The notes beneath the pieces were generated by a model that was not told the origin of the DNA, searched no databases, and saw only the letters and a program-made list of their open reading frames with translations. This document shows positions 1 to 64,000 of a stretch of DNA of 64,000 nucleotides, in pieces (position 1 is the first letter of the stretch; every line of letters starts with the position of its first letter). The stretch is from Egibacter rhizosphaerae (lineage in GTDB: Bacteria; Actinomycetota; Nitriliruptoria; Euzebyales; Egibacteraceae). Where the stretch lies: NCBI RefSeq assembly GCF_004322855.1, contig NZ_CP036402.1:3968001-4032000 (forward strand), given 5' to 3'. Made by a program: the position numbers and the translations under genes.

Positions 1-187
1 CCACGTGGCCCCCGACCCCGTCGGCGACGGCCACGACCGAGGAACCGCAGACGAACCCGTCCTCGTTGTTCGGGCGGACGTGCCCGATGTGGGTGCGCCC
101 GGCGATCCGGTCGCCCCGCTCATGAGCCTCGGGCTCGCGCCCACACCCGCGGGGTCGGGTGTCCTGGGTCTCGGCCTCGTTGGTCAT
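1..187 (-). CDS. PP2C-type Ser/Thr protein phosphatase, N-terminal fragment
   Basis: Reading the minus strand from an ATG at 187 gives an open frame that runs off the left edge of the window (62 codons visible). After a charged lead of about 32 residues comes THIGHVRPNNEDGF and, further on, VAVADGVGGH. These are the first two conserved motifs of PP2C phosphatases, in which the Asp residues bind the catalytic Mn2+/Mg2+ ions. Enzymes of this family remove phosphate from Ser/Thr and counter Hanks-type kinases. Most of the protein lies outside the window, so substrate and full architecture are unknown. No strong ribosome binding site precedes the ATG, so the exact start is less certain than the family. 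Confidence 0.8.
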   Translation of the reverse strand, partial: MTNEAETQDTRPRGCGREPEAHERGDRIAGRTHIGHVRPNNEDGFVCGSSVVAVADGVGGHV

Positions 188-317
188 GCGAAGGGTGATG
201 CCCGGGCACCCGTTCCCCGATGCTCGTCCGGCCGGGCAGTCGGGACACCTCCGATCGTCCATCCAGTTCAGGGCGCCGAACGGTGGAGCCCGTCGGGCGC
301 GGGTGAGCGCGCCGTGG

Positions 318-752
318 TCAGCCGACGTGGACCTCCTCGCCATCGAAGGTGATCCCGCGGTCGAGGGTCTTGTGCACAGGGCACTTCACGGCGATCTCCT
401 GCAGCCGCTCACGCTGCTCATCGTCGAAGTTGCCGTCGATGAAGACGCGGCCGCGGACCCGATCGAGATAGCCGCGGGCCTCGTCCTCGCAGGCCTCGCA
501 GTCGTCCGCGTGCGCCCGGTCGTGGGTGTACTCGACGCTCACGTTGTCCAACGGCCACCCCTTGTGCCGGCAGTACAGCGCGACCGTGATGCAGGTGCAC
601 GCAGCGAGCGCGCCGAGCAACAGCTCGTAGGGGTTGGGGCCGGTGTCCTCCCCGCCCGCGTCGGTGGGCTCGTCGGCCGTCCAGACGTGGTTGCCGTTCG
701 TGATCCGCACGCAGGTGCCGCCGGTCAGGTCGGCTGTGATCCTCGTCGTCAC
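318..752 (-). CDS. OsmC family protein
   Basis: A 144-residue protein of the OsmC/Ohr fold. The two conserved redox cysteines are visible: one in AACTCITVALYC near residue 55 and one in CPVHKTL near the C terminus. Members of this family reduce organic peroxides or act as small redox proteins in the cytosol. The central insert carries two more cysteines (DDCEACEDEA), which is less typical. The GTG start at 752 is chosen because AGGGGGA lies just upstream; the open frame extends further upstream, but that part reads as Arg-rich non-coding sequence. The TGA stop is at 318-320. It stands alone between the phosphatase and the kinase genes. Confidence 0.85.
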   Translation of the reverse strand: MTTRITADLTGGTCVRITNGNHVWTADEPTDAGGEDTGPNPYELLLGALAACTCITVALYCRHKGWPLDNVSVEYTHDRAHADDCEACEDEARGYLDRVRGRVFIDGNFDDEQRERLQEIAVKCPVHKTLDRGITFDGEEVHVG

Positions 753-820
753 CGCGTTCCCCCTCGGCTGATCGGGACGGTTGCCGGTCGGCAGCGTAGG
801 TGATGCACCTCGTCGGGGGA

Positions 821-1807
821 TCAGTGCCTGCCGGGGTCCGCCGGGTCGGTGCGCGGACCCGGGGGCTCCGCTCCTGTCGGGCGCTGCGCGGCCGCGCCCG
901 CCAGCACCCGACGACCCGGGAGGGCGCCGCGCGCACCCGCGGCCAAGGTCGCGTGCCCCCCGGCGGCGGCCCCGGCAACGGCGGCCTGCTCCGGGGGCGC
1001 ACCGTCCAGCAGCCAGGCGGCGATGAGCGCAGCGTGGGTGACGTCCCCCGCGCCGCTCGTGTCCACCACCTCGACGGGGCAGGCCGGCGCGTGGACCCGC
1101 TCGCCGTCGCCGTCCACGTGCAGGCCTTCCGCACCAGCGGTCACCGCGACGCGGGTGTCGGTGTGGCGGCGCAGTCGGTCGAGTCCCTCGTCGACGTCCT
1201 CGGTGCCGGTCAGGTCGGCCAGCGGCGCCCGTCCGAGCACGAGCAGCGAGATCCGCGGCAGGAGCGCCGCGACGAGTTCTCGCGTGATGCCGCGCGGTGC
1301 GAGATCGTCGAACGTGCCCGGCAGGTCCACGCTGAGCAGGGTGTCGGTCCGGGCACACGCGTCGGCGAGGCCCCGCAGCAGCGCCGCGGGCACGTAGGCG
1401 GAGGTCGCACAGACCCGAGCCCCCGACAGACGGACGAGGTCCGCGTCGGCGAGCTCGAGCGCTCCGGCTCCGCGGCCACCGGTGAAGATGATGCGACGCC
1501 CCTCGGGGTCGACGAAGACCAGCGAGTTCGCCGTGTCCCCGGGCTCGCCGACCCGGACCCCGTCCGTGTCGATGCCGCGCTCGCGCAGGTCCGCGAGCAC
1601 CTCCTCGCCGTCTGCGTCGCGCCCCACGTGGGCCACCATCGCGGCGTCGAGGCCGAGGGCAGCCGCCGCGGCCGCGACGTTGGCCTCGACGCCTCCGGGC
1701 GCGCGGGACCGTTCGAGGATGGCCGCGCCCCCGTCCGGGGGCGGCAGTATCGTCACGCGGTGCACCCGGTCCACGAGCGCGTTGCCGACGGCGAGGAGGT
1801 CAACCAC
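821..1807 (-). CDS. PfkB-family carbohydrate kinase
   Basis: A 328-residue ribokinase-like enzyme that would phosphorylate a sugar or nucleoside with ATP in the cytosol. The N terminus (VDLLAVGNALVDRV) and GGVEANVAAAAAALG match the substrate-binding part of the PfkB fold. DTSGAGD near residue 250 is the PfkB signature with the catalytic Asp and anion hole. The GTG start at 1807 lies inside the upstream TrpF-like gene, whose stop is at 1800-1802, so the two are translationally coupled. The C terminus is a Pro/Arg-rich tail. The substrate cannot be told from the sequence; the partner gene suggests a phosphorylated sugar intermediate. Confidence 0.85.
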   Translation of the reverse strand: MVDLLAVGNALVDRVHRVTILPPPDGGAAILERSRAPGGVEANVAAAAAALGLDAAMVAHVGRDADGEEVLADLRERGIDTDGVRVGEPGDTANSLVFVDPEGRRIIFTGGRGAGALELADADLVRLSGARVCATSAYVPAALLRGLADACARTDTLLSVDLPGTFDDLAPRGITRELVAALLPRISLLVLGRAPLADLTGTEDVDEGLDRLRRHTDTRVAVTAGAEGLHVDGDGERVHAPACPVEVVDTSGAGDVTHAALIAAWLLDGAPPEQAAVAGAAAGGHATLAAGARGALPGRRVLAGAAAQRPTGAEPPGPRTDPADPGRH

Positions 1808-2498
1808 CGCTCGACACTCCCGAGGTGGCCTCCCGGGAGGCGCGGACGAACGCCGCGAGGGCGTCGGGGTCCTTGCGGCGCTCGTCGTGGCTGGTGTGGG
1901 TGTACGAGTCGACGCCGTGCGGGCGGACGACGTCGATGGCCTCGGCGACGTTGGCCGGGCCCAGGCCGCCCGCCAGGATCACCGGCACCCGGTCGCCGAC
2001 CGCGGCGACGATCTCGGCGCTCACGTGCCAGTCGTGCACGATCCCCGCGGCCCCGACCCCGGGGATCCCCGGCGCGACGCTGTCCAGGATCAGGGTGTCG
2101 CTGACGCCGGCCGAGGCCTCGGCCGCCGCGAGCGCGTCCGCGCGGCTCGAAGCGTCCCCGACCGCGACCGCGCTCATCAGTTCGGTGTCGCGGGGCAGGC
2201 GCTCGCGGACGGCGCGCTGGGTGGCGGGATCGAGCGTCCCGGCGGGCGGGCAGAGGTGCACCACGTCGGGGCGCAGGGCCGAGGCCATCGCCGCCACCTC
2301 GTCCGGGTCGGTGCGGACCGAGAGGGCACAGCCGGCAACGCCGTCCCCGAGCAGTCCGAGCAGTTCGCGGGCCTGCTCCCACGGCACCTCGGCCGGCACG
2401 CTCTGGCCGGCCGGCGCCAGCCCGACACGATCCACGCCCAGATCGACGCAGCGGCGCACGTCGTCCGGGTCGGTCAGCGAGTAGATCTGGATGAGCAC
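1800..2498 (-). CDS. TrpF-like phosphoribosylanthranilate isomerase family protein
   Basis: A 232-residue single-domain (beta/alpha)8 protein. VLIQIYSLTDPDDVRRCVDL at the N terminus, VILAGGLGPANVAEAI near residue 180 and GVDSYTHTSHDERRKDPDAL near the end correspond to the start, the phosphate-binding loop and the closing segment of TrpF proteins. The usual KICG start of true TrpF is replaced by VLIQIYSL, and no other trp gene is nearby, so it may act on a different substrate. The GTG at 2498 is the most N-terminal reasonable start, because the upstream frame is low-complexity. It overlaps the PfkB kinase by 8 bp, and the two probably act in one pathway. Confidence 0.7.
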   Translation of the reverse strand: MLIQIYSLTDPDDVRRCVDLGVDRVGLAPAGQSVPAEVPWEQARELLGLLGDGVAGCALSVRTDPDEVAAMASALRPDVVHLCPPAGTLDPATQRAVRERLPRDTELMSAVAVGDASSRADALAAAEASAGVSDTLILDSVAPGIPGVGAAGIVHDWHVSAEIVAAVGDRVPVILAGGLGPANVAEAIDVVRPHGVDSYTHTSHDERRKDPDALAAFVRASREATSGVSSGG

Positions 2499-2693
2499 GG
2501 CAGGCCGTTCGTCGCGGGCGGGTCGGGCAGTTGGCACACCGCGGTCTGCACGGCCGCGGTCGCGGGCGGATGGTAGACGCTCGCCTGCCGGGAGCCGTCG
2601 CCGCCGTGTGGCCGAGCCGAGCTTGTCAGCGACCCGGGGTGTGCGTACGGTGCACACGACGTCAGTCGTGGTTCGTCTCGGAGGCTCGCGCGG

Positions 2694-3641
2694 GTGCTGT
2701 TCTTCGTGGTGCGACGCCTCGGGGTGTTCGCGGTCAGCCTCGTCGGCGCCTCGATCGTCATCTTCGCCCTGCTCAGCCTGTTGCCCGGCGATCCCGCCCA
2801 GATCATCCTCGGGCAGCAGGCGACCCCCGAGCGGCTCGAGACGTTGCGGGCCGAGCTGGGGCTCGACCGCCCGTGGCCGGTCCGCTACGCGGACTGGGCG
2901 ACGGGCGTGGCGCAGGGCGACTTCGGTGAGAGCTACCTGTCGGGCGCGGCGATCGGCCCGATGATCGCCCAGCGGCTGCAGGTCACGATCCCGCTCGCCG
3001 CCCTCGGGATGGTCCTCGCCCTGGTCCTCGCGGTGCCGCTCGGCATCACGGCCGCTGCCCGCCATCGTGGTGCCGGGGACGTGCTGATCTCCGGCGCCAG
3101 CCAGATCGGGATCGCGATCCCGGCGTTCTGGGCCGGGATCCTGCTGGTCACCGTCTTCGCCGTCCGCCTCGGGTGGCTCCCGTCGGGAGGGTTCACCCCG
3201 GTGACCGAGGACCCTGTGGCCTGGGCCCGATCGATGGTCCTGCCGGCGCTCTCGCTCGCGATCGTGCAGGCCGCCATCCTGACCCGTTACATCCGATCGT
3301 CGATCCTCGAGGTGATGCGCGAGGACTTCGTGCGCACCGCCCGAGCGAAGGGCCTGACGCGCGGCAAGGCGCTGTTCCGGCACGGCCTGCGCAACGCCGC
3401 GATCCCCGTGGTGACGATCCTCGGGCTGCAGTTCGCGTTCCTGTTCGCGGGGACGATCGTGATCGAAAACGTCTTCTTCCTGCCCGGCCTGGGGCGGATG
3501 GTCCTGCAGGCCGCCAGCGAGCGCGACCTGTTGCTCGTTCAGGGAACGGTCATGGTGCTGACGTTCGCGATCCTGTTCATCAACCTCGTCGTCGACGTGG
3601 CCTACCGCGTCATCGACCCGCGACTGCGGAGCGCCTCGTGA
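2694..3641 (+). CDS. dppB: ABC peptide transporter permease (DppB type)
   Basis: A 315-residue inner-membrane permease of the dipeptide/oligopeptide/nickel ABC importers. The first membrane segment (RRLGVFAVSLVGASIVIFAL) is followed by LLPGDPAQ and the long loop with ELGLDRPWPVRY, typical of DppB. The EAA loop that contacts the ATPase is seen in RTARAKGLTRGKALFRHGLR. It opens a long operon running to 11366 and overlaps the next permease by 4 bp. The GTG start at 2694 is preceded by GGAGG at about 9 nt. The 195-bp gap to the divergent TrpF-like gene should hold promoters for both directions. The substrate is inferred to be peptides because peptidase genes follow. Confidence 0.9.
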   Translation: MLFFVVRRLGVFAVSLVGASIVIFALLSLLPGDPAQIILGQQATPERLETLRAELGLDRPWPVRYADWATGVAQGDFGESYLSGAAIGPMIAQRLQVTIPLAALGMVLALVLAVPLGITAAARHRGAGDVLISGASQIGIAIPAFWAGILLVTVFAVRLGWLPSGGFTPVTEDPVAWARSMVLPALSLAIVQAAILTRYIRSSILEVMREDFVRTARAKGLTRGKALFRHGLRNAAIPVVTILGLQFAFLFAGTIVIENVFFLPGLGRMVLQAASERDLLLVQGTVMVLTFAILFINLVVDVAYRVIDPRLRSAS

Positions 3642-4489
3642 GCGGCGGTCGGCCGGGCGCCAACCTCGTCGTGGGTGCGTCACTGGTGGGCGTGGTCGTC
3701 GTGACCGCGGTGGTGTCGTTCGTGTGGACCCCGCACGATCCCTCCGCCGTGGCCACCGGCAACCCGTTCGCGGGCCCGAGCGCGTCCCACCCGCTCGGCA
3801 CCGACCAGTTCGGCCGCGACCTGCTCAGCATGATGATGGTGGGCGCCCGCACGACGCTCTTCGTGGGGATCCTCGCGGTGGGCATCGCGATCGCGGCCGG
3901 CATCCCGATGGGCGGCTTCGCGGTCGTGGGCGGGACCACCACGGACGAGACGCTGATGCGCACCGCGGACGTCATGTACGCCCTGCCGCCGGTGCTCATG
4001 GCCCTCGTCCTCGCAGCCGTGTTCGGCCCCTCGACGGCCGCGGCGATGGCGGCGATCGGCATTGCCTACACGCCCGTGGTCGCGCGCGTGGTGCGCGGCT
4101 CCGCCCTCACGGTGATGGGACGCGAGTACGCGCTGGCGGCGCGCGCCTACGGGCGGCCCCGCTGGTTCGTGTTCGTCCGCCACGCGCTGCCGAACATCTC
4201 CTCGGTGCTGATCGTGCAGACCACGGTCATGTTCGCCCTCGCGATCGTCGCTGAGGCCGGATTGTCGTACCTGGGCATCGGCAGCCCGCCCGGGACGCCG
4301 TCGTGGGGCCGGATGCTCCGCGAGTCCCAGACCTACCTGCAGATCGCCCCGCAGCTCGCGATCCTGCCGGGCGTGGCGATCGCCGTCGCCGTCCTGGGGT
4401 TCAACCTGCTCGGGGACGGCTTGCGCGACCGCCTCGACCCGCGGTTGGGTGACCGGCGCAGCGTGCAAGCCGGTGGGGGAGGCGCATGA
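3638..4489 (+). CDS. dppC: ABC peptide transporter permease (DppC type)
   Basis: A 283-residue second permease of the same importer. It has one N-terminal membrane segment, then the DppC hallmark HPLGTDQFGRDLLS near residue 50, five more hydrophobic segments, and the EAA loop (REYALAARAYGRPRWFVFVR). SYLGIGSPPGTPSWGRML is another typical DppC stretch. It starts with GTG overlapping the dppB stop and ends in ATGA shared with a mini-ORF that leads into dppD. It pairs with DppB to form the membrane channel. Confidence 0.9.
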   Translation: MSGGRPGANLVVGASLVGVVVVTAVVSFVWTPHDPSAVATGNPFAGPSASHPLGTDQFGRDLLSMMMVGARTTLFVGILAVGIAIAAGIPMGGFAVVGGTTTDETLMRTADVMYALPPVLMALVLAAVFGPSTAAAMAAIGIAYTPVVARVVRGSALTVMGREYALAARAYGRPRWFVFVRHALPNISSVLIVQTTVMFALAIVAEAGLSYLGIGSPPGTPSWGRMLRESQTYLQIAPQLAILPGVAIAVAVLGFNLLGDGLRDRLDPRLGDRRSVQAGGGGA

Positions 4490-4530
4490 ACGACCCACAC
4501 GTTCCGAGCGACCCCGGGGGGTGCGAGTGA
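4486..4530 (+). other. 14-codon bridging mini-ORF between dppC and dppD
   Basis: An ATG at 4486 overlaps the dppC stop codon as ATGA and has a strong GGGGGAGG ribosome site 6 nt upstream. It reads 14 codons to a TGA at 4528-4530 that overlaps the GTG start of dppD at 4527. The frame differs from both neighbours. This may be a translational relay that carries ribosomes across the gap, or chance. A second such bridge follows dppD. Confidence 0.35.
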
Positions 4531-5489
4531 TCGAGGTGAGCGACCTGTCGGTCCGCGCCGGCGGTGTGCGGGCCGTCGACGAGGTGAGCTTCTCGATCGA
4601 GCCCGGGCGCCGACTCGGGCTGATCGGGGAGTCCGGCTCGGGGAAGACGCTGACGGCTCTCGCGATCATGGGGCTGCTGCCCGACGGGGTGACCGCCACC
4701 GGATCGGTGCGGTACCGCGGCGACGAGATCCTGCACCTGTCCGAGCACGACCGCGCGAAGCTGCGCGGCGAGGTAATGGGCATGGTGTTCCAGGAGCCGC
4801 TCACCGCCCTCAACCCGGTCATGCGGATCGGGGAGCAGATCGCCGAGACGCTGCGCATCCATCGGGGCGCGTCCCGCCGGGAGGGCCGCGCGGCCGCGGG
4901 GGAGCTGCTGCGGCGAGTGCAGATGCCCGACCCCGAGGACAAGCTGCGCTCGTACCCGCACCAGTTGTCGGGGGGACAGCGCCAGCGGGTCGTGCTCGCC
5001 ATCGCGATCGCCTGCTCGCCCGAGCTCGTGATCGCGGACGAGCCGACCACGGCCCTCGACGTGACCGTCCAGGCCGAGATCCTGCGCCTGCTCGACGCCG
5101 TCACGGTGGAGCAGGCCGCGTTCCTGCTCATCACGCACGACCTGCCGGTCGTCTCGTCCACTTGCGACGAGGTCCTGGTGATGTACGGGGGCCGGATCGT
5201 CGAGCGGGGGCCGACCGACGCGGTCTTCGCCCGTCCTCGCCATCCGTACACGGCCGGGCTCCTCGACGCCCTGCCCGACCTCGACGAGGCCGCCGGGGCG
5301 CGACTGCGGGCCATCCCGGGGACCGTGCCGGCCCTCGGCGCGTTCCCGAGCGGTTGCGTCTTCCGCGACCGCTGCGAGCGCGCCGACGGAACCTGCGCGC
5401 GCGAGCCGGCCCTGACCTGGGACCGGGACCGGGCGGCTGCCTGTTGGCATCCGCTCGGCGGGCCGGTGGCCGAGGAGGTCGTGCGATGA
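4527..5489 (+). CDS. dppD: ABC peptide transporter ATPase (DppD type)
   Basis: A 320-residue cytosolic ATPase of the importer. Walker A GESGSGKT is at residues 34-41, the Q-loop is in GMVFQEP, the signature is LSGGQRQR near residue 148, Walker B is LVIADEPTTALDV and the switch His is in LITHDLPVV. The C-terminal extension has CVFRDRCERADGTC, the cysteine-bearing oligopeptide-ABC C-terminal domain that in relatives can bind an Fe-S cluster. The GTG at 4527 is chosen because the ABC domain starts there (VIEVSDLSV); a GTG two codons earlier is possible. It forms a heterodimer with DppF to power peptide uptake. Confidence 0.9.
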   Translation: MIEVSDLSVRAGGVRAVDEVSFSIEPGRRLGLIGESGSGKTLTALAIMGLLPDGVTATGSVRYRGDEILHLSEHDRAKLRGEVMGMVFQEPLTALNPVMRIGEQIAETLRIHRGASRREGRAAAGELLRRVQMPDPEDKLRSYPHQLSGGQRQRVVLAIAIACSPELVIADEPTTALDVTVQAEILRLLDAVTVEQAAFLLITHDLPVVSSTCDEVLVMYGGRIVERGPTDAVFARPRHPYTAGLLDALPDLDEAAGARLRAIPGTVPALGAFPSGCVFRDRCERADGTCAREPALTWDRDRAAACWHPLGGPVAEEVVR

Positions 5490-5521
5490 ACAGGCTCGCC
5501 GGCAGTGGGGCCCGCCCGTGA
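5486..5521 (+). other. 11-codon bridging mini-ORF between dppD and dppF
   Basis: An ATG at 5486 overlaps the dppD stop as ATGA and is preceded by GAGGAGG about 9 nt away. The frame ends at a TGA at 5519-5521, which overlaps the GTG start of dppF at 5518. It repeats the arrangement found between dppC and dppD; both mini-ORFs begin ATG AAC. dppF itself has only a weak ribosome site, so coupling through this mini-ORF is plausible but unproven. Confidence 0.35.
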
Positions 5522-6708
5522 ACGCCGCCCCCGCAACCTCGATCGTGGCCGCCGAGGGCGTGGCGCGGCACTACCGGCTCGCCCGGACGTCGCTGTTCGG
5601 TCCGCGCCGACACCTCACCGCCCTGCGCGGTGTCGATCTCGCCGTGCCACCAGGGGACCGGGTGGGGGTGGTCGGCGAGTCGGGGTCGGGCAAGTCCACA
5701 CTCGCGCGCATCCTGCTCGGCCTCGAGCGGCCCGACGAGGGTCGGGTCACCTACGGCGGCCAGGACCTCGCCCGAGCGGCCGAACGCGACCTGGCCGGGC
5801 TGCGTCGCGACGTGCAGATTGTGTTCCAGGATCCGATGGGCTCGCTCGACCCGCGGCTCACCGTCGCGGACATCGTCCGGGAGCCGCTGCGTGCCCTTCG
5901 GATCGAGACGGACCACGATGCGCGCCTGGCCGAGCTGCTCGACGCGGTGCGGCTCGGCCCCGAGGCGGCGTCCCGCTACCCCCACGAGTTCAGCGGTGGC
6001 CAGCGGCAGCGCATCGCGATCGCGCGGGCGCTCGCGCCCCGCCCGCGGGTGCTGGTCGCCGACGAGCCGGTCAGCGCGCTGGACGTGTCGGTGCGCGCGC
6101 AGATCCTCAACCTCCTCGCCGACCTGCGCGACGCCTACGATCTGGCGCTCGTGCTCATCAGCCACGACCTCGCCGTGGTGCGCCACGTCTGCGACCGGGT
6201 GCTGGTCATGCACCTGGGCGAGGTCGTCGAGGAGGGCCCCACCGAGCGCCTCTTCACCGACCCGCAACACCCGTACACCCGCGCGCTGCTCCAAGCCATC
6301 CCGACCATCGGCGGTGGGCTCCCCGCAGCACCGCTCGCGGCCGACGACCCCCCGTCGCCGACCGAGCTGCCGGTGGGTTGCGCCTACGCGTCGCGCTGTC
6401 CGCACGTCTTCGACCGCTGCCACGCCGAACGGCCGCCGCTCGCCGGGCCCTCCGAGCGCGATGCGGGAATCGACACCGCGGCACAACGGGCGGCGTGCCA
6501 CCTCGCGTTCAGCGGCGCGTTGCCGCCGTTCGATCGCCAGGCCGCTGCGGCGGGTCGGCACGCCACCGCACCCGAGGGTCGTCCCGCCACCGCACCCGAG
6601 GGTCGTCCCGCCACCCCACCCGAGGGTCGTCCCGCCACCCCACCCGAAGGTGCTCCCGCCACCCCACCCGAGGGTGGTCCCGCCACCCCACCCGAGCAGG
6701 ACCGATGA
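5518..6708 (+). CDS. dppF: ABC peptide transporter ATPase (DppF type) with repeat tail
   Basis: A 396-residue second ATPase of the importer. Walker A GESGSGKS is at residues 53-60, the signature is FSGGQRQR, Walker B is VLVADEPVSALDV and the switch His is in LISHDLAVV. The oligopeptide C-terminal domain follows (CAYASRCPHVFDRC). The family normally ends there, but this protein carries about 50 extra residues made of six 8-residue repeats of the type GRPATPPE, encoded by 24-bp DNA repeats. The tail is proline-rich, probably disordered, and not expected to affect ATP hydrolysis. The GTG start overlaps the preceding mini-ORF. Confidence 0.9.
   Translation: MNAAPATSIVAAEGVARHYRLARTSLFGPRRHLTALRGVDLAVPPGDRVGVVGESGSGKSTLARILLGLERPDEGRVTYGGQDLARAAERDLAGLRRDVQIVFQDPMGSLDPRLTVADIVREPLRALRIETDHDARLAELLDAVRLGPEAASRYPHEFSGGQRQRIAIARALAPRPRVLVADEPVSALDVSVRAQILNLLADLRDAYDLALVLISHDLAVVRHVCDRVLVMHLGEVVEEGPTERLFTDPQHPYTRALLQAIPTIGGGLPAAPLAADDPPSPTELPVGCAYASRCPHVFDRCHAERPPLAGPSERDAGIDTAAQRAACHLAFSGALPPFDRQAAAAGRHATAPEGRPATAPEGRPATPPEGRPATPPEGAPATPPEGGPATPPEQDR
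6553..6696 (+). repeat. Six tandem 24-bp repeats in the 3' end of dppF
   Basis: Six back-to-back 24-bp units at 6553, 6577, 6601, 6625, 6649 and 6673. Each reads approximately GGT CGT CCC GCC ACC, then CCA or GCA, then CCC GAG. They differ by only one to four bases and keep the reading frame, giving (G-x-P-A-T-P-P-E)n. The near identity suggests recent expansion by replication slippage or unequal crossing over. Confidence 0.95.
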
Positions 6709-6721
6709 GAGGGGCACTGCC

Positions 6722-7477
6722 ATGCGAGGACTAGCCGACCGCGTCGCGTTGGTCACCGGCGGGGCCAGCGGGATCGGCCGTGCGACCGCGGCGCGCCTGG
6801 TGGAGGAGGGCAGCCGCGTGGTCATCGCCGACCTCGACGGGCGGGCGGCGGCCAGCGTCGCGCGCGAGCTCGGTGCCGAAGCCGGGCTCGCGTGCGACGT
6901 CACCGACACGGCGCAGGTCGACGCCGCTGTCGCGCACTGCAGCAGGGAGCTCGGGGGCCTCGACCTCGTCCACGCGAACGCCGGTGCCCCGTTCACCGGA
7001 GCGATCACGGAGGTGGACGACGAGACCCTCGACCGCGTGCTCGACGTCAACCTCAAGGGCGCCTTCAAGACCTGTCGCGCCGCGGCTGGAGCCCTCAGGG
7101 CCCGCGGCGGTGGGGCGATGGCGCTCACCAGCTCCCTGCAAGGGGTGATGGCCCGCCCCGGCTTCACCCCCTACACCGCCGCCAAGCACGGGGTCGTCGG
7201 CCTCGCCCGCGGCCTCGCGCTCGAGCTCGCCGACGACGGCGTGCGCGTCAACGCCCTGGCCCCGGCGCCGACCGAGACGCCGATGCTGCCCGCCTTCGCG
7301 GGTGCGATGGGCGGGGACGTCGACGAGGCCTACGAGCGCTTCCGGGCAGGCATCCCGCTCGGGCGCCTCGCGGCCCCGAGGGACATCGCCGATGCGGTGT
7401 GCTGGCTGTTGTCCGAGGAGGCTGCGATGGTGACCGGACACGTCCTCGTCGTCGACGGCGGCATCACCGTCGGGTGA
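6722..7477 (+). CDS. SDR-family oxidoreductase
   Basis: A 251-residue classical short-chain dehydrogenase/reductase. TGGASGIG near residue 13 binds the dinucleotide, HANAG is the structural NNAG-like motif, a Ser in ALTSSL and YTAAK near residue 155 supply the catalytic Ser-Tyr-Lys. The end (MVTGHVLVVDGGITVG) is typical. An Asp after the second strand (VVIADLDG) favours NAD(H) over NADP(H). It sits 13 bp after dppF in the peptide operon, between transporter ATPase and binding protein, which is unusual. The substrate is unknown; it may handle a modified amino acid released from the imported compound. Confidence 0.85.
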   Translation: MRGLADRVALVTGGASGIGRATAARLVEEGSRVVIADLDGRAAASVARELGAEAGLACDVTDTAQVDAAVAHCSRELGGLDLVHANAGAPFTGAITEVDDETLDRVLDVNLKGAFKTCRAAAGALRARGGGAMALTSSLQGVMARPGFTPYTAAKHGVVGLARGLALELADDGVRVNALAPAPTETPMLPAFAGAMGGDVDEAYERFRAGIPLGRLAAPRDIADAVCWLLSEEAAMVTGHVLVVDGGITVG

Positions 7478-7519
7478 GTCCCCACCACGAGGTTGCGACC
7501 GATCGAAGGAGCACACGCC

Positions 7520-9148
7520 ATGACCAGATCCACCCTCACGCTGGTGTCGCTGTTGGCGGCCCTTGCCCTGCTGCTCGCGGCCTGCGGGGAGATCGAGGAC
7601 GACCTCGCCGAGGACGAGGATCCCGAACCCGACGACGAGCCCGACGAACCCGAGGAGGACGACGAGCCCGACGAGGACGAGGACGACGAGCCCGAGCCGG
7701 ACGACGATGAGGAGGACGAGCCCGAGGCGGAGCCCGACGAGGGCGGCGTGCTGGAGATGGGCCTCACCCTCGAGCCCCCGACCATGGACTTCACCGAGAA
7801 CTCGGCGGCGGCCATCCCCGAGGTCGTGCTCTACAACGTCGGGGAGACGCTGGTCGAGATCGCCCCCGACGGTGAGATCGAGCCGCTGTTGGCCGAGGAC
7901 TGGGAGCAGTCCGACGACGGGCTCACCTACACCTTCGACCTGGTAGAGGCGGAGTTCCACGACGGCAGCGAACTCACCGCCGACGACGTCGTGTTCAGCT
8001 TCGAGCGCGCGATGGACCCCGACACCGCGCACCCGTTCGCGGGCGACTTCGAACCGGTTGACTCGGTCGAGGCCGTCGATGACCGCACCGTCGAGGTGCA
8101 GCTCTCCGAGTTCAGCAACAACTGGCTCTACAACATGGGTCGCAGCCCGGGGATCGTGTACGCCGAGGAGCACGTCGACGAGCTCGACGAGAGTCCGGTG
8201 GGCACCGGTCCCTTCGAGTTCGACGAGTGGGTGCGGGGCGACCGCATCGAGCTCGTCCGCAACGACGCCTACTGGGGCGACGAGCCCGCGCTCGACGGAG
8301 CCGTGTACCAGTACATCGAGGACGAGAGCGCCCTCACCAACGCGCTGCTCGCCGAGGACCTCGACCTCGTCACCCGGATCGCCGCCCCCGAGCTCGTCGA
8401 GGCCTTCGAGGACGACGACGGGTTCGAGATCCTCGACGGCATCTCCGACGGCCAGACGATCATGACGCTTAACAACGCCGTCGAGCCCTTGGACGATGTC
8501 CGCGTCCGTCAGGCGATCACCCACGCGATCGACCGGGAGGGCGTGCGCGACGTCACCCAGGGTGGGTTCGGCGAGCTGATCGGCAGCCACGCCGCCCCCC
8601 ACGACCCGTGGTACGTCGATCTCGCCGACGAGTATCCCCACGACCCCGAGCGGGCGGAGGAGCTGCTCGCCGAGGCGGGCTACGAGGACGGTTTCGAGCT
8701 CACGCTCGAGCTGCCGCCCCCGCCGTACGCGCGTCGTGGGGGCGAGGTCATCGCGGGGATGCTCGATGAGGTCGGCATCGACGTTGAGCTCGAGAACATC
8801 GAATGGGGTCCGTGGACGGACGAGGTCTTGGGCGAGAGCGACTTCGAGGCGACGATCGTGGCGCACGTCGAGCCGCGCGACATCGTGCAGTACGGCAACC
8901 CCGACTACTACTGGAACTACGACGACCCGGAGGTCGCGGACTTGCTCGACGAGGCCGACCGGGCGCAGGAGCCCGACGAGCGCGACGAGCTCTACGCAGA
9001 GGTCCAGCAGACGATCGCCGACGACGCGGTGAACGTTTGGCTGTACCTGCTGCCCGAGCTCGCCGTCGTGCGCGATCACGTGGAGGGTTACGTCGAGGAC
9101 CAGCCTGCCGGGTCGGTCGACCTCCGCGGCGTGAGCATCGACGACTAG
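7520..9148 (+). CDS. dppA: Peptide-type ABC transporter substrate-binding lipoprotein
   Basis: A 542-residue solute-binding protein of family 5 for the importer encoded upstream. A signal peptide ends in LLAAC (Cys at residue 22), so it is a lipoprotein anchored outside the membrane. Residues about 24-72 form an extremely Asp/Glu/Pro-rich spacer. The binding domain follows, with GLTLEPPTMDF, the EPLLAEDWEQSDDGLTYTF hallmark and DDVVFSFERAMDP of the family 5 signature. Later, VRQAITHAIDREGV is also typical. The ATG at 7520 has GAAGGAG upstream. The long acidic spacer suggests an exposed, salt-adapted surface. Peptide specificity is inferred from context. Confidence 0.9.
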   Translation: MTRSTLTLVSLLAALALLLAACGEIEDDLAEDEDPEPDDEPDEPEEDDEPDEDEDDEPEPDDDEEDEPEAEPDEGGVLEMGLTLEPPTMDFTENSAAAIPEVVLYNVGETLVEIAPDGEIEPLLAEDWEQSDDGLTYTFDLVEAEFHDGSELTADDVVFSFERAMDPDTAHPFAGDFEPVDSVEAVDDRTVEVQLSEFSNNWLYNMGRSPGIVYAEEHVDELDESPVGTGPFEFDEWVRGDRIELVRNDAYWGDEPALDGAVYQYIEDESALTNALLAEDLDLVTRIAAPELVEAFEDDDGFEILDGISDGQTIMTLNNAVEPLDDVRVRQAITHAIDREGVRDVTQGGFGELIGSHAAPHDPWYVDLADEYPHDPERAEELLAEAGYEDGFELTLELPPPPYARRGGEVIAGMLDEVGIDVELENIEWGPWTDEVLGESDFEATIVAHVEPRDIVQYGNPDYYWNYDDPEVADLLDEADRAQEPDERDELYAEVQQTIADDAVNVWLYLLPELAVVRDHVEGYVEDQPAGSVDLRGVSIDD

Positions 9149-9161
9149 CCGAATCGGACGC

Positions 9162-9188
9162 CCGGCCCCGGCCGCTCGCCGGGGCCGG
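9162..9188 (+). terminator. Intercistronic GC-rich hairpin after the binding-protein gene
   Basis: Eleven perfect base pairs (CCGGCCCCGGC / GCCGGGGCCGG) with a 5-nt loop begin 14 nt after the dppA stop. There is no T-run. Such hairpins often protect the abundant mRNA of the binding protein and reduce read-through into the rest of the operon (here the peptidases). Confidence 0.65.
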
Positions 9189-9208
9189 ACCTCGAGCGGG
9201 AGGTAGCC

Positions 9209-10411
9209 GTGCCCACGGTCGATACCGACGCGGTCGTCGCGCTGACACGCGATCTCGTGGCGATCCCCAGTGTGAACCGCCCGGAGGAGGGGCTCAGTGA
9301 ACAGCCGGCCGCCGAGCGGGTCGCGGCGGAGATGCGGGCGCTCGGCTGGGAGCCGGAGGTTTGGGAGGCCGCGCCGGGGCGACCGAACGTGCTCGCGACG
9401 CTCGAGGGCGACCGACCGGGTCCCACCCTGCTGTTCGAGGGCCACACCGACGTCGTTAGCGAGGGCGACCCCGACGTGTGGTCGTTCGATCCGTTCGCCG
9501 GCGACGTCGTGGACGGGATGCTGCGCGGTCGCGGTGCCGCCGACATGAAGGGCGGAGTGGCCGCGATGATCCACGCGGCCGCCGCGGTGACCGCGGGGGG
9601 CGGGTTCCCGGGCAGGGTGAAGGTCGCGGCGCTGTGCGACGAGGAAGGGCTGATGCTCGGCGTCAAGGACTTCGTGGCGCGCGGGCACGCCGCCGGCGTC
9701 GATGGGGCGATCGTATGCGAGCCCGAGGGCGACGAGGTGTGCACGACCCAGAAGGGCGCGATCCGCGTGCGCTTCCGCGCGCGCGGGAAGATGGCCCATG
9801 GCGCCATGCCCCATCAAGGGCGCAACCCGGTGGCCGCGCTCGCGGATCTCGCGACCCGCCTCGCGGCACTGGAGCGCGGGCTGGAGGCGGATCCCGGACC
9901 GCACGCGGACCTCGGGCCGGCCTACCTTACGCCGACGGTGATGAGCGCCGGCGACCTCACCCAGCTCAACGTCATCCCCGAGACCGCCGAGCTCGCCGTC
10001 GACGTGCGCACGATCCCGGGGACGCCGAACGACCGGGTCGTGGAGTTGTTGCACGCGGAGGCCGCCGGAGTCGGCGATGACACCGGGGTCGAGATCGCGC
10101 TCGAAGTGATCGAGGACCGTCCCGCGACCGAGACCCCCGCCGACCATCCCGTGGTGACCGCGGTGAGCGCGGCGCACCACGCCGTGACGGGCCGTGCCGC
10201 GCCGTTCGGGGGCGTGCCCGGTGCGACCGACGGAACGATCCTGTGGCGCGACGCGGGGCTGCCGGTCGTCGTGTACGGCCCCGGCGACAAGTGGATCGCC
10301 CACCAGGTCGACGAGCAGGTCGCCGTCGCCGACCTCGAGCGTTGCGCGCGGGTGTACGCGGACGCTGCGCGTCGGTTCCTCGAGGGCGGTCCTGCGGACG
10401 CGGGGTCCTGA
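9209..10411 (+). CDS. M20-family metallopeptidase (ArgE/DapE-like)
   Basis: A 400-residue cytosolic zinc hydrolase of the M20 family, which includes acetylornithine deacetylase, succinyl-diaminopimelate desuccinylase and many di- or tripeptidases. The metal and catalytic residues are visible in order: GHTDVV (His), GRGAADMKGG (bridging Asp), CDEEG (catalytic Glu), CEPEG (Glu) and the late GDKWIAHQVDE (His). A lid domain sits between about residues 180 and 300. The GTG at 9209 has GGGAGG upstream. Its place after the peptide importer suggests it hydrolyses imported peptides or acyl-amino acids rather than serving lysine or arginine synthesis. Confidence 0.88.
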   Translation: MPTVDTDAVVALTRDLVAIPSVNRPEEGLSEQPAAERVAAEMRALGWEPEVWEAAPGRPNVLATLEGDRPGPTLLFEGHTDVVSEGDPDVWSFDPFAGDVVDGMLRGRGAADMKGGVAAMIHAAAAVTAGGGFPGRVKVAALCDEEGLMLGVKDFVARGHAAGVDGAIVCEPEGDEVCTTQKGAIRVRFRARGKMAHGAMPHQGRNPVAALADLATRLAALERGLEADPGPHADLGPAYLTPTVMSAGDLTQLNVIPETAELAVDVRTIPGTPNDRVVELLHAEAAGVGDDTGVEIALEVIEDRPATETPADHPVVTAVSAAHHAVTGRAAPFGGVPGATDGTILWRDAGLPVVVYGPGDKWIAHQVDEQVAVADLERCARVYADAARRFLEGGPADAGS

Positions 10412-10412
10412 G

Positions 10413-11366
10413 GTGGCGCTGGGCGTCGAGGGGGTCGCGGTCGGGCACTGGACCGACGAACGGTGGCGCACGGGATGCACCGTCGTGCTGCCACCCCCCG
10501 GGACCATGGGCGGGGCGAGCGTGCGGGGAGGTGCGCCCGGCACGCGCGAGGTGCCCGCGCTCGGAGCCTCCGGCAGCGGCCTCGAGTGCCACGGCATCCT
10601 GCTCACCGGGGGCAGCGCCTTCGGGCTCGCCGCGGCCGACGGGGTCATGCGGTGGCTCGCCGAGCGTCGTCGTGGCGTGCCGGTGGGGCCCCGCGTCGTG
10701 CCGGTCGTCGGCGGGGCGAACCTCCTCGACCTGCGGACGGCCGATCAGCCCACTCCCGGTCCCGAGGCGGGGCACGCCGCCTGCGAGGTCGCCTCGACCG
10801 AGGAGCCCACCACGGGGTCGGTGGGCGTCGGCGCGGGCTGCATGGTCGGCAAGACCGCCGGAGTCGAGCACGCGGTCGCGGGCGGGGTCGGTCTGGGCAT
10901 CGCGTCGCACGGTGACCTGACCGCCGGCGCGTTGGTCGCCGCGAACGCCGTTGGCGACGTTGTCGGCCCGGGCGGCGAGGTGCTCGCGGGGGACCGGGCC
11001 CCCGTCGAGGCCGAGCGCTATCCCTTCGGCGGTCCCCTGCTCGGGGCATTGGGCGGGGAGGAAGGCCGCGCCCACACCGTGATCGGGTGTGTCGCGACGA
11101 ACGCCCGCCTCGACAAGAGCGGGGCGGTGCGGGCCGCCGAGCTCAGCCATGGGGGGCTCGTGCGGGCGGTCCGGCCGGCCCACACGCAGCTGGACGGGGA
11201 CTGCCTGTTCCTGCTCGCAACCGGTCAGCGGGAGGCCCCGGTCGATGCGGTGGCCGCCCTCGCTGCCGAGGCGGTGGCGACGGCCGTCCGGATGGGAGTC
11301 CGTGACGCGACGGACCTCCCGGGCGCCCCCGCCGATCCGCGCGCGAAGTTGTTCGACGAGGTTTAG
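10413..11366 (+). CDS. S58/P1-family peptidase (DmpA/NylC-like)
   Basis: A 317-residue Ntn-like hydrolase of the P1 (S58) family, which includes beta-aminopeptidases, D-aminopeptidase DmpA and nylon oligomer hydrolase NylC. The family core is visible in HGILLTGGSAFGLAAADGV, in VGVGAGCMVGK and in HTVIGCVATNARLDKS. The Thr of TVIGCVATNA lies where NylC-type enzymes cleave themselves and expose the nucleophile; here the residue before it is His, not the Asn known from NylC. It starts with GTG one base after the M20 gene stop and closes the operon. It probably trims unusual peptides or beta-amino acid derivatives. Confidence 0.82.
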   Translation: MALGVEGVAVGHWTDERWRTGCTVVLPPPGTMGGASVRGGAPGTREVPALGASGSGLECHGILLTGGSAFGLAAADGVMRWLAERRRGVPVGPRVVPVVGGANLLDLRTADQPTPGPEAGHAACEVASTEEPTTGSVGVGAGCMVGKTAGVEHAVAGGVGLGIASHGDLTAGALVAANAVGDVVGPGGEVLAGDRAPVEAERYPFGGPLLGALGGEEGRAHTVIGCVATNARLDKSGAVRAAELSHGGLVRAVRPAHTQLDGDCLFLLATGQREAPVDAVAALAAEAVATAVRMGVRDATDLPGAPADPRAKLFDEV

Positions 11367-11381
11367 CTTTCCTGCCCCGGC

Positions 11382-12632
11382 TCAGCTCGCGACGCGCTCC
11401 GCGGTGCGCTCCGCCAGGCACCCGGGCTCGGTCGCCGGCTGCTCCGGCGCGAGTGCGCGGACGTCCACGTGCTGGTCGGAGCAGTCGAGCGGGCGCGGCT
11501 CCTCGAGGGCCTGCAGGCGATCGTCGAGCGCGAGCAGGATGCGGGGCCGGTACGGGTGGTCGAGCGGGGTCTTGGTGACCTGGCCCCTCCAGCCCACGTA
11601 GGCGCCGGTCAAGATCTGTACCCAGGTGCCGCGGGGGTAGACCGGCACGGTGCGTCGGAGCAGCTCCACGAGCTCGCGGTTCAGGTGGCCGCCCGCGTTC
11701 CGCTCGATGACCGCCATGACCTCCTCGGCGGGCATGGCCGGTCGGTACGGCCGATCCGAACTGATCGCGTTGTGGATGTCGGCCACCGCGCAGATCTCCG
11801 CCAGGAGCATCATCGTCCGCGGGTCGACGCGCTCCTGGGTCGTACGACGAATCCGATTGGACCCGTGCAGCCCGCGCGGATAGCCGGCCCCGTCCTGGCG
11901 CTCGTGATGCTGCAGGGCGATCTGTCCGGGCAGCACCGAAGCCAGGTGCAGTCGCCGGATCACCTCGTACCCGAGTTCGGGGTGCTCCTTGACGAGGGTC
12001 CGCTCGGCCTCGTCGAGCGGCCCCGGCTTGTCGATGACCGCCGAGTCGACGAGGGACTTGCCCACGTCGTGCAACAGGCAGCCGGTCGCGAGGTCCCGGA
12101 GGTTCGAAGTGCTGAGCCCCAGCCGGTGGCCGATGCCTACGGCGAGGGCCGCGACCTCGACCGAGTGCGTGAACGTGTAGTCCGAGTGGTTCTTGAGCTG
12201 CGCGAGACCGTCGAGGACCTCCCGCTCGAGCACCGAGTCGATGAGGCGGGAGACCGTCGCCTCCAGTTGCCCCTCGGCCGTGCCGTCGCTCAAGGGAGCC
12301 TCTCCGAGCCGGGTCGCGAGCGCCGCAGAGTTGGCGGGGACCGTGCCGTCGTCGAACCGTTGACGCGCGGCGCCGCTCACGTTGCTGAACAGTGTGCGGA
12401 GCGTCAGCGAGGTCTCGCGGCGAACCTCCGCGTGCAGCGGGTCGTCGACCCCGACCCAGTCAGGGGCGCCGTCGGCGATGCGCACGGCGGGAACACCCCG
12501 AGCGCGCAGCGACGCGATGTACGCGTCGGTCAGGGTGGTGCCGACTCGCAGCAGCACCTGCTCGTCGGCGTCACGAACGTCCTCGGCCAGCACGTCACCA
12601 GCGGCGACACGCTGCAACGAGCGCGTGTGCAC
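11382..12632 (-). CDS. HD-GYP domain phosphodiesterase
   Basis: A 416-residue protein with an N-terminal domain of unknown function (about residues 1-130) and an HD-GYP domain (about 150-340). HSVEVAALAVG, LLHDVGKS, HHERQDGAGYPRGL and ICAVADIHNAISSDRPYRPA are the metal-binding His/Asp residues and the GYP motif. Active members break down cyclic di-GMP to pGpG or GMP. A short C-terminal beta-rich region follows. The GTG at 12632 is preferred because GAGGAG lies 8 nt upstream; an ATG at 12722 would add 30 low-complexity residues without a ribosome site. It may work with the EAL protein at 28-30 kb. Confidence 0.85.
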   Translation of the reverse strand: MHTRSLQRVAAGDVLAEDVRDADEQVLLRVGTTLTDAYIASLRARGVPAVRIADGAPDWVGVDDPLHAEVRRETSLTLRTLFSNVSGAARQRFDDGTVPANSAALATRLGEAPLSDGTAEGQLEATVSRLIDSVLEREVLDGLAQLKNHSDYTFTHSVEVAALAVGIGHRLGLSTSNLRDLATGCLLHDVGKSLVDSAVIDKPGPLDEAERTLVKEHPELGYEVIRRLHLASVLPGQIALQHHERQDGAGYPRGLHGSNRIRRTTQERVDPRTMMLLAEICAVADIHNAISSDRPYRPAMPAEEVMAVIERNAGGHLNRELVELLRRTVPVYPRGTWVQILTGAYVGWRGQVTKTPLDHPYRPRILLALDDRLQALEEPRPLDCSDQHVDVRALAPEQPATEPGCLAERTAERVAS

Positions 12633-12923
12633 ACTCGGCTCCTCGTCGAGTCGTGGCTGCGGACGGGGTACGCCCGCGCCGCGGGGGTTCCGGGCTGACG
12701 GTCCAAGTCGACCCTCACGCATGGCGCTTCAGGGCTTCACGAGGTTTTCCTCCGGGTGTGGGGAGGAAGCTGTAGCAGCGAGGATCCGGTGCCGGGCTCG
12801 CCGGAGGCGCCCGGTCGTGTCGCATGTGGAGTGGCGGCTCGACGCATCGCCGGGGCTGGCATCCTGGCGGTCCGGCGCGCGCCCGCGACGCTCGACGATC
12901 ACCAGCCGACGACGAGGTATCCG

Positions 12924-14138
12924 GTGACCGACGCAAACCCACCCGATGAGCCCCGCCCAGACTCCCCGCCCGGTTGGCCGGGACCGCCGGAGTCGGCGCA
13001 GAGTCAGGGTCCGCCGACGGCACAGGCGCCCCCGGGGCCACCGCCGGGGTACCCCCCGCCACCGCCGGCGCCCGCCGGACCCCAGCGGCTGGGCTATGGC
13101 GGTTTTCTCGCGCGAACGCTCACGGTCATGCTCGCCGTCCCGATCGGTGCACTGCTCACGGTCGGACTCTTCGCCCTGATCGGGGTCGGGATCGCCGTCG
13201 CCCTGACCGGTCCGCCGCTCGAACCCGTCGGCGACCCCGCGCCGGGCGCTCCCGAGGTGCGGGAGATCCCTGTCGACGGCGTGATCGCGGACGGGTACCT
13301 CGCCCGTCAGGGTGGGCTGCTCGATGCCGAGCTCGTGGCGGAGCAACTGGACGAGGCCGCGGACGATCCCGATGTGGCAGCCGTGGTCATGCCGCTCTCG
13401 AGCCCCGGGGGCACCGCGGCGGCGTCCTTCGTGATCGGCGATGCGATCGCCGACACGCAGGACCGCGGCACCCCCGTCGTCGTGCACGGCCGCGGTGAGG
13501 TCGCCAGCGGCGCGGCCATCCTCGCCGCCGATGCCGAACGCACGATCGTCGACGCGGCGACGCTGTTCGGCAGTTATGGCGTCGTCGTCGGCCCGTTCCG
13601 CCGCTACGACGACCCGATCGCCGTCGACGACGGGGCGCTTGTCGGTGGTGTCGAGACCGAGGGGGGCGTCGAGGAGGAGTCGTACTCGGCCGGACGCGGA
13701 AAGGACGCGCTCGAACCGTTCGAGGAAGATCCCGACGAACGCACGCTCGAGTTCCTCCAGGACACCGTCGACCGTGAGTACGACCGCATCGTGACGCGCG
13801 TGGCCGAGGGGCGCGATGTCGACGAGGAGGTGCTGGTGGACGAGCTCGGCGCCGCCATCGTCGACAGCGAGGTCGCGGTCGACGAGGGGCTCGTGGACGA
13901 TCTCGGCGATCGGGACGCGGCCCGGGAGCTGGCGGCCGAGCTCGGCGACGTCGACGAGGAGCCCTTCGGGGTCATGCGGGTCTCTCCGGAGGCACTGCGT
14001 CACGACACGCTCGTCGGCGGCTTGCTGGGGGGAGGCCTGATCGGCGAGTTGTTCGGGATGGGCCGGGCGGAGCCGTGCCTCGACGAGCCGACCGTGCTCG
14101 CGTACTTCGGCGACGCGACGAACCTGCGGTGCGATTGA
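12924..14138 (+). CDS. sppA: SppA-like signal peptide peptidase (S49)
   Basis: A 404-residue membrane-anchored serine protease of the ClpP/crotonase fold. The N terminus is a Pro-rich cytosolic stretch (about residues 1-60, with PPGPPPGYPPPPPAPAGP), followed by one hydrophobic segment (about 68-100). The protease domain has VVMPLSSPGG, then GEVASGAAILAADAE, where the Ser of VASGAA matches the SppA nucleophile, and SYSAGRGKDAL with a Lys in the place of the general base. SppA proteins remove leftover signal peptides. It is highly acidic. The GTG at 12924 is preferred because GAGGT lies close upstream and the earlier frame looks non-coding. Confidence 0.8.
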   Translation: MTDANPPDEPRPDSPPGWPGPPESAQSQGPPTAQAPPGPPPGYPPPPPAPAGPQRLGYGGFLARTLTVMLAVPIGALLTVGLFALIGVGIAVALTGPPLEPVGDPAPGAPEVREIPVDGVIADGYLARQGGLLDAELVAEQLDEAADDPDVAAVVMPLSSPGGTAAASFVIGDAIADTQDRGTPVVVHGRGEVASGAAILAADAERTIVDAATLFGSYGVVVGPFRRYDDPIAVDDGALVGGVETEGGVEEESYSAGRGKDALEPFEEDPDERTLEFLQDTVDREYDRIVTRVAEGRDVDEEVLVDELGAAIVDSEVAVDEGLVDDLGDRDAARELAAELGDVDEEPFGVMRVSPEALRHDTLVGGLLGGGLIGELFGMGRAEPCLDEPTVLAYFGDATNLRCD

Positions 14139-14186
14139 CGGCGCTCGGCCGCCGCAGCGCGACCGTGTGCCACAGGGGAGCCTCCA

Positions 14187-14888
14187 GTGACCGACGCCGG
14201 TGACCTCGGGCGGATCCCGTCCGTCCTGGCCTGTCGGCTGTCGCCCGAGGACATCGCGAGGCTGCCCCCCGACAGCCCCCCACCCCCGTGGACGTGCGAA
14301 GTCCAGGCCACGGTCTGGTGGCATCCGGCCGTGACCGACGCCGATGCGCTGCTGCCCCCGAGCTTGCGGACGCTGGCCGGCCGTCGTCTCACGGTGGGGG
14401 TGTTGGCGCGCTATCCGGATGCGCCGGTCGGTCCGTACACCGAGATCGCCGCCGCCCCCGTCATGCTCCACGCCCGTGCGGTGCGGGACCTCGTCGGCGC
14501 ACACGTGCCGTTCGCCGCGGTCGACACGCTTGGGAGCGTGCGGGCCGGCCGCGCGCATTGGGCGTTGCCCAAGGGTTTGGCGACGTTCGGGGGTGAGCCG
14601 GGCGCTGCGCCCGACCGCGCCGAGGGGGTCGGGTGGTGGGTGCGAGCCGCCTTCGAGCCCACCGGGTGGCGGTTCCCGTTCAGGGGCCGACTCGGGCTGC
14701 TGCAGGAGGACGGGGAGGGGGAGGTGCGCCGCGTGCCGCTGCGCTGGCGCGGACGCGTGCGACGGGGACGCGTCGACGTCGACGTCCATCGACACAGCGA
14801 CCTCGCGGGATGGCTCCAACCGGGCCGGCACCGCGGGCTCTCGATCTCCGGGCGCCTGGACGTCCAGCCCGCGATCGAGCAGGGCTGA
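14187..14888 (+). CDS. Acetoacetate decarboxylase-like (ADC fold) protein
   Basis: A 233-residue protein of the acetoacetate decarboxylase fold. PVGPYTEIAAAPVML and HVPFAAVDTLGSVRAGRAHW followed by ALPKGLATF match the conserved core of the actinobacterial ADC-like family, with the Lys of LPKGL a candidate active-site residue. True acetoacetate decarboxylases use a Schiff-base Lys; many relatives of this size have other or unknown activities. The GTG start at 14187 has GGGGAG upstream. It follows the SppA-like gene by 48 bp and may share its transcript. The reaction is not known. Confidence 0.65.
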   Translation: MTDAGDLGRIPSVLACRLSPEDIARLPPDSPPPPWTCEVQATVWWHPAVTDADALLPPSLRTLAGRRLTVGVLARYPDAPVGPYTEIAAAPVMLHARAVRDLVGAHVPFAAVDTLGSVRAGRAHWALPKGLATFGGEPGAAPDRAEGVGWWVRAAFEPTGWRFPFRGRLGLLQEDGEGEVRRVPLRWRGRVRRGRVDVDVHRHSDLAGWLQPGRHRGLSISGRLDVQPAIEQG

Positions 14889-14959
14889 GTTCTCCCTCGG
14901 TGGCCTGACCGGCGCGACCTCTCGGGCGAAAGGGTCGGCTGGGTTGCGTTCGCCGTCAT

Positions 14960-14977
14960 TTGTGAAACACTTCACAA
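14960..14977. promoter_or_regulatory. CRP/GlxR-type operator 1 upstream of ndh
   Basis: A perfect TGTGA-N6-TCACA site (TGTGA at 14961-14965, TCACA at 14972-14976), extended to TTGTGA...TCACAA. This is the consensus bound by CRP-family regulators, including GlxR of corynebacteria. It lies about 90 bp before the NDH-2 start codon. Confidence 0.75.
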
Positions 14978-14981
14978 GAGA

Positions 14982-15001
14982 CTTGTGAACCTGATCACAA
15001 G
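14982..15001. promoter_or_regulatory. CRP/GlxR-type operator 2 upstream of ndh
   Basis: A second perfect TGTGA-N6-TCACA site (TGTGA at 14984-14988, TCACA at 14995-14999) with flanks CTTGTGA...TCACAAG. Its centre is 23 bp from that of operator 1, about two helical turns, so two dimers could bind the same face of the DNA. Confidence 0.75.
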
Positions 15002-15067
15002 CGGTCGCGGACGAGCAGGGAGGGCTGTCGCCCGCCGAGGGGGCGTGAGAGCCCAAGGAGGACCACG

Positions 15068-16429
15068 ATGGACACCCACGCGACGACGCTTCGTGCGGAC
15101 CGTCAGCGGTCGGCGGCGAGGCCGGCGCAGCCGGTCCGGGCGCGCTGGGCCCAGCCCACGCGCGTGGTTCTCATCGGAGCCGGCTTCGGGGGACTCGCCG
15201 CGTTGCGGGAGCTGCGTCGGCGACGAGTCGCGGGTCAGATCGACCTGACCGTCATCGACGAGGTGAACCACCACACGTTCCAGCCGCTGCTGTACCAGGT
15301 CGCCACAGCCGGGCTGCAGCCACAGGACGTGGCGCACAGTATCCGGGGTGTGATCGGCTCACGGACCCACGTCGGCTTTCGCCTCGGGCGCGTGGTCGGG
15401 GTCGACTGGCCACGTCGGGAGGTCCGCCTGGCGGACGGCGATCGCGTCCCGTACGATCGGCTCGTGATCGCGGCGGGAGCGGTGACGAACGACTTCGGCG
15501 TCCCGGGGGTCACCGAGCACGCCTTCGTGTTGAAGCAGCTCGGCGACGCCGCGGCCCTGCGCAACCACATCCTGCGCCGTTTCGAGGAGGCCAGCGCTCA
15601 TGCGTCCCATCCCGAGGGGACGCTCACGTTCGTCGTGGTGGGGGCGGGACCCACCGGGGTCGAGCTCTCGGGGGCGCTCGCGGAGCTGACCACGCACGTC
15701 CTGGCGAAGGACTTCCCCGAGCTCGACACCCGGCAGGTGCGCATCCTGCTGGTCGAGCGGGACGACCTTCCCCTCCCTGGCTACCGTCCGCGGAACCGCC
15801 GGTACGCCCGCGCGCGACTCGCTGATCGCGGGGTGGAGGTGGCACTGGCGACGGGCGTGCGGGAGGTCCGTGGCACCGGCGTGCTGCTGAACGATGGCCG
15901 GATCGTCGCCAGCCGCACGGTCGTCTGGGCTGCCGGGGTGCGTCCGCACCCGCTGGCCGAGGCCCTCGACCTCCCCCTCGGGCCGGGGGGTCGGATCGCC
16001 ATCGACGCCACCCTGCGTGTGCACGGTCGTCCGGAGGTGCTGGCCGTTGGCGACGTCGCGGCGGTCACCGAGGGCCCAGAGGGGCCGCATCCCCAGCTCG
16101 CACCCGTCGCGTTGCAGCAGGGCCGCCATGCCGCCCGCGAGTTGCTCCGCGAGCGGGCGGGCGAACCGCCCCGACCGTTCGGTTACGTCGACAAGGGCAA
16201 GATGGCCACGATCGGCCGCAGCGCCGCCGTCGCCGAGAGCCCGGGTGGCCGTCTGGCCGTTCGGGGGTTCGTCGCGTGGGTGGCGTGGCTGCTGCTGCAC
16301 GTGGCCTTCCTGGTGGGGTTCCGCAATCGCGCCAGCGTGCTGTTCACGTGGGCCTACAGCTATCTCACCTACGACCAGAGCGCCCGAGCGGTGTTCGAGG
16401 CGCGGGGAGTCGCCGACGGCGGGCCATAG
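15068..16429 (+). CDS. ndh: Type II NADH dehydrogenase (NDH-2)
   Basis: A 453-residue membrane-associated flavoprotein that oxidises NADH and reduces quinone without pumping protons. VVLIGAGFGGLAALREL near residue 33 binds FAD, FVVVGAGPTGVELSGAL near residue 185 binds NADH, and LAVGDVAAV is the third FAD contact. HHTFQPLLYQVATAGL is highly typical of NDH-2. The C terminus has a hydrophobic stretch (VAWVAWLLLHVAFLVGFRN) that anchors it to the membrane. The ATG at 15068 has AAGGAGG upstream. Two perfect CRP/GlxR-type operators in its promoter region suggest cAMP-dependent or carbon-source-dependent control. Confidence 0.93.
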   Translation: MDTHATTLRADRQRSAARPAQPVRARWAQPTRVVLIGAGFGGLAALRELRRRRVAGQIDLTVIDEVNHHTFQPLLYQVATAGLQPQDVAHSIRGVIGSRTHVGFRLGRVVGVDWPRREVRLADGDRVPYDRLVIAAGAVTNDFGVPGVTEHAFVLKQLGDAAALRNHILRRFEEASAHASHPEGTLTFVVVGAGPTGVELSGALAELTTHVLAKDFPELDTRQVRILLVERDDLPLPGYRPRNRRYARARLADRGVEVALATGVREVRGTGVLLNDGRIVASRTVVWAAGVRPHPLAEALDLPLGPGGRIAIDATLRVHGRPEVLAVGDVAAVTEGPEGPHPQLAPVALQQGRHAARELLRERAGEPPRPFGYVDKGKMATIGRSAAVAESPGGRLAVRGFVAWVAWLLLHVAFLVGFRNRASVLFTWAYSYLTYDQSARAVFEARGVADGGP

Positions 16430-16482
16430 CCCCCGGCGGTCGCTGTCGAGGGGCGGGGTGACCGGCCGGTCCCCGGCCACGC

Positions 16483-18000
<1,518 letters not shown>

Positions 18001-19023
18001 TCAAGCCCCGAGCGCGTGGTCCGTACCCGCCGGATCCGACGCGGCACGTCGCGCGGCGGCATCCCGTGCCGGCGACGTGCCCACGGTGAGCCGCAGCGCC
18101 CCGAGCAGCGCCCTGGTCTGGGCGGTGGCCGGTGCGGTCGCGAGACGGCCCGACGGCAGGTCGAGCAGCGCCCGCTGCGCCGGAGCGAGGGTCGCGAGCG
18201 CCCCCGCGAGCAGGGGGAGGTAGGCCGCGCGCAGGGTGGGGGGCAGGGGCGGCCAGCGCAGGAACCGAAAGGCCTCGCGGCCCTGCTCGGTGATCGTCAA
18301 CTCCGGACGGTAGGCGGCGAGCCTGGCGTCGAGCTCGGCCCCGGTGGTCGGCACCCACCCCTCCCGGACGAGCGGCAGTTCCAATCGGCCCGTCCGGAGC
18401 GCGGTGAGCGCCTCGGGGTCCGCGGCCAGCCGCTCCAGGTCGACCCGCGCGTCGAGGAGGCTGGCGGCGCGAGCCTGCTCGGCGACGAACCGGTCCACGA
18501 CGTCGGGCTCGGCCGGCCGCGGCGCGAACACGGCATCGGTGGCGAGCATGCTCGAGGTCAGGGCGAGCGAGACCCAGCCGAGCAGGCGCGGCTCCTCGGC
18601 GGCGTAGGACCTCCCGTCGGGAGCGGTGCCGCGCACGGTGGTGTGCACGCGACGGATCACCCTGGCGGTGTCCAGCGCCTCGCGCGTGGAGCCGAAGGTC
18701 GTGACGGTGATGTAGGCGCTGGTCCGGTGGAGGCGTCCGAGCGGGTCGGTGCGGAACGCCGAATGGTCGGCGACACCGGCCATCGCATGGGGGTGCAGGA
18801 GTTGCACGAGCAGGGCGCGGACGCCACCGGCGATCGCGGCGGGCTCGGCGATGATCCGCCACGAGGCCGAACCCGGCCCGAAGAGCCCGGGGTCGCCGGG
18901 ATCCGCGGTGACGTCGAAGGGCGGGGCCCCGAAGACGCGTGCGAGGCCGGACCGGACGAGGGTGCGCGCGAGCGGCAGACCGTGCGGGCTGAGGCCCGCG
19001 AGGCGGCGGAACGGCGTGGGCAT
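18001..19023 (-). CDS. MpaB-family (DUF2236) oxygenase
   Basis: A 340-residue protein of the oxygenase MpaB / DUF2236 family. GGVRALLVQLLHPHAMAGVADHS is the most conserved stretch (His and Asp candidates for haem or metal contact), followed by RLHRTSAYITVTTFGSTREAL and VHTTVRGTAPDGRSYAAEEP, both typical. Related proteins include Lcp-type rubber oxygenases. The ATG at 19023 is chosen over a longer upstream frame, because that extension reads as anti-sense of the promoter region. The substrate is not known. Confidence 0.8.
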   Translation of the reverse strand: MPTPFRRLAGLSPHGLPLARTLVRSGLARVFGAPPFDVTADPGDPGLFGPGSASWRIIAEPAAIAGGVRALLVQLLHPHAMAGVADHSAFRTDPLGRLHRTSAYITVTTFGSTREALDTARVIRRVHTTVRGTAPDGRSYAAEEPRLLGWVSLALTSSMLATDAVFAPRPAEPDVVDRFVAEQARAASLLDARVDLERLAADPEALTALRTGRLELPLVREGWVPTTGAELDARLAAYRPELTITEQGREAFRFLRWPPLPPTLRAAYLPLLAGALATLAPAQRALLDLPSGRLATAPATAQTRALLGALRLTVGTSPARDAAARRAASDPAGTDHALGA

Positions 19024-19240
19024 GCGGGCAGCCTTCCGCGCACGAGGGGACGCGAACCCGTCCGTTGGGGTGGTCAGGCCGGAGGATCCGGGCTGGCCTA
19101 CCGTGCGTGCTGTGGGGCACACTCGGTGATGAACCCTCGGAGGAGGCGGTAGCGAGCGCCGTCGAACCGGCGCTCCGATTCCCGGGGTCACCAGGACCAC
19201 CTGACCGATCCGGGTGTGACGAGCGGAGGAGGACCGCGGG

Positions 19241-20011
19241 ATGCCGAGCCGCGATCCGCACGAGGACGATGCCGGTCAGCCGACCGGCGAGTGGGTTGAG
19301 GGCGCGCCCTCGGAGGAGCGTCAGGACCGCACGGGCACGGCCGATCCGGATGTGGTCATCGACCTCACTGACGACGCGCTGGCGAGCACCGGACCGGTCG
19401 TCGAGCACCGCGGTCCCGGTGTCCCCGCCGGGCGCTGGGGAGCGCGGCACCAGCCGGTCGCGCCCGCGGCGCCGGCGTCGGCTCGCCCCCGTGGCGCCTG
19501 GATGGGGCTGGTCGTGGTCCTCGCGCTGGCCGTGGTGGTGCTCGCCGCGACGGCGCTCGTGACGCATCAGCGCGGCGTGTCGTGGCAGAGCCGTGCCGAG
19601 GAGGCCACCGAGCGATTGACCGCGGTCGACGGTGCGCGCGCGCAAGCCGAGCAACGCGCGGCGGAGGCCGAGCGGGTCGCCGAGGAGGAGGCGGCCGCCC
19701 GGCGTGACGCCCAGGCGGAACAGGAGCAGGCGCTCGCCGATCTCGACGCGAGCGAAGCGGACGTCGCGGCGCTCGAGTCACGCCTCTCGGACACGGCGGC
19801 GGCCAAGGCTCGACTCGAGGACGCCCTCGCGGTCAACGACCCGACCCTCGCGGGATCGGGGGACGATCAGCTGACCGTTCGACTCGACCGCTGTCTCGAG
19901 CAGTTGGACGCCTGGCTCGCCGGCGATGCGGACGGGTCGGCGCGTGACGCGGCACCCGCCTGTGACGACGCCCGGGAGCGCCTGGGGGAGGTCACGGCTC
20001 GCGGTGACTAG
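19241..20011 (+). CDS. Membrane-anchored coiled-coil protein of unknown function
   Basis: A 256-residue protein I do not recognise. Residues 1-85 are an acidic then Pro/Arg-rich cytosolic part; one membrane segment follows (GAWMGLVVVLALAVVVLAAT, about residues 87-107); residues about 112-205 are a heptad-like Ala/Glu/Arg-rich coiled coil (AEEATERLTAVDGARAQAEQ and onward). A short C-terminal domain has two Cys residues that could pair outside the cell. The ATG at 19241 has GGAGGA upstream. Its last 8 bp overlap the start of the lipoprotein protease gene, so the two are probably made together. DivIC-like or scaffold roles are possible but not supported by any motif. Confidence 0.75.
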   Translation: MPSRDPHEDDAGQPTGEWVEGAPSEERQDRTGTADPDVVIDLTDDALASTGPVVEHRGPGVPAGRWGARHQPVAPAAPASARPRGAWMGLVVVLALAVVVLAATALVTHQRGVSWQSRAEEATERLTAVDGARAQAEQRAAEAERVAEEEAAARRDAQAEQEQALADLDASEADVAALESRLSDTAAAKARLEDALAVNDPTLAGSGDDQLTVRLDRCLEQLDAWLAGDADGSARDAAPACDDARERLGEVTARGD

Positions 20012-20777
20012 ACGGCTTGTCCCCGCGGCGCGGCGGCTTGGCTCCGCCGGGGCCGCCGTGCTCTTGCTGGCCTCCTGCTTGGCGGTGCCGCCCGATGACG
20101 ACGTCCACTTGGAGCGCGAGAGCGCGCCGGCCGCGGACGAGGGGACGCCCAGCCACGGCCCGGACGCCTCCGCGGAGATCCGTGCCGAGAGCGTCGAACG
20201 CCTGGCCCGCGAAGCGACCACACGGGTGCGCGCGGTCGGCTGCGACCGGTTGAGGACCGGTTCCGGGGTGCACCTGGGCGACGGGCTGGTCGTGACCAAC
20301 CGCCACGTCGTCGACCAGGCCGATGAGGTGTCGATCAACAGCTGGGACGGCACCCGGGGGGAGGCGCGCACCGTCGGGGTGGCCGACGATGCCGACATCG
20401 CGCTGCTCCAGGTCGACGAGGCCCCCGTCGAGCACGTGGTGTTGACGGATACCGACCCCGAGCCGGAGGAGCGGCTGGTCCTGCTTGGACACCCGGGGGG
20501 AGGTCCGCAGGTCGTCGCGCGAGGCCCGGTCCTCGGATATCTGGCGCCCGAGGAGCTGCCCGACCTCGAGCCTCACGACGAGGTGCTGCGCATCGGCGCG
20601 CTCGTGTCGCCCGGCAGCTCAGGGGGACCGGTGCTCGACGGGCAGGGGCGCCTCGCGGCGGTGGTGTTCGCCTACGAGGCCGGTGCAGGCCACGCACTGG
20701 CCATTCCCGCGACCCAGCTCGAAGCGTTCGTCGACACACGACCCCGGGATCTGGCCCCACCGGCCGGCTGCCGGTGA
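20004..20777 (+). CDS. Trypsin-like serine protease, predicted lipoprotein
   Basis: A 257-residue extracellular protease of the S1C/trypsin-like type. The N terminus has a signal peptide with lipobox LLLASC. The triad residues are visible: His in VTNRHVV, Asp in DDADIALLQV and Ser in SPGSSGGPV. HtrA enzymes have the same core, but no PDZ domain follows, so this is a short HtrA/DegP-like protease. The GTG at 20004 gives a signal peptide of the usual length and overlaps the stop of the coiled-coil gene. Substrates are unknown; a periplasmic-side quality-control role with its coiled-coil partner is an inference. Confidence 0.82.
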   Translation: MTRRLVPAARRLGSAGAAVLLLASCLAVPPDDDVHLERESAPAADEGTPSHGPDASAEIRAESVERLAREATTRVRAVGCDRLRTGSGVHLGDGLVVTNRHVVDQADEVSINSWDGTRGEARTVGVADDADIALLQVDEAPVEHVVLTDTDPEPEERLVLLGHPGGGPQVVARGPVLGYLAPEELPDLEPHDEVLRIGALVSPGSSGGPVLDGQGRLAAVVFAYEAGAGHALAIPATQLEAFVDTRPRDLAPPAGCR

Positions 20778-20816
20778 CCCCGCCCCCCGGCGACCGGGGG
20801 ACCGGGGACCGGCAGC
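20767..20816. terminator. Long GC-rich bidirectional terminator hairpin
   Basis: A nested hairpin: outer arms GCTGCCGGT and ACCGGCAGC (9 bp), and an inner CCCCCGG/CCGGGGG stem with a 3-nt loop. It overlaps the stop codon of the protease gene and sits between it and the convergent symporter gene (stop at 20878). No T-run is present, as is common in high-G+C actinobacteria. Confidence 0.7.
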
Positions 20817-20877
20817 GAGCACTGTCCGGGGCCGGACCGGTACCCGCCCGGTGGCGAGCATCGGCCCGGCCCGTCTT

Positions 20878-22305
20878 CTACTCGTCCTTCGGTGGCGGTG
20901 CCGGGCCCTTCTTCGGGTCGTCGAGGGCGGTGACGACCTTCCAGTCGGGACGGCTCATGTACTCGCGCGTCTCGCGCGCGATCATCCCCGAAAGCAGCAC
21001 GAGGCCGATGAGGTTCGGCAGCGCCATCAGGCCGTTCATCACGTCGGCGAAGGTCCAGACGACGCCCACCTCGAACAGCGCACCGACGAAGATCAGGACG
21101 ACGAACACCACTCGGTAGGGCTCGACGGCGCGTCGTCCGAACAGGAAGTCCATGCAGCGCTCGCCGAAGTAGCTCCAGCCCAGCAGTGTCGAGAAGGCGA
21201 ACAGCACGACCGCCACGGTCACGAGGATTCCCCCCCACTCACCCGGCAGGCCCTCGCTGAAGGCCCGGATGGTCACGAGGGCGCCCTCGCGGTCGGCGAT
21301 CTCCTCGACCCGGAACCAGGTGTCGGTGACGATGATCGTGAGCGCGGTGAACGAGACGACCACCAACGTGTCGATGAACGTCTGGGTCATCGACACCAGC
21401 GCCTGGCGTACCGGGTGGGAGGTCTGGGCGGCCGCGGCGGCGATCCCGCCGGTCCCCAGACCCGACTCGTTCGAGAAGATTCCCCGCGCCACGCCCTGCT
21501 GGATGACCGCGGCGATGCCGGCCCCGGCGAAGCCACCCGTGGCGGCGGTCCCGGTGAACGCGTCGTTGAAGATGGTCGCGATCGCTGCCGGGAGCGCCTC
21601 CACGTTGACGATCAGGACCCAGAGGGCGGCGAGGATGTAGAAGACCGCCATGATCGGGACGAACATCGCGGCGACGCGGCCGATCGACCGGATGCCGCCG
21701 ATGATGACGGTCGCCGCGAGCACCGTGAGGATGAGGCCCGTGATCCACGTCTCGACGCCGAACTGGTCGTTCACGCTGTCGGCCACGGTGTTGGCCTGGA
21801 CCATGTTGCCGATGCCGAACGCGGCGATCGCGGCGAACACCGCGAACAGCACGCCCAGCACGGGGCCGATCCCGGGGAGCCCCCGGCTGAGGTAGAACAT
21901 TGGACCACCGCTCTGCTCGCCCTTGGCATCGACGCGGCGGTACTTGACGCCCAGGAAGGCCTCGGAGTACTTCGTGGCCATCCCGACCAGGCCCGTGACC
22001 CACATCCACAGGACCGCACCGGGGCCACCGATGGCGATCGCACCGGCCACACCGGCGATGTTGCCGACACCGATCGTCGCCGCGAGCGCGGTGGAGAGTG
22101 CCTGGTAGTGGGAGATGTCGCCCTCGGTGCCCTCCTCCTTGCGTTTGATGAGGGCCAACCAGAGCGCGTAGATCAACCGGCGGAACTGCAGGCCCTTGAG
22201 GATGATGGTCAGCCAGAGCCCGGTGAGCAGCAGCAGGGGAATGAGCAGGTACTCGCCCCAGACGATGCCGCTGAACCAATCGAGTGCGTCTTCGACAGCT
22301 TCCAT
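20878..22305 (-). CDS. Sodium:alanine/glycine symporter (AGCS family)
   Basis: A 475-residue membrane protein with about 10-11 hydrophobic segments. LTGLWLTIILKGLQFRRLIY, SHYQALSTALAATIGVGNIAGVA (Na+ and substrate site), GPGAVLWMWVTGLVGMATKYSEAFLGVKYR and GGPMFYLSRGLPG are AGCS family signatures. It would import alanine or glycine with Na+. The ATG at 22305 has GGAGGGGGA upstream. The 248 bp ahead of it include a small hairpin at about 22408-22426, but I could not match a glycine riboswitch. Amino acid uptake fits the peptide operon nearby. Confidence 0.92.
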   Translation of the reverse strand: MEAVEDALDWFSGIVWGEYLLIPLLLLTGLWLTIILKGLQFRRLIYALWLALIKRKEEGTEGDISHYQALSTALAATIGVGNIAGVAGAIAIGGPGAVLWMWVTGLVGMATKYSEAFLGVKYRRVDAKGEQSGGPMFYLSRGLPGIGPVLGVLFAVFAAIAAFGIGNMVQANTVADSVNDQFGVETWITGLILTVLAATVIIGGIRSIGRVAAMFVPIMAVFYILAALWVLIVNVEALPAAIATIFNDAFTGTAATGGFAGAGIAAVIQQGVARGIFSNESGLGTGGIAAAAAQTSHPVRQALVSMTQTFIDTLVVVSFTALTIIVTDTWFRVEEIADREGALVTIRAFSEGLPGEWGGILVTVAVVLFAFSTLLGWSYFGERCMDFLFGRRAVEPYRVVFVVLIFVGALFEVGVVWTFADVMNGLMALPNLIGLVLLSGMIARETREYMSRPDWKVVTALDDPKKGPAPPPKDE

Positions 22306-22553
22306 TCCCCCTCCGATCCGGGCGTCACGGCCCGACGGACCTGGCGGCGGTTGCAGGGGTGGCGCGGGCCACGGGCTCGAAGGAGTCCCTGCTCGCGACG
22401 CCCTGCTCTCATCGGCGAGATGAGAATAGACCTGGTGGCAACCCCTCCCGCGCCCCTCCACTCACCCCGGCGCGACATCTCGCTGCTTCGCCCGGGGTCC
22501 TCCCGCCCGTCGTCCGGATCTGCCGGGTGGCCGACTCTCGGAATCGACTGGGG

Positions 22554-23242
22554 TCAGGACGAGGGGTCGGCGACCGGGTCCTGACCGGCGAGCAGCAGGA
22601 CGTCGGGTGCGCCCCGGGGCACCGGTCGTTCATGGACCGTCACGGGGCCCACGTGCTCGCCGAGGCGAGTGGCGAACGTCGGATCCTCAGCGGAGGCCCA
22701 GACGGCGAGCACGCCGCCGGGACCCAACAGGCCGGCCAGCCCCGCGAGCCCCGTGGCGTCGTACAGCCACGCGTTCGACGGGTACAGCGTCCAGCCCGGC
22801 CCGTTGTCCACGTCGAGGCAGACGACGTCGGACGGGTCCATGGGGACCGAACCCCGGACGATGTCGGTGACGTCAGCGATCTCCACCCTGACCCTGGGGT
22901 CGTCGAGGACCGGGCCGACCGCCTCCGCGGCGTGGGTGCGCTGCCACCGCACGACGACGGGCTCGATCTCGACGACGAGGACCTCGTGGACCCGCGGGTC
23001 CGCGAGTACCGCCGCGACCGTGACGCCCAGTCCGAGCCCCGCCACCAGGACACGTCGCGGGGACGGATGAGCCGCGAGGGCCAGCCGCCCGAGCTCCCGC
23101 TCGCTGTGCGATGCCGCGGTCGACATCAGGAAGACCCCGTCGGCGATCAACTCGAGATCCCCGCCCCGCTGGCGCAGCGCGAACTCTCCCCGTGGCGTCG
23201 TCACCCGCTCGAGGACCCTCGCCGTCGCGTCGGGGTCGGGCG

Positions 23243-23246
<4 letters not shown>
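22554..23246 (-). CDS. Spermidine synthase-like methyltransferase-fold protein
   Basis: A 230-residue Rossmann-fold protein. VLVAGLGLGVTVAAVLADP is the S-adenosyl-type nucleotide loop, VVEIEPVVVRWQR gives the acidic residue after strand 2, and SDVVCLDVDNGPGWTLYPSN matches the spermidine-synthase-like region in proteins lacking true aminopropyl transfer. Many such proteins are annotated spermine/spermidine synthase, but the catalytic residues are not all visible. It begins at an ATG overlapping the stop of the penicillin-binding protein gene (ATGA), so it is co-translated with it. The reaction is not known. Confidence 0.7.
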
Positions 23247-26197
<2,951 letters not shown>

Positions 26198-26409
26198 CAG
26201 TCGGCTCCTGGAGGTGGGCGGCCGTGCCGGCTCGCGGCCGCGGGTCAAGGACGGGGGTCGGTGGCCGGCGCTCCCGGGCACTCATGGTGCCACTGACGGG
26301 CGCGGTCTTCCCGTTGGCAGGAGTGGCGGACTCGTCCCTCGGGCCGACGCCCGTGTTCCACGGGACTCGTGCCGTCAGGCGGGGCGGCGGGGGACCGGTG
26401 CGTACGGGC

Positions 26410-26709
26410 TCAGCGGTCGCCGTGCTCGGGGATCAGCAGCTCGACGGTGGTGTCGTCCCAGGGGTCCGGCCACCCCGGGTCGGCGGGTGCGCCCCAGCGG
26501 GCGTGTTCCCGGACCAGCAGTTCGCGCTGTCGACCGTTCGCGTCGCGCAGGATCACCTGGCCCCCGGCCCGCATGGTCGACTCGAGCAGTGCCTCGTGGC
26601 TGAGGGCGCGGCTGATCGCCGTGCCGACGTCCACGCCCTGCACGGCCGCGAGCTCCTCCAACAACACGGCGAGCTCGCCCCGCAGACGCAGTCGCACTTC
26701 GCTCGTCAT
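26410..26709 (-). CDS. Small hypothetical protein
   Basis: A 99-residue protein I do not recognise. Residues 1-45 (MTSEVRLRLRGELAVLLEEL and a second helix VDVGTAISRALSHEALLE) look like a strand followed by two helices, as in ribbon-helix-helix DNA-binding proteins. This is only a resemblance. The second half (GGQVILRDANGRQRELLV) could be a short beta-hairpin. The ATG at 26709 is close behind a GGCGGGG sequence. An AT-rich promoter-like patch with TATACT (minus strand, 26756-26761) lies about 50 bp upstream. Confidence 0.6.
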   Translation of the reverse strand: MTSEVRLRLRGELAVLLEELAAVQGVDVGTAISRALSHEALLESTMRAGGQVILRDANGRQRELLVREHARWGAPADPGWPDPWDDTTVELLIPEHGDR

Positions 26710-26791
26710 CGCCCCGCCTTTCGTCCATCAGGTCGAATGGTGACGCCAGGCTTTGAGTATACGGTATGTGACCGGCGATCTCGCTATGTAG

Positions 26792-27778
26792 TTAGGTCGA
26801 GTCGGTCATCCCGTCGCTCAGACGGTGCCGGTGCCAGTCCCAGGCGCTGGCCACGATCGCGTCCAGATCCCGGTGGTGGGGCTCCCAGCCCAGGACCTCC
26901 CGCGCCCGATCGGACGAGGCCACGAGTTCGGCCGGGTCGCCCGGACGGCGCTCGGCCGTGCGCACCGGGATCGGGTGGCCGGTGACGCGTCGTGCCGCCT
27001 CGATGACCTCGTGGACCGAAACGCCCGCGCCTCCGCCGAGATTGCAGACGAGTTGCTCGCGGCCGCCCAGGGCCTCGAGGGCTCGGACGTGAGCATCGGC
27101 CAGGTCGGCCACGTGGACGTAGTCGCGGACGCAGGTCCCGTCCCGGGTCGGGTAGTCGGTCCCGAACACGGCGATCTCGTCGCGCTGCCCGGCCGCGACC
27201 TCGAGCACGAGCGGGATCAGGTGCGTCTCGGGATCGTGCAACTCGCCCCGGTCGGGCGTCGCGCCGCAGGCATTGAAGTAGCGCAGCGCCGCGACCCGCA
27301 AGGGCCGCAGCTCGCTGACCCATTCGAGTGCCCGTTCGGCGAGCAGCTTGGAGGCGCCGTACGCGTTCGTCGGCTCGGTGGGGTCGTCCTCGCGGATCGG
27401 GAGGCGCACGGGGTCGCCGTAGACCGCGGCGGTCGACGAGAGCACGAAGCGTTCGATCCCCGCGCCGACGAGCACCTCGAGCAGGCGCAGGGTCCCGCCG
27501 GTGTTGGCCGCGAAGTAGGTCTCGGGCACGCGCATCGACTCGCCCGCCTCGATCCGGCCCGCGAAGTGCACGCACGCGTTCAGACCCTCGTCGAGCGCCC
27601 GGTGCACGGTTCCGGGGTCGCTCACATCGCCGATCACCAAGGAGGCCGCATCGGGGACGAACTCACGGTGCCCCCGTGAGAGGTCGTCGAGGACGGTCAC
27701 CTCGTGGCCGGCGTCGATGAGCGCGGCGGCGGTCACCGAGCCGATGTAGCCCGCGCCACCGGTGACCAGCACTCGCAT
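26792..27778 (-). CDS. galE: UDP-glucose 4-epimerase
   Basis: A 328-residue extended SDR enzyme that interconverts UDP-glucose and UDP-galactose, usually for cell-surface sugars or galactose use. VLVTGGAGYIGSVTAAALID binds NAD+, VLSSTAAVYGDP supplies the catalytic Ser, and NAYGASKLLAE the Tyr-x3-Lys pair. ALRYFNACGA, GTCVRDYVHVADLADAH and CNLGGGAGVSV are typical GalE stretches. The length matches the family. The ATG at 27778 faces the GGDEF-EAL gene across a 200-bp divergent promoter region. Confidence 0.93.
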   Translation of the reverse strand: MRVLVTGGAGYIGSVTAAALIDAGHEVTVLDDLSRGHREFVPDAASLVIGDVSDPGTVHRALDEGLNACVHFAGRIEAGESMRVPETYFAANTGGTLRLLEVLVGAGIERFVLSSTAAVYGDPVRLPIREDDPTEPTNAYGASKLLAERALEWVSELRPLRVAALRYFNACGATPDRGELHDPETHLIPLVLEVAAGQRDEIAVFGTDYPTRDGTCVRDYVHVADLADAHVRALEALGGREQLVCNLGGGAGVSVHEVIEAARRVTGHPIPVRTAERRPGDPAELVASSDRAREVLGWEPHHRDLDAIVASAWDWHRHRLSDGMTDST

Positions 27779-27978
27779 CGTCACGCCTCCGTCGAAACAC
27801 CGCTCCGTTCGGTGTCGATTCTCCCGGTTCCCACCGCGACGTGCGAACTCGACGGACGCGGGGCGGTCCCGGGTGGGTCGCGCCCGGCCGCGAGCATTAA
27901 CGTCGTGCGGTTTCCCGCCGACGGCAGCGACGAGGCGACGGAACCGTGTGGACCGGTCGTGCCGAGGAGCGAGGCGGG

Positions 27979-30258
27979 GTGCGCGAGCAGCGAAGGGAGG
28001 GGGCGCGGTTGACGGGCGAGCGCGCCGAGGCGGCGGGGCCGCCGCTGCCCGACCACACCGCGACGCTCGGACGGCTCGTGGCTCGCCTCGTGGCTCGCCT
28101 GGCCGCTCAGTCGGACGACGCCCTGGACGACATCGTGCGATCCGCGTTGGCGACGCTCGGTACCCAGTGCGACGTCGAGCAGGCCTACGTCTGCGCCACC
28201 GAGGACGGCGAGCGGTTGACCTGCACCCACCACTGGAACGCGCATGCGGATCCCGCGCCGGCGATCCCCGGGGTGCCGGCCGAGGTCGCGATCCGGTGGT
28301 GGCCGCGGCTCGCCGCCGGCCTGCCCGTGTGCCTGCCCGACGTGCGGGCGCTGGCCGATGAGCGAACAAGCAGCGTGCTGGGTGATGGGGGCGTCCGGTC
28401 GTTCCTCGCGGTGCCTCTGCGCGACGCCGGTCGGCTGACCGGGGCCCTGGCGTTCGCGAGCCTCCGCGCGCCCCGTGCGTGGACCAGGGCGGAGATCGAC
28501 CTCCTCCAAGCGGTGGCCGACACGCTCGCGATGGCCCGCTCCCGCGAGGAGGCGGAAGCCGTGCGCAGCCGCGGCGAGCGGAGGGCGCACGCCCTGACCG
28601 CGCACGGTTCCGAGCTGGTCGTCGTGATCGGACCCGACGGGACGGTCGCTGGGGCGGGGCCGACAACGCGCCGGGTGTTGGGCTGGGAGCCGAACAACCT
28701 CCTCGGGCGGTCCGCACACGATCTCGTCGCCGAACCCGACCGCGACACGTTCGCGAATCGCCTCGTCACGCTGGTGGATCGTCCCGGGGAGCCGACGCGG
28801 CTCCCGGATCTGCGGATGGTCCACGCCGACGGCAGCGTCCGGTGGATGGAGCTCACCGTCACCAACCTGCTCGGTGAGCCCGCGGTCCACGGAATGGTCG
28901 TGAACGCGCACGACGTCACCGAGCGGGTGCGCGCCGAAGCGGCGTTGACGCACCAGGCGCTGCACGATCCGTTGACCGGCCTGCCGAACCGCGGACTCCT
29001 CCTCGACCGGCTGAGTCACGCCCTCGAGCGGGCACAGCGGGCACGGCGCGAGGTGGTCGTGCTGTTCGCCGATCTCGACGACTTCCAGCTCGTGAACCAG
29101 TCGCTCGGCCACACCGCGGGGGACACCGTGCTGATCGAGGTGGCCGGGCGGCTGCAGGCGGTGGTGCGTGCTGCCGACACCGTCGCCCGCTTCGGCGGTG
29201 ACCAGTTCGTCGTCGTCGCCGAGGACGCTGCCGTCGGCGACCACGCCGTGGACCGGCTGGCGAGCACCGTCACCGAGGAGTTGCGCCGCCCCTTCGTCGT
29301 CGGGGGTCGCAGCTGCTACCTGTCGGCGAGCATCGGGGTCGCGCGTGGCTCGGCGGACGTCACCGCCGAGCGGCTGCTCGCCGAGGCCGACGCCGGTCGA
29401 CGTGACGCGAAGGAGCGAGGCCACGACCGGATCGCGCTCGTCGACGGCGACCGGCGGGACGAGACCTTGCGGCGGTTGCAGCTCGTCGACGCGCTGCACC
29501 ACGCGGTCGCTCGGGGCGAGCTGCGCCTCGAGTACCAGGCCGTCGTCGAGCTCGACAGCGGCCGGGTGGTCGGCGCGGAGGCGCTCGTGCGGTGGCAGCG
29601 CCCGTTCGAGCCCCCGCTCGGTCCGTCCGAGTTCATCCCGGTCGCCGAGGAGACCGGCCTGATCGCGCCGGTCGGGGCGTGGGTCCTGGATGAGGCACTG
29701 CACCAGGTCGTGGCATGGGAGCGTGCGCGGCCGGCGGCGGCGCCACTGCGGGTGCTCGTCAACGTGAGCGCGCGTCAGCTCGACTCGGGCGACTTCGTCG
29801 AGACCGTCGCCGGTCTACTCGCCAGTGCGGGTGCCCGGCCGGAGCAGCTGTGCCTGGAGGTCACCGAGGGGGTGCTGCAACAGCAGCCCGATCACACCCG
29901 GACCGTCCTCCGGGATCTCCGGGCCCTCGGGGTCGGGATCGCCATCGACGACTTCGGAACCGGATACTCCTCACTCGCCGAGTTCCGGGACCTGCCCATC
30001 GATGCCGTGAAGATCGACCGGCGCTTGGTCGCGGGCGTCGAGCACGATCGGCGGGACGCGGCCGTGGTGTCCGCAGCGGTGCGGTTGGCTCGCGATCTCG
30101 ACCTGGAACCCCACGCGGAGGGCGTTGAGACCGTCGCGCAGCAGCACCGGGTCCACGAGCTGGGTTGTGCGCTGGCGCAGGGCTACCTGCTGCATCGTCC
30201 CGCTCCGCCCGAGGAGCTCCTCCCGTTGCTGGCACCCGACCCGACCCACCGTCCGTGA
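27979..30258 (+). CDS. GAF-PAS-GGDEF-EAL cyclic di-GMP protein
   Basis: A protein of about 760 residues. An N-terminal GAF-like domain (residues about 45-190), a PAS domain (about 200-310), a GGDEF domain (about 325-485) and an EAL domain (about 495-750) can be read in order. The GGDEF signature is RFGGDQF, with Gln in place of the Glu, so cyclase activity is doubtful. The EAL domain keeps EALVRW, DDFGTGYSSL, AVKIDRRLV and EGVET and is probably an active cyclic di-GMP phosphodiesterase. No transmembrane segment is visible. Start choice is uncertain: GTG at 27979 (GAGGAG upstream), GTG at 27946 or TTG at 28009. Confidence 0.88.
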   Translation: MREQRREGARLTGERAEAAGPPLPDHTATLGRLVARLVARLAAQSDDALDDIVRSALATLGTQCDVEQAYVCATEDGERLTCTHHWNAHADPAPAIPGVPAEVAIRWWPRLAAGLPVCLPDVRALADERTSSVLGDGGVRSFLAVPLRDAGRLTGALAFASLRAPRAWTRAEIDLLQAVADTLAMARSREEAEAVRSRGERRAHALTAHGSELVVVIGPDGTVAGAGPTTRRVLGWEPNNLLGRSAHDLVAEPDRDTFANRLVTLVDRPGEPTRLPDLRMVHADGSVRWMELTVTNLLGEPAVHGMVVNAHDVTERVRAEAALTHQALHDPLTGLPNRGLLLDRLSHALERAQRARREVVVLFADLDDFQLVNQSLGHTAGDTVLIEVAGRLQAVVRAADTVARFGGDQFVVVAEDAAVGDHAVDRLASTVTEELRRPFVVGGRSCYLSASIGVARGSADVTAERLLAEADAGRRDAKERGHDRIALVDGDRRDETLRRLQLVDALHHAVARGELRLEYQAVVELDSGRVVGAEALVRWQRPFEPPLGPSEFIPVAEETGLIAPVGAWVLDEALHQVVAWERARPAAAPLRVLVNVSARQLDSGDFVETVAGLLASAGARPEQLCLEVTEGVLQQQPDHTRTVLRDLRALGVGIAIDDFGTGYSSLAEFRDLPIDAVKIDRRLVAGVEHDRRDAAVVSAAVRLARDLDLEPHAEGVETVAQQHRVHELGCALAQGYLLHRPAPPEELLPLLAPDPTHRP

Positions 30259-30265
30259 GCCCGGA

Positions 30266-31627
30266 TCACAGCCCGAACGGCGACAGCGCCGCCAGGGTGA
30301 GCTGGTCGGCGAGGACCGTGATCGCGATCCCCAGGTAGATCAGCAGGCCCGTCGCGTCCACCAACGTGGTGATGATCGGTGCTGACAGGACCGCCGGATC
30401 GAGGCCCAGCCGCTTGGCGAGCATCGGCAGGGCGGCGCCGGCGAAGGTCGCCCAGATCACGATCACGAACAGCGTGCTCGCGATGATGACGCCGAACTCC
30501 GCCCCGAAGAACAGCGTCACGAGCGGGAACGCGAGCGCACCCAGCATCGCCCCGAGCATGACCCCGACCAGCAGCTCCCGCGAGACGACGCGCGGGAGGT
30601 CGCGGAAGCGGATCTCGTCGACGGCCATGGCGCGGATGACGACCGTCGAGGCCTGCGCCCCGGAGTTGCCTCCGGTGTCGATCAGGAGCGGGATGAAGAC
30701 CGCGAGCGTCGAGATCTGCTCGAGCGTCGCCTCGAAGGCGGTCAGCACGTTCACGGTCAGGGCGGCCGCGATCCCGAGGAACAGCAGCCACACCGCCCGC
30801 TTGCGAGCGAGATGGAACGGACCGACCGAGAGGTAGGGCCGCTCGAGCGGCTCGACACCACCGGCGCGGCTGACGTCCTCGGTGACCTCGCGCTCGAACA
30901 CCTCCATGGCGTCGTCGACGGTGACCACGCCGACGAGCCGGTCCTCGTGGTCGACGACGGGGACCACGAGGACGTCGGCCTCCTGGATCAGGCGGGCGAC
31001 CTCCTCCTGGTCGGCGTCGACGTCCACCGAGTGGACCTCGGTGCGCATGAGGTCGCCCACGCGCCTCGCCGAGTCCGCGAGCACCAGATCCCTGAGGCTG
31101 ATGACCCCGAGCAGCTTGCGTTGGTCGTCGGTGACGGGGAGCAGGTAGATCGTCTCGGCGGCCTCGCCGCTGCGGCGCACCTTCGCGAGCGCGTCCGCGA
31201 CGCTCATCGACGCCCGCAGGTTGACGTACTCCGGGGTCATCATCCGGCCGGCCGACTCCGGCGGATAACCGAGGAGGATGGCCGTCAGTTGGCGCTCGTC
31301 CGACGAGAGGCCCGCCCGCAGGCGGTTGGCGACCTTCGCGGGCATCTCGTCGAGGAGTCGGACGCGATCGTCGGGCTCCATCGACTCCACGAGCTCGCGG
31401 ACGCGTTCCTCCCGCAAGCTCTCGAGGAGCTCCTGCTGGTGGATCGGATCGAGCAGCTCGAAGACCTCGAGCGCGCGATCCTTGGCCAGCAGACGGAAGG
31501 GGATCGCGCGATCCTCGGGATCGAGGCGTGCCAGCTCGTCGGCGATGTCGAGCGCGCCGGTCTCCTCGAGCCAGGAACGCAGCGCGTTGACGTCGTTCGT
31601 GCGGGTCAGTTCCTGTAGCTCGGCCAC
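30266..31627 (-). CDS. mgtE: MgtE-type magnesium transporter
   Basis: A 453-residue Mg2+ channel. The N-terminal helical domain (residues about 20-130, with repeats such as LDPIHQQELLESL), two CBS domains (about 135-250; YLLPVTDDQRKLLGVISLRD and VPVVDHEDRLVGVVTVDD) and five membrane segments follow in the usual order. PLLIDTGGNSGAQASTVVIRA carries the pore residues, including the conserved Asp near the end. The cytosolic domains close the channel when Mg2+ is plentiful. The GTG at 31627 has GGAGG upstream; a GTG at 31645 is the alternative. It ends 7 bp from the convergent EAL gene. Confidence 0.92.
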   Translation of the reverse strand: MAELQELTRTNDVNALRSWLEETGALDIADELARLDPEDRAIPFRLLAKDRALEVFELLDPIHQQELLESLREERVRELVESMEPDDRVRLLDEMPAKVANRLRAGLSSDERQLTAILLGYPPESAGRMMTPEYVNLRASMSVADALAKVRRSGEAAETIYLLPVTDDQRKLLGVISLRDLVLADSARRVGDLMRTEVHSVDVDADQEEVARLIQEADVLVVPVVDHEDRLVGVVTVDDAMEVFEREVTEDVSRAGGVEPLERPYLSVGPFHLARKRAVWLLFLGIAAALTVNVLTAFEATLEQISTLAVFIPLLIDTGGNSGAQASTVVIRAMAVDEIRFRDLPRVVSRELLVGVMLGAMLGALAFPLVTLFFGAEFGVIIASTLFVIVIWATFAGAALPMLAKRLGLDPAVLSAPIITTLVDATGLLIYLGIAITVLADQLTLAALSPFGL

Positions 31628-31681
31628 GGATCGGCCTCCGGGCACCGCATCGACTCCGTCGGATGTTCGGACGTGCGCAGC

Positions 31682-32875
31682 CTAGCCTTCACCCGATCGA
31701 TCGGGGCCGGCGGCGGCCTCACCGACCGGCGTTCGCTCGGGACGGAGCAGCGGCACGATCAGCGCGGTGAGGACCGCCGCGACGCCGCCCGCCGTGAACG
31801 GCCCGAGCGGGCCGGCCGTGAAGAACCCCGCGGTCGGCGGTCCGAGGACGAATCCGGCGCTGAACGCCGCGTGGAACGCTCCGAAGGCCCGACCGCGGCG
31901 CGCCCCGCTCACGGCATCCGCCGCCTGGGCCGCCGCGACGGGGAAGAGGAGCGCGTAGCCGACCCCGAACACCGCGGCCCCCGCCGCGAGGACCGGCACA
32001 GAGCCGCCGGCCCCCAGGGCGACGAGGGCGATCGCGACGGCGATCAGGCCGGCGACCAGGGGGATCTCCGCGCGCACGCTGCGGCTGGTGTCCGCCAGCG
32101 GTGAGAGCATCAGCACTGCGGCGACGACGGCGAACAGCCCGAGCAGGCCGCCGCTGACCGCGGGTGCCGCGCCGAGCGCTTCGACGCGGAACGGGAGGAA
32201 CGCCGACAGCCCCCCGAGCGCGAACGTGAAGCCGAATGCGGCGAGCGACGCCCGACCGAGCCGGCGCAGCGCCGTCCGGGGCGCGGCGTCGGTGCGTGCC
32301 TCGGCCCGCTGGGGCTCGGGCAGCGCGAGGGCGGCGATGAGCAGGCCCAGCAGCAGGACGCCCGCGACGGAGATCGCGAGGGCCTCGAAGTTCACGCGGT
32401 CGGCCATCAACGCGGCGAGCGGTGGGCCGACGATCGCGGCCAACCCGATGCTGGCCCCGGTGCGCCCCATGGCACGGCCGCGGCGGTGGGTGCGGGTCAG
32501 GTCACCCACCAGCGTGAAGACCGCGGGAACGATGATCCCACCCCCGATGCCGTGCACGAGCCGGATTCCGAGGAGCTGACCGGGTGTCGCCGCGAGCGGA
32601 TAGCACGCGACCGCGACAGCGGCCAGCGTCAACCCGGCGAGCAGGACACGGCGGCGACCGAGTCGGTCGAGCAACACGCCGGCGAACGGGTTCGCGACGA
32701 GGTTGGTCGCCGAGTAGGCGCCGACGACGACGCCGACCATGACCTCGTCCGCGCCCAGGTCGTCGGCGTGCGGCCCGATGGTCGGCAGGAACGCGAACGT
32801 GTCGGCGAAGGCGAGGAAGGTGATCGCGTACGCCGCGAGCAACGGCGGTGAAACGCGGGGGGACACGGCGGACAC
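31682..32875 (-). CDS. MFS transporter
   Basis: A 397-residue carrier of the major facilitator superfamily with about 12 hydrophobic segments in two halves. The loop motif between segments 2 and 3 is visible as AGVLLDRLGRRRVLLAG, and GRAMGRTGASIGLAAIVGPPLAAL lies in the drug-exporter-like segment 5. It is probably a drug or metabolite exporter (DHA-type), but the substrate is unknown. It begins with GTG and lies upstream of mgtE on the same strand with a 54-bp gap, so some co-transcription is possible. Confidence 0.85.
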   Translation of the reverse strand: MSAVSPRVSPPLLAAYAITFLAFADTFAFLPTIGPHADDLGADEVMVGVVVGAYSATNLVANPFAGVLLDRLGRRRVLLAGLTLAAVAVACYPLAATPGQLLGIRLVHGIGGGIIVPAVFTLVGDLTRTHRRGRAMGRTGASIGLAAIVGPPLAALMADRVNFEALAISVAGVLLLGLLIAALALPEPQRAEARTDAAPRTALRRLGRASLAAFGFTFALGGLSAFLPFRVEALGAAPAVSGGLLGLFAVVAAVLMLSPLADTSRSVRAEIPLVAGLIAVAIALVALGAGGSVPVLAAGAAVFGVGYALLFPVAAAQAADAVSGARRGRAFGAFHAAFSAGFVLGPPTAGFFTAGPLGPFTAGGVAAVLTALIVPLLRPERTPVGEAAAGPDRSGEG

Positions 32876-32947
32876 GTCGCCAGCCTATGCCGGGCGCGCA
32901 GCCTTGGGCGTGTGTCCGTCCGGGTCGATGACGCGATCGGCCGTGAC

Positions 32948-34684
32948 TCAGCGCATCGCTGACGAATCCTCGAGGTAGCGCGCCTCGATCGCTCGCCGGA
33001 TCCCTTCGGCGACTGCACCTGCGGGGAGGTTCGGCGCATCCGCGCGACCCTCAACCCGGCTGATGGCCTCGGCGAGGCGCTCGTCCTGCAGTACCTCGCG
33101 TGTCCAGGTGGAGAAGTCGCGATGTCGGGCGTGGGCATCGACGGTGTCCGTTGGTGCCGCGGCGAGCTGCCGGTGGAGGTCGCGGACGTTGCTGGCGGCG
33201 GTGATCTGCGGGTGGGGATGGAAATAGAACCGCAGGTGAGGAGGGAGGTCGCTATCGGTGTACTTGCGCCAATGGCGCACGTGGGGGGTTGACCGCCACC
33301 GCGGCTGGAAGACGACCGGTTCACCGCCCTCGTCCCGTCGCCAGAGCAGTGCGCGTCCGGGCTCCTCACCGAGCTCCTCGGCCAGCTCTGGCCTCGGGAG
33401 GCCGATCAACTCGCTCGCGAAGTCCAGCACCTCCTCGGCCCCGTCGCGGCCTCCGGACGTGACGACGAGGGCCTCGATGCGGTCCACCGTTGGGTCGCAG
33501 AGGTCGCGTGGCTGGTAGGTCGCGTAGCAGAGGCCGGGTGCGTTGTCGATGGCTCGAGCGCTCAACGCGGGATCCACACCCAGGCGATGCGCTTCGTCGA
33601 GGAAGATCCAGTTCGGGAGGCCGATGGCCTCTCGCTGCGCGAGCACGGCGGGCAGGGCCGCGTCGAGGTACGCACGCTCGTTTCGGTCGGCGAGCAGTGA
33701 GAGGTCGAGGATGACGCCTCCGGCGCGCTGACGCACGAGCGCGACGAGCTGCTCGGGGGATGGCAGTGGATCGGCCCCCCCGACGGTGAGCACGCCCTGT
33801 TTCCGCCCCAGGCCACAGTGCTCGCCCTCGCGGTCGATGAGCAGCACGCTGTACTCCATCCGGACCAGTTGCTCGGCGACCATCCCAGCCACGTACGACT
33901 TGCCGGAGGCGCTCCCCCCGCTGATCAGCACGGTTGCCTGTGAGGCGGGCAGACGCACCGGCTCGCCCCGATCGACGGTGTGCCCGATCTCCACCTGCCA
34001 GCGCTCTGGCCATACCCGCTCCCGGCCGTCGAGCAGGGGACCCCGGAGAAGCTCCACGACACCCGCGCCGTTCGGTGCGTCAAGCACCACGTCCGCCCGC
34101 TGTTTCAGCGCGTCGACGGCGTTGCCGACGGCGACCCCGACGGCGCAGGTCTCCAGCAGGTGGTGATCGTTCTCCGCGTCACCGACGGCGATCGTGCCGT
34201 GTCGCGATATCCCGAGCTGCGACAAGGCCGCCGCCACCCCCGTTCCCTTCGTTACCCCGCTGGGGAGCACCATCAGGGAATCTCGGTTGTGGGAGATCTG
34301 GCAGTCGAGACCCAGGAGAGCGATCTCCTCCTGAACCGTGCTCGCGTGGCGGGCATCGCAAGCCAACAAGACGCGGCCACGGCGCAGGGGGACGTCCCGG
34401 TGCGCGAGAGCGTCCGCCAGATGGGCATCGACGGGAAGGGCGACATCGTGTACCCCGTCGGCATCGGCGATAACGGCGCCGTTCTCGGCGACGATCGCGT
34501 CCAACTCCCCGTCGACGCCGGGGAAGTCCGCTCGCAACTCCGCGAGGATCCGCCCCGTCACGAGCACCACCGTGCGCCCCGATCGCCGGGTCTCGCGGAC
34601 GGCTTCGAGGACCTCCTGCTCGGGCCGCTCCGTGGTGGTGAGCGTGCCGTCGTAGTCCAAGGCCACGGCTTGGAGCCCGGGCAT
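32948..34684 (-). CDS. HAD phosphatase / P-loop ATPase fusion protein
   Basis: A 578-residue protein joining two unrelated enzymes. Residues about 5-220 are a Cof-type HAD hydrolase: DYDGTLT (nucleophile Asp), LVTGR, SGVTKGTG (Lys) and GDAENDHH (Asp pair). Residues about 240-460 are a HerA/DUF87-like P-loop ATPase: GGSASGKSYVAG (Walker A), LLIDREGEHCGL and WIFLDEAHRLG (Walker B). A C-terminal helical part of about 120 residues is unassigned. The HAD part may remove phosphate from a sugar phosphate; the ATPase part lacks the pumping partner domains of HerA. The ATG at 34684 opens the HAD domain. The combined role is not known. Confidence 0.8.
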   Translation of the reverse strand: MPGLQAVALDYDGTLTTTERPEQEVLEAVRETRRSGRTVVLVTGRILAELRADFPGVDGELDAIVAENGAVIADADGVHDVALPVDAHLADALAHRDVPLRRGRVLLACDARHASTVQEEIALLGLDCQISHNRDSLMVLPSGVTKGTGVAAALSQLGISRHGTIAVGDAENDHHLLETCAVGVAVGNAVDALKQRADVVLDAPNGAGVVELLRGPLLDGRERVWPERWQVEIGHTVDRGEPVRLPASQATVLISGGSASGKSYVAGMVAEQLVRMEYSVLLIDREGEHCGLGRKQGVLTVGGADPLPSPEQLVALVRQRAGGVILDLSLLADRNERAYLDAALPAVLAQREAIGLPNWIFLDEAHRLGVDPALSARAIDNAPGLCYATYQPRDLCDPTVDRIEALVVTSGGRDGAEEVLDFASELIGLPRPELAEELGEEPGRALLWRRDEGGEPVVFQPRWRSTPHVRHWRKYTDSDLPPHLRFYFHPHPQITAASNVRDLHRQLAAAPTDTVDAHARHRDFSTWTREVLQDERLAEAISRVEGRADAPNLPAGAVAEGIRRAIEARYLEDSSAMR

Positions 34685-34841
34685 CGTCTCCCCCTATCGG
34701 GTCGATCTCGCGGATGCGGCGTTCGCATCAACGAGCATGCCCCGTCGACAGCCCCACCAGATCTGATCCGGAGACAGGAACTCGCGGGTGGGGGTGCCAT
34801 GGGCAGCCACCGCCGTTGACCGCGCCCGGTACTTGGCGGGT

Positions 34842-35088
34842 TCATCCTTGTCCCCGCAGGTAGACGAACAGCCCCGTGGACGCCATCGCCGCCGTCGAGA
34901 ACGCCGCGCCTAACGAGATGTAGACGCCGGCGACGACGGCCAGCGCGAGGGTGGTCGTCGTGGGGGCGTGCGCCTTGTCGAGCCCGACGCTCTCCACCTT
35001 TGCGCGCCATCTCGTCCGGCGCGTACGCGTCGATCAGTGACCAACGCCCTTTGTCCTCGGGGGGACGGCTGATCGGCTGGTGGGCCAC
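34842..35088 (-). pseudogene. Formate/nitrite transporter (FocA/NirC family) remnant
   Basis: From a GTG at 35088 (perfect AGGAGG upstream) the frame gives HQPISRPPEDKGRWSLIDAY and then APDEMARK. Read on with one G removed at about 34996-35001, it continues VESVGLDKAHAPTTTTLALA, VVAGVYISLGAAFSTAAMAS, TGLFVYLRGQG and stop. This matches the FNT family first helix (APDEMA.K.ES.G..KA, LA.VAGVYISLGA), but only about 80 of the usual 280 residues remain. The end, FVYLRG, resembles the C terminus of the family, so an internal deletion seems to have joined the two ends. Both the frameshift and the truncation make it non-functional. Confidence 0.7.
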
Positions 35089-35271
35089 CTCGCACCTCCT
35101 GTGCGGCTCGGTCCGCCGGCCGTCGCCCCCGGGAGCGGGGAACGGGCGCACTGTGATGCCATCGTTGCGAGTATCGCCGGGTCGCCGTCGCGTGAACGGG
35201 TCGTTCGGCCGCCCGTGGGGTGACGGTTGGCCGGTGTCGACGAGCCCGCTGCGGCTAATAGTGGTAGCGAA

Positions 35272-35301
35272 ACGGGAGACCCGTGGTGCGGGGTCTCCCG
35301 T
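35272..35301. other. 11-bp hairpin immediately before the P-type ATPase start
   Basis: ACGGGAGACCC (35272-35282) and GGGTCTCCCGT (35291-35301) form an 11-bp perfect stem with an 8-nt loop, ending 9 nt before the ATG at 35311. It could be an RNA hairpin controlling translation, or a terminator without a T-run. It does not match a known riboswitch that I could recognise. A TAATAG box precedes it at about 35256. Confidence 0.55.
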
Positions 35302-35310
35302 ACCGCTGAG

Positions 35311-38169
35311 ATGTGGGGGTGCACCGTGGAGACGGGCGTGGACCGCACGCAGACGCCGACGAGGGACGCGTCGGGGGTGGATGCGCCCTGGCGTCCGGAG
35401 GCCCAGCTGACGGTGGCCTGGCACGCCCTCGAGGCGGACGACGTCTGGCCCCGCCTGAGGGTCGGCGCGGAGGGTCTGGACGACGACGCGGCAGCGGCCC
35501 GGTTGGCCGAGGCCGGCCCGAACTCCGTGGGCACCGACGAGCCGCCGAGCGCGTGGGCCGTCCTGTTGCGGCAGTTCACGAGCCCGCTGATCTGGATCCT
35601 GCTCGTCGCCGCGGTCGTGACCGTTGTCATCGGCGAGTACGTCGACACGGGTGTGATCGCGGCCGTGCTCGTCCTGAACGCGACGATCGGGTTCGTGCAG
35701 GAGCGCAAGGCCGAGAAGTCGGTGCAGGCGCTGATGAAGCTCGCAGCCCCCAAGTCCACGGTCCGCCGTGGCGGTCGGCTCGTGGAGGTGCCCAGCGAGG
35801 AGGTCGTGCCGGGCGACGTCGTGATGCTCGAGTCGGGGGTCCGCGTCCCGGCCGACCTGCGACTGGTCGCCAGCACGGCCCTCGAGATCGACGAGTCGCT
35901 CCTCACCGGAGAATCCCGGCCCGCCCGCAAGCGCGTCGACCCGGTGGACGAGGAGGCCCTTGCGGCGGACCGCACCTCGATGGCCCACATGGGCAGCGCC
36001 GTCGCGCGGGGGCGCGGGGAGGGCATCGTCGTCACGACCGGTGCGCAGACCGAGCTGGGACAGATCGCCGAGTCGATCCGCGCGGAGGAGCAGCCCGAGA
36101 GTCCCCTCACGCGGCGGATGCACCGCTTCGCGAACATCATCGCGCTCGCGGTCGGCGGCTCGGCACTGGCGGCCCTTCTGTTGGGGCTGATCGTCGGCGA
36201 GCCGATCGGCGAGATGTTCCTGACCGCGGTGGCGCTGGCGGTCGCCATCGTCCCTGAGGGATTGCCGATCGCGTTGACCGTCGCGATGGCGTTGGGGGTG
36301 CGCCGCATGGCCCGGCGGCGGGCGATCGTGCGCAACCTCCCCGCGGTCGAGACGCTCGGGTCGACGCAGGTCATCGGCTCGGACAAGACCGGGACGCTCA
36401 CCGAGAACCGCATGACCGTCACCCGGCTGTGGACACCCGACGGGTCGTTCGCGATTCGGCCGCAGGACGCGACGCAGGGGGTTCCCGCGATCGACCGCGA
36501 GCGGGTTTCCCCGGTCGGACGGGACGCCGCCTCAGCGGCGCTGCTCACGGGAGTGCTGACCAACGAGTCGTATCTCGTCACGGTTGACGAGGACGGTGCC
36601 GGTCCCGAGCCGCGCGGGGACCCCACCGAGGGAGCCCTGCTGATGGCCGCGTGGCGTGCCGGCATCGAACCCGAGTACGTTCGCGGAGCACACAGCGTCG
36701 AGGCCGAGCAGCCGTTCGAGTCCGCGCTCCAGTACTCGGCCAGCCTTCGCCGGTAGGACGATCGGCGGACCCTCTACGTGAAGGGCGCCCCTGAGCGGGT
36801 GATCGAGCTCTGCACGACCATGCGGGTCGAGGGTCGGGACGAGCCCCTCGACACGGAGGCGGCGCTGGCCGCGGCGGAGCGCATGGCCGAGGCCGGGCTC
36901 CGCGTGCTTGCGCTCGCGATCCGGGAGGGCGCGCCGCAGGTCGACGACGACCGACCGCCCGAGCCCCGTGAGCTCACGCTGGTGGGGTTGCAGGGGATGC
37001 TCGACCCACCCCGCCCGGGGGTCGCCGACGCGATCGCCGGGTGCCGCGACGCGGGGATGCGGGTGATCATGATCACCGGGGACCACGGCGTCACCGCCCG
37101 TGCCATCGCGCGCGACATCGGGATCCTGGATCAGGGTTCGGGAGAGCACGGGTTCGACGACGCGGTCGTGCTGACCGGCCGTGAGCTCGAGCGCATGAGC
37201 GACGAGGAACTGCGGGACCGGGTGCCGCAGGTGGATGTATTCGCCCGAGCCGCGCCCGAGCACAAGCACCGCATCGTCAAGGCGTTGCAGGCACACGACA
37301 ACATCACCGCGATCACCGGCGACGGCGTCAACGACGGGCCAGCGCTCAAGGCCGCCGACATCGGGGTGGCGATGGGCCGCGACGGCACGGACGTGGCGCG
37401 CGAGGCCAGCGACATGGTCCTCACCGACGACGACTTCGTGTCGATCTACGCTGCGGTGGAGGAGGGACGGGTCGTCTTCGACAACGTCCGCAAGGTCACC
37501 TACTTTCTGTTGTCGACGGGTGTCGCCGCGATCGGCCTCCTGCTGACCTCCCTGGGCGCGGGGTTGACCCTGCCCCTGCTGCCGGCGCAACTGCTCTGGC
37601 TGAACGTCGTGACGAACGGGCTCCAGGACGTGGCCCTGGCCTTCGAGCCCGGAGAGAAGGGCGTGCTCGACCGGCCGCCGCGGCGCCCGGAGGAGCCGGT
37701 GGTCTCGGGCCTGTTGTGGGAGCGGACCGCGCTCACGGGGATCGTGATGGCCGCCGGGGCCCTGTGGCTCTACCTGTGGGCGGCCGGGCAGGACTTCACG
37801 CTCGAGCAGCAGCGCGCGGTGGCGCTCACCACGCTCGTGCTGGCCATGGCCTTCCACGTCTACAACGCCCGCAGCGAGCGGCGATCCTTCTTCGCGCTGA
37901 GCCCGCTGCGCAACCCGTTCCTGCTCGCCGCGACGGCGGGAGCGCTCGCGATCCACGCGCTCGCGTTGCAGTGGGAGCCGACCCAGTTCGTGTTGCGCGT
38001 CGAGCCCGTCGACGGGGGCACCTGGTTGCGCATGGTCGCGGTGGCGGCGTTGGTGGTCCTCGTGAGCGAGTTGCACAAGCTGCTGCGGCGTCCGCGACCG
38101 TCAGCCCACCGTGAGGCGGCGGGCGAGGAGCGAGCCGTCGGAGCGGCGGTCACGGGCCGGGCCGAATAG
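35311..38169 (+). pseudogene. P2-type cation-transporting ATPase, interrupted by an in-frame TAG
   Basis: Two open segments in the same frame (35311-36753 and 36757-38169) form a P2-type ATPase of about 950 residues. Upstream of the stop are the cation ATPase N-terminal domain, membrane pairs, the actuator loop (DESLLTGESRPA) and the phosphorylation motif SDKTGTLTENRM. Just after the TAG at 36754-36756 come RRTLYVKGAPERV (nucleotide-binding site), MITGDHGVTA, AITGDGVNDGPALKAADIG and the last membrane segments. Such enzymes move Ca2+, Mg2+ or Na+. The stop lies in the nucleotide-binding domain, so the gene is probably inactive, unless the TAG is an assembly error. A GTG at 35326 is an alternative start. 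Confidence 0.8.
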
Positions 38170-38202
38170 CCGTCCGCGGCATCCGCGCCGAGCGCGGACG
38201 GC
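38169..38202. terminator. Terminator-like hairpin between convergent genes
   Basis: GCCGTCCGCG (38169-38178) and CGCGGACGGC (38193-38202) form a 10-bp perfect stem with a 14-nt loop, right at the stop codon of the ATPase gene and ahead of the convergent CBS-BON gene. No T-run follows. Confidence 0.6.
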
Positions 38203-38263
38203 GCGGGGTCAGCGCGTGGCTGATCGCCGGTCGAGGAGGTCACCTACGCCCCCGTCGGCTGAC

Positions 38264-39421
38264 TCAGAACGTGGGCGGGTAGGGGACGAGGTCGTCCACG
38301 TGCCAGCCGAGCCCCTCGGTTCGGACGTCCATCACCCCGTCCACAGCGCCGACGTGCGCCGGCAGTTCCGTGGCGACGCTGCGTGCCGGTGCCGTCCCGT
38401 CGAGGGTCACGGTGCCCCATTCGACCCAGGCCCGGACGTCGGGGGCCTCGTGCTCGTCGAGCACGTGCCGGACGGCCAGTTCGATGTCGTCGTCCTCGCG
38501 CAGCAACGCGGCCAGGACGTCGTGGCGCGACACGATGCCAGCGACCTTGCCTTGATCGACCACCACGAGGCGGCTGAGGTCGTGGTCGAGCAGCTCGCGG
38601 GCGACGTCCGACAGCTGCGCGCCGGGCGCGGTCACCCGGGCGGGCTGCGTCGCGGCCTCCGCTGCCGTGCGCGCCTCGCGACGCCGTTCCTCTTCCCGCG
38701 CTCGCGGCCCGAGCGCGAACCGCTCCCGGGCTTCCTTGGCCAGTAGGTCCCGCTCGGACAGGACGCCGAGGAGCTCACCGTCCGGCCCGAGCACCGGCGC
38801 GCCGGACACCGCGGCGTGGAACAGCATCAGGGCGGCGGTTCGCACCGGCAGATCCGCGTCGATGGTGATCGGATCGGGTGTCATGACGTCGGCGACGCGC
38901 AGGGGCTCGCCGCGGCGGAGGCCCGCGGGGGCGGACGGTGGGCCCTCCGGAGCGGTCTCGCGGAGCGCCTCCGCCAGCCCTTCGAGCAGACGCCGCGCCG
39001 TTTCGCGCGCGACCGAGTGCAGAGCGACGGCGTCCACGAACCCGCCGACCGGCCCCAGTGGTGTGCGATAGCTCCCTGCGAGCGTCAGGTGCCCGCCGTC
39101 GGCGTGGGTGGGCTGGAACTCCAAGGAGCCCTCGAAGCTCGGGAACGCGAACCCGGCGCCCTCCGCGTGCCAGTCGATCGGAATGACGAATCGCGACCCT
39201 CGGTGGAAGGCCACCCCGGTCGAGACCCGCACGGCCTTGTCGACCTCGAGCGCGGCCACGCGCGTCGACAGGCGCAACGGGTAGGAGCCGTCGGCCGCGG
39301 GCTCGGACTCCTCGCTGTCGGTGGCGGCGCGCAGCAGCGCGTCGATGTCGTGCTGCAACCGGGTCTCGACCCGGTCGGGTGGCTCCAGCAGCGGCCGGTA
39401 CGTGTACAGCCAGCGGCGCAT
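38264..39421 (-). CDS. SRPBCC - CBS pair - BON domain protein
   Basis: A 385-residue protein. Residues about 45-160 resemble an SRPBCC/START-like barrel (STGVAFHRGSRFVIPIDWHA, GSLEFQPTHADGGHLTLAG). Two CBS motifs follow, VADVMTPDPITIDADLPVRT and VARELLDHDLSRLVVVDQGK, which in this family bind adenosine nucleotides. The last 60 residues (VRHVLDEHEAPDVRAWVEWG, DGVMDVRTEG) are a BON domain, usually phospholipid- or membrane-interacting. No signal peptide is seen. The start ATG is at 39421. CBS-BON proteins are common, but an SRPBCC barrel in front is unusual. Its role may be energy sensing. Confidence 0.75.
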   Translation of the reverse strand: MRRWLYTYRPLLEPPDRVETRLQHDIDALLRAATDSEESEPAADGSYPLRLSTRVAALEVDKAVRVSTGVAFHRGSRFVIPIDWHAEGAGFAFPSFEGSLEFQPTHADGGHLTLAGSYRTPLGPVGGFVDAVALHSVARETARRLLEGLAEALRETAPEGPPSAPAGLRRGEPLRVADVMTPDPITIDADLPVRTAALMLFHAAVSGAPVLGPDGELLGVLSERDLLAKEARERFALGPRAREEERRREARTAAEAATQPARVTAPGAQLSDVARELLDHDLSRLVVVDQGKVAGIVSRHDVLAALLREDDDIELAVRHVLDEHEAPDVRAWVEWGTVTLDGTAPARSVATELPAHVGAVDGVMDVRTEGLGWHVDDLVPYPPTF

Positions 39422-39540
39422 CGCCCGCCTCCTCGGTCACGGCCAGGGCAGGACCGCTCGTGCGGTTGCTGCGCCGAGTCTCCCCGTGGGGACGACCGCT
39501 CAACGGGTCGGACGGCCCGCCGAACCCGCCGACCGTCCTG

Positions 39541-40254
39541 CTACCCGCGGTCGGGCGTAGCGGGCTCGGGATGGCGAGTGGTCGCGGCGGCACGAGGCAC
39601 CGACGCGTACTCGCTGAGCCGAAACCAGGCATCGACCCGGCGACGGAGGTGTTCGGGCCCGCTCAGGCGGAGCCCGCCGCGCAGCGCGTCGTCCCATCCG
39701 ATATCCCCTCGCCACACTTCGACCATCGTGCGAATCGGGGCTTCGATGGCCACGTCGACGTCGAACCCGGGGTCGGACTCGCAGACGTCGACCTCCTCAC
39801 GGGTGATCACGAGCCACCAGTCGCGGAGGGCGGCGAGGACGTCGGGGAAGCGTAGCCGGACGACCGTGCGACCGTCCGGGATCGCGTCGGAGTCGACGCG
39901 TCGGTGCATGTCCCAGACCAGGAGCGCGGGGTCGAGGTCCTCCTCCCCGGGCGAACCCATCCACCGAACGCCCCATCGGCCGAGCGCATCCAACACGGGC
40001 TCGAGCTCCCACCCGGTAGCGGTGAGCTCGTACGTGGGCCCCCCGTCACCCTCGTGGCGATCGACCAGCCCGGCGCGGACCAGTGCGTGGAGGCGCTGGG
40101 AGAGCAGGGTGCGGGACATCCGTGGCACGCCGCGATGGAGGTCGTTGAAGCGGTTGCTGCCCGCCAGCAGCTCGCGGACGACCAGCAACGTCCAGCGCTG
40201 GTCGAGGACTTCGGTCGCCTTCGCCACCGGACAGAACTGGCCGTACTCGCCCAT
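39541..40254 (-). CDS. HxlR-family transcriptional regulator
   Basis: A 237-residue DNA-binding protein. The winged-helix domain has CPVAKATEVLDQRWTLLVVR with the HxlR signature Cys, FNDLHRGVPRMSRTLLSQRL and LTATGWELEPVLDALGRWG. The rest (residues about 115-230) looks like a small ligand-binding domain of the SCP2 type. It lies divergently to a flavoprotein oxidoreductase across 115 bp, the classic layout for a regulator and its target. The ATG at 40254 is preceded by GGGAGGGG. HxlR proteins usually sense aldehydes, oxidants or small aromatic compounds. Confidence 0.88.
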   Translation of the reverse strand: MGEYGQFCPVAKATEVLDQRWTLLVVRELLAGSNRFNDLHRGVPRMSRTLLSQRLHALVRAGLVDRHEGDGGPTYELTATGWELEPVLDALGRWGVRWMGSPGEEDLDPALLVWDMHRRVDSDAIPDGRTVVRLRFPDVLAALRDWWLVITREEVDVCESDPGFDVDVAIEAPIRTMVEVWRGDIGWDDALRGGLRLSGPEHLRRRVDAWFRLSEYASVPRAAATTRHPEPATPDRG

Positions 40255-40369
40255 GACGTACCCCTCCCGCCGTGCCCACCGCGGTACAAGGATTTTACTG
40301 GCCGCGGTGGCTCGGGGAGCCGAGGTTACGCCACGTCCGCACCACGTCAGCGGCCGAGGAGGTTGGGAC

Positions 40370-41782
40370 ATGTCCGAGGTGGGGGAGGCAACGCCACTGG
40401 AGCCATCGACGGTGGAAGGGCGCCTCGAGGGGTTCCGCGGCCGAACAGTGCTTCCCGGCGATCCGGAGTACGAGCAGGCACGCAAGGTCTGGAACGGCTC
40501 CATCGACCGGTATCCCGCAGCGGTGCTGCGGTGCACGGGAGTTGCCGACGTGATCGCCGGTCTGCGCCTCGTGCGCGAGCTGGAACTCCCCGTTGCCGTG
40601 CGAGGCGGGGGGCACAACGTCGCCGGGTTCGGGACCTGCGACGACGGGGTCGTGCTCGATTTGAGCCCGATGAACTCCGTGCGCGTGGATCCCCATAACC
40701 GCACGGCTCGGGTCGAACCCGGGCTCGTGTGGGGCGAGTTGGATCGCGAGACCCAGGCGTTCGGGCTGGCCGTCACCGGCGGGGTGATGTCCACGACCGG
40801 CGTGGCGGGGTTCACGCTGGGCGGAGGGATCGGCTGGCTGCAACGCCGGTTCGGGCTGGCCTGTGACAACCTCCGCTCGGCCGACCTCGTGACCGCCGAG
40901 GGCGAGCTCGTGCACGCCTCCGAGCGGGACGAGCCCGAGCTGCTGTGGGGCCTGCGCGGAGGTGGCGGGAACTTCGGGATCGTGACCGCGCTGGACTTCG
41001 ATCTGCACCCCGTCGGCCCGCAGGTGTTCAGCGGCCTGGTCGCCTGGCCGGCCGACCAGGCCCCCGAGGTGCTGGCCTTCTTCCGGGAGTTCACCGCCCA
41101 GGCACCCGACGAGCTCACGACGATCGCCATCTGCCGAACGGCGCCGCCGGCCCCGTTCCTGCCCGAGTGGATCCACGGCGCGCCGATCGTCGCGCTGGCA
41201 TGCTGCTACGCGGGTCCGGTGGAGGCGGGCGAGGCGGCGTGCGCTCCCCTGCGCGCCTTCGGCTCCCCGGTCGCGGACGCGATGGCACCCAGGCCCTACA
41301 CCGCGTTCAACGCCATGTTCGACGGCTCGTGGGCCCCTGGCTTCCAGAACTACTGGAAGGCGGAGTTCCTCACCGACCTGCCCGGGCCGTGCGTCGACGT
41401 GCTCTCGCACTACGCAGCGAACCACTCGTCGCCGCTGTCCGACTTCAAGGTTGCCCACCTCGGCGGGGCGATCGCCCGGATTGGCGAGGACGAGACCGCC
41501 TACGGCCACCGCGACGCGCCCTTCGTCCTCAACATCAACACGCGGTGGAGCGATCCGAACGAGACGGAACGCCACGTCGAGCACACCCGTCGGATCTGGG
41601 AGGCCGCCTCCCCGTTCAGTCACGGTGGGGCGTACGTCAACTTCCTCGGCGACGAGGGGCACGAGCGCGTTCGTGACGCGTACGGCCCGGACAAGTTCCG
41701 GCGGCTGCAGGACCTGAAGCGCGCGTACGACCCGAGCAACGCCTTCCGCCTGAACCAGAACGTCGTGCCGGAAGCGAACTGA
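40370..41782 (+). CDS. FAD-linked oxidoreductase (berberine bridge enzyme-like)
   Basis: A 470-residue flavoprotein of the PCMH/BBE type. RGGGHNVAGFGTCDDGVVLD holds the His that links FAD, and FGLACDNLRSADLV carries the Cys of the second covalent bond seen in this family, so FAD is probably bicovalently bound. TGVAGFTLGGGIGWLQRRFG is the FAD-binding loop. AYDPSNAFRLNQNV is the C-terminal BBE motif. Members oxidise sugars, alcohols or alkaloids using O2. The divergent HxlR gene probably controls it. The ATG at 40370 has GAGGAGG upstream. Confidence 0.88.
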   Translation: MSEVGEATPLEPSTVEGRLEGFRGRTVLPGDPEYEQARKVWNGSIDRYPAAVLRCTGVADVIAGLRLVRELELPVAVRGGGHNVAGFGTCDDGVVLDLSPMNSVRVDPHNRTARVEPGLVWGELDRETQAFGLAVTGGVMSTTGVAGFTLGGGIGWLQRRFGLACDNLRSADLVTAEGELVHASERDEPELLWGLRGGGGNFGIVTALDFDLHPVGPQVFSGLVAWPADQAPEVLAFFREFTAQAPDELTTIAICRTAPPAPFLPEWIHGAPIVALACCYAGPVEAGEAACAPLRAFGSPVADAMAPRPYTAFNAMFDGSWAPGFQNYWKAEFLTDLPGPCVDVLSHYAANHSSPLSDFKVAHLGGAIARIGEDETAYGHRDAPFVLNINTRWSDPNETERHVEHTRRIWEAASPFSHGGAYVNFLGDEGHERVRDAYGPDKFRRLQDLKRAYDPSNAFRLNQNVVPEAN

Positions 41783-41792
41783 TGTCGAAGGA

Positions 41793-41867
41793 TGGTGGAC
41801 CCTGGTGGATTTGAACCACCGACCTCTTCCGTGTCAAGGAAGCGCTCTCCCCCTGAGCTAAGGGTCC
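41793..41867 (-). tRNA. tRNA-Val (GAC)
   Basis: Reverse complement gives a full cloverleaf of 75 nt including CCA: acceptor stem GGACCCT/AGGGTCC, D arm with AGCTCAGG, anticodon stem and loop CTTCC-TTGACAC-GGAAG with anticodon GAC, and T arm GGTGGTTCAAATCCACC. The CCA end is encoded. It lies between two plus-strand genes and points opposite to them. Confidence 0.95.
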
Positions 41868-41966
41868 GTCAGGAGTTGTCGGTACCCTCGGGGCACCCGG
41901 CCGGTAAGGATAGCCCAGGAGACCCCTGCTTGCCCAACCCGGGGCTGGCACGGAAAGGAGCCAGGC

Positions 41967-42974
41967 GTGCAGCAGACCTACCTCGGCCGCAGTGGGCTCG
42001 TCGTGAGCGAACTCTGTCTCGGCACGATGACCTTCGGCGGAACCTCCGACCTCGAGGCGCCCCGGCGCATCGTCGACGCCTTCCGGGAGGCCGGCGGCAA
42101 CTTCTTCGACACCGCCGACGTCTACCAGGGCGGGCGGAGCGAGGAGATCCTCGGCGAGCTGGTCGCCCCGTACCGGGACGAGGTCGTGCTCGCGACGAAG
42201 GCCTACGCGGCGGCGGGCCCCGGCCCGAACGATCGGTCGGCCAGCCGGCGGCACCTCCTCAAGGCGGTCGAGGCGAGCCTGCGGCGCCTCGGCACCAACT
42301 ACATCGACGTGTACCAGATCCACGCGTTCGACCCGACCACCCCGCTCGAGGAGACCCTGGCCACGCTCGAGGATCTCGTGCGCAGCGGCAAGGTCCTCTA
42401 CGTGGGGGTGTCGAACTTCGTCGGATGGCAGATCGAGCGGGCCGCGCGGATCCAGGAGCGGCGCGGCTTCGACCGGCTCGTGTCACTGCAGCCGCAGTAC
42501 TCGCTGATCGAGCGGCAGATCGAGTTCGAGACGCTGCCGGCCGCGCGGACGAACGCCCTGGGAGTGCTCGCGTGGTCGCCGTTGGCGGCCGGGTTCCTCA
42601 GCGGGAAGTACGACCGCGGTGACAGCGGCACCGAGAAGGGGCGGTTCGGGCAGTACATCGACAACCTGTCCGAGCGGAGCTGGCGGACCCTCGACCTCGT
42701 CCGTGAGCTCGCCACTCACTACGGCACCGAGCCGGCGGCCATCGCGCTCGCCTGGCTGCGCGCGCAGCCCGATGTCGTGCCGATCATCGGCGCGACGCGC
42801 CCCGAGCAGCTCGACGCGAGCCTGGCCTCGGTCGAGGTCGAGCTGACCGGCGAGGAGCGCGCTCGCCTCGACGAGGTGAGCGCGCCCGAAGTCGGCTACC
42901 CGTGGGACTTCGGGACCGTGAGCGGTCGGCCTCCCCGCGACCTGGCGGCGCCGCCCCACCTGCTCGGACCGTGA
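41967..42974 (+). CDS. Aldo/keto reductase
   Basis: A 335-residue (beta/alpha)8 NADPH-dependent reductase. The catalytic tetrad is visible: Asp and Tyr in FDTADVYQGG, Lys in VLATKAY and His in YQIHAFD. GVSNFVGWQIE and VVPIIGATRPEQLD are conserved AKR stretches, the second contacting the cofactor. The C-terminal part is that of the YajO/AKR11-like group. It may reduce aldehydes or sugars. A second AKR lies at 46.5-47.5 kb. The GTG at 41967 has GGAG upstream. It converges on ychF with only 4 bp between the stops. Confidence 0.88.
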   Translation: MQQTYLGRSGLVVSELCLGTMTFGGTSDLEAPRRIVDAFREAGGNFFDTADVYQGGRSEEILGELVAPYRDEVVLATKAYAAAGPGPNDRSASRRHLLKAVEASLRRLGTNYIDVYQIHAFDPTTPLEETLATLEDLVRSGKVLYVGVSNFVGWQIERAARIQERRGFDRLVSLQPQYSLIERQIEFETLPAARTNALGVLAWSPLAAGFLSGKYDRGDSGTEKGRFGQYIDNLSERSWRTLDLVRELATHYGTEPAAIALAWLRAQPDVVPIIGATRPEQLDASLASVEVELTGEERARLDEVSAPEVGYPWDFGTVSGRPPRDLAAPPHLLGP

Positions 42975-42978
42975 CGCC

Positions 42979-44067
42979 CTACACGTTGAAGCGGACGTGG
43001 ACGACGTCGCCGTCCTGGACGACGTAGTCCTTGCCCTCGACCCGGAGCTTGCCGGCTTCACGCGCGCCGGCCTCCCCGCCGAGCCCCACGTAGTCGTCGT
43101 AGCTGGTGACCTCCGCGCGGATGAACCCTCGCTGCATGTCCGAATGGATCACCCCTGCAGCCTCGGGGGCGGTCGCCCCGGCGGGGATCGTCCATGCGCG
43201 CGCCTCCTTCTCGCCGGCCGTGAAGAACGTCCGCAGCCCCAGCAGCCGGTAGCTCGCCCTCACCATGCGGGCCAGACCGGAGGCCTCGAGGCCGAGGTCG
43301 GCGAGCAGTTCCTCGCGGTCGGCCTCGGCGAGTTCGGCGAGTTGCGCCTCGGTCTCGGCGGCCAGCACGACGACCTCCGCGCCCTCCGCCTTGGCTGCGG
43401 CGCGCACCGGCTCGACGTGGGCCGGGTCGCCATCGGGCAGGTCGCTCTCGGCCACGTTCGCGACGTAGAGCGCCGGCTTCGCGGTGAGCAGCCCGAGCTC
43501 GCGGAACACGAGGTGCGTGTCCTCGTCGTCGAAGGTGCGTGCCGGGTCGCCCGCCTCGAGGTGCGTCTGCAGGCGACGCAGGAGGTCCGCCCGGCTGATG
43601 GCGACCCGGTCGCCGGTGCGGGCCACCCGAGCGGCTCGGTCCGCGGCCCGCTCGACCGTCTCGACGTCCTTGAGCAGCAGCTCGGTCGAGACCACCTCGA
43701 GGTCCCTGACAGGGTCGATCGAGCCGTCGACGTGCATCACCTCGTCGTCGTCGAAGCAGCGCACCACGTGGCAGACCGCGTCCACCTCGCGGATGTGGCC
43801 GAGGAACTGGTTGCCGAGACCCTCACCACGGCTGGCGCCCCGGACCAGGCCGGCGATGTCCACGAACTCGACCGACGTGGGGCTCACCCGTCGCGACCCG
43901 GCCAGGCGCGCGAGCTCGTCGAGACGCGGGTCCGGCAGGGGGACGACGCCCACGTTCGGCTCGATCGTGGCGAACGGGTAGTTGGCCGCCTCCGCGCCGG
44001 CGGCGGAGACGGCGTTGAACAGGGTCGACTTGCCCACGTTGGGCAGCCCGACGATGCCGACCTTCAC
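42979..44067 (-). CDS. ychF: Redox-regulated ATPase YchF
   Basis: A 362-residue Obg-family P-loop protein (usual length about 363). GIVGLPNVGKSTLFNAVS is the G1 loop, DIAGLVRGASRGEGLGNQFL the G3 region, and the C-terminal TGS domain holds PAGATAPEAAGVIHSDMQRG and DYVVQDGDVVHVRFNV. YchF prefers ATP over GTP, binds ribosomes and acts in stress responses. The GTG at 44067 is chosen because GGAGGA lies 8 nt upstream and the longer frame (to 44220) is non-coding in character. Confidence 0.95.
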   Translation of the reverse strand: MKVGIVGLPNVGKSTLFNAVSAAGAEAANYPFATIEPNVGVVPLPDPRLDELARLAGSRRVSPTSVEFVDIAGLVRGASRGEGLGNQFLGHIREVDAVCHVVRCFDDDEVMHVDGSIDPVRDLEVVSTELLLKDVETVERAADRAARVARTGDRVAISRADLLRRLQTHLEAGDPARTFDDEDTHLVFRELGLLTAKPALYVANVAESDLPDGDPAHVEPVRAAAKAEGAEVVVLAAETEAQLAELAEADREELLADLGLEASGLARMVRASYRLLGLRTFFTAGEKEARAWTIPAGATAPEAAGVIHSDMQRGFIRAEVTSYDDYVGLGGEAGAREAGKLRVEGKDYVVQDGDVVHVRFNV

Positions 44068-44200
44068 GAGGGATTCCTCCGATGTCGCGCGAGGGCGCGT
44101 GCTGACGGGCCGCACCCCGCGACCCCGCTCCCAGACTGCATCGCGGGCGCGGGGGGCGCCAATCGGCGGTCGCGCGGTCGTGAGCGGTAGGGTTCCGACC

Positions 44201-44938
44201 ATGGCGTCGCCGCTGCACACCGAGCTCGAGGGCCCCGTGGACGCGCCGCCCCTCGTCTGCCTGCACGGGGGGATCGGGACCGGCCGCTACCACTGGTCAC
44301 GGCAGGTCCCCTCGCTCGCCGAGCACTACCGCGTGCACCTGCCCGACCTGCCCGGGCACGGGCACTCGCCGTTCCCCGCGAGGGCGGAGTACGGCGCCGG
44401 GTTCCTGGCCGACGCGGTCGAGGGCTACCTCGAGCGGATCGGCCCGCCCGTGCACGTGGCCGGATTCAGCATGGGTGGGCACGCGGCGCTGCACGTGGCG
44501 GCGCGCCGTCCCGAGCTCTTCGCCTCGCTGGCGCTCGTCGGGGTGGCGACCGCTCACCATCCGGGCCTCGACGAGTGGCGCGCGCGGTTCGACCCGGACC
44601 GCTTGGCCACCGAGTGGCCGGCTTGGGCGCGCGCACTGGCACGGTTGCACGCGCCGCTGGGCGACGAGGCCTGGCGCGAGGTCCTGGACCGTGATTCGAG
44701 CGGTGTGACCCACGCGGAGGTCGACCTCGACGCGCTCGAGAAGCTCGCAGCGCCGTTGTTGCTGGTGCGCGGGGACCGGGATCCGGTGGTGCCGGTGCAA
44801 CAGTACGCGGAGCTGCGGACGCGCAGCCCGTTCTCCGAGGAACTCGTGGTGAATTACGGTGGACACGACGTGCAGCTCACTCGCGCGGAGATCGTGCGCC
44901 CAGCGCTCCGCGACTTCCTGGATCGGTCGGCCGGGTGA
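44201..44938 (+). CDS. Alpha/beta hydrolase
   Basis: A 245-residue single-domain hydrolase. The nucleophile elbow is GFSMGGH (Ser near residue 90), the acid is in LLVRGDRDPVVP and the catalytic His in NYGGHDVQL. VCLHGGIGTGRYHWS supplies the oxyanion loop and LPDLPGHGHS is the following strand. It probably cleaves an ester or a C-C bond (MhpC-like). The substrate is unknown. It starts with ATG at 44201 and is followed closely by the PAC2 gene. Confidence 0.85.
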   Translation: MASPLHTELEGPVDAPPLVCLHGGIGTGRYHWSRQVPSLAEHYRVHLPDLPGHGHSPFPARAEYGAGFLADAVEGYLERIGPPVHVAGFSMGGHAALHVAARRPELFASLALVGVATAHHPGLDEWRARFDPDRLATEWPAWARALARLHAPLGDEAWREVLDRDSSGVTHAEVDLDALEKLAAPLLLVRGDRDPVVPVQQYAELRTRSPFSEELVVNYGGHDVQLTRAEIVRPALRDFLDRSAG

Positions 44939-45034
44939 GGGGAGCGCTGAGCCGGTGCGAGGCACCGCCGACCGGTGCCGGGCAGGGGCTCGCACCGCAT
45001 CGGCCGGGACGGCCCTAGGGAGGGAGGCCGAGAC

Positions 45035-45916
45035 GTGGAGATCGTCCAGTACGCCGAGCCAGCGCCGCTGCTGCGACGGCCGGTGCTCGTCGCCGCGTTC
45101 GCCGGCTGGAACGATGCCGGCGAGTGTGCGACGAGCGCGCTCGAGACGATGGACCGTGAGATCGACGCGCGAACGTTCGCGGAGGTGGATCCCGAGGAGT
45201 TCTTCGACTTCCAGGTCGCGCGTCCCACGATCAGCGACGGCTCCGGTGGGTCGCGCAGGTTGGACTGGCCGCGGAACCGCTTCGCGTGGGCCGCCCTGCC
45301 CGGGACCGATCGCGACGTCGTGTTGCTCGAGGGCACCGAACCGAACCTGCGTTGGAAGACCTTCACCAACGGGGTGCTCGAACTCGCCGAACGGCTCGAC
45401 GTCGAACTCGTCGTCACCCTCGGGGCCCTGCAGGTCGACGTCCCGCACACGCGGCCGACACCGCTGTCCGGCAGCGCCACCGACCCCGACCTGGCAGAGC
45501 GGATCGGACTGCGCCGGTCGGGCTACGAGGGTCCGACCGGCATCACCGGTGTGCTGAACCACGCGTGCGGTCAGGCCGGTCTGCCCTCGGTGAGCCTCTG
45601 GGCGGGGGTGCCGCACTACCTGGCCGGAGCCGCGTACGCAGCGGGTGCGCTGACGCTCGTCGAGGCCGTCGCCGACCTCCTCGGCGCGGAGTTCCCGCTC
45701 GACGACCTCGTCCACGAGGCCTCCGCCCAGCGCGAGGAAATCGCCGGGCTCGTCGACGACGACGACGATCTCGCCCGGTACGTCTCCGAGCTCGAGGAGC
45801 GCTCCGACGGGGACGACGCCGAGGAGCGCGACCCCGGGGAGCTGCCCCAGCCGGAGGTCTCCGGGGACGAGCTCGCCGCTGAGTTCGAGCGGTACCTGCG
45901 CGACCGCGACTCCTGA
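45035..45916 (+). CDS. PAC2-family proteasome assembly chaperone-like protein
   Basis: A 293-residue protein of the PAC2 family. VLVAAFAGWNDAGECATSAL, EEFFDFQVARPTI and VVTLGALQVDVPHTRPTPLS followed by the Gly/Ala-rich GVPHYLAGAAYAAGALTLVE are the typical blocks. Eukaryotic PAC2 helps assemble the 20S proteasome; actinobacteria with proteasomes usually carry this protein, but its role there is unproven. The last 60 residues are very acidic. The GTG at 45035 has GGGAGG upstream. Confidence 0.88.
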   Translation: MEIVQYAEPAPLLRRPVLVAAFAGWNDAGECATSALETMDREIDARTFAEVDPEEFFDFQVARPTISDGSGGSRRLDWPRNRFAWAALPGTDRDVVLLEGTEPNLRWKTFTNGVLELAERLDVELVVTLGALQVDVPHTRPTPLSGSATDPDLAERIGLRRSGYEGPTGITGVLNHACGQAGLPSVSLWAGVPHYLAGAAYAAGALTLVEAVADLLGAEFPLDDLVHEASAQREEIAGLVDDDDDLARYVSELEERSDGDDAEERDPGELPQPEVSGDELAAEFERYLRDRDS

Positions 45917-46022
45917 GCGCGGACCTGCCCCCTCTCGCGCTGTCCCTACGCGGCCTCGGCTCGGACGACGCGCATGCCTCGCCCGTCGCCCGTACTGGCC
46001 GGGACTGGAGTCCGGCGGCGCG

Positions 46023-46475
46023 CTATGTCTCGAGGCGCTCGCGGACCATGGCGTTGACCTGCTTGCCGTCGGCCTGGCCCTTGACCCTCGGCATGACCGC
46101 CTGCATGACCTCGCCGAGATCGCCGGTGCCGCTCGCGCCGACTTCGGCGATGGTCTCGTCGACGATCGCCCGCAACTCGTCCTCGGACAGCTGCTCCGGC
46201 AGGTAGCGCTCGAGGATGGCCAGCTCGCGGCGCTCCTTCTCCGCGAGCTCCGGACGGTCACCCTGCTCGTAGGCCTCCGCCGCCTCCTGCCGGCGCTTGG
46301 CCTCCTTCTCGACCAGCGTGGTGATCTCGTCCTCGGTCACGTCGGCCCCGTGACCGGCTTCCGCCCGCAGGTTCTTGATCGCGGCCAGCACGCTGCGCAG
46401 CGTCTGCACGGTCTCGGTGTCCCGAGCCTTCATGGCGGCCTTCAGGTCGCCCTCGATCTGCTCGCTTGTCGCCAT
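46023..46475 (-). CDS. GatB/YqeY domain protein
   Basis: A 150-residue helical protein. LKAAMKARDTETVQTLRSVL, AIKNLRAEAG, KERRELAILERYLPEQLSED and VMQAVMPRVKGQADGKQVNA are the full set of YqeY motifs. It resembles the C-terminal tail of GatB, which binds tRNA in the Asn/Gln amidotransferase. YqeY proteins are thought to be involved in tRNA binding or stability. The ATG at 46475 has AGGAGGA upstream. It begins 17 bp after the aldo/keto reductase on the same strand. Confidence 0.93.
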   Translation of the reverse strand: MATSEQIEGDLKAAMKARDTETVQTLRSVLAAIKNLRAEAGHGADVTEDEITTLVEKEAKRRQEAAEAYEQGDRPELAEKERRELAILERYLPEQLSEDELRAIVDETIAEVGASGTGDLGEVMQAVMPRVKGQADGKQVNAMVRERLET

Positions 46476-46492
46476 CTGTGCGTCCTCCTGGG

Positions 46493-47452
46493 TCAGCTGG
46501 CCGCGACCGGCGCGAGCAGCTCGTCGAATCGCTCGACCGCGTCGCGTGGGACCTCGAGCCCGCTGGCCCCCACGTTGTCGTCGACATGACTGGTCTTCGT
46601 CGCGCCGACGATGACGCTCGACACCGCCGGCTGGCGCAGGCACCACGCCAGGGCCAGCTGCGAAAGACTCACCCCGGCCTGCTCGGCCACGTGCCCGGCT
46701 TCCTGGACCGCGTCGAGGGCCGGCTGCGTGAGGACGTGCCGCATGAACTTCGCCTCGTCGCCGGCCGCTCGACTGTCGGACGGCACGTCGTCGACCGAGC
46801 GGTACTTCCCGGTCAGCACTCCCATCGCCAGCGGCGACCACACGACGTTGCCGATGCCCAGGTCCTCGCAGGTGGGCAGCACCCGGTCCTCGATGCGCCG
46901 CCAGAGCGCCGAGTACTGCGGCTGGTTGCTGGCCGGTTCGGGCCACCCCTGTGAGCGGCAGATCGACACCGCATGGGCGATCTGGTCCGAGGACCACTCG
47001 CTCGTGCCCCAGTACAGGACCTTGCCCTGGCGGATCAGGTCCGCCATGGTCGCGCAGGTCTCCTCGAGCGGGGTCTCGGTGTCGTACCGGTGGCACTGGT
47101 ACAGGTCGACGTACTCGGTGCCGAGCCGCTTGAGGCTCGCGTGCAGCTGCTCGGTGACGTGCTTGCGGGACAGGCCCGAGTCGTTGGGACCATCGCCCAT
47201 CGGGAAGTAGACCTTGGTCGCGAGCACGTACCGGTCGCGCGGGATCGACGCGAGCGCCTTGCCGACGACCTCCTCGCTGCGCCCGCGGGCGTAGACGTTC
47301 GCGGTGTCGAAGAAGTTCACCCCGAGGTCGTAGGCGCGCTGGATGCAGGCCGTCGACTGGTCCTCCTCGACGGTCCCCCCGTACGTGAGCCATGAGCCGA
47401 GACCGACCGACGAGACCTTGACGCCCCAGCGGCCGAGCTTGCGGTACTCCAT
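46493..47452 (-). CDS. Aldo/keto reductase (voltage-gated K+ channel beta-like)
   Basis: A 319-residue (beta/alpha)8 reductase of the AKR6/YghZ-like group. The tetrad is Asp and Tyr in FDTANVYARG, Lys in LATKVYF and His in YQCHRYD. YRKLGRWGVKVSSVGLGSWL and VLYWGTSEWSSDQI are typical. The end SSVIVGATKTSHVDDNVGAS binds NADPH. It is different from the AKR at 42 kb and its likely role is aldehyde detoxification. The ATG is at 47452. Confidence 0.88.
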   Translation of the reverse strand: MEYRKLGRWGVKVSSVGLGSWLTYGGTVEEDQSTACIQRAYDLGVNFFDTANVYARGRSEEVVGKALASIPRDRYVLATKVYFPMGDGPNDSGLSRKHVTEQLHASLKRLGTEYVDLYQCHRYDTETPLEETCATMADLIRQGKVLYWGTSEWSSDQIAHAVSICRSQGWPEPASNQPQYSALWRRIEDRVLPTCEDLGIGNVVWSPLAMGVLTGKYRSVDDVPSDSRAAGDEAKFMRHVLTQPALDAVQEAGHVAEQAGVSLSQLALAWCLRQPAVSSVIVGATKTSHVDDNVGASGLEVPRDAVERFDELLAPVAAS

Positions 47453-47493
47453 GCCTTGGGTCCTTTCCTCATGGTGGTGCCACGGCGCTGTCG

Positions 47494-47940
47494 TCAGTGC
47501 GTGACGTTGCCGCCCTCGGCCTCGGCGCACGCGCGGGCGAGCCGGTGCGCGCGGCCCTCGTCGAGGCCCCGGGCCAGGCCCTCGAGGAGCGTGGCGAGAT
47601 CGCAGGCGATGCTCAGGCGCACCATTCCCGGTTCGTCGTCCTCGACCACCTCCACCTCGTCGTGATGCGCGCGCAGTCGCAGGGGAGCGGTGGGTGGCCA
47701 GACGACCTCCTCGTCGTCGGCGTCGGCGGCGCGTTCCTCCTCGTCGGCGAGCCAGTCCCAGGTCTCGGGGGCGACCTCGGCCAAGCGCTCCGCCAGGCGG
47801 GGCACGTCGTCGGCCAAGCGGGCCAGCAGCCGGCCGACCTCGTGCAGGCGGTCGTCGACGCCGGCAGCGTGTTCGCGGCAGTAGAAGTGGTCGGGCGGGA
47901 GCGATTCCCCGCAGACCGCGCAGGCATCGTCTCGATACAT
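47494..47940 (-). CDS. Hypothetical protein with N-terminal zinc-ribbon-like motif
   Basis: A 148-residue protein I do not recognise. The first residues hold CAVCGESLPPDHFYCREH, a CxxC...CxxH arrangement likely to bind zinc. The rest is acidic and helical (GRLLARLADDVPRLAERLAE, and ACDLATLLEGLARGLDEGRA). It has no signal peptide. The ATG at 47940 is preferred over a GTG/ATG further upstream because the zinc motif starts there. The function is unknown. Confidence 0.7.
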   Translation of the reverse strand: MYRDDACAVCGESLPPDHFYCREHAAGVDDRLHEVGRLLARLADDVPRLAERLAEVAPETWDWLADEEERAADADDEEVVWPPTAPLRLRAHHDEVEVVEDDEPGMVRLSIACDLATLLEGLARGLDEGRAHRLARACAEAEGGNVTH

Positions 47941-48058
47941 CGCCCGCGAACCTACCCCCGACCGCACCCGGCGTGCACACCGGAGGGCGCATCGGCGAGT
48001 GCGTCCTCGGGCGGGCGGGTGTGGCGCCGGGTCGCGATGGAGCGGCTCGCCCCGGTGA

Positions 48059-48739
48059 TCACGTGAGCCGATGTCGGCGCAGCAGCCAGACGGTGGCCGC
48101 GAAGCCGCCGGCGGTGATGACCAGGAGGCCCAGACCGGTCGCGGACGGGGCCCCGGTCGGGTCGGGCAGCCCGACGAATCGGTCGAGGAGTCCCGCCGCG
48201 TACCACCGCACGGACACGCGGCCGAGCGTGTCGCTGACGGCGACAGCCCCGCTCTCCCACAGCACGACGTAGACGAGGCCGACCACCAGTGCCCGGGGAA
48301 CGCGTAGCCCGAGGCCCAGGAACACCGCGCCGTACGCGAGCGCCGCGAGCCCGGCCGCGAGCCCGGCGCCCGCCGCGGCGGGGCCCTGCCCGGCGACGAG
48401 CCCGGCGAGTGTGAGAGGCAGGACGGCGGCCGGCACCACGATCGTGGCGACGGCCAGGAAGGCAGCGGCGGCCAGCCTCCAGCGCGCCACGGGGGGGAGC
48501 CACACGTAGACGAGCCCGCCGTCCCGGTCGAGGTCGCCGAGGGTCGAGGACGCGATCACCAGGGTCACGAGGGGCACCAGCAGGCCGAGGCCCAGCGGTT
48601 CGAGCACGTCCCCGGCGGCACGCGCGTCGATGGTCGCGGTGAGCAGGACGAGCGCGATCCCACCGGTCACGATCACGAGGAGCCGGACCCGGGTGAGCTG
48701 CGTGCGCAGGAACGTGCGCCAGAGCTCCGTGAGGGCCAT
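48059..48739 (-). CDS. ABC exporter permease subunit (second)
   Basis: A 226-residue membrane protein with about six hydrophobic segments (VRLLVIVTGGIALVLLTA and onward), lacking clear family motifs but placed after an ABC ATPase. It starts with ATG overlapping the ATPase stop by one base. It probably forms, with the ATPase at 48739-49746, one half of a two-part efflux or membrane-modifying ABC system. The substrate is unknown. Confidence 0.75.
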   Translation of the reverse strand: MALTELWRTFLRTQLTRVRLLVIVTGGIALVLLTATIDARAAGDVLEPLGLGLLVPLVTLVIASSTLGDLDRDGGLVYVWLPPVARWRLAAAAFLAVATIVVPAAVLPLTLAGLVAGQGPAAAGAGLAAGLAALAYGAVFLGLGLRVPRALVVGLVYVVLWESGAVAVSDTLGRVSVRWYAAGLLDRFVGLPDPTGAPSATGLGLLVITAGGFAATVWLLRRHRLT

Positions 48740-49746
48740 CACAACGACTCCCGGGTGCGCATCGTGCCCCCGTCGACGAGGTAGCGGAACACGCTCTCGA
48801 GGTCGTCGTCGAGCGGCACGACCTCCGACAGCCGCAGCCCCCGATCCCGCGCGGTGGTCGCCACGCGAGTGCGGAACGCCCCGATCGTCGTCGTCTCGAC
48901 CTGGAGGCTCGTCGCCGTCAGCACCCGTGCGCCGGTGATCAGACCCGCGTCGAGCAGCGCCGCCCCGAGCCGTGCCGGCTCGTCGGTGCCCAACCGCAGG
49001 CGGTGGGGGCGGTCGTCCAGGAGTTCGCGGATGGCGGCCGGATCGCCCTCGGCGACCAGTCGGCCGGCGCTGAGCACGAGCACGCGCTCGGCGAGCGGTT
49101 CGACCTCGGCGAGCACGTGGCTCGAGAGGATCACGGCCCGCCCCTCGTCGCCGAGCCGGCGCAGGAGGTCGCTCATGTGGTGTCGCTGGGTGGGGTCGAG
49201 CCCGTTGAGCGGTTCGTCGAGGACCAGGAGCGTCGGATCGTGGACCAGGGCGTTGGCGAGCTTGACCCGTTGGCGCATGCCCTTCGAGTAGGTGCGCAGC
49301 GGTCGCCGGTCGTCGGGGTCGAGGAGGACCTGCTCCAGCGCCGCCGCAGCGGCCGCGTCGGCGTCGGCCCGGCCGTGGAGGATCGCGGCGAGGCGCACGA
49401 AGCGGCGCGCGTCGAGGCGGTCGATGAGTGCCTGTGCCTCGGGAACGTAGCCGAGTCCGCGACGGGCCTCGTGGTCGCTGCGTGGATCGCGGCCGCCCAC
49501 GCGGACGGTGCCCTGCGAGGCGGGCAGCAGCCCGCACACCAGGCGGACCAACGTCGTCTTGCCGGCACCGTTCGGCCCGAGAAGGGCCGTGATCCCCGGA
49601 CCCACGCGGGCGGACACGTCCCATAGGGCGACCACGTCACCGAGCTGGGCCGAGACGCGCTCGACCGCCACCGAGGGGCTCGCGGCGGCGCTCCCGGCGC
49701 TGATCGCATCACTCCCGGCGCTCATCGCGTCACTCCCGGCGCTCAT
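48739..49746 (-). CDS. ABC transporter ATPase (CcmA type)
   Basis: A 335-residue ATPase. Walker A is GPNGAGKT, the signature is YSKGMRQR (S-K-G variant), Walker B is LLVLDEPLNGLD and the His switch is in ILSSHVLAE. A C-terminal domain follows. The N terminus is unusual: three short repeats (MSAGSDA, MSAGSDA, ISAGSAA) encoded by 21-bp DNA repeats. Two ATGs (49746 and 49725) are present in the repeats; 49746 has the best ribosome site (GGGAGGTGA). It overlaps the upstream permease stop codon (49743-49745). It belongs to an operon of four ABC genes. Confidence 0.88.
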   Translation of the reverse strand: MSAGSDAMSAGSDAISAGSAAASPSVAVERVSAQLGDVVALWDVSARVGPGITALLGPNGAGKTTLVRLVCGLLPASQGTVRVGGRDPRSDHEARRGLGYVPEAQALIDRLDARRFVRLAAILHGRADADAAAAAALEQVLLDPDDRRPLRTYSKGMRQRVKLANALVHDPTLLVLDEPLNGLDPTQRHHMSDLLRRLGDEGRAVILSSHVLAEVEPLAERVLVLSAGRLVAEGDPAAIRELLDDRPHRLRLGTDEPARLGAALLDAGLITGARVLTATSLQVETTTIGAFRTRVATTARDRGLRLSEVVPLDDDLESVFRYLVDGGTMRTRESL

Positions 49747-49754
49747 CGCGTCAC
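49696..49754 (-). repeat. 21-bp direct repeats duplicating an ABC stop/start junction
   Basis: On the plus strand, the units beginning at 49696, 49717 and 49738 (the last incomplete) share GGCGCT(C/G)ATCGC(G/A)TCAC. The 49738 copy holds the stop of the permease gene and the start of the ATPase gene; the others encode extra N-terminal residues and a second in-frame ATG. Tandem duplication has copied the translation start region. Confidence 0.85.
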
Positions 49755-50621
49755 CTCCCCGCGGCGGTAGCGCAGCCACGTGAGCCCTCCGAACGCGGCG
49801 ATCCAGGCGAGGACCGCGGCGAGGACCGCGCCCGTCGGGACCTGCGGCGCGTCGCCCGATTCCCCGTAGATCCGGTGTGCGAGCTCGGTCGGGCCGTCGA
49901 GGAGGGCCATGAGCACGAGCCAGGGGGTGACATCGAGCAGCTCGATGGCGATCTCGACGAGGGCATTGGATCCCAGCATCAGCGCGGCGAGGGCGACGCT
50001 CGCGTAGGCCCGGCGGTCGGTGAGGCTGCTGCCGGCCAGCGCGAGAGTCGTGTAGAAGGCGCTGAGCACGACGCCGGCGATGACGGGACGGACGAGCCCG
50101 GCAACCGTCGCGCCGACCCCGTCGGGCCCGAGACCGAGCAGGACGTAGCCGAGTTCGACCAGCAGCGGCGGTCCCGTGGTCACGAGCAGCAGCACCACGC
50201 CGAGCGCCGCGGCCTTGGCCGCGAGGTACGTGGCCGGCGACAGGGGCGACGCGAGGTAGAGGGCGAGGGTGCCCGAACGACGATCGGGGCACAGCGTCTC
50301 GGGGCCGGTGACCGCGACGAACAGGACGGTGACGGCGAGCAGCGTGGCGAGGAGCGCGGGGCCCTCCATCACGAACAACCGCGCGAGTTCCTCGGGCGTG
50401 ACGACGGCGATCCCGATGAAGACCAGGACCGGCACGTAGGCGGTGATGAGGACCACGAGCGGCACGATCTTCGAGCGGAACGGCCGTCGCAGGCCGAGCA
50501 ACCGCTGCACGGTGTGGACGGCGAGCGTCCACACTGCGGCCACGACACCGCGACGGGAACCTTCCCACGCTTGCACGCCCGTGTCGTGGATGCGTGCTCG
50601 CTGGACGGGGTCGAGGCTCAT
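49743..50621 (-). CDS. ABC exporter permease subunit (first)
   Basis: A 292-residue membrane protein with about six hydrophobic segments, beginning with a cytosolic lead (MSLDPVQRARIHDTGVQAWE) typical of ABC-2-like permeases. ETLCPDRRSGTLALYLASPL resembles the conserved loop of ABC-2 permeases. It starts at 50621, overlapping the stop of the ATPase gene by 4 bp. It pairs with that ATPase (50618-51520). Confidence 0.8.
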   Translation of the reverse strand: MSLDPVQRARIHDTGVQAWEGSRRGVVAAVWTLAVHTVQRLLGLRRPFRSKIVPLVVLITAYVPVLVFIGIAVVTPEELARLFVMEGPALLATLLAVTVLFVAVTGPETLCPDRRSGTLALYLASPLSPATYLAAKAAALGVVLLLVTTGPPLLVELGYVLLGLGPDGVGATVAGLVRPVIAGVVLSAFYTTLALAGSSLTDRRAYASVALAALMLGSNALVEIAIELLDVTPWLVLMALLDGPTELAHRIYGESGDAPQVPTGAVLAAVLAWIAAFGGLTWLRYRRGEVTR

Positions 50622-51520
50622 CCCGCCGCCTCCGCGTAGAGCTCCTGCAGCCCGACCGGCACCCGCTCCAGTCGGCGAATCCCCACGCCGCAGTCCGCGA
50701 GGGCGTCCCGCACCGCGTCGACCGCCGTGTCATCGGCCGCGGTCACCAGGAGACGGGACGAACCCTCGCCGGTGACCCGTAGCCCCGCCTCGCGCAGGTG
50801 CGGCACCAGCGCGTCGACCGGGCCCTCGACCTCGAGGAGCAACTCGTCGTGCTCGGCGTGCCCGCCGTCGAGCCGATGCTCGGCCACCACCCGCCCCTCG
50901 TCGAGGATGACGACCCCGTCCGCGACGCGCTCCACCTCGTGCAACAGATGCGACGAGAGAACCACGTCGCGGCCGAGATCGGTGCCCACGCGACGGATGA
51001 GGTCGAGCATCTCGTCGCGCTGCAACGGATCGAGGCCACTGGTCGGCTCGTCGAGCAGGACCAGCTCGGGGTCGTGGACGACCGCCTGGGCGAGCATCAC
51101 GCGCTGTCGCTGCCCGGTGGACAACGTGCCCAGCGGTCGTCGGACCTCCTCGCCGAGCCCGGTCCACCGCAATGCCTCCGCGGCGCGACCCGCCGCGTCA
51201 CGCGGGGGCAGACCGTGCAGGCGCGCGAGATGCCGCACGAAGTCCTCGGCGCCGACATCGGGTGGGAACGCATCGTGCTCGGGGCCGTAACCCAGGCGCG
51301 CGCGGATGTGTGGCCCGGCCTCCTCCGGTCGCAACCCGAGGACCTGCAACTCGCCGGCGTCGGGCCGCTGCAGGCCCAGCACAAGCGAGAGGAAGGTCGT
51401 CTTCCCGGCGCCGTTGGGCCCGAGCAGGCCCGTGATCCCGTGTCCGATCGTCAACGTGACGTCGGTGACGGCCGCCACCGGCCCGAAGGCCTTCGACACG
51501 TGTTCGGCTCGCAACTGCAC
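50618..51520 (-). CDS. ABC transporter ATPase (first gene of the operon)
   Basis: A 300-residue ATPase. Walker A is GPNGAGKT, the signature is LSTGQRQR, Walker B is LVLLDEPTSGLDPLQ and the switch His is in VLSSHLLHE. The C-terminal domain has a fold like that of NatA/CcmA-type export ATPases. A GTG at 51520 is used. The order ATPase-permease-ATPase-permease suggests two half-systems or one heteromeric exporter of unknown substrate. Confidence 0.9.
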   Translation of the reverse strand: MQLRAEHVSKAFGPVAAVTDVTLTIGHGITGLLGPNGAGKTTFLSLVLGLQRPDAGELQVLGLRPEEAGPHIRARLGYGPEHDAFPPDVGAEDFVRHLARLHGLPPRDAAGRAAEALRWTGLGEEVRRPLGTLSTGQRQRVMLAQAVVHDPELVLLDEPTSGLDPLQRDEMLDLIRRVGTDLGRDVVLSSHLLHEVERVADGVVILDEGRVVAEHRLDGGHAEHDELLLEVEGPVDALVPHLREAGLRVTGEGSSRLLVTAADDTAVDAVRDALADCGVGIRRLERVPVGLQELYAEAAG

Positions 51521-51557
51521 GTCGGTCCCCCGCTGTTCGGCCGCCCGCAGCCTAGGT

Positions 51558-51616
51558 GCGGCTCCCGGGAGCCGCCATTGTCCCTGGTCGTCCCTGGTCG
51601 TCCCTCGTCCCTGGTG
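51558..51616. repeat. 18-bp palindrome and short direct repeats upstream of the ABC operon
   Basis: GCGGCTCCCGGGAGCCGC (51558-51575) is a perfect palindrome. It is followed by TCCCTGGTCG twice (51581-51600), then TCCCTCG and TCCCTGGTG. The stretch lies between the S9 peptidase stop and the ABC operon start, both minus strand, so it may combine a terminator and a promoter/operator. Confidence 0.55.
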
Positions 51617-51650
51617 AGGCGGGTCGCCTGCGGGGCGTTCCGACGAGCGG

Positions 51651-53798
51651 CTACTCGGCGGGGCGGGGGAGGCTCTCGCGCAGGAACTCCGACTGCAGCT
51701 TGAGCAGGTTCTCGGTGACCGTCTCCTGCGGTGTCATGTGCGTCACGCCGGACAGCGGGAGCACGCGGTGGCTGCGGCCGTGCTCCAGCAACGCGCGGGA
51801 GAGTTGCAGGGTGTGGGCGGCCACCACGTTGTCGTCGGCGAGGCCGTGGATCAGGAGCAGCGGTCGTGCCAGGCGGTGTGCGTCCTCGAGGAGCGAGTTC
51901 CGCCGGTACGTCTCGGGAGCCGTGTCGGGATGGCCGAGGTAGCGCTCCGTGTAGTGCGTGTCGTAGAGCCGCCACTCCGTGACCGGGGCGCCGGCGATCG
52001 CGGCGTGGAAGCGGTCGGGTCGGCGCAGCACCGCGAGGGCGGCGAGGAAGCCCCCGAACGACCAGCCGCGGATCGCGACCCGGTTCCCGTCGAGGTCGTC
52101 GTGCGCTTCGAGGGCGGCGTCGAGGCCGGCGATCTGATCGGTGAGCGGGACGGCGGCGAGCTCGCCCGCGACGGCGTGCTCCCAGGCCGGCCCGCGGCCC
52201 GGGCTGCCCCGGCCGTCGACCACCAGGACCGCGAAGCCCTGCTCGGCGAACCACTGTGAGCCGAGGAACGCGTCGCGACGGCGCAGCACACGCTGCGCGT
52301 GGGGTCCCCCGTAGGGGTCGACGAGCACCGGCAGACGTCCCTGCGGGTCCAAGTGGGCGCTCGGGTCGGACGGTCGGAGCAGCGCGCCGCGCAGCCGTTC
52401 GGCTCCGAGCTCCAACATCTCGACGTTGGGGACGAGCTCGGAGTGTTCGGCGTGGTCCGCGATCCCGACCGGCGGCCCTTCCTCGGGCAGGACCTCCGTC
52501 GTGACCCCGGCGTCCCCGAGCCGCGCCTCCTGGCGCACGGTCACGCTGACCGTGCCGCTCGCCTGCGCGACGCCGCCGCCCCGATCGAGCCGAGCGGGCT
52601 CGTCCCGGTCGATGGGCACTCGCCACACGCCGATCTCGCTCGGGTCGTCGGCGCTCCCGGTGACGAGCAGGGCCGTGTCGTCCGCGTCCACGACCGACCT
52701 GATCTGCAGCCATGCCGGGGTCACCGGGCGACCGTCCACCCAGCAGCGTCGAGCGTCCGCCCGGATGTCCTCCGCCACGGTCAGCAGGCGCTCGCCCGGC
52801 AACCACCGCGGCGCGCCGGCGACGAGCTCGCCCCACGGCTGGTGCTCGTGCTGGACGAGCGCCTCGGTGGTCCCGCCCCGCGGGTCGAGGCGGTGGATCT
52901 CCAGCCGCTGCTGGTCACGGGACTGCAGCACGGCCAGCGGAGGTCCCTTGCGACTCCAGCGGACGGCGGCGAGGTACGGGAGCTCGTCGCGGTCCCAGTC
53001 GATCCCGCGGATGGTGCCGTCGAGGTCGACGATCGCGAGCGAGACGTCGGCATTGGCGGTGCCGGCCGCGGGGTAGCGGACCACCGTCGGTGCGCTCGCG
53101 GGGTCGGCGGGATCGGCGAGGTGCCACCGGCTGACCGGGGCCACGTCGACGCGCGCCACGGCGAGGGCATCGCCCTCGGGCGACCACCAGAATCCTCGGG
53201 TGCGTCCCATCTCCTCCGCGGCGACGAACTCCGCGAGCCCCCACGTCACGTCATGGTCGTCGTCGCCGACCAATTCGGCGGCCTGGCCGTCCGCGATGCT
53301 GGCGACCCACAGCGCGCCGTCGCGGACCCACGCGACCCGTTCGCCGGCCGGGTCGAGCCGCGGGTCGACGATCGGTCCCGGAAGCCGCAGCCACCGCGGC
53401 GGATCGTCGCCGGAGAGATCCACCAGCACGGCGTCGCCCGCCAGCGGCAGCACGGCACGTTCCACCCGGGCGTCCGTGGCGTACCGCACGATCCCCGCGG
53501 CCTGCTCACGTGCCCGCTCGCGGCGGGCGCGTTCCTCCGGGGGGAGGCCCTCCTCCTCGTCGCCCGCCACGAGCCCCTGGTGGTCCGCGACGCACCGCTC
53601 CCGGCCCGACGCGACGTCGAGCACCCAGAGCCGCTGGACGGGGTCGGTGCCGCCCTGTGAACGCAGGAAGACGACCCGTGACCCGTCCGGCGCGACGGCG
53701 AAGCTCCGCGGACGCCCGAGCGTGAACCTCCGGGTGCGTGCGGTTCGCGTCGGGAAGGTGGCGGCGGCGTGACCGCTCGCCTGCTGCGTCTCCGTCAC
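51651..53798 (-). CDS. S9-family prolyl oligopeptidase-like peptidase (DPP-IV type)
   Basis: A 715-residue cytosolic-looking serine peptidase. An N-terminal beta-propeller-like part (residues about 20-480, with EEMGRTRGFWWSPEGDALAV, the double-Glu region of DPP-IV-type enzymes) precedes the alpha/beta hydrolase domain. The triad is Ser in GWSFGGF (about 578), Asp in HGLADDNV and His in GVTHMT. YGGPHAQ is a conserved stretch of the family. It lacks an obvious signal peptide. It begins with GTG overlapping the stop of the unknown gene at 53795-55195 by 4 bp, so the two are translated together. Confidence 0.9.
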   Translation of the reverse strand: MTETQQASGHAAATFPTRTARTRRFTLGRPRSFAVAPDGSRVVFLRSQGGTDPVQRLWVLDVASGRERCVADHQGLVAGDEEEGLPPEERARRERAREQAAGIVRYATDARVERAVLPLAGDAVLVDLSGDDPPRWLRLPGPIVDPRLDPAGERVAWVRDGALWVASIADGQAAELVGDDDHDVTWGLAEFVAAEEMGRTRGFWWSPEGDALAVARVDVAPVSRWHLADPADPASAPTVVRYPAAGTANADVSLAIVDLDGTIRGIDWDRDELPYLAAVRWSRKGPPLAVLQSRDQQRLEIHRLDPRGGTTEALVQHEHQPWGELVAGAPRWLPGERLLTVAEDIRADARRCWVDGRPVTPAWLQIRSVVDADDTALLVTGSADDPSEIGVWRVPIDRDEPARLDRGGGVAQASGTVSVTVRQEARLGDAGVTTEVLPEEGPPVGIADHAEHSELVPNVEMLELGAERLRGALLRPSDPSAHLDPQGRLPVLVDPYGGPHAQRVLRRRDAFLGSQWFAEQGFAVLVVDGRGSPGRGPAWEHAVAGELAAVPLTDQIAGLDAALEAHDDLDGNRVAIRGWSFGGFLAALAVLRRPDRFHAAIAGAPVTEWRLYDTHYTERYLGHPDTAPETYRRNSLLEDAHRLARPLLLIHGLADDNVVAAHTLQLSRALLEHGRSHRVLPLSGVTHMTPQETVTENLLKLQSEFLRESLPRPAE

Positions 53799-55195
53799 GC
53801 CTGGCGGGTGGCGGCCGGTGCCTGCTGATCCACGTCCGGCGAGCCGGTGCCGTCGGCGTCGGCGGCGTCGGCGGTGGGATCGCCCCCGAGGTGGCCGTCG
53901 GCCGAGTCACCAGCAGCAGTCGGGGACACCTCGGAGGGTGCTGCCGTCGCGTCGTTCGCCGCTGCCTCGGTGGCGGCATCCCCGGGCGTGCTGTCGAGCT
54001 GGGCGCGCGCCTGTTGCGGGCAACGGGCTTCGTGTCCGGGCCGCACCCACGTCCAGGCGAGGCAGTGCGGGCACCGGGTGCCCTCCTTGACGATCGGGTT
54101 GCCCTCGAGCGCCTTGGGGAGCCCCACCGGCAGATCCGCGCAGACGAGTGCCTCGTACGCCTTCTCGGCGCGCTGCCGGTTCTCGCCGGCCAGCTTCTCG
54201 AGCGCCTCCTGGGGAGCCAGGTCGACGCCCTCGGCCGCCAGCAGCGCGATGAACGAAGCGGTCTCCGGGCGGGTGAGGTCGAGGCCGTCCAGCGTCGGCG
54301 CTTTCGCCGCGGCGGGTAGTTCGAGCGGGACCCCCCGCTCCTGCCACCGGCGCCACACGGCCAGCGCCTCCGCCCGATCCTGGTGGGCCGCACGCTCGAG
54401 CTGCTCGCGCACCCGCGCGTGCAGGCGCTCGCTGCGCCCGTGGTCGCGGGCCCAGGCGAGGGTCGCCTCGATCTCGGGGCTGTCCAGGTCGACACGATCG
54501 AGCAGGACGTCGACGCGGTCGGGATAGCGGTCCGCGACGAGGATGAGTGTGGCAACGGTGGGTGGCAGACGGTCCACGCCCTCGGCGAGCCGGCGAGAGA
54601 CCTCCGGGTGGAGGGTGATGTCCGCGGCGACCTCTGCGGCCTCCGAGAGCCAGCGCGCGTCCGGCTCGTCGGGCAGAGGCAGCGGGAAGTCCGGCTCTCG
54701 ATCGAGCACCGCGGAGGCGACCACCGGCCGCTGGCTGACGACCTCGGCGAGTTCCTGCAGGTTCTCGCGCAGCCACTCCCAGATCAGCCCTTGCGCCGCA
54801 CGCACGTCCTCGGCCACCCGGTCCGCTTGACCGACGAGCCCGAGCCGGACCGCGGTGCGCAGCTGGGCGCGGGCCTTCTCGAGTGCCTGCGGTCGGTCGG
54901 CCAGCACCGGGCGGCACTCGTCGGGATGGGTGCGGAACAGCTCCCAGAGCGCGAACAGATCCCGGTAGCGGCCGCTCGCGGCCGACGCGACGAGATGGCG
55001 GGCCAGCGCGGCCGGTCCGAGCAGCGCGCCGGCGGTGACGGGGGGGAGGTCGGCGACGAGCGATTCGCGGGTGCTCTTGGGCAGTCGGGAGAGCTGCGGG
55101 TCGGGGTCCTGCACGTAGGACAAGGCCCGCTCGGTCGTGTCCCCGATGCGCTTCACCGCGTCCTTGGCCGTGACCTTCGTGGTCGTCGCACTCAT
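53795..55195 (-). CDS. Unknown protein with C-terminal zinc-ribbon-like region
   Basis: A 466-residue protein I do not recognise. Residues 1-340 are mostly alpha-helical, with repeated Ala/Leu/Arg segments (TERALSYVQDPDPQLSRLPK, LASAVLDREPDFPLPLPDEP-like stretches). Near residue 385 is RCPHCLAWTWVRPGHEARCP, a zinc-ribbon-like motif with three Cys and one His. The last 70 residues are Ala/Asp/Thr-rich and acidic. The ATG is at 55195. It overlaps the S9 peptidase start (4 bp), so the peptidase may act on something handled by this protein. The function is unknown. Confidence 0.7.
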   Translation of the reverse strand: MSATTTKVTAKDAVKRIGDTTERALSYVQDPDPQLSRLPKSTRESLVADLPPVTAGALLGPAALARHLVASAASGRYRDLFALWELFRTHPDECRPVLADRPQALEKARAQLRTAVRLGLVGQADRVAEDVRAAQGLIWEWLRENLQELAEVVSQRPVVASAVLDREPDFPLPLPDEPDARWLSEAAEVAADITLHPEVSRRLAEGVDRLPPTVATLILVADRYPDRVDVLLDRVDLDSPEIEATLAWARDHGRSERLHARVREQLERAAHQDRAEALAVWRRWQERGVPLELPAAAKAPTLDGLDLTRPETASFIALLAAEGVDLAPQEALEKLAGENRQRAEKAYEALVCADLPVGLPKALEGNPIVKEGTRCPHCLAWTWVRPGHEARCPQQARAQLDSTPGDAATEAAANDATAAPSEVSPTAAGDSADGHLGGDPTADAADADGTGSPDVDQQAPAATRQA

Positions 55196-55417
55196 CGGCG
55201 ACCTCCTTCCTCGCTCGGTGCCGGCAGGCCGGCACCGACCTCGGCTCCAACCCGGCCGCCGTCGCGGGACCTGCCCTGGGGCCGGGCTACGGGGAATCCG
55301 CGCGAACTCGGGTGCACGGGGTCAGCGGGGTGCGGGCGCGGGCCGCGGACCCGCTGGTCTCACCGAGGATACTCACTCCGGCCGCCGCCCCGCGCGCCCA
55401 GCAGCCAGAGAGTGGCG

Positions 55418-56029
55418 TCAGGGTCCCTCGGCGTCCGGGATCTCGAGGGTCATGCCCGGCCTCAGGACGTCCTCGCTGGTGAGGTCGTTCGCCTCCGCGA
55501 TGTCGCGCCACCGCTCCCCGTCGCCGTAGTAGTTCTCGGCGAGGCCGTAGAGGTGGTCGCCCTCCCGCACGTCGTGCTGGCTGACACCGGACGTGACGTC
55601 ATCGGACTCGTCCGAGCCCTCCTGATCCTCCGAGTCGTCGGCCTCCTCGGAACTGTCGTTCCCCCCGTCCCCGTCCTCGCCGTCGTTGGCGGCCGCGGTG
55701 GCCTCGTCACCGTCATCGGCACCATCCTCAGCCTCGTCGCCACCATCCTCGTCATCCGCCGGTGCGTCCTCGGTGCCTCCGGCCTCGAGCGCGTCGATCT
55801 CCGCCTCGAGTTGCTCGATGTCCTCTTCGAGCGCCTCGTTCTCGGCCTCGAGCTCGGCGATGCGATCGGTGTCGTCCCCGGGCGCGCTCCAGCGGCCGAC
55901 GGCGAACGCGAGGATCAGCACGACCGCCAGCACGGCCACTCGACCCCACAGGATGCGTCCGTCGGCGGGTGCGCGGGCGGGTGCCCCTCGGTCGTCCTCG
56001 AAGAGGTCGGGATCGTCGTAGTCGCTCAT
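55418..56029 (-). CDS. Membrane-anchored LysM protein
   Basis: A 203-residue protein: a short cytosolic lead, one membrane segment (VAVLAVVLILAFAVGRW, about residues 30-46), a coiled coil (TDRIAELEAENEALEEDIEQ, about 53-85), a long Asp/Glu/Ala/Gly-rich linker (about 88-150), and a LysM domain at the end (VREGDHLYGLAENYYGDGER, LRPGMTLEIPD). LysM binds peptidoglycan sugar chains. The layout suggests a linker between membrane and cell wall. The ATG at 56029 is the first that precedes the membrane segment; the longer frame is discounted. Confidence 0.82.
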   Translation of the reverse strand: MSDYDDPDLFEDDRGAPARAPADGRILWGRVAVLAVVLILAFAVGRWSAPGDDTDRIAELEAENEALEEDIEQLEAEIDALEAGGTEDAPADDEDGGDEAEDGADDGDEATAAANDGEDGDGGNDSSEEADDSEDQEGSDESDDVTSGVSQHDVREGDHLYGLAENYYGDGERWRDIAEANDLTSEDVLRPGMTLEIPDAEGP

Positions 56030-56253
56030 GGCGGGATCGTGTCCTCGGACGCCGGACTGGGTCTTCGGGGAAGTATCGCGACTCGGTGCTCCCGGAGCCC
56101 GTAGGCGTCGCGCCCGGCCATCCTCGCCGTCGCGTCGCCGGTCGTCCACCTCGTTCGGGGAGGGACACCCGTCCGGTGGACGATGCTGCCGAGTGAGAAC
56201 AATGGGGAAAGGGGGCAGTCCCTTCGCGCGAGGTAGTTGTGGCGATGGGACCA

Positions 56254-56601
56254 CTAGATGTTGGTGATGTGGCGGATCAGGTTGCGTACCACGAAGTCGG
56301 GTCGTAGCACACCAGCGTGTTGGCGGGCGGCAAGCGAGTCGGTGGTGGTGCGCACGCGCAGCCGCCGGTGAGCGGCCAGCGCGTCGCGGATGGCCCCGGC
56401 GAACCGCGCGTCATTCTGGCGGGGGCTGGCGACGTAGGGCACGTCGAGGTCGCCGTGGCCGTGGCTGGGCAGCTCCGGCGCACGCCAGTAGCCGTAGCGC
56501 GCCTGGTCGCGGGTCACCGGTCCGCTGACCACGGTCTGCTCGAGCAGCCGTACAACAGCAGCCCGCGGTCGTCCGCGTGCTCCGTCATCCCCGTCACCCA
56601 T
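56254..56601 (-). CDS. Hypothetical protein, partner of the 56594-57220 gene
   Basis: A 115-residue protein I do not recognise. It opens with MGDGDDGARGRPRAAVVRLL and has YGYWRAPELPSHGHGDLDVP and VASPRQNDARFAGAIRDALA in the middle. No membrane segment or known motif is seen. It starts at an ATG overlapping the stop of the upstream gene by 8 bp (ATGGGTGA), so it is translationally coupled. It lies in a patch that is visibly less G+C-rich than the surroundings and may have been gained by transfer. Confidence 0.6.
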   Translation of the reverse strand: MGDGDDGARGRPRAAVVRLLEQTVVSGPVTRDQARYGYWRAPELPSHGHGDLDVPYVASPRQNDARFAGAIRDALAAHRRLRVRTTTDSLAARQHAGVLRPDFVVRNLIRHITNI

Positions 56602-57220
56602 TGTCGAGTTGGTGGGATCGGTCGATCGGAAAGCACTCGAACCGGTCGTCACCTCGCAAGGCTTGCTGTGTTGACTCGCTACTTGCGATGTAGCTCTCGA
56701 ACAGATCAGGAGGAGAATGGACGAGCCATGCCCGATCCTTGGGCCACCAACGATTCGCGCTGCCGTAAGGATGGAACGTACTGGCCTCCCCAATATGTCC
56801 GCGGAACACTCGGCCCGGTGCCTTCGGGTCGTCGCCCACCTCCCCTGGCCACAGCTCAAAGTAGCAGTCATGCGGCGTGGTGGTGTGACCTTCCAATACG
56901 TCGGACAGGGCCGCAGCTACATGTGGGGAGAGGCCACCGTCGTGAGGCTGTTCGAGCGTTCGACGCTCGGAGCTCGAAAGCTTGGTCGCTATGTCTCCCC
57001 AGCGCGTTTGAGGGCTCACATCCGTCGCGAGGGCCGATGCAGCCTCTGCCCACGTAACCCACAGCTCCTCCGAGGAGGCCCATCGAGCCGGATGCAACAG
57101 CCTTGTGATGGCGCTGTACGCAGCAGGAATCAGGTCCGCGACATACAGCCGTCCACGCTCGACCGGTAGTGGCGCCACCGGTGGTAGCCACTCTGCTGCA
57201 CCGCGATCGACGGGAATCAT
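56594..57220 (-). CDS. Hypothetical protein of an actinobacterial family
   Basis: A 208-residue protein that resembles a large Streptomyces hypothetical family from memory (no search possible): RLYVADLIPAAYSAITRLLH near the N terminus, then CYFELWPGEVGDDP and ANRWWPKDRAWLVHSPPDLF with the conserved Cys-Tyr/Trp-Phe and WWP-DRAW blocks. The function of that family is not known to me. The ATG at 57220 is preferred; a GTG at 57283 lies inside the 32-bp palindrome. It shares an 8-bp overlap with the 115-residue gene downstream. Local base composition is lower in G+C than that of its neighbours. Confidence 0.7.
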   Translation of the reverse strand: MIPVDRGAAEWLPPVAPLPVERGRLYVADLIPAAYSAITRLLHPARWASSEELWVTWAEAASALATDVSPQTRWGDIATKLSSSERRTLEQPHDGGLSPHVAAALSDVLEGHTTTPHDCYFELWPGEVGDDPKAPGRVFRGHIGEASTFHPYGSANRWWPKDRAWLVHSPPDLFESYIASSESTQQALRGDDRFECFPIDRSHQLDNG

Positions 57221-57256
57221 CGCCCTCCGGATGGTAGACGCAACCTTACGCCCCAG

Positions 57257-57288
57257 GCCGCGTGACCACCCGCGGGTGGTCACGCGGC
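57257..57288. repeat. 32-bp perfect palindrome with a third half-copy nearby
   Basis: Positions 57257-57288 read the same on both strands over all 32 bp; each arm contains GTGACCACCC. A third copy of GTGTGACCACCC follows at 57311-57322 in direct orientation. It lies 37 bp upstream of the 57220 start and downstream of the frameshifted secreted-protein gene, so it may be an operator, a terminator or a recombination site. Confidence 0.85.
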
Positions 57289-57441
57289 AGGGTCAGAGGT
57301 TACAGGGGTTGTGTGACCACCCCGACGTTGGCGCCGCGAACCGGTACTGCGAACCCCACGTGAACATGAGTCTCGCCTCTGTGCGCCACGTACCGCGCTT
57401 ACACGGAGCTACGACTTGGCGGGTGTTCCACAGTCCCGGGG

Positions 57442-57902
57442 TTACCGGCGAGGGGGATGGTTATCGGAGTAGAGCGTTGCAATGCGCCCATCTGAATAGC
57501 GTTTCTGCAGGCGCATGGTGGCTTCCACGGTGACAGACGCTGAGCACCGGTAGCGAACCTTGCCGTCCATCGAGCCCGGCGTGCCGCTGGACGCATGGGG
57601 TTCTGGACGTTCTGCCAGACACACGATGAAACCATCTGAGGGGATACCTCGTCCGACTCACCAGCATCGTCGAACTCAACATATCCGCCAATCGTCTCGT
57701 ATTCGTCTACGTCTATCGTCTCTCCCGAGTCCAGACGCTTCAACTCTTCGAGGAACGCGTCTGCTTCGTCCTCCCAGTCCCCGTCGTGGCCGGCCAGCGA
57801 TGAATCTGCGTGCGCTGCACCAGCTAGCCAAACGAACAGCATCCCCAGCATCACGGCGACCACGAACATAAACCGTAGTGTGCTAGAGCGTTGAGTTACC
57901 AT
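57442..57902 (-). pseudogene. Small secreted protein gene with a frameshift
   Basis: From an ATG at 57902 the frame gives a signal peptide (LRFMFVVAVMLGMLFVWLAG and AAHADS), then an acidic stretch and SSCVWQNVQNP. There the frame breaks: a C run (57597-57600, minus strand) is one base short, and the next frame continues HASSGTPGSMDGKVRYRCSA, SVTVEATMRLQKRYSDG and a stop at 57442-57444. Joined, it resembles actinobacterial secreted proteins with an NPH-x-S...C pattern (recalled from memory). Either the gene is broken, or the C run was misread. A TTGACA box lies on the minus strand at 57959-57964. Confidence 0.65.
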
Positions 57903-58467
57903 CTTATCCCCTGACCGCAGGATGTACATTGAGAAGGCTTGAAGCGCGCCGGTGTATATGTCAAGGGCCGGTGTCCCGGTCGAGGGCTGTCCGGATAGCG
58001 TTGTAACGGGTTCACATGGGACCATTCGCCGGCATCACGCTCGACGGACGGGGTCGGCGACCTCGACGTCGAGGTCGCCGGCCGTCGGCTTGTCTGCGTT
58101 CGCGAGCCGCGGCGGCGCTCCCGTCATCCGAACCGGTGGCAGTTGTGCGGGGGGCAAACCCAGCGGCGCTCACCTCGAGCCCGCAGCGGGCCTGCGCACG
58201 GGAGGGCCGGTCTTCACCTCAGGGGTGGTGCGCCAATCGCGGGAAGGGACGACCCCCTATGGTGAAAGGGATTCGTTCCTGTTCCCGATTCTTGACGGAT
58301 GGCGGGATTCCGATCGAGGCCCCTACCGTCCCATGAACGTTTCGCGTAGCTTGCGAACGGGCCCATCGCCCCCGGCGAACCCCCGCTGCAGCGCCCCGCT
58401 GCTCGACGGCGACGCGTCGACCCGCAGGGGCGGAGGGGGGAGGCCCTCGAGGAAAGGATGGCACGCC
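57903..58467. other. Intergenic region with a 26-bp palindrome
   Basis: This 565-bp stretch lies between the divergent secreted-protein and formaldehyde dehydrogenase genes. I see no gene in it. Positions 58055-58080 form a 26-bp perfect palindrome with GGCGACCTCGA as its left arm; being between divergent promoters, it is more likely an operator than a terminator. No clear -10/-35 pair for the plus strand was found. Confidence 0.6.
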
Positions 58468-59682
58468 ATGGCCGGTAATCGAGTAGTGGTGTACCAGGGG
58501 CCGGGCGAGGTCTCGGTGGAATCGATCGACTATCCGAAGCTCGAACTGCCGGACGATGTCGTGACGGGGACGGGCGTGAAGCGCTCGGCGCCGCACGGCG
58601 TGATCCTGAAAGTGGTCTCGACCAACATCTGCGGCAGCGACCAGCACATGGTGCGCGGCCGCACGACCGCGCCCGTGGGGCAGACCCTCGGCCACGAGAT
58701 CACCGGCGAGGTGATCGAGATGGGCGACGACGTGCTCTTCCTCAACCAGGGCGACATCGTCAGCGTGCCGTTCAACATCGCCTGCGGCCGCTGCGAGAAG
58801 TGCGACGAGCGCCAGACCGGTGTCTGCCTCAACGTGAACCCTGCGCGGCCCGGAGCCGCGTACGGCTACGTGGACATGGGCGGATGGATCGGGGGGCAGG
58901 CGGACTACGTCTTCGTGCCCTTCGCCGACTTCAACTGCCTCAGGTTCCCCGACCGGGACCAGGCCCTCGAGAAGATCAAGGACCTCACGATGCTGTCGGA
59001 CATCCTGCCGACCGGCTATCACGGGGCCTACACCGCGGGTGTGACCACCGGATCGACGGTGTACGTCGCCGGCGCCGGGCCGGTCGGACTGGCCGCGGCG
59101 ACCAGCGCGCAGCTGCTGGGGGCATCGGTCGTCATCGTCGGTGACATGATCGAGGAGCGGTTGGCCCAGGCACGCAGCTTCGGGTGCGAGACGATCAACC
59201 TGGCCGAGCCGGGCGAGCTCAACGAGAAGATCGCGGACATCCTGGGCGAACCCGAGGTGGACGCCGCGGTCGATGCGGTGGGCTTCGAGGCCGTGGGCAG
59301 TGGGCCCGACGCGGGCGAGCAGCCCGCCGCGGTGCTCAACGACATCATGAACGCGGCCAAGGTCGGCGCGGGTCTCGGCATCCCGGGCCTGTACGTGACC
59401 GGCGACCCCGGCGGGGTCGACGAGGAGGCCCAGATCGGCAGCCTGCGCGTCCGGCTGGGCCTCGGCTGGGCGAAGTCGCACCGCTTCCAGACCGGTCAGT
59501 GCCCCGTGAAGCGTTACAACCGGGGGCTGATGAAGGCGATCCTCGCCGATCGGGTGCCCATCGCGCGCAACGTGAACGCCCAGGTGATCTCGCTGGACGA
59601 CGCGCCCGAGGGGTACCAGCAGTTCGACCGTGGGGCGGCGAAGAAGTTCGTGATCGACCCGCACGGGATGCTCAAGGCGTAA
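58468..59682 (+). CDS. fdhA: Formaldehyde dehydrogenase, glutathione-independent
   Basis: A 404-residue zinc alcohol-dehydrogenase-type enzyme. NICGSDQHMVRGRT (catalytic Zn Cys), GHEITGEV (Zn His), and the structural zinc loop CGRCEKCDERQTGVC are in place; VYVAGAGPVGLAAATSAQLL binds NAD+. FKTG-type end GWAKSHRFQTGQCPVKRYNR is typical of the Pseudomonas putida FdhA group (398 residues), which oxidises formaldehyde to formate with NAD+ tightly bound. Homologues also accept other aldehydes. The ATG at 58468 has GGAAAGG about 10 nt upstream. The formate dehydrogenase genes that follow indicate a pathway from formaldehyde to CO2. Confidence 0.9.
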   Translation: MAGNRVVVYQGPGEVSVESIDYPKLELPDDVVTGTGVKRSAPHGVILKVVSTNICGSDQHMVRGRTTAPVGQTLGHEITGEVIEMGDDVLFLNQGDIVSVPFNIACGRCEKCDERQTGVCLNVNPARPGAAYGYVDMGGWIGGQADYVFVPFADFNCLRFPDRDQALEKIKDLTMLSDILPTGYHGAYTAGVTTGSTVYVAGAGPVGLAAATSAQLLGASVVIVGDMIEERLAQARSFGCETINLAEPGELNEKIADILGEPEVDAAVDAVGFEAVGSGPDAGEQPAAVLNDIMNAAKVGAGLGIPGLYVTGDPGGVDEEAQIGSLRVRLGLGWAKSHRFQTGQCPVKRYNRGLMKAILADRVPIARNVNAQVISLDDAPEGYQQFDRGAAKKFVIDPHGMLKA

Positions 59683-59821
59683 CCCACCCACGCGGGTCGT
59701 GTGCACGACCGGGCCGGGGATCCACGCGGATTCCCGGCCCGACCTCCCCCTGGCGGCCTCCACGTCCGGCACACTGGGATCGTGGCTCGAGGGTCCCGCC
59801 GGGTCCTTTCGGGACACTGCC

Positions 59822-59838
59822 CCCAGTGACACACTGGG
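59822..59838. promoter_or_regulatory. Inverted repeat upstream of the formate dehydrogenase gene
   Basis: CCCAGTG (59822-59828) and CACTGGG (59832-59838) form a 7-bp inverted repeat with a 3-bp spacer. A third box, CACACTGGG, is at 59770-59778, with centre spacing of about 60 bp. The region 59683-59988 (306 bp) between fdhA and the formate dehydrogenase gene has no gene, so this may be an operator. No known regulator was matched. Confidence 0.4.
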
Positions 59839-59988
59839 TACGCGCACAGCGCAACCGTTCCACATGAGGGAACGCCATCTGAGGGATGCCGTCGTGGGTT
59901 CAGCCGGGCCGGGTCCGGCACCGCGAGGATCCCGCCGCGGCGACCATGGTCGGCCGCGGGGACGCGCCACGGGCGCGAGGAGGACGAC

Positions 59989-61911
59989 ATGGGGGCTCGA
60001 CACACGCGACTGACCCACCCGTTGGTGCGCGAGAGCGGCGAGTTGCGGCGCGCGACCTGGGAGGAGGCCCTCGGCCGTGCCGCGGCGGGGTTCCGTGACA
60101 CGACCGCGGCCCACGGGCCCGCCTCGTTCGGGTTCTTCTCGTGCTCGAAGGCCTCGAACGAGGTGAACTTCCTGGCCCAGAAGTTCGCGCGCTCGGTGAT
60201 CGGCACGAGCAACATCGACAGCTGCAATCGCACTTGACACGCGCCGAGCGTCGTCGGTCTGGCGACGGTCTTCGGTGCCGGGGGCGGCACCAGCTCGTAC
60301 GAGGAGGTCGGTGAGACCGACATCGTGATCCTCTGGGGCTCCAACGCACGCGAGACCCACCCGATCTTCTTCCACCACGTCCTGAAGGCGGTCCACAGGG
60401 GCGCCCGGCTCGCCGTGATCGATCCGCGGCGCACCACCTCGGCGGCGTGGGCCGACACCTGGCTGGGGCTCGACGTCGGCACCGACATCGCACTCGCGCA
60501 CACCATGGCCCGCGAGATCCTCGCGCAGGGCCTCGAGAACCGGGTGTTCATCGAACGTGCCACCAGCGGGTTCGATGCCTACCGGGAAGCGGTCGAGCCG
60601 TTCACCCTCGAGGAGGGGGAGCGCCTGACCGGTGTCCCGGCCGAGGCGATCCGCGATCTCGCCCACGCGTACGCGAAGGCCGACCGCGCGATCCTGTGCT
60701 GGACGCTCGGGATCACCGAGCACCACAACGCGGTCGACAACGTGCGGGCCCTCATCAACCTCGGGCTGCTGACGGGCCACGTGGGGCGCTACGGGTCGGG
60801 TCTCAACCCGCTGCGGGGCCAGAACAACGTGCAGGGCGGCGGGGACATGGGGGCGATCCCCAACAAGTTCCCCGGCTTCGTGGACGTCACCGACGCCGAT
60901 GCGCGCGCCAGGTTCGAACGGGCGTGGGGTGTCGAGGGCCTGCCGGCCGAGAAGGGCTGGCACCTGTCCGAGATGTTCGAGGCCATGGAGCGGGGTGACC
61001 TGCGCACCCTGTACGTGCTGGGGGAGAACCCGGCCGAGAGCGAGGCGGACGTCGAGCACGCCCGTGCGCTCCTGCGCGGCCTGGACCACGTGGTCGTGCA
61101 GGACATCTTCCTCACGAAGACCGCGGAGCTCGCCGACGTCGTCCTGCCGGCGGCAGCCGACTGGTGCGAGTCCGAGGGGACGGTCACGAACTCCGAGCGA
61201 CGGGTGCAGCGGATCCGCAAGGCCATCGATCCCCCTGGCGAGGCCCGGTCGGATCTGGAGATCCTCTGCGACCTGGCCCGCGAGCTCGGCCACGACTGGG
61301 GCAAGCCCACCGCCGAGGAGGTCTGGGACGAGCTACGCGGCCTCTCGCTCATGCACGCGGGGATGCGCTACGACCGTCTCGATGCGCTCGGCGGCATCCA
61401 GTGGCCCTGCCCGCACGAGGAGCATCCGGGCACCCAGTTCCTCCACGCGCGACTGTGGGAGGAGCCGCGCGAGGGAGCACCGGCCCCCTTCGCCCCCGTC
61501 GCACACGTGCCACCGGTCGACGAGCTCACGCCCGAGTATCCGATCCGGCTCACCACCGGCCGCCGGCTCGACGCCTACAACACGGGGGTGCAGAGCGGTG
61601 GGTACCGCAGCCCGATGCGCAAGCGGCGCGAGTCGCTGATGCTCTCGCCCGAGGACGCGGCCGCCCTCGGTGTCGAGGAGGGCGAGCTCGTGCGGGTGTC
61701 CAGCCGCCGCGGCGCGATCGACGCACCCGTCGCGCTCGACCCGACGCTGCGCCCGGGGCTGGCTTTCGCGACGCTGCACACCTCGAGCGAGCTCGACACC
61801 AACGTTCTCACCAACGATGCGTGGGACCCGAAGTCGGGGACCGCGGAGTTCAAGGCCACGGCGATCCGCGTGGAGAAGCGGGTCGCCGTCCCCGGGGTGG
61901 CGGCGATGTGA
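59989..61911 (+). CDS. fdhF: Formate dehydrogenase catalytic subunit, selenoprotein (in-frame TGA = Sec83)
   Basis: The frame from ATG 59989 (AGGAGG 5 nt upstream) reaches a TGA at 60235-60237, codon 83. It continues in the same frame for 558 codons to 61911. The residues around it, NIDSCNRT-U-HAPSVVGL, align with E. coli FdhF NVDCCARV-U-HGPSVAGL. The Arg of NPLRGQNNVQG (276) is 193 residues after Sec, as in E. coli (140 and 333). FdhF-type stretches follow (GIQWPCPHEEHPG, SSRRGAIDAPVAL). The Mo/W-bis-pterin subunit oxidises formate to CO2 in the cytosol. The N-terminal [4Fe-4S] domain (about 60 residues with CxxCxxxC) is absent. A SECIS element follows the TGA. Confidence 0.9.
60238..60275 (+). 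promoter_or_regulatory. Bacterial SECIS element for selenocysteine insertion
   Basis: Right after the TGA, CGTCGTC (60249-60255) pairs with GGCGACG (60261-60267), including one G-U pair. This leaves the apical loop GGTCT at 60256-60260, which starts 18 nt after the TGA. The E. coli fdhF SECIS has the same GGUCU apical loop at the same distance, where it is bound by SelB. selA, selB, selC and selD were not seen in the window and must be elsewhere. Confidence 0.85.
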
Positions 61912-61980
61912 GCACGGTCCCGCTGACCGGCGTCCGATCACTCGGATGCGTCGGCACCGGACGCGAGCAAGGAGACGCGG

Positions 61981-64000
61981 TTGGATCTGCACCTGCGGGG
62001 GGCGACGCCGACGCCCGAGGAGAAGGAGGCCGTCGACGCGCTGCTGGGGCCGCCGACGACACGGTGGGAGGACGCGACGCTCGCCGGGATCCCCACGATC
62101 GTTCCCGATGCGGATACCGCGGCCCGTGACGGGCACGCGGGCAGCGGGCACGGGGGCAACGGGCACGGGGGCAACGGGCAGGGTCCCGCCGACCTGCGCA
62201 CCTCGACCGCCGGGCAGGCCGCGCGCGCCCGACGCCACCTGCTGCTGCCCGCGCTGCACGCGGTCAACGATGCGGTCGGGTGGGTCAGCGAAGGGGCGCT
62301 CGAGTACATCTGCGGCCGGCTCACCGTGCCGCCGGCCGAGGCCTACGGGGTGGCGACGTTCTACGCGCTCTTCTCGGTCACGCCGCGCCCACCCCGCATC
62401 GCCCATGTGTGCGAGGACCTCGCGTGCAGGGCCGGCGGCGCGGACGACCTGATCGCCGACCTGGAGGAGGCCTACGGCCCGCCCGGCCCGCCGTCCGACG
62501 TCCGCCACGGTGAGGCCGCCGCCTCCGGGGCCGACGTCGACGACGGGGCGCCGACCGACGGTGTGATGTGGGAGCGCAGCCCCTGTCTCGGGCTCTGCGA
62601 GCGGGCTCCGGCCGTGTGGCTGCAGCGCGCGGGGGAGGACGACGCGGTCTGTGCACCGGCCGACGTCGAAACGGTGGCCCGTGGGCTCGCCGGCGAGGAC
62701 CGGCCGGCGCCATCCGTCATCGCGAGCGTGCCGCAAGTCGCCGTGGACGGCCCACCCCGGCCCGAGGTCGGACTGCGGTTCCTCGCCCGCGTCGGCCGCG
62801 TCGACCCGACCGACCTCGACGCCTACCGTGCGGCCGGGGGCTATCAGGCCCTGCGGACCGCGGTGGGGCTCGGTCCGCGGGGCGCGTTGCGCGAGGTCAA
62901 GGACTCGGCGCTCGCCGGACGAGGGGGCGCGGCGTTCCCGTTGGGGATCAAGTGGGAGGCGGTGGCGAGCGCGCCCGAGCACCCGCACTACGTGGTCGCG
63001 AACGCCGACGAGTCCGAGCCGGGCACCTTCAAGGACCGCGTGCTCATGGAGGAGGATCCCTTCGCGGTCGTCGAGTCGATGACCCTGGCCGGGTTCGTGA
63101 CCGGCAGCGAGCTCGGCTACGTCTACCTGCGGGGCGAGTATCCGCTCGCGCACGCTCGGCTCGAGCACGCGATCGAACAGGCCCGGGAACGGGGGTTCCT
63201 GGGGCGGGACGTCATGGGGGAGGGCTTCGCCTTCGACCTCGAGATCCGCCGGGGCGGCGCTGCCTACATCTGCGGCGAGGAGACCGCCCTGCTCGAGTCG
63301 ATCGAGGGCAAGCGCGGCGAGCCACGGCAGAAGCCGCCGTTCCCCACCCAGGTCGGCCTGTTCGCCAAACCGACCGCGATCAACAACATCGAGACCCTCG
63401 TGGCCGGCCTCCACGTGCTCACCGACGGCGGTCCCGGCTACGCGTCGATCGGCACGGACCAGTCGACCGGCACGAAGCTGTTCTGCGTATCGGGGTCGGT
63501 GCGCCACCCCGGCCTCTACGAGGTCACGTTCGGTGCGACGGTGCGGGAGGTGCTCGACCTCGCCGGCGGCGTCCCCGGGGAGCGAAGTCTCCAGGCCGTG
63601 CTGCTCGGAGGTGCGGCCGGGACCTTCCTGCGTCCGGACCAGCTCGACACGCCGCTGACGTTCGAGGGCACCAAGGCCATCGGGCAGGCGCTGGGCTCGG
63701 GGGTCGTGATGGCGTTCGACGAGTCGGTCGACCTGCTCGGCATGCTCGGGCGGGTCGCGGCCTTCTTCCGCGACGAGTCGTGCGGGCAGTGCGTGCCGTG
63801 CCGGGTCGGCACGGTCCGTCAGGAGGAGTCGCTGGCCCGGATCGCCGACGGTGCTGATCCCGCCGCCGAGCTGGAGCTCCTGGACGACGTCGCGCAGGTC
63901 ATGGCCGACGCGTCGATCTGCGGGCTGGGGCACACCGCCCCGAGCGCGCTGCGCTCCGCACTGTCGCAGGGGTTGCTGCCATTCGCGTCCTCCGGGGGCG
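61981..64000 (+). CDS. Fused NuoE-NuoF diaphorase of the NAD+-linked formate dehydrogenase, 3' end cut off
   Basis: A frame of at least 673 residues, open to the window edge. The TTG at 61981 is the first possible start after a stop at 61924-61926, with AAGGAG upstream. Residues about 60-210 are a NuoE-type [2Fe-2S] domain (CEDLAC and CLGLC). Residues about 250-670 are NuoF: GRGGAAFPLGIKW binds FMN, ADESEPGTFKD binds NADH, and ESCGQCVPCRVGT with SICGLG the [4Fe-4S] cluster. A Gly/His/Asn-rich insert (about residues 50-70) precedes the NuoE part. It would pass electrons from formate to NAD+. The stop codon lies beyond 64000. Confidence 0.92.
   Translation, partial: MDLHLRGATPTPEEKEAVDALLGPPTTRWEDATLAGIPTIVPDADTAARDGHAGSGHGGNGHGGNGQGPADLRTSTAGQAARARRHLLLPALHAVNDAVGWVSEGALEYICGRLTVPPAEAYGVATFYALFSVTPRPPRIAHVCEDLACRAGGADDLIADLEEAYGPPGPPSDVRHGEAAASGADVDDGAPTDGVMWERSPCLGLCERAPAVWLQRAGEDDAVCAPADVETVARGLAGEDRPAPSVIASVPQVAVDGPPRPEVGLRFLARVGRVDPTDLDAYRAAGGYQALRTAVGLGPRGALREVKDSALAGRGGAAFPLGIKWEAVASAPEHPHYVVANADESEPGTFKDRVLMEEDPFAVVESMTLAGFVTGSELGYVYLRGEYPLAHARLEHAIEQARERGFLGRDVMGEGFAFDLEIRRGGAAYICGEETALLESIEGKRGEPRQKPPFPTQVGLFAKPTAINNIETLVAGLHVLTDGGPGYASIGTDQSTGTKLFCVSGSVRHPGLYEVTFGATVREVLDLAGGVPGERSLQAVLLGGAAGTFLRPDQLDTPLTFEGTKAIGQALGSGVVMAFDESVDLLGMLGRVAAFFRDESCGQCVPCRVGTVRQEESLARIADGADPAAELELLDDVAQVMADASICGLGHTAPSALRSALSQGLLPFASSGG

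Follow-up and report, generated by a model that had tools for sequence, protein, structure and literature searches.

Two perfect TGTGA-N6-TCACA palindromes without mismatches, TGTGAAACACTTCACA (positions 14961-14976) and TGTGAACCTGATCACA (14984-14999), were found by pattern search in the window (the whole stretch of 64,000 nucleotides of the Egibacter rhizosphaerae genome analyzed here), 68 to 107 bp 5' of ndh, the gene for a type-II NADH dehydrogenase (NDH-2). Judging from their extended sequence, the two palindromes most probably (we estimate about 0.93) form a twin operator for Rex, an NADH/NAD+-sensing repressor encoded elsewhere in the genome, which would repress ndh until NADH rises. The initial annotation had read the two sites as CRP/GlxR-type operators that place ndh under cAMP- or CRP-family control and link respiration to carbon supply. 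Our search agrees that both sites are there, with centres 23 bp apart and with NDH-2 encoded by the next gene, and they do look like real operators that couple the non-pumping NDH-2 to the state of metabolism; it is the regulator, cAMP with CRP/GlxR, that finds no support. The features discussed are listed in Table 1.

Table 1. Features of the twin operator region and candidate regulator genes (positions are those of the window unless a contig is given)
Feature	Position	Strand	Remarks
Putative Rex operator 1, TTGTGAAACACTTCACAA	14960..14977	.	14/14 consensus positions
Putative Rex operator 2, TTGTGAACCTGATCACAA	14983..15000	.	13/14 consensus positions; 23 bp from operator 1, centre to centre
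Unnamed reading frame, 233 aa	14187-14888		twin sites lie between this frame and ndh
ndh, type-II (non-pumping) NADH:quinone dehydrogenase, 453 aa	15068-16429	+	presumed regulated gene; PF07992, PF22366
rex	contig 2705741-2706661		NF003992, PF06971
CRP/FNR-family regulator	G000:C1:3649360-3650103		cNMP and HTH_Crp_2 domains

The interpretation changes because the palindrome continues beyond the 16-mer core, by one base outward and, in three of the four half-sites, by one base inward (TTGTGAA/TTCACAA), an extension missed by the initial annotation. Flanks included, the two sequences are TTGTGAAacacTTCACAA and TTGTGAAcctgATCACAA; compared with the Rex operator TTGTGAANNNNTTCACAA, an 18-bp palindrome with a free centre, the former is a full match and the latter has one mismatch, at an inner position; its right arm reads ATCACAA. 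This operator has been proven in Streptomyces avermitilis and, with an A/T centre, in Staphylococcus aureus, published examples being TTGTGAAWWWWTTCACAA from S. aureus and TGTGAACNNNTTCACA from S. coelicolor (PMC5355995, PMC2883068). Here, the centres of the two sites are ACAC and CCTG. A scan for consensus promoters near the twin sites revealed no sigma-70-like promoter. The product of ndh contains the Pyr_redox_2 (PF07992, 180 bits) and NDH2_C (PF22366, 32 bits) domains of Pfam and has relatives in the same class that are 49-59% identical. The genome has a second NDH-2-like gene (G000:C1:326767-328026), 34% identical to the ndh of the window, near which no Rex-like site was found at up to 2 mismatches.

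The product of rex scores 354 bits against the NCBIfam model NF003992 (cut-off 226), has both Pfam domains, and matches solved Thermus-type Rex entries with up to 172 bits, the VRKDLSY-GSYGTRGVGY stretch being conserved. It gives the one strong match to PF06971 in the genome (73.7 bits); a second match (contig position 1809339, 23 bits, below the cut-off) was discarded, the frame resembling a different kind of DNA-binding regulator. Downstream of rex, the cluster continues with another reading frame and then hemA and hemC. Rex was detected in 37 of the 41 genomes; in G007, whose assembly is only about 78% complete, the ndh operator is present and Rex was not found.

Sites of the same type are found at other known actinobacterial Rex targets. 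The direct targets of Rex in S. avermitilis include nuo, atp, wblE (a whiB-type gene) and ndh2 (PMC5355995). In this genome ATGTGAAACGGATCACGA lies some 40 bp 5' of the reading frame of a FAD reductase gene that precedes nuoA, TCGTGAAACAATTCACAT lies within the atp cluster, 5' of both atpB and a Cg1360-like gene, and TTGTGCGCGCCTTCACAA lies some 130 bp 5' of a whiB gene adjoining pdtaS, each with two to three departures from the 14-position consensus; control by the same Rex would extend to nuo, atp and the whiB-type gene. When up to 2 mismatches to TTGTGAN6TCACAA are allowed, the genome has 19 matches besides the two ndh sites, the nuo, atp and whiB sites among them, against 13 for the reversed control pattern, so that most single weak matches are to be attributed to chance. 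Some 320 bp away from the whiB-linked site there is another Rex-like site, TTGTGAAGTCAGGCACAA (G000:C1:1344654-1344671; L027:6655-6672), which lies 5' of a glycerophosphodiesterase-like gene encoded on the opposite strand.

In the relatives, the 1.5 kb upstream of the first gene of nuo, of atpB, of ndh and of rex was searched, and an operator was counted when at least 11 of the 14 consensus positions matched. Operators were found upstream of nuo at 24 of 29 loci, of atp at 15 of 29, of ndh at 5 of 20 (no more than one locus in four) and of rex at 0 of 29. All downstream parts of the same loci together had one, and shuffling of the nuo set gave 0.2 of 29. The 47 sites in relatives have nearly fixed arms and four free central bases, which is what one expects of Rex operators. 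A pair of sites likewise stands in front of ndh in three relatives, with a spacing of 22 bp in G011 and G019 and of 23 bp in G032. In a scan of the class, perfect twin sites were confined to this genome (G000), G011 and G008, and twin sites with mismatches were also seen in G019 and G032.

That a cAMP-bound protein of the CRP family binds both sites and links ndh to carbon supply is very unlikely. The core of both sites is indeed that of the CRP/GlxR operators of Corynebacterium glutamicum, the 16-mer TGTGA-N6-TCACA being also a GlxR consensus (PMC7999487), and the genome does encode one CRP-family regulator. GlxR, however, prefers TGTGANNTANNTCACA, with a central TA (PMC4254451) that is absent from both sites in the window, and the extended motif, which is that of Rex, recurs before nuo, atp and whiB. 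CRP/GlxR regulons are usually large, whereas a genome scan of the kind proposed in the initial annotation returned no perfect site besides the ndh pair. The domain search showed two cNMP-binding proteins in the genome, a histidine kinase in which no HTH was found and the CRP-family regulator; other matches to HTH_Crp_2 score weakly, none of them above the cut-off. The nearest solved structures to the latter protein are GlxR and its mycobacterial relatives, yet in alignments to solved GlxR/CRP it has GVLPALGEDRYPDSA at the position of the GlxR stretch GELSIFDPGPRTSSA and so has lost the Glu and the Arg that we take to be cAMP ligands, and its recognition helix, whose residues presumably read TGTGA, is CAPETASR as opposed to ASRETVNK in GlxR. 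The search for a CRP/GlxR gene yields a member of the family that differs from GlxR at these presumed key residues; domain search and alignment found no cAMP-binding CRP/GlxR with a RET-type recognition helix in the genome. Moreover, orthologues of this protein at an identity of at least 50% are present in just 3 of 40 relatives and were not detected in G011 and G019, both of which have twin sites. On the strength of the domain searches, the GlxR/CRP alignment and the orthologue distribution, CRP/GlxR was rejected as the regulator.

A scenario in which Rex is the main regulator and a second protein that reads TGTGA half-sites also binds one of the sites, for example site 2, appears highly improbable as well. 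The motifs of Rex and of CRP/FNR-type proteins overlap, one inner position of site 2 deviates from the Rex consensus, and ArcR, a Crp/Fnr-type protein, binds some S. aureus Rex target promoters in vitro (PMC2883068). ArcR, however, had no significant influence on the transcription of the S. aureus genes tested (PMC2883068), and G011 and G032 also have twin sites in which both arms are Rex-like. There is hardly any likelihood that the palindromes arose by chance and have no function. Single imperfect matches are common, and with up to 2 mismatches the window has 6 sites against 11 expected, but the two perfect copies 23 bp apart are the only perfect ones in the genome (a single contig of 4,637,169 bases, examined by pattern searches), in which the reversed control pattern occurs perfectly once. 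By our own arithmetic about 1-2 perfect sites are expected per genome and the chance of two within 23 bp is about 1e-5 to 1e-4, in keeping with the earlier statement that such a perfect pair would rarely arise by chance. In addition, relatives keep the sites in the same place although the central bases of the sites have diverged. The twin palindromes upstream of ndh are a real, conserved regulatory element, beyond chance.

Rex represses its targets at low NADH and is released at high NADH, as shown in Streptomyces, Bacillus and Staphylococcus (PMC5355995, PMC2883068), and by analogy with other species the binding of Rex, its sensing of NADH and the direction of control are expected to be the same in this organism. 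When NADH is low, Rex would occupy both operators and ndh would be repressed; as NADH rises, Rex would bind it and leave the DNA, allowing expression of ndh, and the NDH-2 produced would oxidize the excess NADH to NAD+ until repression is restored. The spacing of 22-23 bp, about two helical turns, would bring two Rex dimers to roughly the same side of the DNA. Our guess would be that Rex binds cooperatively to the twin operator; the arrangement would be a natural one for measuring the cooperativity of Rex.

The control is of a well-known kind, with ndh an ordinary member of a Rex regulon, in an actinobacterial lineage that has received little study. In S. avermitilis and S. coelicolor, the targets of Rex are ndh2, nuoA-N, atpIBEFHAGDC, wblE, rex-hemACD and cydABCD, and the genome described here resembles Streptomyces in operator sequence, in targets (ndh, nuo, atp and a whiB gene) and in the rex-hem gene order. 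In contrast to S. avermitilis, with one three-mismatch site at ndh2, the two best sites of this genome stand in tandem at ndh. Two other features depart from Streptomyces. The gene for cytochrome bd subunit I, a classic Rex target, is absent from the genome, and rex has no full operator upstream, either here or in 29 relatives (rex loci L068-L097), although the half-site TTGTGAACAG directly precedes it in this genome. Autoregulation of rex through a full site therefore seems to be absent from this group; since the rex gene of S. aureus likewise lacks an operator (PMC2883068), an autoregulatory site is not a defining property of the Rex family. The yjlC-ndh genes of Bacillus subtilis offer another parallel, a type-II NADH dehydrogenase under Rex in an NADH feedback loop (PMC5355995), albeit in a different phylum and with a more degenerate consensus, WWTGTGAANTNNTNNNCAAW (PMC5355995). 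The respiratory regulon of Rex (ndh, nuo, atp and whiB) can be extended to this lineage, and TGTGA-N6-TCACA in G+C-rich actinobacteria, easily misread as a CRP/GlxR site, can be a Rex site.

Only two points strike us as mildly unusual: the spacing of the twin sites is conserved, and rex is not preceded by a full autoregulatory site. It is conceivable, if rather doubtful, that a twin Rex operator with a fixed spacing of 22-23 bp (in three copies in G008) acts in this class as an NADH sensor, cooperative and switch-like, for ndh and a small number of further genes, with rex not autoregulated; a twin-operator switch of this kind, lacking rex autoregulation, would represent a distinct design of Rex circuit. 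When the comparison was widened to 80 ndh loci of named genomes, an operator was found upstream in 14, including loci from Acidimicrobiales and Chloroflexota, and only one close pair was seen (L211), one member of which is weak. In G008 (L100; G008:C14, about 926-987), a biotin-carboxylase-like gene, which the papers compared do not list as a target of Rex, is separated from a cupredoxin-like lipoprotein gene by three Rex-type operators at 22-bp steps.
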